Assembly: GCA_943357915.1 (NCBI GenBank)
Contig: CALRGQ010000004.1
Coordinates: 1-47,870, forward strand
DNA: 47,870 bases
Reading direction: 5' to 3'
From: Candidatus Peribacteria bacterium
GTDB lineage: Bacteria; Patescibacteriota; Gracilibacteria; Peribacterales; Peribacteraceae
Part shown: one piece after another, positions 1 through 47,870 of the stretch
How the letters are laid out: every line of letters starts with the position of its first letter
How positions within the stretch are numbered: the first letter of the stretch is position 1
Translations under genes and position numbers: made by a program
The notes under the pieces: generated by a model
Database searches by the model: none
The model's input: the letters and a program-made list of their open reading frames with translations, nothing else
What the model was told of the DNA's origin: nothing

Positions 1-2
1 GT

Positions 3-146
3 CGATTCTTGTATGTTCCGTCTTTCTTGATCGAGCGCGAACTACATTCAGAACATATTTTTCATGGTAAACAGGGAAAATTTCATCATATCTTGGCTAA
101 GACAACAGGTAAACGCTTCATTTTAGCCCCCATAATTTTCCATTAA
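3..146 (+). CDS. C-terminal end of an unidentified protein (partial)
   Basis: An open frame enters from the left edge and ends at TAA 144-146, giving about 47 residues that finish ...KRFILAPIIFH. The tail is basic and aromatic and I do not recognise the family. Support is indirect: the stop is followed 17 bases later by a strong bidirectional terminator, and the frame converges on the minus-strand surface gene, as expected for the end of a plus-strand gene. A 47-codon open frame can arise by chance (roughly one in ten), so this is a tentative call. Confidence 0.45.
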   Translation, partial: RFLYVPSFLIERELHSEHIFHGKQGKFHHILAKTTGKRFILAPIIFH

Positions 147-157
147 GCCACGTCCTT

Positions 158-193
158 TAAAAAAACGCCCCGACTTTCGAGGCGTTCTTTTTT
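158..193. terminator. Bidirectional intrinsic terminator
   Basis: AACGCC (164-169) pairs with GGCGTT (181-186), and an inner CGA/TCG pairing extends the stem around a CTT loop. An A-run lies on the left and a T-run on the right, so it can stop transcription from both sides: the partial plus-strand gene and the minus-strand surface gene ending at 212. The same hairpin and flanking bases recur at 11051-11083 behind the third surface paralog. Confidence 0.8.
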
Positions 194-211
194 CAGACGA
201 TCTACTAATTC

Positions 212-2980
212 CTAACCGTTATATGACGTTCCCTTGACGTCGCTCTCTGAAGACTCGATCCAAAGGAACTGTGTCGACGTAACGTTATCCTTATCGAGCC
301 AACGAACGTGGCTACCAGCAGCACCGAATGCCGTAGCGCTGATGGAATCAAAGTTCTGGAGAGAGACCTGAAGGGTCGAAGAGGCAAAGTTGTTGACCTT
401 CGGATTAATAACGTTTGTCTCAAGAACAAGGGTCATATCTGATCCTGGATCGATCGCCGTATCGACAGAGCCGAACGTGAGACCGCCGCATGTTGCGAGA
501 AGCTGAGAAGCACTGACAGTTGTGACGATACAAGAAGCCTTGGTCGTAGGATCAGCCTTGTTATAGACCAAGTACGACGACGTGCCTGTTTTGACGTTCG
601 TCGTGTTTACACTGAAAATGATATCAGACAGCGTGAATTTATTGTTTCCGTTCTTCGTATTACTTGCAGAAGCAGCGCTGAACTTGAACTGACCAATCTG
701 ACGCTGTGGTCCTGTTGGGATAGAAGTGCCATCAGAATCTGGAGAAGCGTTTGTGATAGACGTGACTTTGGAGTGCACAACGACGTTGTCATTTCCGATG
801 ATCGTCTGGGAAGGTGCTGCAGCAGAAACCCCGATGAAAACCTCGCCTTCACCACTGACTCCATCGCCATCGTTTGCATCAAGAGTATTCGAGGAGATTA
901 GACCTCGAGCCTTTGCTCCTGCAACTGCATCAACGGCGAGCTGTACTTGCTGACCAGAGACAGAACCATCAACGTCTGTGCGCATGCGCAAACGAGCCAA
1001 GGTATTCATATTTGAACCCTTCGGAACAATCAATTCCTGACCGTTCATCGTGGCACACATGGAGTTTGCAGGAACTGATGTGGTGCCGCAGCCTGCAACG
1101 TTTGCAATAGCGAATGGCGTCTCTGAACCGACCTTGAAGAGTTCGATACGATCAACGTTCGAGGCAAATGTACCTGCATTTGGACCCGTAGCAGTGAAAA
1201 CAAGATTTGTGACATCAATATCTTCGTACTCAGCATGGAACTGTAAACGCATGACTTCATCACTCAACGTGCCACCAAGGAGCTGATGTTTACGTGTTGG
1301 AGTAGATGACTTCGTGATGAAGAGATCACCTTGGGAACGGAGGGTGTAGATCGTTGCTTGTGCAGTCGTGACCGTTGTTTCACATGTCGTGGCACAGACT
1401 CCATCGGTCTTGATGCCGCTAAGAGGAGTACCTTCATTCAATGTCTCAGAACCTACGTAGGCTGGAAGCGTCGTTGCAAATTTCAGCTGAAGCGAGTTAC
1501 TAGCAAGGCTAGGAGGTACGTCGGCATGAACTTCGAAGACGACAGTTTTAGTAGCTGGAACAACATAGCCAGTACCCAAGAGTGCGTCGAGCGTGACTAC
1601 TCCGCTCACAGGAGAAACTCCTTTTCTGAGAATAGTATCAACAACGGTGTTACCATCAGTATCAACCCACAAAGCGTAGTTTGCGCCGTTCAGGAGTGAT
1701 CCCTGCGCTGCGTCAAAGGCAAAAGAAGTGGTAAGAATATCCTCGTTCTCTGCATGTGCTTCAAAACGGAGGAGAGAAATGTTCTTCTGGTTTTTGACTG
1801 CGTTATCAGTTGTAGCTGTAGCTTTCTGGATAATAGTGAGTTCGTTTTGGATAACTGGTGCACATGTATCCTGTCCACCATCGGTGACGGACCAATTATT
1901 TGGAGCTCCTGTCAGTACTGCCTTTGCATCAACCGCACAGTATTTGCTATTACCAGCATCAAATACCACCCCGCTTTCAAGAAGTGGTGACTGTGCAGCC
2001 CAACCAGTGAGAAGTGCATCGTAGTTTGCGGTATCAAGAGTAACAGTATGGAACATTGACTCGGCACTGCGCAGCTTTTTCACATTCCATTGCCCTAGAT
2101 TCTGTTCAAAATTAGTAGCTCGTGCAAACATTTTCGACATCGTTGTGACCTTTTGAGTGTTCCAGTCACCAATGTTTTGATTGAATGAAAGCGCATTAGA
2201 AAACATGCCACTCATGTTTGTGACCGATGCAGTATTCCACGCACCGATGTCTTGGTTGAACTGAACGGCTCCAATGAACATCCCAGACATATCCGTCACT
2301 GCATCAGTGTTCCATCCTCCAATATTTTGGTTGAAAGATCTAGCAGAACGAAACATGACTCTCATATCTGTAACAGATGATGTATCCCATGCTCCAATAT
2401 TCTGATTGAAAAATGGTGTAACAGAGAACATCCCGTGCATATCCTTCACTGATGAGGTATTCCACGTATTCATATTGGGACTACCAATAAATGCTGCTGT
2501 GTTGAAGAACATCCACGACATATCAGTCACATTCGTAAGATTCGGTACATCTGTTGCTGAGAGGGTTGTAAGATTTGAGCAACCCATGAATGCACTTTCC
2601 ATGCTCGACCACACTCCTGTGCCCCACTGTTGAACGGTCAAAAGTTTCTGTTTATCATTATTACCATTATTTAAACCGAAATAGATACGTGGGAAAGTCC
2701 CGCTGATCCGTACCGAATACACTCCGGGAGTTGCGTACGTACATGTGTAGTTTCCAGTCCTCCCAACGGCTTCATTCTTACCATTATTATCGCAGTCAAC
2801 ATTGTACTTATATCCACCTCCCGTCGTGGGAATCGTAAATTGCTTCGATGTACTCTTGCCAGGATTATTCGTTTTTATGCCAATGATAAAATCGCCTGAA
2901 GCAGCTTGCGCACTTGGCGAGCCAACGATTGCGACGAGCGCAAGCGTAAGAGCAGAGGAAAACAGAAATTTGTACTTCAT
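212..2980 (-). CDS. Secreted surface protein with BspA-like (DUF285) repeats
   Basis: 922 residues. A Sec signal peptide (about 1-26, ending AQA|ASG) shows export. Residues about 100-345 hold six or so repeats of the BspA/DUF285 type, recognisable by the recurring FNQNIG-W-NT and VTDM--MF words; this leucine-rich-repeat-like fold is known in surface lipoproteins and adhesins. Residues about 380-550 (starting ENELTIIQK) match a module in the gene at 3225-6437. Residues about 550-922 match the C-termini of both paralogs, ending in the shared WIESS...KGTSYNG. There is no C-terminal membrane helix or LPXTG motif, so the conserved C-module may itself be the attachment device (inference). It is followed by the terminator at 158-193 and preceded by a consensus-like promoter and a G10 tract. 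A ligand or host-contact role is plausible but not shown. Confidence 0.88.
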
Positions 2981-2985
2981 ACGAA

Positions 2986-2995
2986 GGGGGGGGGG
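2986..2995. repeat. G10 homopolymer in the 5' leader of the surface gene
   Basis: Ten consecutive G (C10 on the coding strand) lie five bases upstream of the ATG at 2980. The otherwise very similar leader of the paralog at 3225-6437 has only G5 at the same place. Homopolymers of this length slip during replication and are classic phase-variation switches; here a length change would alter the initiation region rather than the reading frame. Confidence 0.75.
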
Positions 2996-3063
2996 AAGTA
3001 ATTGAGTAGATGACAGTTAAAACGGAGCGACGAGGATACTCCTTACACATACTTTGAAAATGT

Positions 3064-3091
3064 ATAATACATTATTTTTTATATTAAGCAA
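3064..3091 (-). promoter_or_regulatory. Promoter of the BspA-like surface gene
   Basis: On the minus strand, TTGCTT (3086-3091) and TATTAT (3064-3069) are separated by 16 bases. The same arrangement (TTGCAT-16-TATTAT) precedes the paralog at 6516-6543, and the roughly 80-base leaders of the two genes are closely similar, which supports a functional conserved promoter and leader. Confidence 0.7.
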
Positions 3092-3173
3092 GCGCTTAGC
3101 CAAGAACACATAAAAGGACTATTCAGGGTTCTTTAAGGGTTTTTTCATGCTGTTCGATTCTTCGTAAAAGAAA

Positions 3174-3195
3174 GGCCACCTCGTTCGAGGTAGCC
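3174..3195 (-). terminator. Hairpin behind the DUF11 surface gene
   Basis: GGC-C-ACCTCG pairs with CGAGGT-A-GCC around a TT loop, with one internal mismatch. On the minus strand a T-rich stretch follows (complement of gtaaaagaaa). It sits 30 bases past the stop of the gene ending at 3225, so a terminator is likely. The rest of 2981-3224 holds the leader and promoter of the neighbouring surface gene. Confidence 0.55.
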
Positions 3196-3224
3196 CTTCT
3201 CTATCAGTGAATAAATAACAATGA

Positions 3225-6200
3225 TTAACCCTGAAACGACGTACTGTTGATCACAGTCTCTGAAGATTCGGTCCCGAAGAACTGCGTTGAAGAACCAAAA
3301 TCCTGATCAAGCCAACGGATGTGGCTTTGCGATGGACTGAAAGCGGAAGCGGAGATATCAGAGAAGTTCTGGAGAGAGACCTGAAGCGTGGAGGCCGAAG
3401 TGTTGCTGATCTTGGCATTTACAACTTCTGCCTCAAGAACGAAGGTCACATCGGAACCAGGTTCAATTTCAGTATTTACTGACGAGCTCATGAGATTACT
3501 GCACGTAATGACAAGAGCATCAGTGGCAATTGCCTTGTCAGCAGTACATGTACTCTTCATCGTCGGATCAAGTTTGCTGTAGATCTTGAAGTCCGATGTG
3601 GCCAGAGCCGTCTGATCACCGGAACCAAGCAGGACGTTCGTGGCATTCACGTTGAAGATGATGTCAGAGAGCGTCCACCTGTTCATACCATTCTTCGTAT
3701 TATTTGCAGCGGCAGCACTGAACTTGAACTGACCAATAGCGCGCTGAGATCCTGTTGGGATTGCCGTGCCATCCGCATCAGGAGAAGCATTCTTGATGGA
3801 TGTGACTTTGGACAAAGTAACAAAATTCATTCCTCCAGCAACAGTATCATCATAGCCATACTGATTCCCTCCTATATATATTTTACCTGGGATGGTAGTC
3901 TCACCATCTCTGTTGAGCTCATTTGTCGAAAGAACACCTCTAGCTTCTACTGAAGCTTCAAACATGCCACCAGCTATTCCTATTTGTACTAACTCCCCAC
4001 TGATAGCACCATCCACGTCTGTTTTGACATGTGCTCGAACAAGAACGGGTAAAATAGATCCTTTAGGAACTACTAACTGATGATTTTGTAAAGCTACACA
4101 AAAAGTACCAGGAGAAAATCCAGTTCCGCAAACAGAACCTGTAGCAAAAGCAAAGGGTGTAGTCTGACCTTCGTAAAATAGTTCCAGTCTATCGACCGAA
4201 ATTACACCATGATCCACAGTATAGAAACGCAGAAGAGTCACATCTACTGGCTCGTATTCAGCGCGGAACTGCAGACGCAAAATCTCCTCTCCCAACGTTC
4301 CTCCTAGTAACTGGTGACTTCGGAGAGGAATAGAAGGTTGTGTGATGTAGAGATTGCCCTGAGAAATGAGCGTGTAGATCGTTGCTTGTGCAGTCGCGAC
4401 CGTTGTTTCACAGGTCGTGGCACAGACTCCATCGGTTTTGATGCCGCTAAGAGCAGTACCTTCATTCAATGTCTCAGAACCTACGTAGGCTGGAAGCGTC
4501 GTTGCAAATTTGAGTTGCAATGTATTGTCAACCAATGAAGAGGCAACATCAGCATGAACTTCAAAGATGACAGACCCCATAGCTGGGACAACAACGCCAC
4601 CTCCAAAGATATTATCGAATGTCACCAGTCCGCTTACAGGAGAAACTGCTGCATGGAAAACCGTATCGACGGAACCATTATTGTCGGTATCTGCCCAAAG
4701 TTTATAGTTTTGAGCATTGTTGAGTGATCCTTGTGCAGCATTGAAGCGAAAGGATGTTGCAACAATTACTTCATTATCTGCATGTGCCTCGAAACGGAGG
4801 AGATTGATATCTTTCTGATTCTTCACAGCGGTATCAGTGGTAGCCATGGCCTTCTGCACGATCGTGAGTTCGTTCTCGATCGCTGAAGTACACGTGACAT
4901 TCGTCGAGACAGTAGCGCTCGTGTTATTAGCAGTATTCGGGTCGATAGCACCGTTGGTCGTCACAGTGGCGACGTTCTGGATGGTCGAATCGCACACAGC
5001 TGCAGACGTACCGAATGCGAGAGTAAACGTCGCGGACTTGCCTGTGGCAAGGTTTCCTGCGTTACAGACAACTGAAGGACCGACGACTTTGCAGTACTTG
5101 GAAGACTGTGGCGCCGGCAAGAAAGTAAGGCCGGAAGGGATGACATCACGTGCGACGGTGTTCGTGACTGTTGGACCGGCATTCGCGACGGTGATGGAAT
5201 AGGTCAGAACAGCACCTTTTTCGATGGTCGTAGGGCCGGACTTCGTTATGGAGAGATCGGCCTCCTGACACGTAACAGTCGTTGTGACTGTGTTGCTCGT
5301 ATCATTTGCAGCATTCGGATCGTTGACCGCAGAGACGGAAGCGGTGTTACTGATCACTGATCCGCACGTAGCGTCAGTCGTAGAGAACTTGAGAGTAAAA
5401 TCACGAGATCCACCAGGACCAACTTTTCCTGAGCACGTCACAGCGGAACCGACGAGGCTACAACCGACGGGAGCGGAAGCGGCATCAAAGGTAACACCAG
5501 CTGGGACAGCATCTTTCATCGTGAAAGACCTCGTAGCCAAAGCACTATTGTTTTTCACTCTGAGGGCGTACGAAAGGAGATTACCTTTCAGAACCGTAAC
5601 AGGAGCGGACTTTGTGATGAAAAGATCTGGGCAAGTCACAGTCGTGGAGACGGTGTTGCTCGTGTCATTGGAAGCATTCGGATCGTAGACTGCGGAGACA
5701 GAGGCAGTGTTATTGATCACTGATTCGCAGGCTAAGGAATCCGTGGAGAACTTGAGGGAAATGCTGCGAGATTTACCAGCACCGACTCGCGTAGAACACG
5801 TTACTGAAGTACCAGCAACAGAGCATTCTTTGGAAGCCGAATCAAAGACAAGACCCTCTGGGATCAGGTCAGTCATCGTAAATGTCTGAGCAACCGAAGG
5901 GCCGTTGTTCGTCACTTTGATCGTGTACAAAAGAAGATTGCCTTTTGCGATACTCAAAGGAGCAGACTTTGTAATAGAGAAGTCTGGGCAAGCCACAGTC
6001 GTGGAGACGGTGTTGCTCGTATTATTAGCGAGATTTGGATCATTGAGTGAAGAAACAGTAGCAACATTCGTTACCGATGCTTCGCAACTTGCTGATGCTG
6101 TGGAATATTTCACGTTGAAAGCTCGTGAAGAACCAGCATTGATCTTCGTGGACACACACGTCACGGTCGTGCCAACGAGATTGCAGCCAGATGTAGCGGA

Positions 6201-6437
6201 AACAAAGGTGAGTCCAGCCGGTACTTCATTTTTGAGCGTAAAAGATGGGGCGGCCACGGGACCATTATTGAGTACGGTTATTGCGTACGTCACTATTTCC
6301 CCCTTCAGGATACTTGCAACAGGAGTTTTAATAGAAACGGAAAGATCCGCTCCGCTTGCAGCTTGCGCACGTGGCGAGCCAACGAATGCGACGAGCGCAA
6401 GCGTAAGGGCAGAGGAGAATAGAAATTTGTACTTCAT
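3225..6437 (-). CDS. Secreted surface protein with four DUF11 domains
   Basis: 1070 residues. The signal peptide (1-26) is nearly identical to that of the gene at 212-2980. Four tandem DUF11-type domains (about 30-140, 150-260, 270-390, 392-515) each carry the family words ADLS/DLFITK, Y-I-V-N-GP, DVIPSGLTF and SNTVSTTVTC. Next come the ENELTIVQK module (about 520-705) and the shared C-terminal module (about 705-1070), ending GTESSETVINSTSFQG. DUF11 domains are Ig-like stalk or adhesion modules known from large bacterial surface proteins. Long stretches of DNA in the shared modules are almost identical to the paralogs, while the N-terminal domains are unrelated. Its promoter overlaps that of the divergent sigma-factor gene, so it may be under the control of that sigma/anti-sigma pair (inference). 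Confidence 0.88.
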   Translation of the reverse strand: MKYKFLFSSALTLALVAFVGSPRAQAASGADLSVSIKTPVASILKGEIVTYAITVLNNGPVAAPSFTLKNEVPAGLTFVSATSGCNLVGTTVTCVSTKINAGSSRAFNVKYSTASASCEASVTNVATVSSLNDPNLANNTSNTVSTTVACPDFSITKSAPLSIAKGNLLLYTIKVTNNGPSVAQTFTMTDLIPEGLVFDSASKECSVAGTSVTCSTRVGAGKSRSISLKFSTDSLACESVINNTASVSAVYDPNASNDTSNTVSTTVTCPDLFITKSAPVTVLKGNLLSYALRVKNNSALATRSFTMKDAVPAGVTFDAASAPVGCSLVGSAVTCSGKVGPGGSRDFTLKFSTTDATCGSVISNTASVSAVNDPNAANDTSNTVTTTVTCQEADLSITKSGPTTIEKGAVLTYSITVANAGPTVTNTVARDVIPSGLTFLPAPQSSKYCKVVGPSVVCNAGNLATGKSATFTLAFGTSAAVCDSTIQNVATVTTNGAIDPNTANNTSATVSTNVTCTSAIENELTIVQKAMATTDTAVKNQKDINLLRFEAHADNEVIVATSFRFNAAQGSLNNAQNYKLWADTDNNGSVDTVFHAAVSPVSGLVTFDNIFGGGVVVPAMGSVIFEVHADVASSLVDNTLQLKFATTLPAYVGSETLNEGTALSGIKTDGVCATTCETTVATAQATIYTLISQGNLYITQPSIPLRSHQLLGGTLGEEILRLQFRAEYEPVDVTLLRFYTVDHGVISVDRLELFYEGQTTPFAFATGSVCGTGFSPGTFCVALQNHQLVVPKGSILPVLVRAHVKTDVDGAISGELVQIGIAGGMFEASVEARGVLSTNELNRDGETTIPGKIYIGGNQYGYDDTVAGGMNFVTLSKVTSIKNASPDADGTAIPTGSQRAIGQFKFSAAAANNTKNGMNRWTLSDIIFNVNATNVLLGSGDQTALATSDFKIYSKLDPTMKSTCTADKAIATDALVITCSNLMSSSVNTEIEPGSDVTFVLEAEVVNAKISNTSASTLQVSLQNFSDISASAFSPSQSHIRWLDQDFGSSTQFFGTESSETVINSTSFQG

Positions 6438-6511
6438 ACGAGAAAGGGGGTAATTGAGTAGATGACAGGTATAACGAAGCGACGACGATACTTCTTACAC
6501 TTATTTTGAAG

Positions 6512-6539
6512 TTGTATAATAAATTATTTTATGTATAAT
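6512..6539 (+). promoter_or_regulatory. Divergent promoter toward the sigma-factor gene
   Basis: TTGTAT (6512-6517), 16 bases, perfect TATAAT (6534-6539) on the plus strand. It would give a leader of about 170-220 bases before the sigma gene (6545-6764), in which I see no clear structured element. Confidence 0.6.
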
Positions 6540-6543
6540 GCAA
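6516..6543 (-). promoter_or_regulatory. Promoter of the DUF11 surface gene
   Basis: TTGCAT (6538-6543), 16 bases, TATTAT (6516-6521) on the minus strand. It overlaps almost completely with the opposing promoter at 6512-6539, so the two are likely mutually exclusive in polymerase binding. Confidence 0.65.
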
Positions 6544-6764
6544 GTCCGCCTGTTTTTAAAAAAAATATGTGGTGCTGAGACAACGATAGACTTTACAAAT
6601 GATGATCCATCACACAGGCTATCGTTCAATAGAATTCTATGTTGCTACTACTCCTCCCTTCTTGGCTCCCCCGCGTGCACCATATATTCACGCTTTTTCT
6701 GTGTAAGAAAATGGCGCATGAGGACGTTCTTCCTGTTGTACGACATCGATCCTTGCAATCAGAC

Positions 6765-7346
6765 ATGTCACCAACGGCAGAGGATCCGCGCACGGACCTT
6801 CAGCTACTACATGACATTGAGGACGATCCCCAAGCATTTTCTGCTCTCTTCGACCGCTACTTCACCCGCGTGTACCACTTCCACTCCTTCCGCATCCGGC
6901 AGAAAGAAGATGCAGAGGATCTCACCTCAGAGACGTTCGTAAAAATATTTGAAAAACTCCATACATATCAAGATAGAGGTATTCCTTTCTCCGTATGGGT
7001 CTTCACGATCGCCCGTCATACACTCATAGACTTCACCCGTCGCTCTCATAACAACGTTACATCTCTGGATGCACTGGAAGAGTTCCAGCAGCCAGGACAG
7101 GAGTTTGATCACGACGCAATTGACCGAAGCGTGCTCATGGAGAAACTGTGGAAAGCGAGTGCTGTGCTCCCTGAGAAACAACAACAGATCTGGGCTCTCA
7201 AGCTCTCCTCAGGCATGACCCATGCAGACATTGGTTCCACACTTGGAATGACAGAAAACAATGTCAATGTCGCAATTTCCAGATCACTGAAAACACTCCG
7301 AACGTATCTTTCCCATGCTCATCACGATCCTGACCATGTCGCCTAA
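6765..7346 (+). CDS. ECF-type RNA polymerase sigma factor
   Basis: About 193 residues from the ATG at 6765; an ATG at 6711 would add 18 residues. The longer frame from 6639 would add a hydrophobic leader that is atypical for a sigma factor. Region 2 (LFDRYFTRVYHF...EDAEDLTSETFVKIF) and region 4 (LPEKQQQIWALKLSSGMTHADIGSTLGMTENNV) are clear, giving the two-domain ECF layout that directs core polymerase to a small set of promoters. Its last 11 bases overlap the start of the next gene (ATGTCGCCTAA), so the two proteins are translationally coupled. The partner is a membrane protein with an anti-sigma-like base, the usual pairing for ECF factors. Likely targets are envelope genes, perhaps the adjacent surface paralogs, but this is inference. 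Confidence 0.9.
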   Translation: MSPTAEDPRTDLQLLHDIEDDPQAFSALFDRYFTRVYHFHSFRIRQKEDAEDLTSETFVKIFEKLHTYQDRGIPFSVWVFTIARHTLIDFTRRSHNNVTSLDALEEFQQPGQEFDHDAIDRSVLMEKLWKASAVLPEKQQQIWALKLSSGMTHADIGSTLGMTENNVNVAISRSLKTLRTYLSHAHHDPDHVA

Positions 7347-10300
7347 GCACAAACATCAACGGCCATTCGATGAAGAACTCATCAGTGAGCTCCTCCACGA
7401 ACGACTACTCAAAGTAGAACCATCGAATGACTTCCGAGATGCACTCTACGGACGGCTCATGCGTCAGCGAGTGACAAAAAAAGGAGCTGCGTACCTGCCG
7501 ATGTCGAAAGGGCATGGAATGTTCGGATGGACAGCGAGCGTAGCAATGGCATGTTTTGTACTTCTGGCGGCATCAGGCCTTACAACAACCTATGCGTACG
7601 TTTCTCCGTCCGTCACGCGTCAAAGCTCACTCTACGAACTCAAGCTCATCGTAGAACGGGCCGAACTCTCCCTGTCGTCTTCGCCGGAGCAACAAGCTAG
7701 GTCACTGCTGAAATTTGCGAAACGTCGCACGGATGAATTACGGACACTCTCGCTCCAGGGCAAGCTGGATACCGAAACACTGGCTGCCATCGTGAGGTAC
7801 ACCGAAGAGGCTCTTGCCCTCGCCGACAAAGCGAATGACACAACCACGCAGTCTGATATCCGAGAGCTGGTGGCGAAAGAAGCAGCCGAGCAACGTGCGA
7901 CTCTTCAGGAGCTACTAATCTCGCTTGGCATCTCTTCACTCGATGGAACGGAATCCCTCTCTATGGGGACAGAATCAATGATCGATGTCCCAGCGACCTT
8001 GGGTACTACCGATGAAGAAACGTCTGTCGTCCTCATCAACGTAGAAGACATCAAAGCATATGAACGCACAATCTCGGAGGTAGGATCAGTCGAGGTCAAT
8101 GCACTGGAACAAATCACGAGCAAACAACCCGTGCAAACCGAGAGACCTCCAGATCTATCACTCACGATCCCGATCCAACCTGACCCAGAGACGACTGTCG
8201 GTACAGAAATATCATTCACAGCTGTTATCAATAGCACAGGGGTACATCCCATCGATACAGCAACAATCACCGTTGACTGGGGCGACGGACGACAGTCGGT
8301 CAAAGTCATTGGACGTCTTGCGCAGGACAAAGAAAACACACTGATGTTTACGCACACCTATAACACCGCTGGAGCATTCATTGTACGCATCGTCGTCAGT
8401 GAGCCAAGCGGTGTCGAAGAATGGACAACGGCAAATAACCGTGATTCTCTGGCATTAACTATTCTAAAGCCACTCTGCGATATCGGTACGTATCGTTGTG
8501 ATGGAAGTGATATCGTAGAAATTTGTGCCCAGAATAATGGAGCGGCCAGCTGGCGTATGGACCGCAGTTGTCATGAGGATGAATTTTGCTCGGACGGTGC
8601 ATGTGTTCCACAGTGTGTCTCATCCTGTGAAAGAGAGGGTGAACTGCGTTGTAACACTGCTGGCACATCGACGGAGATCTGCGAGCGGAGGGTTGGATGT
8701 TTCCAGTGGCGTACGAATAAACTCTGCAACGATAGATGCGTATCTGGCGACTGTGTCTCCACGATCCATCGCTGTGGTGACAGTACAGTCAGTGATTTTG
8801 AGGAATGCGATGACGGAAACACACTGAGCGGTGACGGCTGTACAGCTTCGTGCAGAAAAGAAGTACAATGTACCGATGACGATGGAGGAAATACTCCTAC
8901 AAAACAAGGAACGGTGCGTGGCGGAGATAATAACGAAACAGACTTTTGTGAAGACCCAAATACGCTACTTGAATTCACGTGTTCGATAGCAGGAACTCCA
9001 TTTGCAAATCGTCTAACATGTCCAAATGGCTGTCGGAATGGAGCATGCCTTCCGGGTACAGTCTGTGGTAACAACAGTGTTGAGTCGGACGAAGAGTGTG
9101 ATGACGGCAACCGAACGATTGGTGACGGATGTTCCAATAATTGTAAGAGAGAAGAAGTGTCTTGCACCGACACTGATGGAGGCACACAACCTCTTGTTCG
9201 TGGTAGCGTATCGCTGCGAGGTCAAAAGATAACGGACTTCTGTGCTGCAGACGGGAAACTCTGGGAGTACCGATGCACAAGCCCTGGTTCCTTCACAAGT
9301 ATGACCTACACGTGCGCTACTCCTTGTCAGGATGGCGCATGTACGCCATTACCACCTGCAATTTGCGGCAACGGAATCGTCGAAACACCTGAAACCTGTG
9401 ATGATGGGAATACGACGAATTACGACGGATGCGGTTCTCTGTGTAAAACAGAATCTTCATGCAATGACTCAGACGGGGGAAATGTATCGACGACAAGTGG
9501 ATTCGTTCAGTTCGGAGCCATGACGTTCCAAGATAGCTGCGTGAGTAACGCCGTCATAAAAGAGTACATCTGTTACAACCGTTTCCAGATGGGATCGATC
9601 AGTTTTAACTGTCCGTATGGGTGTCTGAATAACGTTTGTCTCTCTGCACCAATGACTGTCTGTGGGAATAATAAAATCGAAGAAACAGAACAATGTGACG
9701 ACGGAAATCTTATAAACTACGATGGATGTGGTAGTCTGTGCAAAATAGAATCAACATGTTCAGATTCTGACGGTGGGAATTGGCCCGCCGTCAATGGATT
9801 TGTTCAATACGGCATGACGAAATTTAGTGATAGTTGCGTGACGCCACTCCTTGTAAAAGAACATATCTGCCTCAGTACGTATCAAATGGCTTCTGTACTC
9901 GTGAGTTGTGCCTACGGATGTGCGAATAATTCCTGCCTTTTAGCTCCACTTTCTGTTTGTGGAAATGGCGTCGTCGAAATAGGTGAGCAGTGTGATGACA
10001 GCAATGCTGTAGCAGGAGATGGTTGCAGCGCGACATGCCAAACGGAGCAAACGATTGACCTCACCGTCTCTAAAATTTCCTACGCTCGTCTTCCATCCAC
10101 AGACACAACTGACACCATCACTGTCAGCATCTCGGCGTTTAATAATGGACCTGCATACTCATCAGCGAGAAGTATCACCGCAACACTCATTGCCGGGGCA
10201 ACAGACGAGTATCCATCTGGCTTTACGTGGAGGGGAGAAGCAACAGTAATACTTGGTGTAAACAATGGTGTGGGAATCGACATGGGTGGACAGTACATTG

Positions 10301-10665
10301 TCCCACGAAATAAGCCTGTAAATTTCCCTGTGACAGCAACAGTACGCTTTGCAGTCCCCACCCCAGATCCGAACCAATCAAACAATACATTGCAAACAAG
10401 CATCAATGCAGAAAAAGCACTCGACCCATGTACAGACACTGATGGTGGCATGGTCTATGACCAGAAAGGGGCAATATCTACGTACGTGAGTGGAGGTGCG
10501 GTGTACACAGGAGTTTACGACACCTGTTACAAAGACCAAAATAAGAATCCCGTGAACCCAAAAATGCTTGTGGAAACATATTGTGACGCTCTGGGAATCG
10601 GCAGAATGCAAAACTACGAATGTCCATATGGATGTAGCGATGGCGCGTGCCTTCCGAGTCCTTGA
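7336..10665 (+). CDS. Membrane-anchored DUF5667 protein with PKD and Cys-rich ectodomain (putative anti-sigma)
   Basis: 1109 residues from the ATG overlapping the sigma stop. A cytoplasmic segment of about 60 residues precedes one membrane helix (about 62-88). Next is a DUF5667-like region (about 90-200: LYELKLIVERAELSL, LLKFAKRRTDEL), a family seen beside ECF sigmas. A PKD-like domain (about 288-372) is followed by Cys-rich modules. Five are of the DUF4215/myxococcal disulfide-repeat type (CGN---E--E-CDDGN---GDGCS--C). They alternate with a DSDGG...G-V...DSC...L-EY-C...C--GC--G-C module that also closes the protein, after a CARDB-like domain (about 905-1025). Position and topology suggest it holds the sigma factor at the membrane and senses an extracellular cue. 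An ectodomain of about 1,000 residues is very large for such a protein. The anti-sigma role is inferred, not shown. Confidence 0.82.
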   Translation: MSPKHKHQRPFDEELISELLHERLLKVEPSNDFRDALYGRLMRQRVTKKGAAYLPMSKGHGMFGWTASVAMACFVLLAASGLTTTYAYVSPSVTRQSSLYELKLIVERAELSLSSSPEQQARSLLKFAKRRTDELRTLSLQGKLDTETLAAIVRYTEEALALADKANDTTTQSDIRELVAKEAAEQRATLQELLISLGISSLDGTESLSMGTESMIDVPATLGTTDEETSVVLINVEDIKAYERTISEVGSVEVNALEQITSKQPVQTERPPDLSLTIPIQPDPETTVGTEISFTAVINSTGVHPIDTATITVDWGDGRQSVKVIGRLAQDKENTLMFTHTYNTAGAFIVRIVVSEPSGVEEWTTANNRDSLALTILKPLCDIGTYRCDGSDIVEICAQNNGAASWRMDRSCHEDEFCSDGACVPQCVSSCEREGELRCNTAGTSTEICERRVGCFQWRTNKLCNDRCVSGDCVSTIHRCGDSTVSDFEECDDGNTLSGDGCTASCRKEVQCTDDDGGNTPTKQGTVRGGDNNETDFCEDPNTLLEFTCSIAGTPFANRLTCPNGCRNGACLPGTVCGNNSVESDEECDDGNRTIGDGCSNNCKREEVSCTDTDGGTQPLVRGSVSLRGQKITDFCAADGKLWEYRCTSPGSFTSMTYTCATPCQDGACTPLPPAICGNGIVETPETCDDGNTTNYDGCGSLCKTESSCNDSDGGNVSTTSGFVQFGAMTFQDSCVSNAVIKEYICYNRFQMGSISFNCPYGCLNNVCLSAPMTVCGNNKIEETEQCDDGNLINYDGCGSLCKIESTCSDSDGGNWPAVNGFVQYGMTKFSDSCVTPLLVKEHICLSTYQMASVLVSCAYGCANNSCLLAPLSVCGNGVVEIGEQCDDSNAVAGDGCSATCQTEQTIDLTVSKISYARLPSTDTTDTITVSISAFNNGPAYSSARSITATLIAGATDEYPSGFTWRGEATVILGVNNGVGIDMGGQYIVPRNKPVNFPVTATVRFAVPTPDPNQSNNTLQTSINAEKALDPCTDTDGGMVYDQKGAISTYVSGGAVYTGVYDTCYKDQNKNPVNPKMLVETYCDALGIGRMQNYECPYGCSDGACLPSP

Positions 10666-10778
10666 CGGTAATCACAGCTTCGCTAAATTCGCTTAGGCAT
10701 GTTAGCCGTAAAAACATGTGACGATCATCATTATGAGAAAGATTTTTAGGGTGTACGATCGTACAGTCGCATGGTTTC

Positions 10779-10849
10779 GGGGCCCGACCAGGTGTGTGCG
10801 CAGGACTTGAGAACCCGGCGCTGGGGTTCGATTCCCCCGGGCTCCACCA
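10779..10849 (+). ncRNA. Alanine-tRNA-like element (acceptor, T-arm, CCA); possible tmRNA or tRNA relic
   Basis: GGGGCCC (10779-10785) can pair over seven bases with GGGCTCC (10839-10845), followed by A and an encoded CCA. The third pair is G-U, the alanyl-tRNA synthetase identity element, and the discriminator is A. A T-arm with the loop TTCGATT and four to five stem pairs precedes the acceptor. Between them are only about 34 bases, with a GCGC/GCGC helix but no normal D-arm or anticodon arm, so it is not a standard tRNA. It resembles the tRNA-like domain of tmRNA without the mRNA portion. It may be a degenerate tRNA-Ala or tmRNA 3' end, or a small tRNA-like RNA. I found no matching 5' half further upstream. 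Confidence 0.45.
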
Positions 10850-10939
10850 TTGCGACAATAATAGAGAATTATAAGAAAAACGCCCCGATTTCCGGAGCGA
10901 GATTCGTTTCCCCAGATGGGATACACAGGACTTGAGAAC
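10801..10939. repeat. Pair of 14-base direct repeats
   Basis: caggacttgagaac occurs at 10801-10814, inside the tRNA-like element, and again at 10926-10939. The bases between them hold the tRNA-like 3' end and an imperfect hairpin (CGCCCC/GGAGCG, 10882-10900). A 14-base repeat at this distance is very unlikely by chance and may mark a past insertion or local duplication. The remainder of 10666-10975 contains a short hairpin (CATGTT 10698-10703 / AACATG 10713-10718) and no gene that I can support. Confidence 0.5.
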
Positions 10940-10975
10940 AATATTATTCTAGTCTAAGCACTCAAAAGAGTCAAA

Positions 10976-11045
10976 CTTTTTACCCCATCTTCGCAAAATG
11001 TGCGTAAGCCTTGTTTGCCTGCGCCATCTTGTAGACGTCTTCTTT
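10976..11045 (-). pseudogene. Detached copy of the rpsG 3' end
   Basis: Seventy bases match the end of the intact rpsG (12971-13040) with three differences. Translated on the minus strand it gives EDVYKMAQANKAYAHFAKMG and the stop, and all three differences are synonymous (GCT/GCC, TAC/TAT, GCA/GCG). The copy therefore derives from a functional rpsG, not from decay of the neighbour. It lies just past the terminator of the surface gene at 11102-12859, so that gene is bracketed by an intact rpsG and a stranded rpsG tail. Confidence 0.85.
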
Positions 11046-11050
11046 TCCCA

Positions 11051-11083
11051 AAGAACGCCCCGACTTTCGAGGCGTTCTTTTTT
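11051..11083 (-). terminator. Intrinsic terminator of the third surface gene
   Basis: AAGAACGCC (11051-11059) pairs with GGCGTTCTT (11071-11079) with an inner CGA/TCG extension, and is flanked by T-runs. The sequence from about 11053 into the end of the coding region nearly matches 155-212, so terminator and gene end were duplicated together. Confidence 0.75.
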
Positions 11084-11101
11084 CAGACGATCTAGTTATT
11101 C

Positions 11102-12859
11102 CTAACCGTTATACGACGTTCCTTTAACGCCGCTGTCTGAAGACTCGATCCAGAGGAACGAAGCAGGAGAAGAAGCATTGTCTTTGTCGAGCCAACGAAC
11201 ATGACTACCGGCAGCACCGAAAGTCGTTGCGCTCATAGAATCAAAGTTCTGGAAAGAGACCTGAAGCGTCGATGCCGAAGTGTTGCTGATCTTGGCATTT
11301 ACAACTTCTGCCTCAAGAACGAAAGTGACGTCACTGTCAGGATCAATCTCGGTGTTCACGAGCGAGCTCGTGAGATTACTGCACGTAATGACAAGAGCAT
11401 CAGTGGCAATTGCCTTGTCAGCAGTACATGTACTCTTCATCGTCGGATCAAGTTTGCTGTAGATCTTGAAGTCCGATGTGGCCAGAGACGTCTGGTCACC
11501 AGTGCCAAGCAGCACGTTCGTAGCGTTGACGTTGAAGATGACGCCAGACAACGTGAAACTGTTGTTGCCGTTCTTCGTGTTATTTGCAGCGGCAGCACTG
11601 AACTTGAACTGACCGATTGCACGCTGAATACCAGTTGGGATAGCCGTGCCATTTGCATCAGGAGATGCGTTCGTGATGGACATAATTTTGGAATGCACAA
11701 CGGCGTTGTCTTTTCCTGTGATCGTTTGGGACGCAGCAGGAGAAGATGTGCCAATGAAGACTTCACCTTCTGCGAGAGCATCACCATCGTTCACAGAAAG
11801 GAGATTGGAAGAAGTGAGACCACGAGCCACAACACTTGAAACTGTACCAAACATGAGTTGTACTTGCTGACCCGAGACGGAGCCATCAACGTCGGTCTTT
11901 ACACGCAAACGAGCCAAGAGGTTCATATCTAATCCCTTCGGGGCAACGAACTCCTGAGCATCCATCTTGGCGCACATTGAGTTTGCAGGAGCGGATGTAC
12001 TGCCACAATTTGCAATAGTCGCAGAGGCAAAAGGAGTCGTCGAACCAACCTTGAAGAGCTCGATACGATCAACGTTCGTGGAGATCGAAGCTGCATTCGG
12101 GCCCGTTGCCGTAAAGACGAGATCCGTGACATCAATGTCTTCTTTCTCGGCACGGAACGTCAGACGCAGAACCTCATCACTCAACGTGCCACCGAGAGCC
12201 ATATGAGAACGTGTCGGAGTCGCTGATTTTGTAATGTACAGATCACCCGTTGAAGCACTAGGAGGAGGCGGAGGCCCACCTGCTGTAGCGCCACCCGTAC
12301 CTCCACTCGTGACTCCAGGAGAAGCACATGTAAGCATGAAAAGATTTTGCTGAATGTTCGTAGCGGTATTCACGTCTTCCGTAGACGTTGTCGCGATTGT
12401 CCAAACACTCAACGTCTTAGAATTGGTAGGAGGTTGAATATTTTTACATGCATCTACTTTTACACGAACAGTGAGAGTGCGCTCCTGATTACCACCCAAA
12501 TACATAATTTGAGGACATGTCACAATATTCTGATCATTCACCGTGCATCCCTTTTCAGAAGCTACTGCATCAAACGTCAAACCTGGAGGCAATATCATGT
12601 GGACGACAATAGTCTCAGCTTTTTCAGACCAATTATTTCGCACCTTCGGCTTCAGCGTCAGAGTAGTCTTATCCACTACATTCAGCGGGGCAGGCATCGT
12701 AAGAACGAGGTCAGTTGCCGTAGGCGTCTGGGTCATACCGCCATTAATGACACTCCCCGTAACAAACTTTTGAGAACCAATAAGTGCAGTTCCAACTGCA
12801 GCAATTGCGATGAGCGCAAGAAAAACTTTATTTTTATAAGTCAGAGAAACATTTTGCAT
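11102..12859 (-). CDS. Secreted or anchored surface protein, short paralog
   Basis: 585 residues. The N-terminus has a hydrophobic segment (about 11-30, VFLALIAIAAVGTALIG) that could be a signal peptide or an anchor; it is unlike the signal peptide shared by the two longer paralogs. Residues about 45-185 form one DUF11-like domain (LPPGLTFDAVASEKGCTV, NIVTCPQI). A Gly/Ala/Pro linker (about 186-207, ending GGPPPPP) leads to the conserved C-terminal module (about 210-585), which ends [16 protein letters not shown]. Parts of that module are nearly identical in DNA to the 212-2980 gene and other parts to the 3225-6437 gene, pointing to gene conversion. The ENELTI middle module is missing. It lies directly behind rpsG and is bracketed by rpsG tails, suggesting it was inserted there. 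Confidence 0.85.
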   Translation of the reverse strand: MQNVSLTYKNKVFLALIAIAAVGTALIGSQKFVTGSVINGGMTQTPTATDLVLTMPAPLNVVDKTTLTLKPKVRNNWSEKAETIVVHMILPPGLTFDAVASEKGCTVNDQNIVTCPQIMYLGGNQERTLTVRVKVDACKNIQPPTNSKTLSVWTIATTSTEDVNTATNIQQNLFMLTCASPGVTSGGTGGATAGGPPPPPSASTGDLYITKSATPTRSHMALGGTLSDEVLRLTFRAEKEDIDVTDLVFTATGPNAASISTNVDRIELFKVGSTTPFASATIANCGSTSAPANSMCAKMDAQEFVAPKGLDMNLLARLRVKTDVDGSVSGQQVQLMFGTVSSVVARGLTSSNLLSVNDGDALAEGEVFIGTSSPAASQTITGKDNAVVHSKIMSITNASPDANGTAIPTGIQRAIGQFKFSAAAANNTKNGNNSFTLSGVIFNVNATNVLLGTGDQTSLATSDFKIYSKLDPTMKSTCTADKAIATDALVITCSNLTSSLVNTEIDPDSDVTFVLEAEVVNAKISNTSASTLQVSFQNFDSMSATTFGAAGSHVRWLDKDNASSPASFLWIESSDSGVKGTSYNG

Positions 12860-12894
12860 ATATTTGTTTGTGTTAGAAATTAAGAAACTAATAC

Positions 12895-12922
12895 ATTATA
12901 CACTAATAACGTTTTATTACAA
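12895..12922 (-). promoter_or_regulatory. Promoter of the third surface gene
   Basis: On the minus strand, TTGTAA (12917-12922), 16 bases, TATAAT (12895-12900), giving a leader of about 30 bases. The promoter lies between rpsG and the gene, so expression need not depend on read-through from the ribosomal genes. Confidence 0.65.
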
Positions 12923-12974
12923 AGTTCGGCCAAAAACAGGTCTAGAAAGTATAAATAAGATTCTTTCAGGCTTT

Positions 12975-13433
12975 TTACCCCATCTTCGCAAAATGCGCAT
13001 AGGCCTTGTTTGCCTGCGCCATCTTGTAGACGTCTTCTTTCTTCTTCACCGCAGAACCCTGCTCTGCTGATGCGTCCAAAAGTTCTAGTGCAAGCTTTTC
13101 GGCCATCGGCATGCCTTTACGATCACGCGCAGCATTCAGGATCCAACGGATACTGAGTGAGAGCTGGCGCTTGGCGGGGACTTCGGTAGGAACCTGATAT
13201 ACGGCTCCGGCGATACGCTTAGGACGGACTTCAACGAGTGGCGTCGTATTAAGCAAAGCTTTGCTGAAGACCTCGAGTGGTGGATCTTTGGTACGAGTCT
13301 TAATAATGTCCAGAGCGTCTGCCAAGATCTGACGAGCGGTGGATTTCTTGCCTTGCTTCATGATGCAGTTCACGAATTTCTCCATGAGTGGATCAGAGCC
13401 TTTGGGAATGTATGCTTTCGGGAGGGTAGACAT
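12975..13433 (-). CDS. rpsG: 30S ribosomal protein S7
   Basis: 152 residues, close to the usual 155 or so. It opens MSTLPKAYIPKGSDPLMEKFVNCIM and carries the family landmarks KKSTARQI, RPKRIAGAVYQVP and NAARDRKGMPMAEKLALEL. S7 nucleates assembly of the 30S head and contacts the E-site tRNA. It is the last of three genes reading rpoC, rpsL, rpsG, with a 45-base gap after rpsL that is filled by a heptamer repeat. No Shine-Dalgarno sequence is visible before the ATG; the upstream stretch is T-rich. The typical next gene, fusA, is absent and is replaced by a surface protein gene. Confidence 0.97.
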   Translation of the reverse strand: MSTLPKAYIPKGSDPLMEKFVNCIMKQGKKSTARQILADALDIIKTRTKDPPLEVFSKALLNTTPLVEVRPKRIAGAVYQVPTEVPAKRQLSLSIRWILNAARDRKGMPMAEKLALELLDASAEQGSAVKKKEDVYKMAQANKAYAHFAKMG

Positions 13434-13435
13434 CG

Positions 13436-13470
13436 AAGTGAAAAGTGAAAAATTGAAAGTGAAAAGTAAA
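13436..13470. repeat. Heptanucleotide tandem repeat between rpsG and rpsL
   Basis: Five seven-base units: AAGTGAA, AAGTGAA, AAATTGA, AAGTGAA, AAGTAAA. They occupy nearly the whole gap and abut the rpsG start codon. Similar seven-base arrays occur at 20713-20783 and 22172-22206. Confidence 0.7.
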
Positions 13471-13478
13471 ATACAAGA

Positions 13479-13901
13479 CTACTTCCCTTTAGGCTTCTTG
13501 GCACCGTAGAGTGAACGACCTTGCTTACGGTCACGCACACCTTCGGTATCAAGCACACCGCGGACGATGTGGTAACGGACTCCTGGAAGGTCTTTCACGC
13601 GGCCGCCGCGGACAAGAACGACAGAGTGTTCCTGCAAGTTATGCCCTTCTCCACCGATGTAGGCAGTCACTTCCTCACCATTCGTGAGACGGACACGAGC
13701 GATCTTACGGAGAGCGGAGTTTGGCTTCTTAGGAGTCATGGTCGTCACTTTCAGACAGACACCACGCTTCACCGGTGCTCCATGACGGAGCTTCACACGC
13801 TTCATTTTGAGCGAGTTCCAGGTGTACTGGAGGTTAGGAGCCTTGGTGCGACGGCGCTGAGTGCTGCGGCCGTGTCGTACGAGTTGGTTGATTGTAGGCA
13901 T
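13479..13901 (-). CDS. rpsL: 30S ribosomal protein S12
   Basis: 140 residues. It shows the invariant [12 protein letters not shown] start, [35 protein letters not shown] and [13 protein letters not shown] blocks that line the decoding centre. The N-terminal region carries the longer insertion typical of Firmicutes-like S12 rather than the short E. coli form. The gene follows rpoC by 42 bases and was probably co-transcribed with it. Confidence 0.97.
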
Positions 13902-13943
13902 GTGGGGCTAGATGGTAGACGGTAGAATGATATGAGTAAAGAG

Positions 13944-16900
13944 TTACTTTTTCTTCGCTTTTGCTGCATCTTTTGCTTCTTTGGCATCTTCTGCCTCTTT
14001 CTCGAAGCGTACACGGAAGGTATGACCGGCAGGGATCAGGCGTCCGATGATGACGTTTTCCTTGAGACCCTTCAAGTAGTCGATATTGCCAGTGGTAGCA
14101 GCTTCCACGAGAACACGGATCGTCTCTTGGAATGATGCACCAGCAAGCCAGGATTCTGTCGCAAGTGAGACGCGTGTGAGACCAAGCAAGAGCTGCTCAT
14201 ACGTGGCTTCTTTCTTTTCACCTTTTTTCTTGGACTTGGCGAGTGCAATGTTCGCGCGACGGATATCGGCGATGTCGACGACTTCACCAGCAAGCAGTGT
14301 GGTGTCACCGGAGTCAACAATGCGGACTTTGCTAAACATTTTTCGTCCGATGATCTCGAGGTGTTTATCGTTAATCGTCTGACCTTGTGAAGCGTAGATA
14401 TGCTGTACTTCCTGGATGATATAACTCTGGACGGCGTACGCACCCTGCTTTTCCAAAAGTTCCTGCAAGTTATAGTGTCCTGCATTCAGCGCTTGTCCGG
14501 CCTTCACGCTATCACCATTTTTGACGAGCAGGATTTCACGAGCCGAAAATTCGTACGTGCGCTCTTGGATCTCCGCATGTTTCACGACGACGCGTCCTTT
14601 GTCAGCCTCCACAACTTTGCCGCTGATGAGCGTCTTGATCGTAGACTTATCAGCAACTGCTTTAGCGACGATCGTGCGTTCTGTGACGTCATCGCCCTTC
14701 TTGACCGTCAGCTGGTAACCAGCAGGAACGAAGTACACGTCTTGTCCTAATTCTTCACCAATAATCTGCACCGTAGAGACACCACCTTTGTGGCTAAGCT
14801 TTGTGCGACCTGCGATATCAGAAAGTGTAGCGGGCGTGCGTGGTGGACGAGCCTCGAGGATTTCTTCGACACGGGTAAGACCTTGCGTAATATCAGAGCC
14901 TTCAGCGACTCCTCCCATGTGGAAGGTTCTCATGGTCAGCTGCGTACCAGGCTCACCAATGGACTGAGCAGCGATGATACCGACCGGCGTACCGATCTTC
15001 ACCGTCTTGTTGTCGGAAAGATCGCGGCCGTAACACTTGATACAAATTCCACCGTCGGTGGCGCACGTGATAACCGAGCGTACGTTGACACCAGTTACTT
15101 TGTGCTTGTTCAGAAGTGCGATCGTCTCAGCGTCGATATCCGTATTGCGCTTCACGAGCACGTCCTTACCATCCATGACATCTTCATTGACGATACGACC
15201 AAAGATACGGAGCTCGAATTTCTCACCAATGCGCTCGGACTCGGCCCTCGTAATAAGGTGACCGTCTTTGCATCCACAGTCCTCTTGCTTGATGACGATG
15301 TCCTGCACCGCGTCAACAAGACGGCGAGTGAGGTAACCGGCTTCAGCAGTCTTGAGAGCGGTATCAGACTTTCCTTTACGTCCTCCGTGCGTAGCGATGA
15401 AGTACTCGAGAATGGTGAAGCCTTCCTTGAGGTTACTCTGGATCGGAAGTTCGATCGTGCGTCCGGACGGGTTAGCAACAAGACCCTTCATACCGGCAAG
15501 CTGCGTAATCTGACCCCAGTTTCCACGAGCACCAGAGTCGATCATGTACGTGATGCTGTTCGTCGGATCACCGGTGTATTGCTTGATCATGCAGGAGGAG
15601 ACGTCGCCTTTTGCTTTGCTCCAAATACGGATGGCGTGGTGATAGCGTTCATCAGCTGTGATCCAACCTTTCCAGTACTGGTTATTGATCTTGCGGACTT
15701 TTTCATTGGCTTCCTCCAAGATTTTCTCTTTCTCAGACGGAACCAAAACGTCAGCAATCGAGATCGAGATACCGGACGTGGTTGCGTACTTAAAGCCGAT
15801 ATTTTTGATATCGTTTGCGAGCTTGGATGTGCGCTCCGTACCAACGACTTCCAATGAACGTGCGATCAGTGAACTGAGGATTCCTTTCTTCAGTGTCTCA
15901 TTGATGCGGCCGAGTTCCGGTGGAACGATCTCCTGGAAGAAGAGGCGTCCGACAGACGTTTCGACAATCTCAGATTCACCGTCTTCACCTCCGTCTTTAG
16001 GGAAACGAACTTTGATCTTTGCCTGAAGATCAACAACACGATGTTCATAGGCCAAGATTGCTTCATTCGGTGAGCCAAACGTCATGCCGTGGCCAAGCAA
16101 GCCATCATGGACGTTACTGAGGAAGTAACAACCAAGCACCATATCCTGCACCGGCGTGATAATCGGTTCACCGGCGGAGGGTTTAAGAACGTTACGAGCA
16201 GCGCTCATCAGTTCACGAGCTTCTTTCTGGGCAGGCTCTGAGAGCGGCACGTGGACGGCCATTTGGTCACCGTCAAAGTCTGCGTTGAAAGCCGTACAGA
16301 CAAGCGGATGAAGCTGGATAGCCAAACCTTCAATGAGACGTGGCATGAATGCCTGAATACCAAGGCGGTGCAGTGTCGGAGCGCGGTTCAAAAGCACATA
16401 TTTGTTCTGAATAACTTCCTCGAGGATGTCCCAGACTTTCTTGCTGCCATCGATGACCATACGTTCAGCACTCTTCACGTTGTGTGCAAGCTCGTCTCGG
16501 ATCAGACGACCAATGACGAATGGCTTAAAGAGTTTCATCGCCATTTCTTTCGGGAGTCCACATTCGTCAATATTCAGTGTCGGACCAACGACGATCACCG
16601 AGCGACCGGAGTAGTCAACGCGCTTACCGAGCAGGTTCTGACGGAAACGTCCCTGCTTGCCTTTTAACATGTCTGAGAGTGAGCGGAGTTTGCGGCGGTC
16701 ACCTGCGGTAAAGAGTGCTTTTCCTGCGCGAGCCGAGTTATTGAGAAGCGTATCAACTGCTTCCTGCAACATACGCTTTTCATTACGGTTGATGACTTCC
16801 GGTGCACCGATACTCATGAGTTTCTTCAAGCGATTATTGCGGTTGATGACGCGGCGGTAGAGATCATTCAAATCCGATGCGGCGAAACGTCCGCCATCGA

Positions 16901-17843
16901 GCTGCACCATCGGACGGAGATCCGGAGGGAGCACAGGCAAACGAGTCAGAACCATCCACTCGGGCTTGATATTGGCTTGTTTCAGGGACTGTACGAGCTT
17001 CAAGCGCTTCATGACTTTCTTGAGGCGCTGACCTGAGGACTGCTGCCTCTCTTTCTGCAGATCATCCACGATTTTGTCATAGTCGATGGCTGCGATGATC
17101 TCACGAAGAGATTCGGCTCCCGTACCGGCCCTGAACAAATGACCGAATTTCATGTTCATTTCACGGAACTTGAGCTCCGACAAAACCGATCCGACGCGCA
17201 AATTTTCCATGTCCTCGAGTGCATCCTTATGGTTAGCCTTGAGCGTCTCGAGCTTTTCAGCAGTGCCAGCGTCCAGCGCATCTAACTGGTCACGTGTTGG
17301 GTTTCCTTCTTTCATCAGCTTGAGCGCTTCATCATGCTCACGCTTGATCTGGCTTCTGCGTGATTCAAATTCACTCTTCAGCTCTTTCTCGACAAGCTCT
17401 TTTCCTTCTTCTTCGACGTTCACGACGATGTACGCCGAGAAGTACACGATCTGCTCCAGAGTTTTGATCGAGAGATCCAGAAGAAGACCAAGACGGGATG
17501 GTGACGAACGAAGGAACCAAATGTGCGTCACGGGAACGGCCAAGTTAATGTGTCCCATGCGCTCACGGCGGACGATGCTACGCGTGACCTCAACACCACA
17601 CTTTTCACAGACGACGGAGTTATACCGAATGCCTTTGTACTTGCCGCAGAAACACTGAAAGTTTTTCGTAGGTCCGAAGATACGTTCACAGAACAGTCCA
17701 TCTGGCTCCGCGCGCTGTGTCCTATAGTTGACTGTTTCGGGCTTGGTAACCTCACCCCGAGACCACATCAGAATGTCTTCTGGACTCGCAACCGAGAGAG
17801 CAACTGCATCGAATGAGTCAGATGTGCGTGGCGTGAAGGCCAT
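13944..17843 (-). CDS. rpoC: DNA-directed RNA polymerase subunit beta'
   Basis: 1299 residues, somewhat shorter than E. coli (1407). It has the N-terminal zinc site (CFCGKYKG...VCEKCGVEV, about 60-80) and the catalytic NADFDGDQMAVH (about 518-528), whose three Asp hold the active-site Mg. It also has the trigger-loop/bridge-helix region (GARGNWGQITQLAGMKGLV) and the second zinc site (CGCKDGH...CIKCYG, about 850-940). The C-terminus ends in a Lys/Ala-rich tail (KEAKDAAKAKKK). The usual upstream partner rpoB is not here: the next gene upstream is an unrelated zinc-ribbon protein, and rpoC has its own promoter. rpoB must lie elsewhere, which is atypical. Confidence 0.97.
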   Translation of the reverse strand: MAFTPRTSDSFDAVALSVASPEDILMWSRGEVTKPETVNYRTQRAEPDGLFCERIFGPTKNFQCFCGKYKGIRYNSVVCEKCGVEVTRSIVRRERMGHINLAVPVTHIWFLRSSPSRLGLLLDLSIKTLEQIVYFSAYIVVNVEEEGKELVEKELKSEFESRRSQIKREHDEALKLMKEGNPTRDQLDALDAGTAEKLETLKANHKDALEDMENLRVGSVLSELKFREMNMKFGHLFRAGTGAESLREIIAAIDYDKIVDDLQKERQQSSGQRLKKVMKRLKLVQSLKQANIKPEWMVLTRLPVLPPDLRPMVQLDGGRFAASDLNDLYRRVINRNNRLKKLMSIGAPEVINRNEKRMLQEAVDTLLNNSARAGKALFTAGDRRKLRSLSDMLKGKQGRFRQNLLGKRVDYSGRSVIVVGPTLNIDECGLPKEMAMKLFKPFVIGRLIRDELAHNVKSAERMVIDGSKKVWDILEEVIQNKYVLLNRAPTLHRLGIQAFMPRLIEGLAIQLHPLVCTAFNADFDGDQMAVHVPLSEPAQKEARELMSAARNVLKPSAGEPIITPVQDMVLGCYFLSNVHDGLLGHGMTFGSPNEAILAYEHRVVDLQAKIKVRFPKDGGEDGESEIVETSVGRLFFQEIVPPELGRINETLKKGILSSLIARSLEVVGTERTSKLANDIKNIGFKYATTSGISISIADVLVPSEKEKILEEANEKVRKINNQYWKGWITADERYHHAIRIWSKAKGDVSSCMIKQYTGDPTNSITYMIDSGARGNWGQITQLAGMKGLVANPSGRTIELPIQSNLKEGFTILEYFIATHGGRKGKSDTALKTAEAGYLTRRLVDAVQDIVIKQEDCGCKDGHLITRAESERIGEKFELRIFGRIVNEDVMDGKDVLVKRNTDIDAETIALLNKHKVTGVNVRSVITCATDGGICIKCYGRDLSDNKTVKIGTPVGIIAAQSIGEPGTQLTMRTFHMGGVAEGSDITQGLTRVEEILEARPPRTPATLSDIAGRTKLSHKGGVSTVQIIGEELGQDVYFVPAGYQLTVKKGDDVTERTIVAKAVADKSTIKTLISGKVVEADKGRVVVKHAEIQERTYEFSAREILLVKNGDSVKAGQALNAGHYNLQELLEKQGAYAVQSYIIQEVQHIYASQGQTINDKHLEIIGRKMFSKVRIVDSGDTTLLAGEVVDIADIRRANIALAKSKKKGEKKEATYEQLLLGLTRVSLATESWLAGASFQETIRVLVEAATTGNIDYLKGLKENVIIGRLIPAGHTFRVRFEKEAEDAKEAKDAAKAKKK

Positions 17844-18031
17844 AGAAATGGGGAGAAGAGCGGGATTATTCCCGCGGTAATGAGAGTGGGTCTACTGACC
17901 CGCAGACTGAGAGGTGATAATCGGGATTTTTCCGCATACAGCTTATCGCAGCGCCTTCCGGTGAGATCGTCTGAATCTCTGGTGGCACTCCGATGATGTG
18001 CAGATCATAGCGAAAAAAGATGCACGTGCAA
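17844..18031 (-). promoter_or_regulatory. rpoC promoter and structured leader
   Basis: On the minus strand, TTGCAC (18026-18031), 16 bases, TATGAT (18004-18009), placing the start about 150 bases before the rpoC ATG. The leader contains two perfect short hairpins close to the start codon: GCGGGA-TTAT-TCCCGC (17860-17875) and GGGTC-TACT-GACCC (17888-17901). Neither has a T-run, so they look more like translational or stability elements than terminators. Confidence 0.5.
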
Positions 18032-18053
18032 GTATAAATATCAGCACTGGTCC

Positions 18054-18413
18054 TTACATCATCTTCTTCGCTCCAAACTCTGCGAATAAATTCTGAAATG
18101 ATCCGTCATATGCACCGAGTGCTGAACGAAGTGTCTTCATCTCGTCTTCACTTATGGTCAATGTCGACGAAGCGTTCATCAGCGCATTCTGTTCATCCGT
18201 CATATGTGCAGCCTGCACTTGTTCTGCGATATTGACGTGAAGCACAATGAACGATGTACAGCTCTCACAGTTCAGCTGCAGGAGCATATAATTATCACTC
18301 GCGAGCTTGACCGAAGGAAACTCGACTGGAATACGCGTACCACATTGTGGGCAACGCATCTGCTCATGAATGCGGGAGAGAATCTGGTGGAGAGCGTGGG
18401 GATTGAAATCCAT
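18054..18413 (-). CDS. Small zinc-ribbon protein, function unknown
   Basis: 119 residues from the ATG at 18413; an in-frame GTG at 18419 would add two, but it lies only one base from the -10 box. Two CxxC pairs (CPQC about 21-24, CESC about 50-53) can form a zinc ribbon, with the sequence RCPQCGTRIPVEFPSV between strands. The C-terminal half is probably helical (ISEDEMKTLRSALGAYDGSFQNLF). I do not recognise a family with certainty; CpXC-type zinc-ribbon proteins are similar in layout. It is expressed from its own, apparently leaderless, promoter and ends just before the rpoC promoter. Confidence 0.8.
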   Translation of the reverse strand: MDFNPHALHQILSRIHEQMRCPQCGTRIPVEFPSVKLASDNYMLLQLNCESCTSFIVLHVNIAEQVQAAHMTDEQNALMNASSTLTISEDEMKTLRSALGAYDGSFQNLFAEFGAKKMM

Positions 18414-18420
18414 TGACACT

Positions 18421-18449
18421 ATTGTAGCAAAAACTAGTTACTTCGTCAG
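18421..18449 (-). promoter_or_regulatory. Leaderless promoter of the zinc-ribbon gene
   Basis: CTGACG (18444-18449), 17 bases, TACAAT (18421-18426) on the minus strand, then only seven bases to the ATG. Transcription would start at or next to the A of the start codon. Confidence 0.6.
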
Positions 18450-18518
18450 CCAATTAGGACACGGGTTTGACTTTCTATCAATGCATACTTTTCACCTGTA
18501 CCCGCTAGGATACGATCC

Positions 18519-19208
18519 ATGCCCGCCAAAAAAACCTCCGCAAAAAAGGCTCCGAAGAAGATAGTAGCCCGCAAACCGGTTACAGCACTCCACTCGGTAA
18601 AAGTGACAAAAAAAATAACGCAAGCTGTAAAACCCCTCATGACGCAGGCTCCACGAACTCTCGTTGCTGTCAAAAAACCGACACGCAATCTGCATCTCGG
18701 CATGCACGCCATCATCGCTGGGTCTGCCATTTGCGTGATGCTGCTTTTGGGAATTGCCGAACGAGAAGTATTTTCAACAAATCTAAGCTCAGCGGAAGAC
18801 TCTGTACCAGTAACGATCGGACTTGAACACACAGCTCCGCTCTCACTCTCTGTGCTTTTTGCAAAAAAAGAGAATGCCGGATACGTGTCCATTAGCAACC
18901 ATTCAAGTGAAACCATCCATTTGAATTTACCGTCATCATGGAAACGTACTGAAGTAACGGGTGCCGATCTTAAGGATGTCATGCAAGGCATTCCGAACTT
19001 TGGCTTTTCGCGTTGGACTCTGCCAGGAAAAGCAGGAATGAAACTACTCATGGACTCAGCTCCAAGTGCCGTGTTTTTTGACTCGGTCTCGTCAGCAACT
19101 GCTGCAGTGGACCTGAAGACGATTGATCTCACTACGATGGGCGTGAGCAATAAAATCGTTTTGGTGCAGAAACAGACGCTCGTGCCGCTATGGGTCTCTG
19201 CTGAATAA
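18519..19208 (+). CDS. Membrane-anchored protein with Lys/Ala-rich cytoplasmic tail, function unknown
   Basis: 229 residues. The first 60 or so are Lys/Ala/Thr-rich (MPAKKTSAKKAPKKIVARK), similar in composition to histone H1-like tails and to the extension of S10 in this window. One membrane helix follows (about 68-85, IIAGSAICVMLLLGI). The outer part (about 86-229) is probably a beta-rich domain (VTIGLEHTAPLSLSVLF, VSISNHSSETIHLNLPSSW) that I cannot assign. Positive-inside topology puts the basic tail in the cytoplasm, where it could bind nucleic acid or phospholipid (inference). A TAGGAT sequence seven bases before the ATG may be a leaderless -10. Confidence 0.8.
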   Translation: MPAKKTSAKKAPKKIVARKPVTALHSVKVTKKITQAVKPLMTQAPRTLVAVKKPTRNLHLGMHAIIAGSAICVMLLLGIAEREVFSTNLSSAEDSVPVTIGLEHTAPLSLSVLFAKKENAGYVSISNHSSETIHLNLPSSWKRTEVTGADLKDVMQGIPNFGFSRWTLPGKAGMKLLMDSAPSAVFFDSVSSATAAVDLKTIDLTTMGVSNKIVLVQKQTLVPLWVSAE

Positions 19209-19261
19209 CATACAACCGCGGCAAGCATTCCGCTCTCAACTGCACGGGTATTTTCATCGTA

Positions 19262-19267
19262 TATACT
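19262..19267 (+). promoter_or_regulatory. -10 box of the CofE-like gene (leaderless)
   Basis: TATACT lies six bases before the ATG at 19274. The -35 region is weak. No ribosome-binding site is visible. Confidence 0.5.
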
Positions 19268-19273
19268 ACGCTC

Positions 19274-20026
19274 ATGCAGATCCTCCCGATCCAAACTTCC
19301 CTGCTTCAACGTAGCTCTGACCTCGCAGCCGAGATTCTAAAGAACATAACATTCGAGCCGGGTGATATTCTGGTGATTTCATCAAAAGCAGTTGCAACCG
19401 TAGAAGATGCCGCAGTTTCACTTGCGAATCTGGCGCCAAGCGCCGAAGCTACCAAAATTTCTCGAAAGTGCGATCAGGATCCACGGTTCACCGAATTCGT
19501 CTTACGAGAAACCAAACGAATGAACGGCGATGTTGTTGGAACATCACCGCACGTACTGCTGACCTCACTCAAGCCGACTGGCATGAATCATGGTCGGATC
19601 TTGTGCCCAAACGCCGGAGCAGATCAGTCTAATACTGAAAAAGATTATTCGATCGGCTGGCCGCTTGATCCGGTCAGATCCGCCGTATCACTCCGGAAAA
19701 AGCTTGGCGTTCCGATCATCATCTCGGATTCATGTTGTGTTCCCGGAAGACTAGGTGTGACAGCTTTTGCACTTGTATGTGCAGGTATTGATCCGTTCCG
19801 AAGTGAGATCGGCACCAAAGATCTATTCGGGAAAACAATGCGCATGACACAAGAAGCAGTTGCTGATCAGCTTGCGACAGCTGCAAACGCAGTCATGGGA
19901 AATTCCGCACAGTGCATTCCGGCAGCAGTCATCAGAAATTCTGGCATACCCGCTTCGGGGTTTTCCGGTTGGGTGGAGGGGATCGAGCCGGAGGAGGATT
20001 TGTTCAGAGGTATTTTGCGAGTGTAA
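19274..20026 (+). CDS. CofE-like gamma-glutamyl ligase (F420-0:glutamate ligase family)
   Basis: 250 residues, the usual size of the CofE domain. Family words are present in order: GDILVISSKAVATVEDAAVSL (about 29), HGRILCPNAGADQSN (about 107-114), GWPLDPVRSAVSLRKKLG, and IISDSCCVPGRLGVTAFAL, the last being close to the DTFGRPWR-GQ-- region of true CofE but divergent. CofE adds gamma-linked glutamates to coenzyme F420-0 using GTP. No other F420 gene is in view and CPR genomes generally lack the cofactor, so the substrate may differ. The call to the family is firm; the reaction is uncertain. The gene looks leaderless and is followed by a long palindrome and a formyltransferase gene. Confidence 0.85.
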   Translation: MQILPIQTSLLQRSSDLAAEILKNITFEPGDILVISSKAVATVEDAAVSLANLAPSAEATKISRKCDQDPRFTEFVLRETKRMNGDVVGTSPHVLLTSLKPTGMNHGRILCPNAGADQSNTEKDYSIGWPLDPVRSAVSLRKKLGVPIIISDSCCVPGRLGVTAFALVCAGIDPFRSEIGTKDLFGKTMRMTQEAVADQLATAANAVMGNSAQCIPAAVIRNSGIPASGFSGWVEGIEPEEDLFRGILRV

Positions 20027-20044
20027 AGAAATGTCGCAATCGTT

Positions 20045-20082
20045 TTTTTGTAGAGACGCAAAATCTTGCGTCTCTACAAAAA
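20045..20082. repeat. Perfect 17-bp palindrome with AATC loop
   Basis: TTTTTGTAGAGACGCAA (20045-20061) is matched exactly by its complement at 20066-20082. The core gtagagacgcaa...ttgcgtctctac resembles a palindrome I recall from intergenic regions of several phyla (cyanobacteria, Bacteroidetes). It could also end transcription of the upstream gene, but the T-run is on the wrong side for a standard terminator. Confidence 0.75.
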
Positions 20083-20133
20083 CGGCATCTGCAGTACTTC
20101 TTTTTTTGCCCACCTTCCTGGTACTCTCTCCTC

Positions 20134-20727
20134 ATGAAATTTATCATTCTCTGCTCCTCCCGCGGTACCGTCATGGAATCCGTGCTTGAGAGCGTGAAGA
20201 AAAAAGAATTGACGGCTCAGTGCATGGGGCTTGTTGCCGACAGAGCAGACCGTGGGTGTGTTACGCGAGCAAAAGAGTTTCGTATTCCAGTTGAGATTGT
20301 TGAGATGCGAAAAGAAGAATCACGAGAGGCGTATGACAAACGCATCGATGTAGCGATCATGAAACTGGATGGTGACGACGAGGTGATTATCGCATGTATG
20401 GGCTGGATGTGGATGCTTGGCTCCGAGTTTGTCAGCAGATACAAAAACCGGATTCTCAACGTTCATCCTGCTCTCTTGCCCAAGCACCCAGGCGCTCATG
20501 CTCATGACTTGGTACTTGCAGCAAAAGATACCGAGTCTGGCATGACGATTCATCTCATCGACGAGGGAATGGACACCGGAAAAATTCTACTCCAGAAAAC
20601 CTGTCCTGTGCTTCCAGATGACACAGTGCAAACGCTCAAAGAACGAGTGCAGGCTCTGGAATGCGAGTGGTACCCGAAAACGCTGCAGATGGTAGAGATG
20701 GGTGAGATAAAAGTGAATAATGAATAG
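20134..20727 (+). CDS. PurN-like formyltransferase
   Basis: 197 residues from the ATG at 20134 (MKFIILCSSRGTVMESVL); the frame is open further upstream, but that part crosses the palindrome. The formyltransferase core is clear: NVHPALLPKHPG (N109, H111) and MDTGKILLQ (D147) match the Asn-His-Asp catalytic triad of glycinamide ribonucleotide transformylase, and SGMTIHLIDEG matches the sugar/folate-binding region. PurN transfers formyl from 10-formyl-THF to GAR in purine synthesis. The N-terminal loop (SSRGTVMES instead of SGNGSNLQ) differs from classical PurN, so the substrate may be a different amine. The last four residues (VNNE) and the stop are encoded by a heptamer repeat. Confidence 0.85.
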   Translation: MKFIILCSSRGTVMESVLESVKKKELTAQCMGLVADRADRGCVTRAKEFRIPVEIVEMRKEESREAYDKRIDVAIMKLDGDDEVIIACMGWMWMLGSEFVSRYKNRILNVHPALLPKHPGAHAHDLVLAAKDTESGMTIHLIDEGMDTGKILLQKTCPVLPDDTVQTLKERVQALECEWYPKTLQMVEMGEIKVNNE

Positions 20728-20783
20728 TGAATAATGAAAATAATTACTGTAAGATTTTTCTCTTTTCATTTATCACTTTTCAT
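20713..20783. repeat. Heptamer repeats forming a hairpin between convergent genes
   Basis: GTGAATA, ATGAATA, GTGAATA, ATGAAAA (20713-20740) overlap the purN-like stop. A second set of seven-base units lies on the other strand (TGAAAAG, TGATAAA, TGAAAAG, AGAAAAA, about 20757-20784). The arms 20726-20740 and 20763-20777 can pair in 13 of 15 positions, and a T-run lies in the loop side. The hairpin may serve as a bidirectional terminator between the two convergent genes. Confidence 0.6.
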
Positions 20784-20786
20784 TCA

Positions 20787-21503
20787 TCAAATGTATCCCT
20801 CCGCATGTAACCGGATTTTTGGAATCCCAAAATCGGTCAGACACGTTTCTTTCACGTCTTTGACCATTTCCGGTGCGCCACAAATATAGATTCCAGCGTC
20901 TGGATGCGCAGCGTTTATACTTGGCAGATGCTGCTGCACGTGGCCACGCAGACCAGTCCAGGATTCATCATCACCACTGAGGACCGGATGAAAAACAAAA
21001 TTCGGATATGCTCGTGCAAGAGACATAAAATCTTGAAGCCAGAAAAAATCTTGAGGATGGCGCACGCCGAAAAGTACGTGCATCGGACGGGTGTCTTTTT
21101 TCTCTTCGAGCAAATCTATGAGCTGACTCCGAAACGGTGCGACGCCTGCACCGGTAGCGATAAAGATACACGCCGGATCCGTCTCCTTCACGAGAAACAG
21201 TCCAAACGGACCCTGAATACGTACAGGAGTCCCCTCTTGTATCACCTGCTCGATCCACATGCTCGCCCGTCCCCCCTCCTTCAGCTTCACGCCAAACAGC
21301 AGCTCTGTCTCCCCCGGCGCAGACGCAATGGAGTATGCACGAGCCTGGATATTCGTCCGATCTTCCACGAGCGGCACATCAAACAAAACAAATTGCCCAG
21401 CCTTAAACGTCATTCCTTCCGGCCGCGTAAACCGGAGTTCATAGACACCCGGTGCGACGAGTGCCTTTTTGGTGCAGACGATAGTGTAAGCAGGCGTGGG
21501 CAT
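20787..21503 (-). CDS. FAD/NAD(P)-dependent oxidoreductase (ferredoxin reductase-like)
   Basis: 238 residues. The FAD-binding barrel has the RAYSIAS motif (55-61). The pyridine-nucleotide domain has ATGAGVAPFRS (116-126), FGVRHPQDFFW and the C-terminal YICGAPEMVKDV. This is the ferredoxin-NADP reductase superfamily, which moves electrons between NAD(P)H and a protein partner. Its ATG shares a base with the carA stop (TGATG), so it is translationally coupled to pyrimidine synthesis. That suggests PyrK, the electron-transfer subunit of dihydroorotate dehydrogenase. However, PyrK carries a C-terminal four-Cys [2Fe-2S] site, and this protein ends without it (RLHAEGYI). A stand-alone reductase or a cluster-less PyrK substitute are both possible. 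Confidence 0.85.
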   Translation of the reverse strand: MPTPAYTIVCTKKALVAPGVYELRFTRPEGMTFKAGQFVLFDVPLVEDRTNIQARAYSIASAPGETELLFGVKLKEGGRASMWIEQVIQEGTPVRIQGPFGLFLVKETDPACIFIATGAGVAPFRSQLIDLLEEKKDTRPMHVLFGVRHPQDFFWLQDFMSLARAYPNFVFHPVLSGDDESWTGLRGHVQQHLPSINAAHPDAGIYICGAPEMVKDVKETCLTDFGIPKIRLHAEGYI

Positions 21504-22633
21504 CAGCTTTGTTTCTTCAAGCTCGTCAAAAATTCATCAAATAAATAATTCGCATCTTCCGGACCCGGCGCTGCTTCCGGATGAAACTGCACCGACAGAA
21601 ATTTCCCAGAATCATGACGAATGCCTTCGACGGATCCATCATTCGCATTCGTGAACCACACCTGCCAACCGGTCGGCAACTTGTCCGAGACTGCAAACCC
21701 GTGATTCTGCGATGTGATGATGCAGCGCTTGGTTGGCTTGCCATCTTTCCACTCTACGCATGGCTGATTGGCTCCGCGGTGACCGTATTTCAGCTTGTAC
21801 GTATCTCCACCAATCGCGAGAGCCAGTAGCTGATTTCCAAGACAAATCCCAAATGTCGGAATCCCCTTCTGCAATGCAAATTTGATCTGCTCGATCGTCG
21901 CCTTGCACTTTTTCGGATCCCCGGGACCGTTACTCAGAAACAGTGCATCGTATTGGAGCGTTGAATTTTTGAGGTCGTAATTCCACGGCACGCGGTGCAC
22001 TGTCACTCCCCTCTTAAGCCACGAGCGCAGAATATTGCGCTTAATTCCACAGTCATACGCAATGATCTTTGCTACCGGCCCCAGCGGAAAATCCGCTTTG
22101 TTCGGCTCGTAGGTTATGGCTTCTGTGCACGAAACATCAGCAACCAAGTTCCCTTCATTCGGATCCTGAATACTTATGACTTCTGACTTATGACTTATGA
22201 CTTTTTCGTCATCCTGCACAATCCGCCCCAGCATCACACCCGTCTCACGTAACTTTTTTGTGAGTGCCCGTGTATCGATCCCTGAAATTCCTGGAATACC
22301 ATGATGAACCATCCATTCGTGCAGAGAACTTACTGCTGTGAAGTGACTAAAGTCACGGCTTTCATTTGCGCAGATAATCGCCCGAACGTGAATGTCCTCG
22401 CTTTCGAAATTTTTACTGAATCCATACTCGTTTTTGGCTTCACTCGGCACACCGTAATTCCCGATGAACGGAAACGTAAACGTGAGAATTTGCCCACGAT
22501 AGCTGGGGTCAGTCATCGACTCCGGATAGCCAACCATGCCGGTATTAAAAACCACTTCGCCATCAGTATCGGTCTGTGCGCCAAAAGATTGGCCTTTGAA
22601 CACTGTGCCGTCTTGGAGTATCAGAGTTGCCAT
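21503..22633 (-). CDS. carA: Carbamoyl-phosphate synthase small subunit
   Basis: 376 residues from the ATG at 22633 (MATLILQDGTVFKGQSFG, the normal CarA start); an upstream in-frame ATG (22675) is rejected because the promoter lies inside it. The N-terminal domain has the usual GYPESMTDPSYRGQILTF and GIDTRALTKKLRETG. The class I glutaminase has the nucleophile in CLGNQLLALAIGG (about 263) and the His-Glu of FHPEAAPGPED (about 348). CarA releases ammonia from glutamine for CarB, which makes carbamoyl phosphate for pyrimidines and arginine. carB is not in the window. A variable loop (KVISHKSEVIS) is encoded by a heptamer repeat. The downstream reductase is coupled by a TGATG overlap. Confidence 0.95.
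   Translation of the reverse strand: MATLILQDGTVFKGQSFGAQTDTDGEVVFNTGMVGYPESMTDPSYRGQILTFTFPFIGNYGVPSEAKNEYGFSKNFESEDIHVRAIICANESRDFSHFTAVSSLHEWMVHHGIPGISGIDTRALTKKLRETGVMLGRIVQDDEKVISHKSEVISIQDPNEGNLVADVSCTEAITYEPNKADFPLGPVAKIIAYDCGIKRNILRSWLKRGVTVHRVPWNYDLKNSTLQYDALFLSNGPGDPKKCKATIEQIKFALQKGIPTFGICLGNQLLALAIGGDTYKLKYGHRGANQPCVEWKDGKPTKRCIITSQNHGFAVSDKLPTGWQVWFTNANDGSVEGIRHDSGKFLSVQFHPEAAPGPEDANYLFDEFLTSLKKQS
22172..22206. repeat. Heptamer repeat inside carA
   Basis: On the plus strand the units are ACTTATG, ACTTCTG, ACTTATG, ACTTATG, ACTTTTT, encoding KVISHKSEVIS in the linker between the two CarA domains, where length varies in the family. It is the only coding example of the seven-base arrays seen in the window. 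Confidence 0.7.
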
Positions 22634-22640
22634 TGGAGAG

Positions 22641-22669
22641 AGTGTACGGGAAATAATGATGTCGTGCAA
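22641..22669 (-). promoter_or_regulatory. Leaderless promoter of carA
   Basis: TTGCAC (22664-22669), exactly 17 bases, TACACT (22641-22646) on the minus strand, then seven bases to the ATG. This supports the start at 22633 and a leaderless transcript without attenuator or riboswitch. Confidence 0.65.
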
Positions 22670-22751
22670 CCTCACATGAGCTATTTTTTCGTATCACAAT
22701 GATACGATTAGGCAGCTAAGCACTATGCTGGAGTGAGCCTAGGGACGGGTC

Positions 22752-23183
22752 TTAGGAATGAGCTTTGATATACGTTGCAATACACTGAGCAAAGTCCGAC
22801 AAGTCATCAAGATCATCCGTGAGGTGCTTAAAGATCTTCTTCGGGTCAATCTTCGCATATTCGTGAACCATGAGATTGCGAAGACCGCGCGCACTCACCA
22901 ACTTTTTCCGAAGCCTAGCCGGAATAATGCCGTGTGACTCCAAAATGACAAAAATGTCTTCGTCAGTACGAGGCGGCCGCAGGTCATTCACACTGATAAG
23001 AAGCCGCGCGATATCGATGCAGGATTCGATGGCGACGTGTAGCTTGCGTTCCGCTGCTGATCGCTTGATCTCGTCTTTCAAAAATTCGCTCTGGGTCCAC
23101 TGTGCATACCCCTTCAGAGTTTGCATTTCGCCACGCAGGTACTCAAGCTTTCGAATCACAGTGTTGATGTCCGACGGTGTCAT
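22752..23183 (-). CDS. hepT: HepT-like HEPN ribonuclease toxin (DUF86)
   Basis: 143 residues, the normal length of HepT. The all-helical HEPN fold carries the signature RNLMVHEY (R102, H107, Y109), i.e. RX4HXY. Arg and His form the RNase site and the Tyr is the residue AMPylated by MntA in characterised type VII systems. Its ATG overlaps the antitoxin stop (ATGA), so synthesis is coupled with the antitoxin first. All active-site residues are intact. The module may act as a toxin-antitoxin or defence unit; which one cannot be read from sequence. Confidence 0.87.
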   Translation of the reverse strand: MTPSDINTVIRKLEYLRGEMQTLKGYAQWTQSEFLKDEIKRSAAERKLHVAIESCIDIARLLISVNDLRPPRTDEDIFVILESHGIIPARLRKKLVSARGLRNLMVHEYAKIDPKKIFKHLTDDLDDLSDFAQCIATYIKAHS

Positions 23184-23617
23184 AACGTACGAGAGGAAAG
23201 AATCTTCTGAAGCGTGATTTTATTGTCACGCTCCATGTAGTAGCGTTCATCATCATATTCTCTCCAGACACGGACTTCGTACAGTGCGCGTTTCATACGG
23301 GTCTTCTGAAAAAGCGGACAGCCAGCGTGGACGGCATTGTACTGGAGCAAGATTGACGCATCCTGAAGCATGACAATATCGACAATCTCACTCTCAACGC
23401 CAAGCGCATCCGCAATCTCCGACATGAGCGCAAGCCTGATCTTAAAACGCTTATCTTTGGAAACGGAATCTTTGAGAAGAAAGGCAAGATCAATATCACT
23501 CTCAGCATCGTCCCGGCCATAGGACCTGGAACCGAAAAGGTAGATGAGTTCAATCGGATACTTCTTGGCAACGCTGCGGACGACCCGACGAAGAAGGTCA
23601 AGACTGATCAGTTTCAT
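23180..23617 (-). CDS. mntA: MntA-like nucleotidyltransferase antitoxin
   Basis: 145 residues from the ATG at 23617, chosen because TAGAAT (23625-23630) lies seven bases upstream; an ATG at 23626 is possible. The minimal nucleotidyltransferase motif GSX10DXD is present as GSRSYGRDDAESDID (29-43), followed by a second acidic strand (VESEIVDIVML). In the HepT/MntA family this enzyme transfers AMP to a Tyr of the toxin and so neutralises it. It overlaps hepT by four bases. A second, different HEPN/nucleotidyltransferase pair lies at 42134-42819 with the reverse gene order. Confidence 0.87.
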   Translation of the reverse strand: MKLISLDLLRRVVRSVAKKYPIELIYLFGSRSYGRDDAESDIDLAFLLKDSVSKDKRFKIRLALMSEIADALGVESEIVDIVMLQDASILLQYNAVHAGCPLFQKTRMKRALYEVRVWREYDDERYYMERDNKITLQKILSSRTL

Positions 23618-23675
23618 GGACGGCATTCTAGCATGATTTTTGGCTGAACGTCGCAAGAGAAATCCTCATGAAACC

Positions 23676-24005
23676 TTATGCTTTATTACCAGATAGTAAC
23701 TGATACACTTTTCCATTTGCCTCATGCATAATTCGAGCCGCTGCATTCACCCCTGTATACGCTGCTCCCAGTGTGAGTTTATTTCCCACTGTTACAGCGC
23801 CCGTCACAAGAGATGCTGTGCCCACAATAGGTAGTGCCAAAAGAGCACGGGATGCCTTTACTGTCTTTCCTATAGTGTCGCTCACCATCTTGACGACGGT
23901 CGTAGAACTCTCAGCTCCATCTGGCTTTGTCCACCCAGAGAGGGTGTCCTCTATCCCTGGTCCTGCAGTTCCTGCGTCAGCCGGTGAGTGTGCGTCGTGG
24001 GACAT
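23676..24005 (-). CDS. Small hydrophobic protein, function unknown
   Basis: 109 residues, no recognised family. A polar N-terminus rich in Ala, Asp, Gly and Pro (MSHDAHSPADAGTAGPG) is followed by a long hydrophobic, Gly/Ala-rich stretch (about 55-92, LLALPIVGTASLVTGAVTVG) and a short tail. The layout (polar low-complexity start, then a greasy Gly/Ala region) repeats that of the 319-residue protein encoded 27 bases upstream, so the two are probably partners in one membrane-associated assembly. It is the last gene of the cluster. Confidence 0.7.
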   Translation of the reverse strand: MSHDAHSPADAGTAGPGIEDTLSGWTKPDGAESSTTVVKMVSDTIGKTVKASRALLALPIVGTASLVTGAVTVGNKLTLGAAYTGVNAAARIMHEANGKVYQLLSGNKA

Positions 24006-24032
24006 GAAAGTTTGTGTGTTTTTCTAAAATAA

Positions 24033-24992
24033 TTAAAATCCAAACAACCATTTCGCAGCAGTGCCCATAAAGCCACCGCCTCCAACTGCAGGAGCTGCCA
24101 CAGTGCCTCCAGCTGCTGGAGTAACCGCAGTACCTAAAGTCGATAATCCTCCCTTCACGATCGTTGCGAATGAACTGGAGAGGGCTGTAAGGAATGCTGG
24201 AATACCACCTGGAGTCAACGATGCACCATACAGCAATGCTATCGCTACGGCTGTCGTCTTCTTGTGTGCCCACATTTCTTTGATAATAGATTTTGCCATG
24301 TGTCCCGCGCCAAGGAAGGCAACGGCAGCGGCATCAATTTTATTGTGCCCTTCGCGAGGCTCGATGATGCCAAGCTTAGCCTCCACAAAGTGGAGAATGT
24401 CGCGCGGAATATCCAGAATCCAGTTTGCAACGTTAATGGACGGTCGCAACACAACTGTCTTGATCGGATTCAATATAAATTTATTAAGCGGTCGTCCAAC
24501 AAGGCCATACGCAGTATCTCGAACATCTTTTGCCAATCCACCGGAAAATGAAGCAGCTTTCTTCACACCATTTTCTAACCAACGATACGGAGGGAAATAT
24601 TTTCTTGCGAGTGACGCAGTACCCCAGGCAGCACCCCCAAGAATCGCCAAGGGTGGAGAAAAGATGCCACCAACCGTTAAAAGAGCCCTTGTAAGCTTGC
24701 CACGAGAAGGCAATGCAGGTCCGTCAGAATTTTGCAGGCAATCAGGAGTGGGAATAATGGGTTTCTGTGGATGAGTTTCATGTCGCACAAGACCATGCGG
24801 ATGAACCGGAGCTGGTGAGTGAGACGTGTGATCCGCCGGCGCGGCTGCTGCTGCCGGAGAAGCTGCGCCACCAAGAGCTTTATCAACATTATTCTTAGTG
24901 TCAGTTTGCCCCGCAGCTACTGGAGCATGTGCTGCAGCTTCTGGCGGATGACTAGGATGAGCCGATGGAGCTGAGGAATGTTTTTCTGACAT
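24033..24992 (-). CDS. His/Pro/Ala-rich protein with hydrophobic segments, function unknown
   Basis: 319 residues. The first 85 or so are low-complexity (HPSHPPEAAAHAPVAAG, then AASPAAAAAPADHTSHSPAP). Several hydrophobic or amphipathic segments follow (LLTVGGIFSPPLAILGGAAW about 105-125; TAVAIALLYGASLTPGGIPA about 245-265), and the end is very Gly/Ala-rich (AAGGTVAAPAVGGGGFMG). No signal peptide, and no catalytic motif is recognisable. The gene lies 18 bases after the 934-residue protein gene and 27 bases before the 109-residue protein gene on the same strand, so the three form an operon. Confidence 0.75.
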   Translation of the reverse strand: MSEKHSSAPSAHPSHPPEAAAHAPVAAGQTDTKNNVDKALGGAASPAAAAAPADHTSHSPAPVHPHGLVRHETHPQKPIIPTPDCLQNSDGPALPSRGKLTRALLTVGGIFSPPLAILGGAAWGTASLARKYFPPYRWLENGVKKAASFSGGLAKDVRDTAYGLVGRPLNKFILNPIKTVVLRPSINVANWILDIPRDILHFVEAKLGIIEPREGHNKIDAAAVAFLGAGHMAKSIIKEMWAHKKTTAVAIALLYGASLTPGGIPAFLTALSSSFATIVKGGLSTLGTAVTPAAGGTVAAPAVGGGGFMGTAAKWLFGF

Positions 24993-25010
24993 GATAAACT
25001 CGAGAATTGT

Positions 25011-27815
25011 TTAATGATGATCTGCAGGAGGGGTTGAAGATTCTGAGCCTGATGCTTTTGGCTTCGTTATATCTGCAGCCGTGTGTGAAGAAGCACTTCT
25101 CATACCTGCTCCAAACTCGTACGCTTTCACAACACCTTTACCCAGCATTTTTGGAATTTCCCCCTTCTTATTCCACAGTACATACACACCAAGAAGTGGC
25201 AACGCAACAAATGCGACACCACCTGCGAGCATTGCACCAGTAGTAACATTGACGCCAAGCATTGCAGCAGCAATACCACCAGATGCCGCACTACCTGCTA
25301 CGCCAAGAGCACCCAAGCCTAATGCTGTCGCTGATCCTTTTCCGATAGTTTTAGCAAGATCAGTCACTTTTCCAGGAAGAGTGTCATGTTTTTTCTTCTG
25401 AATCTCCTCCCAAATTTGATGACAGCGAATAGCAAAAGCCTTTTTGATTGCATCATCAGAAATAGAAATTTGCGCTTCTGCTTTATCAAGTGCTTCTTGA
25501 GCTTCTTTAACAGTTTTCTTTAATGCTTTTTTCGCATCTTCTTCTGCATCTTCAAGGGCTTCTTTTTTTTGTGTGAGTTCTTTTTTTAATTTTTCTATCT
25601 CTTTTTTAATCTCATCATGTTTTTTATCTACAATTTTCATTGCGGGTGGATGCTCATGCTTTCTCAGGGCGTTTTTTGCTGAATCAAATGCTGCTTGCTC
25701 TCCAGTATCAGGATCTTTCAATGCCATTTCTTCTGTTGCAATTTTCCCAGTAGGACCTCCAAGCTCATTGATTACTTCTTGTGAATCTGATTGGGATTGG
25801 AAGATCGTAGGATACTGAGGGTGTTTCACTCCAAATCCATCACCAGTAAGAGTTTTAGTTGCGGATGTTTTCGTTCTCGTAGCAATTTCAAGCTGTGTTT
25901 TTAGTTCTTTTATATTTCGTGTTCTCTCTTGTAATGCTGTTTTTGCTTCTTCATATTCCCTCTGAAGCTGTGATTTTTTCGCATCATCTGGCTTTGCCGA
26001 GAATCCTGATTTCCCAGGAAGTTCTTCCAAAACTTCTTTCTGTAAGACTGCGGCAACATCGACAATATTTCTGATACTAGAATCATCCAAAATCGTTTCT
26101 GGAGCGAGCAGTGCATCATGATCCAAATAATACGCAACTGCCGAACCTTCCTTATGCTTCAAAGTGCCTCCTTTTTCCAGTAATGGGGTTGTATACAATT
26201 TGCCAGATGGAGGACTTTTCCTCTTATTTTTCTTCACTTCCGTAATGACACCAACGGGAAAAGCAACCTCGTTCCCCTCATTATCAAAAGAGAACTGAAT
26301 ATCGGGAACTGGTTTACGATTCCAGAACCAACGCCCTAGATGGACTGCCGCTTGAGCAATCGGCACAATAGGAGCAACTCCAATGGCTAGGCCAGCACCA
26401 AGTGATGCGCCACCACCAATGTATGAAGTACGTGCTCTGGCCTGTTTGAGATGAGTATGGTGAATAGCACGAGCAAGTTCCCAACTTGCGCTACAAATTG
26501 TTGCGAGTTCACCTGGATTGCAAGAAAAGTCAGTCATATCACTTGTGAACTTACTGAAGCAGTATTCCGCGTACTTTGTGAAGGCAAGATCATGATTCTT
26601 TTCACTTTGTGAAAAATCTGGAACGGAGGAAGGGGTGAGCTTGAGTTGGGTAGCGCTACTACGCACAAGAGCATCAACATCATGTTCGATGTTATTCTCT
26701 TCAAGGCTATGTGCCTTCTTATTTTGAAAAGCTGTTTTGATAGCATTAGGTATAGCCTCATATGCCAATGTAAGTTCATCTCTCGCCTTGATCGGGTCTT
26801 TATTCGGATCTTTCAACTTCAACTTTTCTAGTAACACAGGAATGCGCAGTTTCCTCAGTACGGCAGGAATCAAGGGAGCAAGAAGTGGTGCATACTTCGC
26901 CAACCACATGCTATTTGGAATAATGGGTACCGGAGAAGAACCGATTATTTCACTCCAAGCCATAAGCCAATCTGCAGTCATAAATCCAGCAGTTGCAAGC
27001 CCCGCCACACCAGCCGCCTTCAGAACTGGGGTAACGCGTTCCGACCACCTAATTGCTTTTCTATCTGGTCTCTCCGGCATTGCTTCATCAGGTTCTTCGA
27101 CATCATCGTCTGACTCTGGGAGATCATCTACGAGTTCAACATCTTCGACTGACTCTGGGAAATCATCTACGAGTTCAACATCTTCGTCTGACTCTGGGAG
27201 ATCATCTACGAGTTCAACATCATCGACTTCCTCTACGTCATCGTCGTTATCAATATTTTCAAAACTCACGATGCCTGTTTGGCCAGTTTCTTCGTCATCT
27301 TCATCCAAGTCAGCTAATTCAAATTCTGAGTCATGGCGATCATTGATTGAAATGCGTGAATCCTTACGGTCAGCTCTCGCAGGTGGTTCTCCGAGACTCA
27401 GACCAGAATCATCTGACTCCAATGAAGTACCAGAGTCGAATCCTTCCAGTGAAATACCCGAGCCTTCTGCTTCGAGTGAAATACCCGAGCCTTCTGCTTC
27501 GAGTGAAAGACCCGAGCCTTGTTCAGGTGGAAGCTTACTCTCTGACCTTCGCATTCCTGCGCGCTCTATTTTCTCTGGAGGGTCATCAAGTAATTTTGAA
27601 TAACCTAAATCATAGATCACAGATTCATCTGGCCAGAATAAATCTTCATCTCTCAAAAGTATTACTTGTTTTTCATGTATCGCATCACCAATATTTTCCA
27701 CTACATCAGTATCAGCCGTGCGAGATCCATCAGAATTCTCCTTGGCCGTTTTTTCAGAATTCTGAGAATTTTCTGGCAGCTGATCATCTCCCGGTAATGC
27801 ATTTGGATCAGTCAT
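25011..27815 (-). CDS. Acidic repeat and coiled-coil protein with hydrophobic segments, function unknown
   Basis: 934 residues, not recognised. From the N-terminus: a Ser/Gly/Glu region with near-tandem SGISLEAEG-type units (about 93-138); three acidic twelve-residue repeats of the form VELVDDLPESDE (about 197-245); a hydrophobic region (about 262-322, including AGVAGLATAGFMTADWLM). A second hydrophobic region follows (about 465-490), then two strongly predicted coiled coils (EEAKTALQERTRNIKELKTQ; KKEIEKLKKELTQKKEALED). Near the C-terminus is a long Gly/Ala membrane-like segment (about 828-882). No signal peptide. The size and mix suggest a structural, possibly inner-membrane-associated scaffold. 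It heads an operon with the 319- and 109-residue proteins and has its own promoter. Confidence 0.8.
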   Translation of the reverse strand: MTDPNALPGDDQLPENSQNSEKTAKENSDGSRTADTDVVENIGDAIHEKQVILLRDEDLFWPDESVIYDLGYSKLLDDPPEKIERAGMRRSESKLPPEQGSGLSLEAEGSGISLEAEGSGISLEGFDSGTSLESDDSGLSLGEPPARADRKDSRISINDRHDSEFELADLDEDDEETGQTGIVSFENIDNDDDVEEVDDVELVDDLPESDEDVELVDDFPESVEDVELVDDLPESDDDVEEPDEAMPERPDRKAIRWSERVTPVLKAAGVAGLATAGFMTADWLMAWSEIIGSSPVPIIPNSMWLAKYAPLLAPLIPAVLRKLRIPVLLEKLKLKDPNKDPIKARDELTLAYEAIPNAIKTAFQNKKAHSLEENNIEHDVDALVRSSATQLKLTPSSVPDFSQSEKNHDLAFTKYAEYCFSKFTSDMTDFSCNPGELATICSASWELARAIHHTHLKQARARTSYIGGGASLGAGLAIGVAPIVPIAQAAVHLGRWFWNRKPVPDIQFSFDNEGNEVAFPVGVITEVKKNKRKSPPSGKLYTTPLLEKGGTLKHKEGSAVAYYLDHDALLAPETILDDSSIRNIVDVAAVLQKEVLEELPGKSGFSAKPDDAKKSQLQREYEEAKTALQERTRNIKELKTQLEIATRTKTSATKTLTGDGFGVKHPQYPTIFQSQSDSQEVINELGGPTGKIATEEMALKDPDTGEQAAFDSAKNALRKHEHPPAMKIVDKKHDEIKKEIEKLKKELTQKKEALEDAEEDAKKALKKTVKEAQEALDKAEAQISISDDAIKKAFAIRCHQIWEEIQKKKHDTLPGKVTDLAKTIGKGSATALGLGALGVAGSAASGGIAAAMLGVNVTTGAMLAGGVAFVALPLLGVYVLWNKKGEIPKMLGKGVVKAYEFGAGMRSASSHTAADITKPKASGSESSTPPADHH
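27110..27225. repeat. 36-base coding repeats in the acidic protein
   Basis: Three near-identical 36-base units (gactctgggagatcatctac...) encode VELVDDLPESDE. They are in frame, contiguous and vary by a few bases, so they are an internal protein repeat rather than a CRISPR-like array. Confidence 0.7.
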
Positions 27816-27824
27816 ATTGATATT

Positions 27825-27852
27825 ATTATAAAATAAATTGTAATTTAAGCAA
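27825..27852 (-). promoter_or_regulatory. Promoter of the three-gene operon
   Basis: TTGCTT (27847-27852), 16 bases, TATAAT (27825-27830) on the minus strand, nine bases before the ATG at 27815. The same -35 and spacing are used by the surface gene at 212-2980. The leader would be only two or three bases. Confidence 0.65.
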
Positions 27853-27943
27853 TAAATTTGTTAAGCATTGTATTGTCGTTGCCTTCGGATGAATATTTTC
27901 TAGACATAAAACATGGAAATATAAATAAACAAGAAAAAGTTTG

Positions 27944-30900
27944 TTACTTTAGAGCATCGAAGTAGGTTTCAAAAGTACGGACTGGGAGTTTTGATGCTCT
28001 GCTAAACCTAAATTGAGCACCGGAGTAATCGATTGATGGAGCAAAACGTTGATACTCATCGAAGGTACGTGTCGTGTAATCCCCCCTACAGAAGATGTAT
28101 TCCATAAGCATGGATGCCCTATCTTTTGCGAGTGAATCAAGATCTTGCGCGGCATCTAGATACTGTTTTGCATTTGGTGTCGCAGCACTCGGATTTGCTT
28201 TTGCTACATTGAACTCTTCTGAGAGACGAGCGCCAAGAGAGCGCTTTGCAAGCGAAAGAAGCCTTGATTTCGCTGGATCCGAAGCAACGGAATACTCGTG
28301 TGCGACAAACGTAAGGTCTGCAGGCGACTTGAAACGCTCAAGAAACAGTTCCTCAGCCTCACTCCTATATGTGCCAACCGCCCATCCAATTCCACCATAG
28401 GAATCAGACACACCAATGTAAGCATTGAGGAGTTCTAATCTTCCGGCAGAAGTAAGATCTGGAGTTGCTTTTAGTTTATTTTGTAACAATGCATCAAACT
28501 TATCCTGAATATCACCCTGTTTACTGCCAGCAGTTGGATATGCCTGAAGAAGTTTTGCCTGATCGTCAGGAGTCAAAACGCCCGACTTGCCCAGGATGGC
28601 ATCGATGTCGGTAGCTGGTACTGATGCTGGCCCTGTCGCAGGACCCATAGATGGAGATGTGGGACTGGCAGGAGATGTGGAAGGAGTCGAAGGAGTAGTG
28701 GTAGGAGAAGTGGAAGGAGCGCTAAAAGGAGTGTGTGGAAGTGTTGCAAGACGACCAAGACCTCCGCCCAGATGATCTGCGGCAACAGGATCACGACGCA
28801 AATGTTCTACGGCAACGGATGGCGTCCGTGTCATTTCGTAAAGTTTGAGCGCTGGTTCGATCTTCAAATAATCCTCTTTTAAGACTTCTCCGGGAACTCC
28901 ACCCCGTTTTGTCTGCAACTCGGACAGGTAATCCTTCGCCCTCTTCACGGTGAGGTGAAGTGGCGCCACATTGGGGTCTTCGTCAGACAATGTCATCTCT
29001 ACGACGACGTTCATGAGAAGCGTTTCAACATATGACCTAAAGAGTTCTGCTTGATCAGGCATGAGTGATTTCTTTGCCTCTTTCATGATCGGATCTAGAT
29101 ATGCTGCAAGACTGCCTTTCAAATAATCACCCGATGTATCCCACAGAATATTGTCTCCAAACCAGTTAAGTACGGCAGCTCCTGTACCGAGCGCTCCGTC
29201 TTGCATTGCTGCCTCGTCAAGTTTGATACCAAGTGCGCGATCCTGACCGATAAGAATGCCAGCGCGTTTTGGATCGTAATGAGAAAATATGTGGTTATAG
29301 AAATCCTCCAGTGGCGGGTTGCGAATATCGGTAAGTTTGTAGGTGTTTGTATCGATCGAAAGCGTCGAAAAATCAGCATGGAGCGGAGATTGGATATTTG
29401 GCTGAGCTGGATTCATCTCAATCGCCCGCATGCGGGAAGCGATGAGATACGAGTACAAGCTCCGCTTCAGAAGCTCCAATTTCAGCGCTCGGCTTGGCAG
29501 ATGTTTTTCCGCTTCAATATTGAGCAGTGTGGTTCCCATGACCTTATCAAGGAAACCCTGTATGTCACCGGCCGATATTTTGTCTGCAAACACATCGATA
29601 ATGCTCTTCTTGAATGTATCGATATCTGTGATATCAGCAAGTTCAAGCTCAGCAACTGGCGCAAGTTCTTTTGCAATGAGTTCCTCTAGTCCAACCAAAA
29701 ATGGTCCCGTAACATGAATTTTCTTGAGGCCACGGTAGACGGAGAGAGCCGAATCTCTGGTCATTTCCACTCCCAGCACAGCGTAGTCATACACCCACTC
29801 CACTGCTCCAGGTCCATTCTCTTTGATCATAAAACCAGCTGCCATGGCTGTTCCTGACAAAAATTCCCACGTGGCCGATAAATCTTCTAACATTTCGGGC
29901 TTTATTTTTGCATAGGTCACCTGAACCCATCGCTCGAACGTTTTCCAGCTCTCCATGATATTTGTTTTCGCCCAGTCCAAGTCGTCTGGGGCGTCTTCCA
30001 GCAATTTATTCTTACGAATTTCTAACGTCGTCAGACCACTACGGATTCCATCCGCAACCGCTGCTGCACCTATTCCCGCCTTCGAGAGAGCTGCCTCCGT
30101 CCACGTTTCCATCGGCTTCATAAGAGCCTCAGACGGACGCTCGAACGTCAGAATATGGCGCATCGTGAAACACTTGCATGGCGGAATGCCACAAATTCCT
30201 ACGATCGGCGGAGGGTCTGGGAATCGCGTGTGACAATCTGGTTTCAAGCTCGTGTACATGCGTCGGATGTAATCGGCACCCGTTTGTTCTTGATCAATAA
30301 TGTTTGAACCACCAAGACCACGTGCACGGTTAACATCCACACACTGTGCCTTGAATGCGAGGAGTGCGATCCTCAAGGCTTCCTCCCGAAGTTTATCTGC
30401 TGGCAAGTGCTCTGTTTTACTTGTTCCCATCTCGTTGATGATGAGCCTGAGTTTGCCCTTCAGTTTTTTTGGTGCATCCGCAGCAAAATCTTTCGGACCA
30501 GCTGCCTTCATTTTCTTTCTCCAGAACAAAAGTTCCTCAATGGGAATCGGGTCAGTATCATCTGTGAGGATGCTCATCGCTGCGCGGCCAGTATCCTCTT
30601 CCACTTCCTCAAATCCTTCGACAAACCTGTTTCTGCGAATGAATTGTTCATACGACGTATTACGGTGCTTTTCGTCCATAAATTGCAGATTCAAATAATC
30701 CCCAGCACTTTTACCTGTCATCCTCTTCAGTGCAATGTTGGCACCCAGCAACATCGGAGCAGTCATAATGAGCTTCCAGTGCTTTGGCCATGCTTTGATG
30801 ATGCCGTAGGCCGCACCTCCGATGAGTGCCCAACCAAGTGCCTTTTCAGCAAACGTATCACCATGGATCATACTTTTTACAGCTTCGTATGCTGCATTAA

Positions 30901-33544
30901 CAGTTTTCAGTGGGTCAAAACGGTGGTCAGTTTTCGTGTCAGTAAGTTCTTGAGCGTCTGCATCCTGCTTTGCTAGATGCAACCGAATGCCATCAACAAT
31001 GCGATTTGCCTCTTCTACCGTTAGTCCTGGCGCATCCTGACGTTGCGTGTACACCTGGATAAGCTTATTAATGAGAGGTCTCTCTTGATTATTCAACATT
31101 GGCTTTTCAGCAACATTTGGATCCCTGTTTTCACGAAGAATGAGAGCAAGTGCAAGGCCATCAGCAGGACAATCCAACGTGATCGTATCGCAGGTTCCGG
31201 GAATCGGTGTCTCTCTCATAATGCTCAGAGCACGTGGGTCAATATCCAGACCATAGAGCTTGAGCGATCCCAATAGATCTCCTTGCGCTACAAGGCTTTC
31301 AAGGTACCGCCTCTCTGCCGGAAGAATTGCAGACATTTTGTCTCCATTCTCCAATTCATAACTTTCCGGACACCTTATATAGAGCTTTGCGTCGTCAATG
31401 CCGTAGTACATTGCAACCAAGAATGCTCGATGACGCGTTACGGGATCTCTAATATCTTCGAAACGCGTCCAAATTTGCAATTCCTTGAGTACAAATTCCC
31501 CAACGTCCCCCAGTTGTCCTGCATTTTCAACGCTGATCATATAATCTTTTGTTGGTTTCGTGAGGGACGATGCCTTTGCTTCATCGCGTAGTGCAGTTTC
31601 CATATCCTTCTGGGACCGCTGCATCGTTCCACCGAGGTCATTAATAAGTGAACCATCCTCTACTTTCCCATCCTTCCACACTCCAATGTCAGAAAGAGCG
31701 TCCTCGATCTCTTCCAAATTTTGCTGTGTATCAAGAGCTTCGAGAAGTTTCCCATCATGAAGAGTCGGCAAGACAGTATGTCTCAGGGAAGCAATCCAAT
31801 TCCCCCATACCGTAAGTGCAGAGCCTGTAAGCCCGGCGGCATCACTCGCATAATCCTTAAAGAGCTGTGAAATCGGAACTGTAACTTCTGTTTTTTTCGT
31901 CATATTTTCAACTTGTTTCTGCCGTATAAATGCAATAAGGATGGGCTGAATGTCAGGTGGAATTATGAGAGCTGCATCCTCTTCTTTGAGTCCTAATGCT
32001 AGTATTTGATCGTTTGTTACAGGAGCAAGTCCAGGAAATTCTGCTTTGAGACCGATCAAACTCAGAGGTTTCGCACTACCGTTCACTTTTCCCATAATTG
32101 TTTCATCATTATCGAGTTGCTCAACAATTTTTTTCGCAAGCTCCTGAGCCAAGCCTGCCACCTGCTCCTTATTTACTTTCATTGATGTACCCGTTTTTGC
32201 AGGATCTATTCCATGCAAAAGACTCGAAGCATCGGCAGTAAATGTTGGAAAATCTATCTTGATGCTGGCCACAACTTTCGCAATATCGACTTCCCCATCT
32301 TTGCTTTTGCTCTGCTCAGCCTTAATTTTTTCCTCAGACCATTCACGTAATATCCCAAATTGTTTCACTCGTTGATTGAGTACGTTAATCGAAAATCCCG
32401 ACGGATTCTCTGTAGTTTTCTTGGTAATAAAGTCTAAAAGTTTCGCTGTTGAATCATCCGTTAACATATAGCGCTTGTCTGCATTATGCTCACCACTGAT
32501 AAGAGTAACTAATTGTTGAACTCGAGCATCTGCATCTGCAGGGTCATTCCAACCAAGCGCGTTTAACTGCTTCTCAAGAATTGTAAGATCAATCGTTTTA
32601 TCGACGGCCGAAAAATTCAGAATTGTTTCTGCGTCTGTGCCTGCAAATTTATTGTTAAATGCACGACGAGCAGTGCCAAGATCTGACGTAATATTTAACT
32701 CATCCAGTTCACTTTTTGTCTTAGCTGTCTGTACATCACCAAGGATTACTCCTGTCTCTACTCGAATTTTATCCAGGTCGACGAGAAGAGTACTTCTAAA
32801 ATCTTTAGCTATTTCAGTTACAAATTCCTGATCCACAAGTCCAGGATTCTTTAGATTCGGGACTTTTATTCGTATCAAAATTTTCAGTCGATCATTGAAA
32901 GACGAACTTTCGATCTGCTCCCGCAACTCCCCCTTAGTTTTCCCATCGATCAATGCCTCTAGGAGAAGAAACATCGCATCATCGATCTGTCCACGAAATG
33001 CTTGTATGTCATCCTGCTGTGCTTGCACGCCGATGATCGTCTGATTCAAGGCCTGAATTTTTGTTTTTAGACCCGCATCCAATTTTGACAGATCTATCGT
33101 GCTGAGAGTTTTTTGGGTCGCATCGAGCGAATCAAAAAGAGCCTGTATCTCACCACCTGATCTTTTTTTCGCCTCACTGACCGAAAGCTGTTCATCATTT
33201 TTTGCTTTGCGCATCTTAGCGGAAATCTTTTCAGGGCCAGCACCATTAGTTCCGTTCGCTGGTAGAAACAATTCCTTCCCGTCCTCCTGGGGCTCTATAA
33301 CTGACATCAGCCACTGCTTAATCATGGGATCAAGCGGTTTTCCACGCTTTCGCTCAGCGAGGCTCATAATTTCTTCAAGCCTCTTCCAACGCACGACATT
33401 ACGCCGTATTTCTGGATAGCGTGCTGCTTCACTTGCTGCCTTATCAAGCGTATCGATAGGAGCACCGATCGGTGCCAACCCAAGACCACTGAAAGCAGGA
33501 TCAGGTGTTGGCAACGGAGCCGGAGAGTCTGGATGAGATTCCAT
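27944..33544 (-). CDS. Giant 1866-residue protein, function unknown
   Basis: 1866 residues, no family that I recognise. The first 900 residues are mostly polar and helical with no signal peptide. A hydrophobic region lies at about 905-945 (KALGWALIGGAAYGIIKAW, then IMTAPMLLGANIALKRM). A small Cys cluster (CGIPPCKC) lies near 1120. A Pro/Ser/Thr linker (about 1600-1648, rich in TPSTPSTSPASPTSP) separates a C-terminal domain of about 220 residues. A second membrane segment is possible near 1230-1260. The gene has its own near-leaderless promoter and is followed, 128 bases on, by the three-gene operon of similarly unusual proteins. It might be a lineage-specific envelope machine component; this rests only on context and composition. 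Confidence 0.8.
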   Translation of the reverse strand: MESHPDSPAPLPTPDPAFSGLGLAPIGAPIDTLDKAASEAARYPEIRRNVVRWKRLEEIMSLAERKRGKPLDPMIKQWLMSVIEPQEDGKELFLPANGTNGAGPEKISAKMRKAKNDEQLSVSEAKKRSGGEIQALFDSLDATQKTLSTIDLSKLDAGLKTKIQALNQTIIGVQAQQDDIQAFRGQIDDAMFLLLEALIDGKTKGELREQIESSSFNDRLKILIRIKVPNLKNPGLVDQEFVTEIAKDFRSTLLVDLDKIRVETGVILGDVQTAKTKSELDELNITSDLGTARRAFNNKFAGTDAETILNFSAVDKTIDLTILEKQLNALGWNDPADADARVQQLVTLISGEHNADKRYMLTDDSTAKLLDFITKKTTENPSGFSINVLNQRVKQFGILREWSEEKIKAEQSKSKDGEVDIAKVVASIKIDFPTFTADASSLLHGIDPAKTGTSMKVNKEQVAGLAQELAKKIVEQLDNDETIMGKVNGSAKPLSLIGLKAEFPGLAPVTNDQILALGLKEEDAALIIPPDIQPILIAFIRQKQVENMTKKTEVTVPISQLFKDYASDAAGLTGSALTVWGNWIASLRHTVLPTLHDGKLLEALDTQQNLEEIEDALSDIGVWKDGKVEDGSLINDLGGTMQRSQKDMETALRDEAKASSLTKPTKDYMISVENAGQLGDVGEFVLKELQIWTRFEDIRDPVTRHRAFLVAMYYGIDDAKLYIRCPESYELENGDKMSAILPAERRYLESLVAQGDLLGSLKLYGLDIDPRALSIMRETPIPGTCDTITLDCPADGLALALILRENRDPNVAEKPMLNNQERPLINKLIQVYTQRQDAPGLTVEEANRIVDGIRLHLAKQDADAQELTDTKTDHRFDPLKTVNAAYEAVKSMIHGDTFAEKALGWALIGGAAYGIIKAWPKHWKLIMTAPMLLGANIALKRMTGKSAGDYLNLQFMDEKHRNTSYEQFIRRNRFVEGFEEVEEDTGRAAMSILTDDTDPIPIEELLFWRKKMKAAGPKDFAADAPKKLKGKLRLIINEMGTSKTEHLPADKLREEALRIALLAFKAQCVDVNRARGLGGSNIIDQEQTGADYIRRMYTSLKPDCHTRFPDPPPIVGICGIPPCKCFTMRHILTFERPSEALMKPMETWTEAALSKAGIGAAAVADGIRSGLTTLEIRKNKLLEDAPDDLDWAKTNIMESWKTFERWVQVTYAKIKPEMLEDLSATWEFLSGTAMAAGFMIKENGPGAVEWVYDYAVLGVEMTRDSALSVYRGLKKIHVTGPFLVGLEELIAKELAPVAELELADITDIDTFKKSIIDVFADKISAGDIQGFLDKVMGTTLLNIEAEKHLPSRALKLELLKRSLYSYLIASRMRAIEMNPAQPNIQSPLHADFSTLSIDTNTYKLTDIRNPPLEDFYNHIFSHYDPKRAGILIGQDRALGIKLDEAAMQDGALGTGAAVLNWFGDNILWDTSGDYLKGSLAAYLDPIMKEAKKSLMPDQAELFRSYVETLLMNVVVEMTLSDEDPNVAPLHLTVKRAKDYLSELQTKRGGVPGEVLKEDYLKIEPALKLYEMTRTPSVAVEHLRRDPVAADHLGGGLGRLATLPHTPFSAPSTSPTTTPSTPSTSPASPTSPSMGPATGPASVPATDIDAILGKSGVLTPDDQAKLLQAYPTAGSKQGDIQDKFDALLQNKLKATPDLTSAGRLELLNAYIGVSDSYGGIGWAVGTYRSEAEELFLERFKSPADLTFVAHEYSVASDPAKSRLLSLAKRSLGARLSEEFNVAKANPSAATPNAKQYLDAAQDLDSLAKDRASMLMEYIFCRGDYTTRTFDEYQRFAPSIDYSGAQFRFSRASKLPVRTFETYFDALK

Positions 33545-33555
33545 AAAATCTATCC

Positions 33556-33584
33556 ATTATAGCTTATTTTTGTATTTTGGACAA
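33556..33584 (-). promoter_or_regulatory. Promoter of the giant gene
   Basis: TTGTCC (33579-33584), 17 bases, perfect TATAAT (33556-33561) on the minus strand, then 11 bases to the ATG at 33544, leaving a leader of about four bases. Confidence 0.65.
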
Positions 33585-33604
33585 CATAGCGCATAGGCCC
33601 CAAC

Positions 33605-33852
33605 TCACGACTCCCTCACCCCAATCACTACCCAACCTCGCTTTTTCGCTATCAGTAAGCCATAAACCGAACATGCCACCCCAAGAATAAAGACGAAAAT
33701 TATCGATGCCCAATTATGACCTTCACGCGCTGATATTTCCAAATTCATCGGACTACCGGAGTCCGTAGAATCTGTTTGAGCCCTATAGCTAGCCGCATAT
33801 GACTTCACTTTAGCAGCCGCTTTTTTGGCAGCCGTAATCTTCCTGGCAGCAA
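33605..33852 (-). pseudogene. Detached 3' end of the LTD surface gene
   Basis: About 217 bases (33636-33852) match the 3' part of the gene at 34524-36968 (34629-34845) without gaps and with about 15 differences by my count. The fragment encodes the Ala/Lys-rich linker (AARKITAAKKAAAKVKSYAAS), a polar stretch and the C-terminal membrane helix (IIFVFILGVACSVYGLLIA), but ends with a different tail (VVIGVRES). An in-frame ATG gives a 67-residue reading frame, yet without a promoter or signal peptide it is probably not a gene. It lies just behind the HNH gene, so the HNH cassette sits between two copies of this tail. Confidence 0.8.
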
Positions 33853-33860
33853 TCGTATCT

Positions 33861-34253
33861 TTAACGCTCCAACAGCGTGGCTCTGAGTTCCAGCTGCCAG
33901 TCAGAGTTCATGTTCAGCACAGTAACCGTCGTGCGACCGACAGGAGTCTTTCCTGCGATATAAGCTCCGCGGAATTCAAAGTGATTCTGCCAGGCATCCA
34001 ATCTCGGATGAAAGAGCGGAGTGATTCGTGAGGTTTCAGGATCTCGCCCCGCGATGTTACTAGACTTCGAAAGATTGCAGTCAATGCACGCAAGTGCCAA
34101 GTTTTCGGAGACGTCAGTACCGCCGTGTTTTCGGGGATTGATATGCTCGATCTGCAGCGCCGCAAGAGGTGAATGGTCCTCATCAAGGCTACAATACTCG
34201 CAACGATTTCCAGCACGTTTCCGGACAAGCCGTTTCGTAGCGGCGTCCATCAT
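33861..34253 (-). CDS. HNH endonuclease
   Basis: 130 residues. The HNH fold is explicit: a zinc knuckle CEYC (18-21) and CIDC (56-59), with IEHINPRKHGG (H37) and NLALACIDCN between and after. The remainder (NIAGRDPETSRITPLFHPRLDAWQNHFEF, GRTTVTVLNMN) matches a known class of stand-alone bacterial HNH proteins. These are commonly encoded directly behind a small protein like the one here. Such enzymes nick or cut DNA; the biological role of this class is not established. The ATG overlaps the stop of the small partner gene (ATGA). Confidence 0.9.
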   Translation of the reverse strand: MMDAATKRLVRKRAGNRCEYCSLDEDHSPLAALQIEHINPRKHGGTDVSENLALACIDCNLSKSSNIAGRDPETSRITPLFHPRLDAWQNHFEFRGAYIAGKTPVGRTTVTVLNMNSDWQLELRATLLER

Positions 34254-34516
34254 GACTCGGAATTGTTCAGGAGTTTTTGGGCTTTGGCCTGTAAGATCGC
34301 GAAAAATTTGTTAGCTCGTACATAGCCGTCATATTCGTCCTGTTCATCCGACGTCAGTTCACCTTCATTGACCCTCTCGGCAAGGTCCCTGACCCGCTCC
34401 TGCAATCCTGAATCACCACGGTAATCCACGATTCCACGAGCCTGATCCACCGTAAAAAATTGTAGTATGGCGTCGGTTCCTCGATTGAATGCTGTGATCT
34501 TGATGGCTGTGCTCAT
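34250..34516 (-). CDS. Small partner protein of the HNH endonuclease
   Basis: 88 residues from the ATG at 34516, preferred over the in-frame ATG at 34522 because a TATAAT box lies six bases upstream of 34516. It shows the pattern I associate with small proteins encoded just before this HNH class: FFTVDQARGIVDYRGD, LQERVRDLAERVNEGELTSDEQDEYDGYVRANKFFAILQAKAQKLL. Its function is unknown; regulator, specificity factor or antitoxin-like partner are all possible. The four-base overlap with the HNH gene indicates equimolar, coupled synthesis. Confidence 0.85.
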   Translation of the reverse strand: MSTAIKITAFNRGTDAILQFFTVDQARGIVDYRGDSGLQERVRDLAERVNEGELTSDEQDEYDGYVRANKFFAILQAKAQKLLNNSES

Positions 34517-34522
34517 GGGCAC

Positions 34523-34528
34523 ATTATA
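34523..34528 (-). promoter_or_regulatory. -10 box of the HNH cassette, inside the LTD gene stop
   Basis: TATAAT on the minus strand lies six bases before the ATG at 34516 and contains the TAA stop of the LTD gene (34524-34526). The cassette thus begins transcription exactly where the host gene ends. Confidence 0.55.
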
Positions 34529-36968
34529 TCACAGTCTCAGCCGCTTCACAGACGGATTTCTGGAAATCACCGCAATCCTGCAATTTTTCAGCTTGAGGAA
34601 GCCGTGAAATGGTTCGAAACAGAATCCAGCCTTGCTTTTTCGCTACCAGTAATCCACAAACAGCACATGCCACCCCAAGAATAAAGACGAAAATTATCGA
34701 TGCCCAGTTATGACCTTCACGCGCTGAAATTTCCAGATTCACGGGACTACCGGAGTCCGTAGAATCTGTTTGAGCCCTATAGCTAGCCGCATATGACTTT
34801 ACTTTAGCAGCCGCTTTTTTAGCAGCCGTGATCTTCCTGGCAGCAGCTTTTGTAGCTGCAGTTTTCTTCACCGGGCTTACGCAAATATTGCTCTCACCCG
34901 GAGTGGGCTGGATTGTTTCACAGAAATCATTTTCAGTAGCTGCAAATGCCATGCCATTTTTGAGCTCCGGATACTCCAGAGATGAAATAATCTCACCGGT
35001 TGGTGAGATAAGACTGACGGTGTCACCAGCGTTTCTGAGACTGAGCTTGAGAGATGATGTGTAGATAAGAAGCTTTGATCCTGATGCGATCTTCAGCCCT
35101 TCTGGAAGAGCTTTTTGTGACTTTGCAGTTTTTAGTTTCCAACCTGAGAGGTCAACTGCTTTTTGGTTAAAATTCTCTATCTCAAGCCATTCTTGGGTCT
35201 TCCAATCAGTGTCAGTCATAGTCTGTGATACCGGAAATGGCGATGGGTATATCTCTGAAAGAGCAAGTCTGATTGCTGAAAAGTCGGTCTGAGAGTCAGG
35301 CTGCAATTCTGATTGTGAAGGCGCGAGACTTTCTTCCAGATCCAGAAATTCCTGCTTCTTTATGTACTGTGACTTTGTATCCGCCACCCACAGTTTGGAA
35401 ATAATCATCTGTGTTTCAGACAAAATTCCACCCTCGATATACACATGTCCAAGCAAACGTCCCATGTCATCCCACAGTTCTGTATCAAATTGTAGTTCAA
35501 TATTTTTGTTTTCAATAAGGGCTCGGAGAGTTTCAAATGATCCTACTTTTTCTTTTCTTACAGGATCTAATTTCTCGTTCACGCCTAATATCCTGACATT
35601 CACAGTATCGTCACCAAGAATTGCCGAAGCATCGGGCTCAAGCTGAAGAATAAAAGTGACGGGACCTGTCACCTTCACGACTCTCCCCCGCACAGTCAAA
35701 TCCCGAATATCGTCTGGAAAATAGATTCTGTCTTCCTCGGTAGATTTCCAAGGAACACTAGAAAGAGCGATGCCAGACGGTGTCATCAGTTGCAACTTGG
35801 AAGCAGTATTCGGCAACTTAAATTTCAGCTCACTATCGTAGATCCGCAGAGTCTCCCGAGGACCGATGGCTCCAGCCAATATATATGACTGTAGCTTTGT
35901 CTCCCCCACTGCCAGTTTCCAACCTCGCAGATCGACCGCCCGATCTTCAAGATTTTTGATCTCAATCCACTCTTTGCCAGTATCAGTTCCGACTGGGTTC
36001 GGAAGAGCACCAATGATGATCAGTTTTGACCCGTCATACAACGTCGACTGCACAGAAGAATTCTGAGGAGAGGCAGGATCAGCAAGAACCTGGACTATTT
36101 GTTCTTGTATTAATGTGATATCACACTGATTTTTGGCTTCCAGTCTAACTGTAAAACTTCCAACTTGCGTGAAAGAATGCGATGGCGGATTACAACTCGT
36201 ACTCGAAAAACCATCATCATATGACCATGCACAACTCACGCCTGACAGACTGCCAGCAGTGGCAACAGCCTGAAAGTTTACCGTCGTCTTTCCGACCCCC
36301 GCAAGCAAGCCGGATTGTATGGCGATTGCGATCTCGAGTGAGTCGGTACATGAAGGCGGTTCGTCGGGGGGGTCATCTGGTGGATCAGAAGCAAATGAAA
36401 ATCCAGGTGTACCAAAAATTGGCGAGCCGTCATCAAAGCCAACAGAAAGCGTACTTGTGACCCAGTTTTCTTTGAGTGTTCCGGGAGCCAGTACATCAAG
36501 TCTTTCCATACTCGCTTTTGGCCCTCCACCGGACGGATTATCACCAGCAAATGGTGCACCTGCACCGTCATCCACTTCATCAATCAGTGTGTTTTCGGCA
36601 TTCCGAAGCCGCAGCAGGAGCTTCGTATTCGGCAAACTAAGCGTGGAAGAAACACCAAACGACTCTGCAAGCAGGCGCGAATTTGCAGCTGATTTCGATG
36701 CGATCACCAGATACTCACCGGCAGCAATGACCGCTCCAGTCGCAAACCGAAACGAGATAACTTCTTTGCCACTGGAATTAACAGATGTAATAGTCCAACC
36801 CGAGAGATCGATATCTTCTGCCTCCGGATTGGCAATCTCCAACCATTCGTCTGCAGTACTTTGGTCACTGCCCATCCACATAACTTCGCTGATCACCGGA
36901 TTGGCATGAACAAGCACTGGAGAAGACAGAACGATGAGGAAGAAAAGAAAAGAGATGAGGCAACGCAT
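34524..36968 (-). CDS. Secreted multidomain LTD/PKD/nuclease-fold surface protein with C-terminal anchor
   Basis: 814 residues. Signal peptide (1-22, ending VHA|NP). Three lamin-tail domains (about 23-150, 305-410, 566-670), each with ISEVMW/EWLEI...DLSGW...LRNAGD words. A PKD-like domain (about 210-290, WSYDDGFSST...HSFTQVGSFTVRLEA). A staphylococcal-nuclease-like domain (about 424-543, VRGRVVKVTGP, VRILGVNEK, DDMGRLLGHVYIEGG) in which the Arg and Glu positions survive but the DGDT motif is lost, so catalysis is doubtful. An Ala/Lys-rich linker leads to one membrane helix (about 753-774). LTD and nuclease-fold combinations are known in secreted nucleases and envelope proteins; here DNA binding at the surface, perhaps for uptake, is a guess. 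Its 3' end is duplicated beyond the HNH cassette. Confidence 0.87.
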   Translation of the reverse strand: MRCLISFLFFLIVLSSPVLVHANPVISEVMWMGSDQSTADEWLEIANPEAEDIDLSGWTITSVNSSGKEVISFRFATGAVIAAGEYLVIASKSAANSRLLAESFGVSSTLSLPNTKLLLRLRNAENTLIDEVDDGAGAPFAGDNPSGGGPKASMERLDVLAPGTLKENWVTSTLSVGFDDGSPIFGTPGFSFASDPPDDPPDEPPSCTDSLEIAIAIQSGLLAGVGKTTVNFQAVATAGSLSGVSCAWSYDDGFSSTSCNPPSHSFTQVGSFTVRLEAKNQCDITLIQEQIVQVLADPASPQNSSVQSTLYDGSKLIIIGALPNPVGTDTGKEWIEIKNLEDRAVDLRGWKLAVGETKLQSYILAGAIGPRETLRIYDSELKFKLPNTASKLQLMTPSGIALSSVPWKSTEEDRIYFPDDIRDLTVRGRVVKVTGPVTFILQLEPDASAILGDDTVNVRILGVNEKLDPVRKEKVGSFETLRALIENKNIELQFDTELWDDMGRLLGHVYIEGGILSETQMIISKLWVADTKSQYIKKQEFLDLEESLAPSQSELQPDSQTDFSAIRLALSEIYPSPFPVSQTMTDTDWKTQEWLEIENFNQKAVDLSGWKLKTAKSQKALPEGLKIASGSKLLIYTSSLKLSLRNAGDTVSLISPTGEIISSLEYPELKNGMAFAATENDFCETIQPTPGESNICVSPVKKTAATKAAARKITAAKKAAAKVKSYAASYRAQTDSTDSGSPVNLEISAREGHNWASIIFVFILGVACAVCGLLVAKKQGWILFRTISRLPQAEKLQDCGDFQKSVCEAAETVI

Positions 36969-37350
36969 GTCCCTACTCTGTCTCGGGTCATAAACGCTGC
37001 CGATGCTTTGTTGACCTCATGAAAACAGATAGAGCTGTTCTGCAAGGCTCAGCCATAAAAACTACGTCCTCCTGACTCAGCGCACATGATCATTATTTCA
37101 TACTATACTTCAAAAAATGCAATACTTGTTTTTGGCTTAAAACCATAAAAACCACTTCTGTTAGCCAAAATACTGACCTCGCATCTGGACAAAATATAGC
37201 CTACTATAGGAGTAAGACCACTTGTTTGCACTCAATGCTTCGTTTCAATGCTTTTTCTCTCACGTCACAATCGACCATTTGCACGCTCTTTCCCCCATGG
37301 GGACATTGCCCTTTTGCCTGAGAAGAACATATTGATCTAGCACAGCTGTA
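36969..37350. other. Intergenic region between the LTD gene and rny
   Basis: About 380 bases without a supported gene, between divergent genes. It contains an imperfect direct repeat: ggctcagccataaaaactac (near 37049) and ggcttaaaaccataaaaacc (near 37136). It also contains an inverted pair TTTTGGCT ... AGCCAAAA (about 37131-37170). Possible -10 sequences are TATACT near 37103 and CTATAG near 37203, but I see no matching -35 at 16-18 bases, so I do not assign the rny promoter. Confidence 0.4.
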
Positions 37351-37386
37351 AACGGTGGCACTTTCATTTTATTGCCTCCCACCGTT
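37351..37386 (+). promoter_or_regulatory. Inverted repeat directly before the rny start codon
   Basis: AACGGTGG (37351-37358) is complementary to CCACCGTT (37379-37386), and the ATG begins at the next base. Folded, the start codon would be stacked against an 8-bp helix. No Shine-Dalgarno sequence is seen. It may modulate rny translation or transcript stability. Confidence 0.5.
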
Positions 37387-38943
37387 ATGGACTATCCCAT
37401 CGTTTTCTTAGCACTCATCTGCGGACTGCTTCTTGGCTTGCTTGCAGGCTGGTTCTGGTTCAGTAAAGGAAAGAAGATCAGTACTGCTCTTCAGATGCAG
37501 ATTGATCAGAAAGAGCGCGAACTCAGTAGTATGAATGTGAAAATGATCGAAGCGAGAAGCACGATCAAGACACAGGAAGCCGAAGCCAAGGCACAGTCAA
37601 AAGAAATTTTGTCCCAAGCTCGCTTGGAAGCACAGGACATGACAAACAAGCTTGAGCGGGAATCCGCCCGCTTGGAGGAAAAAGAGAAAAATCTAGACGG
37701 CAAAGTGACCGAGGTAGAAAAACAGAGAGCTCGGCTTGAGAAACAGGAAGAAGAAAATAAAGTCATGCAGGAAGAGCTCCGTGAATCTTCACTCAAACAT
37801 CGTGAAGCGCTGGAAAAAGTTTCGAAACTCACAACCGATGAAGCAAAAGAGAAACTGAGCAAAGAACTGGAGAAAGAATTTTCGGGATACTTTGCCGGCC
37901 AAGTAAAGGAAATGAAAAAACACGCCGAGGAAGACGTAGAAGCAGTCTCAAAAAATCTTCTGGCTGAAGCAATCCATCGGTACGCTTCCGAAGTCGCCAC
38001 GGAATCAACGACGACTGTCGTCCAACTTCCGAGCGACGACGTGAAGGGAAGGATCATTGGAAAAGAGGGTCGGAACATCGTCGCCTTCGAGTCAGCCACG
38101 GGCATCGATGTCATTATTGATGACACTCCGGGAGCTGTCGTCATTTCCGGTTATGACTTGGTTCGTCGATATGTCGCGAAGCTTGCACTCGAAAAACTGG
38201 TGGAAGACGGACGCATTCAACCAGCGAAGATCGAAGAAGTTGTGAACAAAGTCAAAGAAGACGTGTCCAAGATGATGCTGGAGTTCGGTAAGCGCGCCGT
38301 TGAAGAACTCGGCATTACAGGTTACCCACCGGAACTCCTCAAGATCATCGGTCGTCTGCGTTTCCGTACCAGCTATGGCCAAAACATTCTCAAGCACTCG
38401 GTAGAAATGGCGCATATGGCAAGGATCATGGCTGAGGAAATCGGCGCTGATGCGCAGATCGTCGTAGAAGGATGTCTGCTCCATGACGTTGGCAAAGCGC
38501 TGGATCATGAAGTCGCGGGCACGCACGTGCAGATCGGCGTTGAGATCGCAAAGCGGTTTAAGGTTCGTCCGGAAGTTGTCCACTGTATTGCGGCGCACCA
38601 TGAAGATGTTCCCATCGCTTCGGCTGAGGCATTCATCGTCGCTGCTGCGGATGCGATCTCCGGTTCTCGTCCGGGTGCACGACGTGAAAGTATGGAAGCG
38701 TACATCAAGCGTCTGACTGAACTCGAAAATACTGCACGGAGCTTTGAGGGTGTCGCAAAAGCATATGCCATCTCAGCTGGTCGTGAAATCCGTGTCTTCG
38801 TGGATGCTGCAAAAGTAGACGACCTCACGCAGCAGAAGCTCGCAAAAGATATCGCGAAGAAGATCGAGTCCGAGCTGACGTATCCGGGAGTGATCAGAGT
38901 GAATGTCATTCGGGAACGAAGAATAGAAGAGACGGCGAAATAA
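37387..38943 (+). CDS. rny: Ribonuclease Y
   Basis: 518 residues from the ATG at 37387 (MDYPIVFLALICGLLLG); a TTG 15 bases upstream is in frame but lies inside the hairpin. Domains in order: N-terminal membrane helix (3-24), long coiled coil (about 30-170), KH domain with GRIIGKEGRNI (about 220), HD domain with CLLHDVGKALDHE (about 363) and HHEDVP, and a C-terminal region (YPGVIRVNVIRERR). This is the full RNase Y layout. RNase Y is a membrane-bound endoribonuclease that starts mRNA decay and takes the place of RNase E in many bacteria. All HD metal ligands are visible. Confidence 0.96.
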   Translation: MDYPIVFLALICGLLLGLLAGWFWFSKGKKISTALQMQIDQKERELSSMNVKMIEARSTIKTQEAEAKAQSKEILSQARLEAQDMTNKLERESARLEEKEKNLDGKVTEVEKQRARLEKQEEENKVMQEELRESSLKHREALEKVSKLTTDEAKEKLSKELEKEFSGYFAGQVKEMKKHAEEDVEAVSKNLLAEAIHRYASEVATESTTTVVQLPSDDVKGRIIGKEGRNIVAFESATGIDVIIDDTPGAVVISGYDLVRRYVAKLALEKLVEDGRIQPAKIEEVVNKVKEDVSKMMLEFGKRAVEELGITGYPPELLKIIGRLRFRTSYGQNILKHSVEMAHMARIMAEEIGADAQIVVEGCLLHDVGKALDHEVAGTHVQIGVEIAKRFKVRPEVVHCIAAHHEDVPIASAEAFIVAAADAISGSRPGARRESMEAYIKRLTELENTARSFEGVAKAYAISAGREIRVFVDAAKVDDLTQQKLAKDIAKKIESELTYPGVIRVNVIRERRIEETAK

Positions 38944-39040
38944 CGGTTCGAGACGCCCTGCGGGGCTCCTCACCGTGACACAACACTGTCATGGTGAGGA
39001 GCACGGTGCATCAGCACATGCGTCTCGAACCATGACAGTG
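38944..39040. repeat. REP-like inverted doublet
   Basis: Two inverted copies of a REP-like unit. The outer arms GGTTCGAGACG (38945-38955) and CGTCTCGAACC (39021-39031) are exact complements. The inner arms GCTCCTCACC-G-TGACA (38965-38980) and TGTCA-T-GGTGAGGAGC (38987-39002) form a 16-bp stem around CAACAC. Each unit holds a small hairpin of its own (CCC-TGC-GGG; GTGC-ATCA-GCAC). The right half reads catggtgaggagc...gcgtctcgaacc, very like REP elements I recall from alphaproteobacteria. It lies just after rny and before the tuf promoter and may also stop transcription. Confidence 0.75.
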
Positions 39041-39060
39041 AAATGAGAGAAAAATCAGTG

Positions 39061-39089
39061 TTGACCTGTCTGGAACGCTGCTCTAAACT
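39061..39089 (+). promoter_or_regulatory. tuf promoter
   Basis: TTGACC (39061-39066), 17 bases, TAAACT (39084-39089). Transcription would begin near 39096, giving a leader of about 75 bases. No Shine-Dalgarno sequence is evident before the ATG at 39172; the preceding bases are pyrimidine-rich (cccttcttgt). Confidence 0.65.
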
Positions 39090-39171
39090 CTCTCAGCTTT
39101 AGACAATATGACCCCATGGTTAAAGAGGGTCTTAGAGTCACTCTCTATTAATCCCTTTTTCCCCTTCTTGT

Positions 39172-40353
39172 ATGGCTGACCAGAAAAAATTCGATCGTTC
39201 CAAGCCTCACCTTAACGTTGGTACCATTGGTCACGTCGACCACGGTAAAACAACGTTGACTGCAGCTTTGTCCATCAACTTCTCGCCTTCTGACGAGAAG
39301 AAGACGTATGACCAGATCGATAATGCTCCAGAGGAAAAAGCTCGTGGAATCACGATCAACACGTCACACGTTGAGTACGAGTCTGCTAAGCGTCACTACG
39401 CACACGTGGACTGTCCTGGACATGCTGACTACGTTAAAAACATGATCACCGGTGCAGCTCAAATGGACGCTGCCATCTTGGTCGTTTCCGCCGCTGATGG
39501 TCCGATGCCACAGACACGTGAGCACATTTTGCTCGCACGTCAGGTGAACGTTCCGTACATCGTCGTGTTCATGAATAAGGTCGACATGGTGAAAGACCCT
39601 GAGCTTCTTGAACTCGTTGAAATGGAAATCCGTGAACTTCTCACGAAGTACGGCTTCCCTGGCGACAAGACTCCGATCATTAAGGGTTCCGCTCTCAAGG
39701 CAGTTGAAGGCGACGCTGATGCTATCGCCAAAGTAAAAGAGCTTTTGGACACTTTAGATACGTACGTTCCTGAGCCTAAGCGTGAGATCGACAAGCCGTT
39801 TTTGATGTCTGTTGAAGACGTCTTTTCCATCAAGGGCCGTGGCACAGTTGCTACAGGTCGTATCGAGACGGGTAAGATCAACATTAACGATGAGGTCGAA
39901 ATCGTTGGTATTAAGGACACGAAGAAGACTGTCTGTACGGGTGTTGAGATGTTCCACAAGCTGCTTGACTCCGGTATGGCCGGAGACAACGTCGGTATTC
40001 TCCTCCGCGGTATTGAGCGCACGGACATTGAGCGCGGTCAGGTCTTGTCCAAGCCAGGTGCCATCAAGCCTCATACTGAATTTGAAGCTGAGGTGTACAT
40101 CCTCACGAAAGAAGAAGGCGGACGTCACACTCCGTTCTTCAAAGGCTACAAGCCTCAGTTCTACATCCGCACAACAGACGTAACGGGTGCTGTGGAGCTT
40201 CCAGCCGGTGTTGAAATGGTCATGCCAGGTGATAACTTGAAGTTCGTTGTTGCACTTGGTGCTCCAGTCGCTATCGAAATCGGTACACGTTTCGCTATCC
40301 GCGAAGGTGGCCGCACTGTCGGCTCCGGTGTCGTCACGAAGATTAATAAGTAA
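39172..40353 (+). CDS. tuf: Elongation factor Tu
   Basis: 393 residues, normal length. G1 GHVDHGKT (20-27), switch [16 protein letters not shown]3 DCPGHADY, G4 MNKVD and G5 SALKA are all intact, followed by the two beta-barrel domains ([37 protein letters not shown]). EF-Tu brings aminoacyl-tRNA to the ribosome in a GTP-dependent way. In most bacteria it follows fusA in the str operon; here it stands 21 kb from rpsL/rpsG, on the opposite strand and with its own promoter. The gene has a more regular high-expression codon choice than the flanking genes. A strong hairpin follows before rpsJ. Confidence 0.98.
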
Positions 40354-40369
40354 TTAATAGCAAGTGAGT

Positions 40370-40393
40370 GGGATCCCGCAGACGCGGGATCCC
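40370..40393 (+). terminator. Hairpin between tuf and rpsJ
   Basis: GGGATCCCGC (40370-40379) pairs perfectly with GCGGGATCCC (40384-40393) around AGAC. It is followed by a pyrimidine-rich stretch but no T-run, so it may be a processing or attenuation site rather than a full terminator. rpsJ begins 41 bases later without a clear promoter, which favours partial read-through. Confidence 0.5.
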
Positions 40394-40434
40394 CTCGCTC
40401 TGCTCTCTCCATCCGCTCCTTCCCATCATCTCCC

Positions 40435-40923
40435 ATGGTTCCTGCCAAAAAAAAGTCCGATTTAGCTGATAAAAAAGCTGTCAAAAAGCCAGCTGCTACG
40501 AAAAAGGCCGTCGCTCCCAAGCAGGAAAAAAAGGAGGTGAAAAAGACCCCAAGCACTCCGGCTGCCGCACCGGCTGTTTCGGCTAAAACTAAAGAAGCTC
40601 CGGCTGCTCCACCAAAGATCAAAGGTATCCGTATCAGGCTCTCAGCCTTTGATCACACGGTTCTTGATGAGACTGCACTGAAGATCATCGACACCGCCAT
40701 TCGTACCGGTGCCGTGGTTCATGGTCCTATCCCACTACCAACCAAGATTAAAAAGTTTACGGTCAACCGTTCTACGTTCGTTCACAAAGATGCACGTGAC
40801 CAGTTTGAGATGCGTATCCACCGCCGCCTCATTGACCTGTCTGAAACTACCTTTAAGACGGTCGATTCACTACAGAACCTCAGTTTGCCGAGTGGAGTGG
40901 ATATCGAGATTAAGATGGGGTAG
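40435..40923 (+). CDS. rpsJ: 30S ribosomal protein S10 with Lys/Ala-rich N-terminal extension
   Basis: 162 residues, against about 100 for typical S10. Residues 1-60 are a low-complexity extension of Lys, Ala, Pro, Val ([19 protein letters not shown]). From about 60 the S10 fold is complete: [53 protein letters not shown], and a DIEIKMG end. S10 belongs to the 30S head and is also NusE in antitermination. The tuf-rpsJ order is the join between the str and S10 operons in many genomes, but the rest of the S10 operon does not follow here. The extension may bind rRNA or be disordered (inference). Confidence 0.95.
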
Positions 40924-40958
40924 AGCAGACATGAAAGGCTTCTTTCCGGAGCTGCGAT

Positions 40959-40987
40959 TTGATATTTTACATATTTTAATGTATAAT
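40959..40987 (+). promoter_or_regulatory. Promoter of the 342-residue unknown gene
   Basis: TTGATA (40959-40964), 17 bases, perfect TATAAT (40982-40987). It is among the best sigma-70-like matches in the window. The transcript would have a leader of about 22 bases. Confidence 0.75.
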
Positions 40988-41015
40988 ATCTTTTGGAGTT
41001 TTTACACAAACATAC

Positions 41016-42044
41016 ATGCCACAACCTCCTGAGTCTCCAAGCACACGCGTTGATGAAGCATCTGACGTGCCTGGCAAAAAAACAGAGTCACCTACAGGCG
41101 CAAAAGAGCGAAAGAAGTCTCCTTCCGAAGGACCCAATAAATTCGAGACCGTCCCTGAAGCACCGACGCTCACACGGCAGATTCTCATGTCGAGTCCGTT
41201 TATGATGTATCAGGATATTGTTGATGCTAATGATAAGAAGAAGGGAAAAGAAAATGCTGCGACACCTGCAATCTTCTCGGTCCTGGAGCAGGCATCAAAT
41301 GGCGAGTTTGTGCAGGTCACCGATGGTAAGGATAGTTTTTGGATCAATATGAAAGAGTCAAAGGCGCAGGACTGGAGCGTTCGCCAAGTGTTGCAAAAAA
41401 AGGAGTATGGATTAACTCGTTCCGAGTTGCGGCTTTCCGGTTCAGACAATGACAAAGCTGCTCATATCAGTATCCCAGTGACGCCTCAGACCGTGTTTCC
41501 TATTTTAGAAGTTGGAAAGGAAAAGTGGAAAAGAATCGGTCCGGATTTTAAGGGAAAAACAACCGAACTAAAAACGATGCCTCTTTGGGCTTCTCCTCTG
41601 AATGCTCAGGATGAGCGCGTCGCACAGGAATGTTATTTCGTCAGTGAAGGGGATTTAAAGTACTTTCACAGAGATATCAAATCTTGCAGAGATGCCTTTT
41701 CTCTCCTTTCTGTAACAGAAAAGAATGGTTCTGATCTCATACTTGATGCTCTGCAACTCTCGTATCTTCGTCTTTTCGGGGCTGACCGCAACCCTGTAGG
41801 CGATGCAAGCAAAACTTTGGATTATGTAAAATCGAAAACGGGTAAATGCTCCGAAGCTCTCAGTTTGACAATGGACAACATCAGTCAGATGGATGGGGAA
41901 GGTTTTAAGCAATGGTTGACTCAACTGACTATTGGTGTAAATCGTTGTGAAGAACTCCTTTCTGGTAAGGAGGGCAGCCAAGACTTACTGATGAATGGAG
42001 AAAAGACCAAGTTTTTTATTATTCCGTTTGATCAATTACCTTAG
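41016..42044 (+). CDS. Protein of unknown function with disordered N-terminus
   Basis: 342 residues, no family recognised. Residues 1-60 are polar and Pro/Ser/Lys-rich (SPTGAKERKKSPSEGPNKF). The rest appears globular and soluble, with no signal peptide or membrane helix. A beta-rich middle (FVQVTDGKDSFWINMKESK) and a helical C-terminal part (LILDALQLSYLRLFG, GEGFKQWLTQLTIGVNRCEELL) are visible, and four Cys are scattered rather than paired. The N-terminal style resembles that of the large unknown proteins at 24-33 kb. It is a single gene with a strong own promoter and converges on the HEPN/nucleotidyltransferase pair. Confidence 0.8.
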   Translation: MPQPPESPSTRVDEASDVPGKKTESPTGAKERKKSPSEGPNKFETVPEAPTLTRQILMSSPFMMYQDIVDANDKKKGKENAATPAIFSVLEQASNGEFVQVTDGKDSFWINMKESKAQDWSVRQVLQKKEYGLTRSELRLSGSDNDKAAHISIPVTPQTVFPILEVGKEKWKRIGPDFKGKTTELKTMPLWASPLNAQDERVAQECYFVSEGDLKYFHRDIKSCRDAFSLLSVTEKNGSDLILDALQLSYLRLFGADRNPVGDASKTLDYVKSKTGKCSEALSLTMDNISQMDGEGFKQWLTQLTIGVNRCEELLSGKEGSQDLLMNGEKTKFFIIPFDQLP

Positions 42045-42133
42045 ATGATGATAATGATGAAGGGCGGGATGAAATGGTGGGAGAGTTTGCGCTATCATGT
42101 CCCACTATGTCCTTCAAACATCCGCTTCCTCTC

Positions 42134-42445
42134 CTATACCGCAATCCCATATTTCTGGACTTCGCTTGCCAGCGTAAAGTACGGGTTCTCGAAATCTTTG
42201 GGATGGAGGCACACTGTTTGGATGCGCATATCAACTTTCTTCCCTTCCAAAAGAAACTGAACATTCTCCTGATGTTTCGTCGCTTTGAAAGGATCACACA
42301 AAACGGCAATATCGATATCGCTGTGCGCGTGTGACGATCCGCGAGCAACCGAGCCGAAAAGATAGACCTGTTTGACAGGAACCCCTTTGCTCTTGAGTCT
42401 GTCACGAAGAGATCTGGCTGCACGAAGTCCTTCGAGTGTTTTCAT
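42134..42445 (-). CDS. Minimal nucleotidyltransferase of a HEPN/MNT pair
   Basis: 103 residues from the ATG at 42445, which overlaps the HEPN stop (ATGA); the frame extends further upstream but only through the HEPN gene. The GSX10DXD motif is GSVARGSSHAHSDID (31-45), and a third acidic position lies in KKVDMRIQTV. Small proteins of this kind AMPylate or otherwise modify their HEPN partner. Unlike the pair at 22752-23617, here the HEPN gene comes first. Confidence 0.87.
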   Translation of the reverse strand: MKTLEGLRAARSLRDRLKSKGVPVKQVYLFGSVARGSSHAHSDIDIAVLCDPFKATKHQENVQFLLEGKKVDMRIQTVCLHPKDFENPYFTLASEVQKYGIAV

Positions 42446-42819
42446 ATGGAAAGCAGGGGAAGAATTTCTTGTACTTTGCCGATCCAGAACGCACTGTTCT
42501 TCTTCGTGGCCTCTTCCACAGCCCACTCAATGTCATCGTATCTCGCTGTAACGGCATACTCCGTGAGACTCGCTAAAGATGCTTCCTGCTCATCATTCCA
42601 TAGAAAATCTAACCGCGATGCAAGAGCTAGTAGATCGTGTGTAGGAGGTGGATTATCTGCTTTCTGGAGAATATACATTGCCTTGAGCGATTTCTCGACC
42701 GCGAGATGACAGTGAAAGAGCGCAAGGGCATATTCTCCCTCTTGATGTGCAAGTTCAGCAAGCTTGAGCGAAGCCCGAGAACCACGCCTCCAGTGTGCAA
42801 TCGTTTCTTCTTTAGTCAT
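42442..42819 (-). CDS. HEPN-domain protein of a HEPN/MNT pair
   Basis: 125 residues. The helical HEPN signature is present: ALALFHCHLAVEKSLKAMYI (31-50) and PPPTHDLLALASRLD (57-71), as in the family that is distinct from the DUF86/HepT type. The strict RX4HXY motif is not seen, so RNase activity is less certain than for the HepT at 22752-23183. A TATACT (42826-42831) lies six bases before the ATG, which indicates a leaderless transcript of the two-gene unit. Confidence 0.85.
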   Translation of the reverse strand: MTKEETIAHWRRGSRASLKLAELAHQEGEYALALFHCHLAVEKSLKAMYILQKADNPPPTHDLLALASRLDFLWNDEQEASLASLTEYAVTARYDDIEWAVEEATKKNSAFWIGKVQEILPLLSI

Positions 42820-42882
42820 ACGTCCAGTATAGCAGATCGCATTTCACACACTGTTATGCTGCCTGAATGAGAAATATCGACC

Positions 42883-42911
42883 TTCAAAAAAGCCCCATTT
42901 TCTGCTATAAT
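42883..42911 (+). promoter_or_regulatory. Promoter of the membrane protein/AAA+ operon
   Basis: TTCAAA (42883-42888), 17 bases, perfect TATAAT (42906-42911), nine bases before the ATG at 42921. The leader would be two or three bases long. Confidence 0.65.
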
Positions 42912-42920
42912 AAACAGATT

Positions 42921-43316
42921 ATGGGCATTTCCACTCCACACAAACATCTTCTGCTGATTCTCAAGTGGTACGCGCTCACAGAGCCGCGAGCCATTGTTAT
43001 CGGATACCTGCGCTATGCCCGGGCTCTTCAGGAGATCATTCCGTTTGCGTTTCTCGTCATGACGCTTCTGTGTCCCTGGAAAAATATTCGAGAAAAGAAG
43101 ACGTATCACGGATTCAATCTGACGGACTTTTTGGAACGACTCACGCTCAATCTATTTTCACGATGTGTTGGTGCAGTTGTCAGAATCTTCACCATCATCT
43201 TTGGTGTTCTGCTTCAAATAATCCTGCTTGCAGCGTTTCTCGGGTATCTCACCTTTTGGGTCGCATATCCGTTTGCAGCACTTGCTGGCATTCATTACTT
43301 GATCACGTCACTGTGA
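42921..43316 (+). CDS. Small membrane protein coupled to the Clp-like gene
   Basis: 131 residues from the ATG at 42921; an earlier in-frame ATG at 42867 lies upstream of the promoter and is rejected. It has a hydrophobic patch at about 38-50 (IIPFAFLVMTLLCPW) and a strong membrane region at about 90-128 (FTIIFGVLLQIILLAAFLGY, then LTFWVAYPFAALAGIHYL). No family recognised. Its TGA shares a base with the ATG of the AAA+ gene (TGATG), so the two are made together and may form one membrane complex. Confidence 0.75.
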   Translation: MGISTPHKHLLLILKWYALTEPRAIVIGYLRYARALQEIIPFAFLVMTLLCPWKNIREKKTYHGFNLTDFLERLTLNLFSRCVGAVVRIFTIIFGVLLQIILLAAFLGYLTFWVAYPFAALAGIHYLITSL

Positions 43317-45736
43317 TGGAATTCACCTCTTTCACCATTGGCACTACACATGCGTATCTCGCAGTGAGACTGAAGCGGATATTCCTGAGTCCCCTCTCCG
43401 GATTGTGCTACATGCTCATGCTTGCACCGTTTCTCACAGAAGAATTTGTACGAGGGATTCCTCCCACATCACTGCTTATTGCAGCTGCTATCCTCGTTGG
43501 ATTTATATGGATCGTCCATCGTCTTCGCACTCACCTTGCCGATCACGACTTACCAATAGAAAACAGTGCGAATCTTGCCGATGCACTGTCGTATCACATG
43601 GTGCAACACCTCAGTAATAAAAACGGCGTCACGGCTACTACACTGCTGGAGGCAGCTACCGAAAGTGAACGCGGACTGTTTGTTCTGCATCAGATCGGCA
43701 TCGAACGCACGGATATGCTAAAAGCCTGGAATGAACATCCGGAACACGTCAGCATCGAGACATGCCTGCAATGGGGCTTAAAGGCGCGGACAGAGCTGGG
43801 AATTCCACGACTGGATTCAACGGCGATGATCTATGCGTACTTCAAAAATGTCGGCGGTCTCCAGGGTCTTCTGAATGCCGCAGACCTCTCGATGGATGAC
43901 CTCACTGCCATCCTGAAAACAGAATCGTTCCACTTTTACCTCACGGAGAAACACCGCCACGCCTTCAGCCCGGCGGCGATCGTGCGGATACTGGGCGCTA
44001 TCGGAAAATCATGGGTGGTTGGATACAATACGGAACTCGAGCGACTCACGGCAAGTATGTCCAGTACGGCACTCAGTACCGCATGTGACACGGTGATTCA
44101 CCAAGACAATGTCAAAAGTATCCTGCAATCACTCATCGGTGGCAGTGGTAAGAATATTCTGCTCATCGGTAAACCCGGCAGTGGACGCAGAGCCCTGACT
44201 CGGAATGTCGCCGCCGCACTCCGCAGACATGAACTGGAGCGCGGACTTGGGTTCACCGACGTTCTGTACTTGAAGACCACCGAAGTGCTGTCCGGTGTTG
44301 CGCGAGGTGATACGGAAATGTTAAGCGCGCTCAAGAAAGCCGTAGAGAGTGGGTCATTCGTCATTGTCATCCATGATCTTGCGCTCCTGATGGAGGGTTC
44401 CGATGCGCGGCTCAAGGATGTGCTACGGATGCTTCTAGAAGCCAAAAATCTACGCACGATTGGGATCATGGAAACCGCTGATTATCACACACACATGAAA
44501 AATGATCCGGGATTGGACGTCTTATTCCAGAAAATTGCACTGCCAGACGCGACTGACGAAGAGACAATGCACGTGCTTCTGGAAGAATACTTTCTCATGG
44601 AAAGACGACGAAACGTGCGTATTACATACAAAGCACTCACCTCGATTCTCAATCTCTCGAAACGATTCCTCGGACGCGAGGCACTCCCCGGCAAAGCCGT
44701 CGACATCCTCCGTGAGGCTGTGGCTCGTGCGCGCGCAGCGGGAGAAGCAACCATCACCGAAACACAGATCCGCGACGTTGTATCAGTACAAGCAAGGGTA
44801 GATGTTCGGCAACTTTCCGAGAGCGAGAAAATAAAACTCCTCACACTTAAAGAGCGTCTGAAGACGCACATTATCGGACAGAGCCACGCACTTTCAAGTA
44901 TCACGGCAGCACTCAAACGAGCAAAACTGGATCTTGGAACGCGCTCTAGACCCATGGGCACATTTCTGTTTTTGGGTAGCACCGGTGTCGGAAAAACCGA
45001 AACCGCTAAAGCGCTGGCGCAGGAGTATTTTGGCTCATCAGAGAGCTTTATCAGAGTCGACATGAATGAATACAGCGAGGAAGCATCCATCCCTGAACTG
45101 ATCGGCGGACGGACGAATACCGGTTTCTTGGAAGGTTTCCTTACAAAGAAAATTCAGGATCAGCCGTTCTCGATCCTGCTCCTCGATGAAGTAGAAAAAG
45201 CACACACGAAAGTACTGCATCTGTTTCTGCAGATCTTGGATGAAGGCATGCTGCTGGATGGTAACGGCGTGCAGACCGACTTTAGAAACACCATCATCAT
45301 CGCAACCAGTAACGCAGGGGGACGCTATTTTGCTTCACATCCAGCGCCGCCCGAGGAAGATCAGAAATTGCGCTACGCATCCGACGCGATGGAATGTATT
45401 CTGGATGAAAAAGTTTTTTCACCGGAGTTCATCAATCGTTTTGATGAAGTAATCGTCTTCGAACCTCCGTCGATGCAAGACGTGGAACGCATCGCGATTT
45501 TGATGCTGGATGACCTGATAAAAGATATCGACCAGAAACGTGGTATCCGGATCATCGTGGAAGCAAATGTCCTTACAGAAATCGCTCGGCGAGGTTACAA
45601 CCCCGAATTCGGTTCACGAGAACTTCGCCGCACCATTACCCAGACAGTAGAGACCTACGTAGCTGATTACCTCTTGAACCACGAGGTGAAGCGCGGAGAA
45701 GAAATTGTAATTCGTTTGGAAGACATACGGAGGTGA
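43316..45736 (+). CDS. Membrane-anchored Clp-like AAA+ ATPase with degenerate first module
   Basis: 806 residues from the coupled ATG at 43316; the frame is open upstream but only across the membrane gene. Two membrane helices (about 24-42, 51-70) are followed by a helical region with Clp-N-like repeats. The first AAA+ module (about 270-480) has GKPGSGRR instead of GxxGxGKT (about 284) and VIVIHDLALL where Walker B should have DE (about 348), so it should not hydrolyse ATP. The second (about 540-740) is canonical: GSTGVGKTETAKALAQ, ILLLDEVEKAH, ATSNAGG, FSPEFINRFDE, then the Clp small domain (YNPEFGSRELRRTI). The ClpP-docking loop (x-G-F) is not evident. It is probably a membrane-tethered unfoldase or remodeller that does not need ClpP. 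Its substrate is unknown; the next gene encodes a prepilin-like protein. Confidence 0.88.
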   Translation: MEFTSFTIGTTHAYLAVRLKRIFLSPLSGLCYMLMLAPFLTEEFVRGIPPTSLLIAAAILVGFIWIVHRLRTHLADHDLPIENSANLADALSYHMVQHLSNKNGVTATTLLEAATESERGLFVLHQIGIERTDMLKAWNEHPEHVSIETCLQWGLKARTELGIPRLDSTAMIYAYFKNVGGLQGLLNAADLSMDDLTAILKTESFHFYLTEKHRHAFSPAAIVRILGAIGKSWVVGYNTELERLTASMSSTALSTACDTVIHQDNVKSILQSLIGGSGKNILLIGKPGSGRRALTRNVAAALRRHELERGLGFTDVLYLKTTEVLSGVARGDTEMLSALKKAVESGSFVIVIHDLALLMEGSDARLKDVLRMLLEAKNLRTIGIMETADYHTHMKNDPGLDVLFQKIALPDATDEETMHVLLEEYFLMERRRNVRITYKALTSILNLSKRFLGREALPGKAVDILREAVARARAAGEATITETQIRDVVSVQARVDVRQLSESEKIKLLTLKERLKTHIIGQSHALSSITAALKRAKLDLGTRSRPMGTFLFLGSTGVGKTETAKALAQEYFGSSESFIRVDMNEYSEEASIPELIGGRTNTGFLEGFLTKKIQDQPFSILLLDEVEKAHTKVLHLFLQILDEGMLLDGNGVQTDFRNTIIIATSNAGGRYFASHPAPPEEDQKLRYASDAMECILDEKVFSPEFINRFDEVIVFEPPSMQDVERIAILMLDDLIKDIDQKRGIRIIVEANVLTEIARRGYNPEFGSRELRRTITQTVETYVADYLLNHEVKRGEEIVIRLEDIRR

Positions 45737-45759
45737 TAAGCTCCCAATCCAGTCCTTAA

Positions 45760-45781
45760 GGCCACTATGGCCATATATTTT
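45760..45781 (+). terminator. Weak hairpin behind the AAA+ gene
   Basis: GGCCA-CTA-TGGCC (45760-45772) followed by an A/T-rich run ending in TTTTT. The stem is only five pairs, so termination would be partial. Confidence 0.4.
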
Positions 45782-45805
45782 TGCTGTAAAAAAATCTCTA
45801 AAAAT

Positions 45806-45813
45806 GGTATAAT
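45806..45813 (+). promoter_or_regulatory. Extended -10 promoter of the prepilin-Fn3 gene
   Basis: TGGTATAAT (TG at 45805-45806; TATAAT 45808-45813) is an extended -10 motif. It is followed by six bases and then the ATG at 45820. A weak TGTAAA sits 17 bases upstream. The transcript would be leaderless. Confidence 0.65.
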
Positions 45814-45819
45814 AATGAG

Positions 45820-47870
45820 ATGCTTTTCTGTCCGCGTAGATATCGGCGATGGTATGCAAAGACGCGTGCAATACTGCGTTCAGCAACAGGATTTTCACTG
45901 ATAGAATTAATAATCACTGTTGGAATCATCGCTGTCATGGCAGCGATCGTGATGGTAGCGGTCGGTCCACAAACCCTGATGGTGAGAGCCAAGGACGCTT
46001 ATCGTGCACATCATGAAGATCAGGTGCATATGGGACTCATGCTCTTAGCGATTGCAGGGGAAACACTGTCCGAGATTCCGAGATTCCCGACGGTAGAAGG
46101 TATTGCCAATACCATCCCCATTTGCAAAGCGAATGTCACACGCGATACCGGATGTGTCATCCTCAAGGCATTAGTAGATATGGCTATCATGCCATCCCTA
46201 CCGCAAGACTCCACCGAACCGTGTCCCAGCTATACTGGATATGAAGTGTATCTGAGCGGTGTTGAACCTACCGTCGTAGCCACCCATAAGGGAAAGCTAG
46301 GTGGTGACACACTGACCCGACGTTGTCTGCTGGATACTCTTGCACCAGACATCTTCAATGTCTCGCACACTCTCTTTGCGTCCACCGCCAGTATCACATG
46401 GGAGACGGATGAACTTGCAGACAATCAGGTGCAATATGGCCCCACAACAGCGTACGGCAATAACAGTACATTGAATTCATCAATGCAGACCCTGCATAAC
46501 GAACTCCTGTCAGGGTTGCTGCCATATACAACATATCATTACAGAGTGCTCTCTCGTGATGCTGCGGGAAACCGTTATGAATCAGAGGATGGTACATTCG
46601 TCACGGATGATACCGTAGCTCCGGTCATTCCAGGCGTTCCGGTAGCAGTCGTCAATGAAACGAGTGCCACGATTACCTGGACCACCGACGAACCGTCAGA
46701 TTCACAGATTTACTATGGCCTGACATCCGCATACGGGGATCAAACGCCGCTCGATACGAATGATGTGACGTCCCACAGTCAAACCATTACCGGACTCACC
46801 AACAATACAACGTATCATTTCCAAGTACGCTCCAGAGATCCCAACAATAACCTGACACAGTCGGTCGACTTAACCTTCACCACTCTGCCGGATACCACGC
46901 CGCCTACTATTACGAATCTCTCAACCGTCGTCAGCGGCAACGATGTCACAATATCGTGGACCACAAATGAAGCATCTGACACGCAGGTTGGATATGGTAC
47001 AACGACGTCCTACGGTTCTCTGTCACCGCTTGATACAGCGATGGTGGTGTCGCACAGCGTCACGATCACGGGTCTATCTCTCGATACGTTGTATCATTAT
47101 CATGTTCTTTCGTCTGATGCAGCAGGCAACCTGGGTGATTCTGGTAATAGAACAGTGAGCATTGTCGACACCACAGCTCCCGTTATTTCTGGCATCAGCA
47201 GTTCGGCATTAACGTACCAAGGTGCGACGGTCACCTGGACCACAGATGAAGGATCGACATCTCAAATTGAATACGGACTTACCACCTCGTATGGCAATAG
47301 TTCGACGTTATCCTCAGCGTTTGTCACCAGTCATAGTCAGTCACTCACCGGATTATCTTTTTCTACCACGTATCATTACCGTATCCTGTCTCGCGACGCC
47401 GCGGGCAATACGTCTGTCTCTGCGAATCAGACATTTACCACGAGTAACGTCATCTCTGCCGTGACCGTCACCGGGCTCAGTGCCAACGGCGCAACCGTGA
47501 ACTGGACCACCGCCACACTGTCAGATACGCAAGTGCAGTACGGAACAACCGTTGCCATGCCCAGTAATACCGCACTTGATGGCGTCATGCGCACCACCGG
47601 CCATACGCGTACCATCACCGGACTTCTGCCAAACACGCTGTACTACTATCGCGCGAAATCAGTCGATGCACAGCTGAACCTAGCTCAGTACGACGGAACG
47701 TTCACGACCAATCCCGACACCACCGCTCCCGTCATCTCCTCAGTGGCGTGGACCAACCTGACGACCACATCACCAACCGTGACCTGGAACACCAATGAAG
47801 TGTCTGACACGCAGGTGGAATACGGCCTGACGAGCGCGTATGGAACACCGAGCTCGTTCAATGGTGCTAT
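45820..47870 (+). CDS. Type IV prepilin-like protein with Fn3-type repeats (partial, runs off the window)
   Basis: At least 683 residues, still open at the right edge. A basic 24-residue leader is followed by the prepilin motif ATG|FSLIELIITVGIIAVMA: Gly24 before the cut, Phe25 as N-methylated residue and Glu29 as position +5. This predicts processing by prepilin peptidase and insertion through a type IV pilus or pseudopilus machine. After a pilin-like domain with Cys (to about 190), Fn3-like units of about 93 residues follow, each with TWTTDE-SD-Q--YG--T-YG, SHS-T-TGL and TTYHY-V-SRDAAGN words; six are visible. A pilin fused to so many Fn3 repeats would be a long surface filament component or adhesin. 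A neighbouring ATG at 45815 is in a frame that stops after 29 codons. Confidence 0.88.
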   Translation, partial: MLFCPRRYRRWYAKTRAILRSATGFSLIELIITVGIIAVMAAIVMVAVGPQTLMVRAKDAYRAHHEDQVHMGLMLLAIAGETLSEIPRFPTVEGIANTIPICKANVTRDTGCVILKALVDMAIMPSLPQDSTEPCPSYTGYEVYLSGVEPTVVATHKGKLGGDTLTRRCLLDTLAPDIFNVSHTLFASTASITWETDELADNQVQYGPTTAYGNNSTLNSSMQTLHNELLSGLLPYTTYHYRVLSRDAAGNRYESEDGTFVTDDTVAPVIPGVPVAVVNETSATITWTTDEPSDSQIYYGLTSAYGDQTPLDTNDVTSHSQTITGLTNNTTYHFQVRSRDPNNNLTQSVDLTFTTLPDTTPPTITNLSTVVSGNDVTISWTTNEASDTQVGYGTTTSYGSLSPLDTAMVVSHSVTITGLSLDTLYHYHVLSSDAAGNLGDSGNRTVSIVDTTAPVISGISSSALTYQGATVTWTTDEGSTSQIEYGLTTSYGNSSTLSSAFVTSHSQSLTGLSFSTTYHYRILSRDAAGNTSVSANQTFTTSNVISAVTVTGLSANGATVNWTTATLSDTQVQYGTTVAMPSNTALDGVMRTTGHTRTITGLLPNTLYYYRAKSVDAQLNLAQYDGTFTTNPDTTAPVISSVAWTNLTTTSPTVTWNTNEVSDTQVEYGLTSAYGTPSSFNGA

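Follow-up and report, generated by a model that had tools for sequence, protein, structure and literature searches.

Stranded gene ends in Candidatus Peribacteraceae suggest integrase-free gain of accessory genes by recombination at gene ends

Introduction

How does a surface gene come to stand between the 3' end of an intact rpsG and a second, stranded copy of that same end? The arrangement occurs in a window of 47,870 nucleotides, the whole stretch of DNA analyzed here, which is an entire contig (C4) of a 1.39-Mb, 66-contig metagenome-assembled genome (MAG). The host is a member of Candidatus Peribacteraceae (Patescibacteria), the group that also contains the nearest named relatives of the window. 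The original prediction held that DNA had entered at the 3' end of a conserved gene and rebuilt it, and that this may be a route by which the lineage swaps surface genes. Our analysis supports the proposed topology. The locus is probably an integrase-free accessory-gene islet, formed when DNA from a diverged relative recombined at the gene end.

An rpsG tail behind a surface gene

The intact rpsG encodes ribosomal protein S7 (152 aa; 175 bits against PF00177, Pfam S7) and occupies positions 12975-13433 on the reverse strand. It is the sole full rpsG of the genome and its product shares 91-92% amino acid identity with those of congeners. The only further trace of the gene is a tail stranded at 10976-11045, also on the reverse strand. 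A repeat search defined a direct repeat of 75 bp (10971-11045 versus 12966-13040; spacing 1995) with 93% identity. Counted over 70 bp, with the last base four positions past the stop codon, the stranded tail matches the 3' end of the intact gene (12971-13040, reverse strand) at 96% identity. Self-BLAST also recovers this repeat, with an E value of 2e-25, and it is therefore not a chance match. The anticipated 70-bp repeat with three synonymous differences was confirmed, the changes being GCC/GCT, TAT/TAC and GCG/GCA. The tail comprises about 22-23 codons with an in-frame stop and translates as KEDVYKMAQANKAYAHFAKMG followed by that stop, identical in protein sequence to the end of the intact gene.

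A decayed paralogue would leave a fragment, as expected if the tail were the old remnant of a second complete rpsG. This origin, which had been named as a reason to reject the prediction, is extremely improbable. The fragment retains its frame, its stop codon and 96% identity, the rpsG genes of congeners are single-copy with simple spacers, and at all eight loci of this kind in the genome the fragment lies in order behind the intact gene.

The sole open reading frame (ORF) between the two copies (11102-12859, reverse strand) encodes a secreted or surface protein of 585 aa with a DUF11 domain. Its C-terminal all-beta module, spanning residues about 200-585, is common to two other genes, making three such surface genes in the window, and to long proteins throughout Peribacteraceae. 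A fold search of this module against the PDB returned all-beta, adhesin-like structures at weak scores only (TM 0.2-0.3). A putative promoter, TTGTAA-16-TATAAT, assigned by consensus match only, is located at 12895-12922, and a strong hairpin or terminator (-23 kcal/mol) at 11050-11080 directly abuts the stranded tail, both on the reverse strand. The stretch 11050-11100 is 94% identical to 160-210, which lies behind a paralogous surface gene. The block encodes no integrase. Its description as one surface gene with a promoter, a terminator and no integrase hence stands, with the promoter resting on the consensus match. The DNA behind the stranded tail (10876-10975, reverse strand), which would be the recipient's 3' spacer on the preferred model, carries a terminator at 10899-10881 and has no similarity to the DNA behind the intact rpsG.

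A further candidate, a tmRNA or tRNA integration remnant adjoining the tail, was rejected: positions 10750-10849 contain a structured tRNA-like RNA, and the tmRNA of the genome is intact on contig C48. This RNA, on the forward strand, has an encoded CCA, a T-arm and a second arm that is long; a hairpin upstream of it is conserved (GGTGTACGATCGTAC). G004, G006 and G027 together contain six diverged copies, with compensatory double changes at 12 of 29 consensus pairs. It gave no gathering match in Rfam, was not called by ARAGORN on the window, and matched the tmRNA model below threshold (25 bits).

Insertions behind rpsG in relatives

In relatives, rpsG is followed by fusA. The spacers between them are free of inserts in two congeners (187 bp in G001, 169 bp in G002). 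Across 42 loci, a few of which represent one genome from two collections, spacer length ranges from 18 to 3199 bp (median 597) and the small ORFs differ, including two Y1 transposases (Y1_Tnp) and one GIY-YIG nuclease. The rpsG-fusA spacer is therefore a family-wide insertion hotspot. Both patterns expected in relatives, namely empty sites (the congener spacers below 200 bp) and different cargo (the 42 loci), were thus observed. In L069, stranded ends of both genes, an rpsG tail and a fusA head, flank a single spacer, and L207 also has a stranded fusA head. Among the relatives examined, no donor genome in which rpsG is followed by this surface gene was found. An apparent second rpsG tail in G019 and a split rpsG in G026 were dismissed as contig breaks or overlaps.

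In the genome of the window, fusA is on another contig (C22), where a small gene pair precedes it. On its sequence, this pair ahead of fusA reads as toxin-antitoxin-like, and the end of C22 (L180, 6300-7349) looks like transposase sequence; its terminal stretch resembles window positions 124-163. With fusA behind such a pair on a contig that ends in this way, the old rpsG-fusA neighbourhood thus appears to have been opened up.

Displaced ends of other genes

Stranded 3' tails of eight genes were identified in 1.08 Mb of the genome. All eight lie downstream of their own gene, from which they are separated by one to three accessory genes (toxin-antitoxin, HNH, PIN, NYN). In addition to rpsG with its surface gene (1.9-kb insert), they comprise an LTD surface gene (HNH and a 90-aa ORF), sodA (NYN), dut (PhdYefM/ParE), an M50 peptidase gene (YqcI-like and TrmB-like), deoxyhypusine synthase (DS; PIN and a 53-aa ORF), glycyl-tRNA synthetase (a 206-aa ORF) and a 533-aa gene on contig C8, where three tails in series record repeated insertion. 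The targets are mostly housekeeping genes and the flanking repeats measure 57-220 bp. The same 1.08 Mb contains six gene-head duplications, five of them upstream. Four further cases were detected in 1.39 Mb from relatives: zwf in the single-contig genome G031, a T4SS coupling protein gene in G030 (1.07-Mb contig), and one each in L074 and L071. Displaced tails lie downstream of the rebuilt gene in 11 of 11 cases.

The window itself contains a second islet with the topology seen at rpsG (33632-34845), with all features on the reverse strand. Here, the 3' part of the LTD/PKD surface gene (34524-36968) is duplicated as a stranded copy of 220 bp (33632-33851) that is 93% identical to 34626-34845. 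The cargo consists of an HNH endonuclease (33861-34253), classified as PtuB-like by PADLOC, and the 90-aa ORF (34250-34522).

A protein-level scan agrees with this survey and adds a fusA tail (L192), L049 and dut in G024. Several targets recur independently. Stranded dut tails occur in three genera with different inserts (the genome studied, G023 and G024), rpsG is used both here and in L069, and fusA contributes the tail in L192 and the heads in L069 and L207. The survey thresholds pass over short or old scars. Applied to 56 loci from other phyla (0.90 Mb), the survey itself returned zero cases; these controls are all rpsG neighbourhoods and so an imperfect match, yet the rpsG neighbourhoods of Peribacteraceae do yield cases.

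On this evidence, rpsG is not special: scars affect many genes and occur in several genera, and 5' gene ends are involved too. Likewise, the proposed route for swapping surface genes proves too narrow: only one of the eight tail scars holds clear surface cargo, and the others contain toxin-antitoxin, HNH, PIN, NYN or unknown genes. Two surface genes of the window share a 449-bp patch between their C-terminal modules (3364-3812 versus 11244-11692) with 87% identity, and are mostly about 50-70% identical outside it. From this contrast, the patch is likely to reflect gene conversion. The surface genes of the window therefore seem to recombine, but only one clear tail islet carries one.

Misassembly is a natural concern for a MAG in 66 contigs. 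The two tails resemble two strain alleles, and strain variants of a gene end might have been misjoined, much as the apparent second tail in G019 proved to be a contig break. We consider this very unlikely for the scars as a whole. There are no Ns, the cargo between the copies is coherent, and scars appear in several independent assemblies, including the single contig of G031 and the 1.07-Mb contig of G030. The dut cargo is also present beside dut in the congener G002 (75% nucleotide identity).

Recombinases and junction motifs

Integrative elements provide a precedent for such a topology. The 3' ends of rpsI, rpmG and rplL serve as targets for ICEs and IMEs in Streptococcus salivarius, where integrase-less CIMEs (1.2-13 kb) and microCIMEs (130-220 bp) are also found (PMC7563491). 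The islets resemble these in that integrase-less cargo is flanked by a ribosomal gene tail and in their tandem accretion. If they were CIME-like remnants, the tails would be the attL and attR sites of tyrosine-integrase elements at gene 3' ends, with the integrase lost or supplied in trans. The identical topology (PMC7563491) and the serial tails on C8 fit this explanation, which is nevertheless rather unlikely. At least eight unrelated genes are targeted and gene heads are used as well, no common att core motif was seen by eye at the junctions, and no integrase-bearing partner was found. The whole genome encodes one Xer-sized tyrosine recombinase, along with two large serine recombinases. No recombinase was found in the scanned cargo, and ten sampled ORFs, nine from rpsG-fusA spacers and one from a RAYT islet, gave no integrase match in Pfam. 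The variety of the cargo (PhdYefM/ParE, NYN, PIN, HNH and others) means that no single transposon would explain the set.

Hairpins are present at some junctions and absent at others. REP-like palindromes (CCCTGAGC...GTCGAAGGG or TGAGCTTGTCGAA) lie exactly between the intact gene and the stranded tail in L192 (G035), L049 (G005) and L069. In 2.48 Mb of Peribacteraceae there are 14 instances of the paired motif, against none in 0.90 Mb of controls. On contig C2 of the same genome (L216, 10220-11292), a Y1/RAYT-like transposase gene is flanked by 125-bp direct repeats. In the congener G002 (L315), a REP-like insertion lies apparently in frame inside dut, which is about 12 codons longer. The islets are similar to REP elements with Y1/RAYT transposases in these three tail junctions, and in the Y1_Tnp genes found in two rpsG-fusA spacers and between the repeats on C2. 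They differ in that most have no REP, and REP movement is not known to strand gene tails. The palindromes at junctions and the Y1 transposases in spacers suggest a possible source of breaks.

Codon differences between paired copies

The differences between intact and stranded copies, whose divergence ranges from 0 to 17%, are predominantly synonymous. Pooled over 11 pairs, 74 of 107 differences are synonymous and 33 nonsynonymous, against an expectation of 22% synonymous (p = 3e-25), and pN/pS is about 0.12. A model of decay after stranding raises the expected synonymous share to about 33-37%. The eight pairs from the genome itself, with about 59 synonymous differences of 86, depart from it with p about 3e-9 to 1e-11. 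The copies therefore diverged mainly while both were coding, in two lineages. The fusA tail in L192 is the extreme case: about one base in three is changed, yet the encoded peptide is nearly identical. The original prediction that the stranded copy came from a working rpsG is strengthened by the pooled test of 11 loci; rpsG alone, with three of three differences synonymous, is weak evidence and only suggestive of descent from two alleles. Comparison of the three rpsG differences with relatives, as a test for mosaicism, gave no clear native copy.

In rpsG, dut, M50 and DS, the copies cease to be homologous at the stop codon or just after it (+0 to +5 nt); elsewhere they do so before it, and homology never reaches deep into the 3' UTR. 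This limit is as expected if the alleles derive from organisms distant enough that coding ends alone would align.

These patterns bear on the closest published parallel, insertion with long target duplication (Nobusato et al. 2000). In Helicobacter pylori, it is described mostly for restriction-modification genes, flanked by repeats of roughly 100 bp (PMC1643837, PMC3874152, PMC3031569, PMC4978471). The present scars are alike in having accessory, often selfish genes between direct repeats of about 100 bp and no recognizable transposon; the insert is likewise defined against the empty site of relatives (G001, G002). In contrast, the repeats here are gene 3' (or 5') ends with mostly synonymously diverged copies, the scars are genome-wide and in Patescibacteria, and the cargo consists of toxin-antitoxin, HNH, PIN, NYN or surface genes, with no restriction-modification system in the scanned cargo.

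A true duplication would require a transposition-like event that copied 60-220 bp of the resident gene end, followed by divergence. The H. pylori pattern speaks for such an event (PMC3874152, PMC3031569, PMC1643837), and rpsG taken alone is compatible with it. It is unlikely for the set of scars. The excess of synonymous changes speaks against a duplicated target that then decayed: it is much larger than a decaying copy would show (p about 3e-9 or less), and the differences are of the coding type, not those of a duplicated resident target. In addition, the repeat boundary is always at or before the stop codon and not anywhere in the UTR.

Recombination at gene ends

Recombination at the gene end with DNA of a diverged relative remains the best explanation. 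It is based on the topology, the empty site in congeners, the recurrence in several genera with unrelated cargo, the absence of a recombinase from the cargo, and the divergence of the copies as two functional coding sequences. The donor would be a diverged relative, whose DNA would carry the last bases of its own rpsG, then the surface gene and terminator. Once this DNA had recombined with the recipient's chromosome at the 3' end of rpsG, its tail would complete the gene and the cargo would arrive behind it. The resident tail and the old 3' spacer would be pushed about 2 kb downstream and stranded, such that the stranded copy is presumably the resident's and the rebuilt end the donor's. Once in place, the flanking direct repeats would permit the islet to loop out. 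Natural competence is a candidate route of entry. It has been reported for Patescibacteria, together with recombination genes (PMC12455944).

The left side would be joined by homologous recombination. The right side could be accounted for in two ways: a circle containing tail and cargo might integrate by a single crossover, the route suggested for rhs; alternatively, linear DNA might form an illegitimate right-hand junction, i.e. homology-facilitated illegitimate recombination. Some pairs count against the proposal, being just 83% identical over 62-81 bp. This is short and diverged for RecA-type recombination, and so the crossover may have occurred within the gene upstream of the repeat, or the event may have been illegitimate.

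The displacement of rhs C-terminal tips is similar in that a conserved gene acquires a new 3' end together with downstream cargo, while its old tip moves downstream; Jackson et al. 2009 (PMC2935791) proposed homologous recombination through circular intermediates. It differs in that the tips of rhs genes are non-homologous toxins that follow identical core fragments, whereas the tails displaced here encode nearly the same peptide and any conserved gene may serve as target. The set differs from the known cases in its many unrelated targets, its toxin-antitoxin, nuclease and surface cargo, its synonymously diverged tails and its host phylum. A limited literature search found no description of such scars in Patescibacteria.

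Implications

As a tentative generalization, Patescibacteria may possess a recombinase-free form of mobility in which small accessory genes travel joined to the final 50-200 bp of a neighbouring core gene. In another species they would recombine at the end of that gene, rebuilding it and coming to lie behind it, and they could stack one behind another and loop out through the flanking tails. The origin of insertions with long target duplication also becomes testable, because import of a donor allele and duplication of a target predict different codon patterns. A stranded, synonymously diverged gene tail is a simple scar to detect, and in thousands of MAGs it can serve to map recent gene gain, donor divergence and gene-end hotspots. 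More broadly, the scars suggest how the tiny, integrase-poor genomes of the candidate phyla radiation acquire toxin-antitoxin, nuclease and surface genes while leaving their essential genes unbroken.
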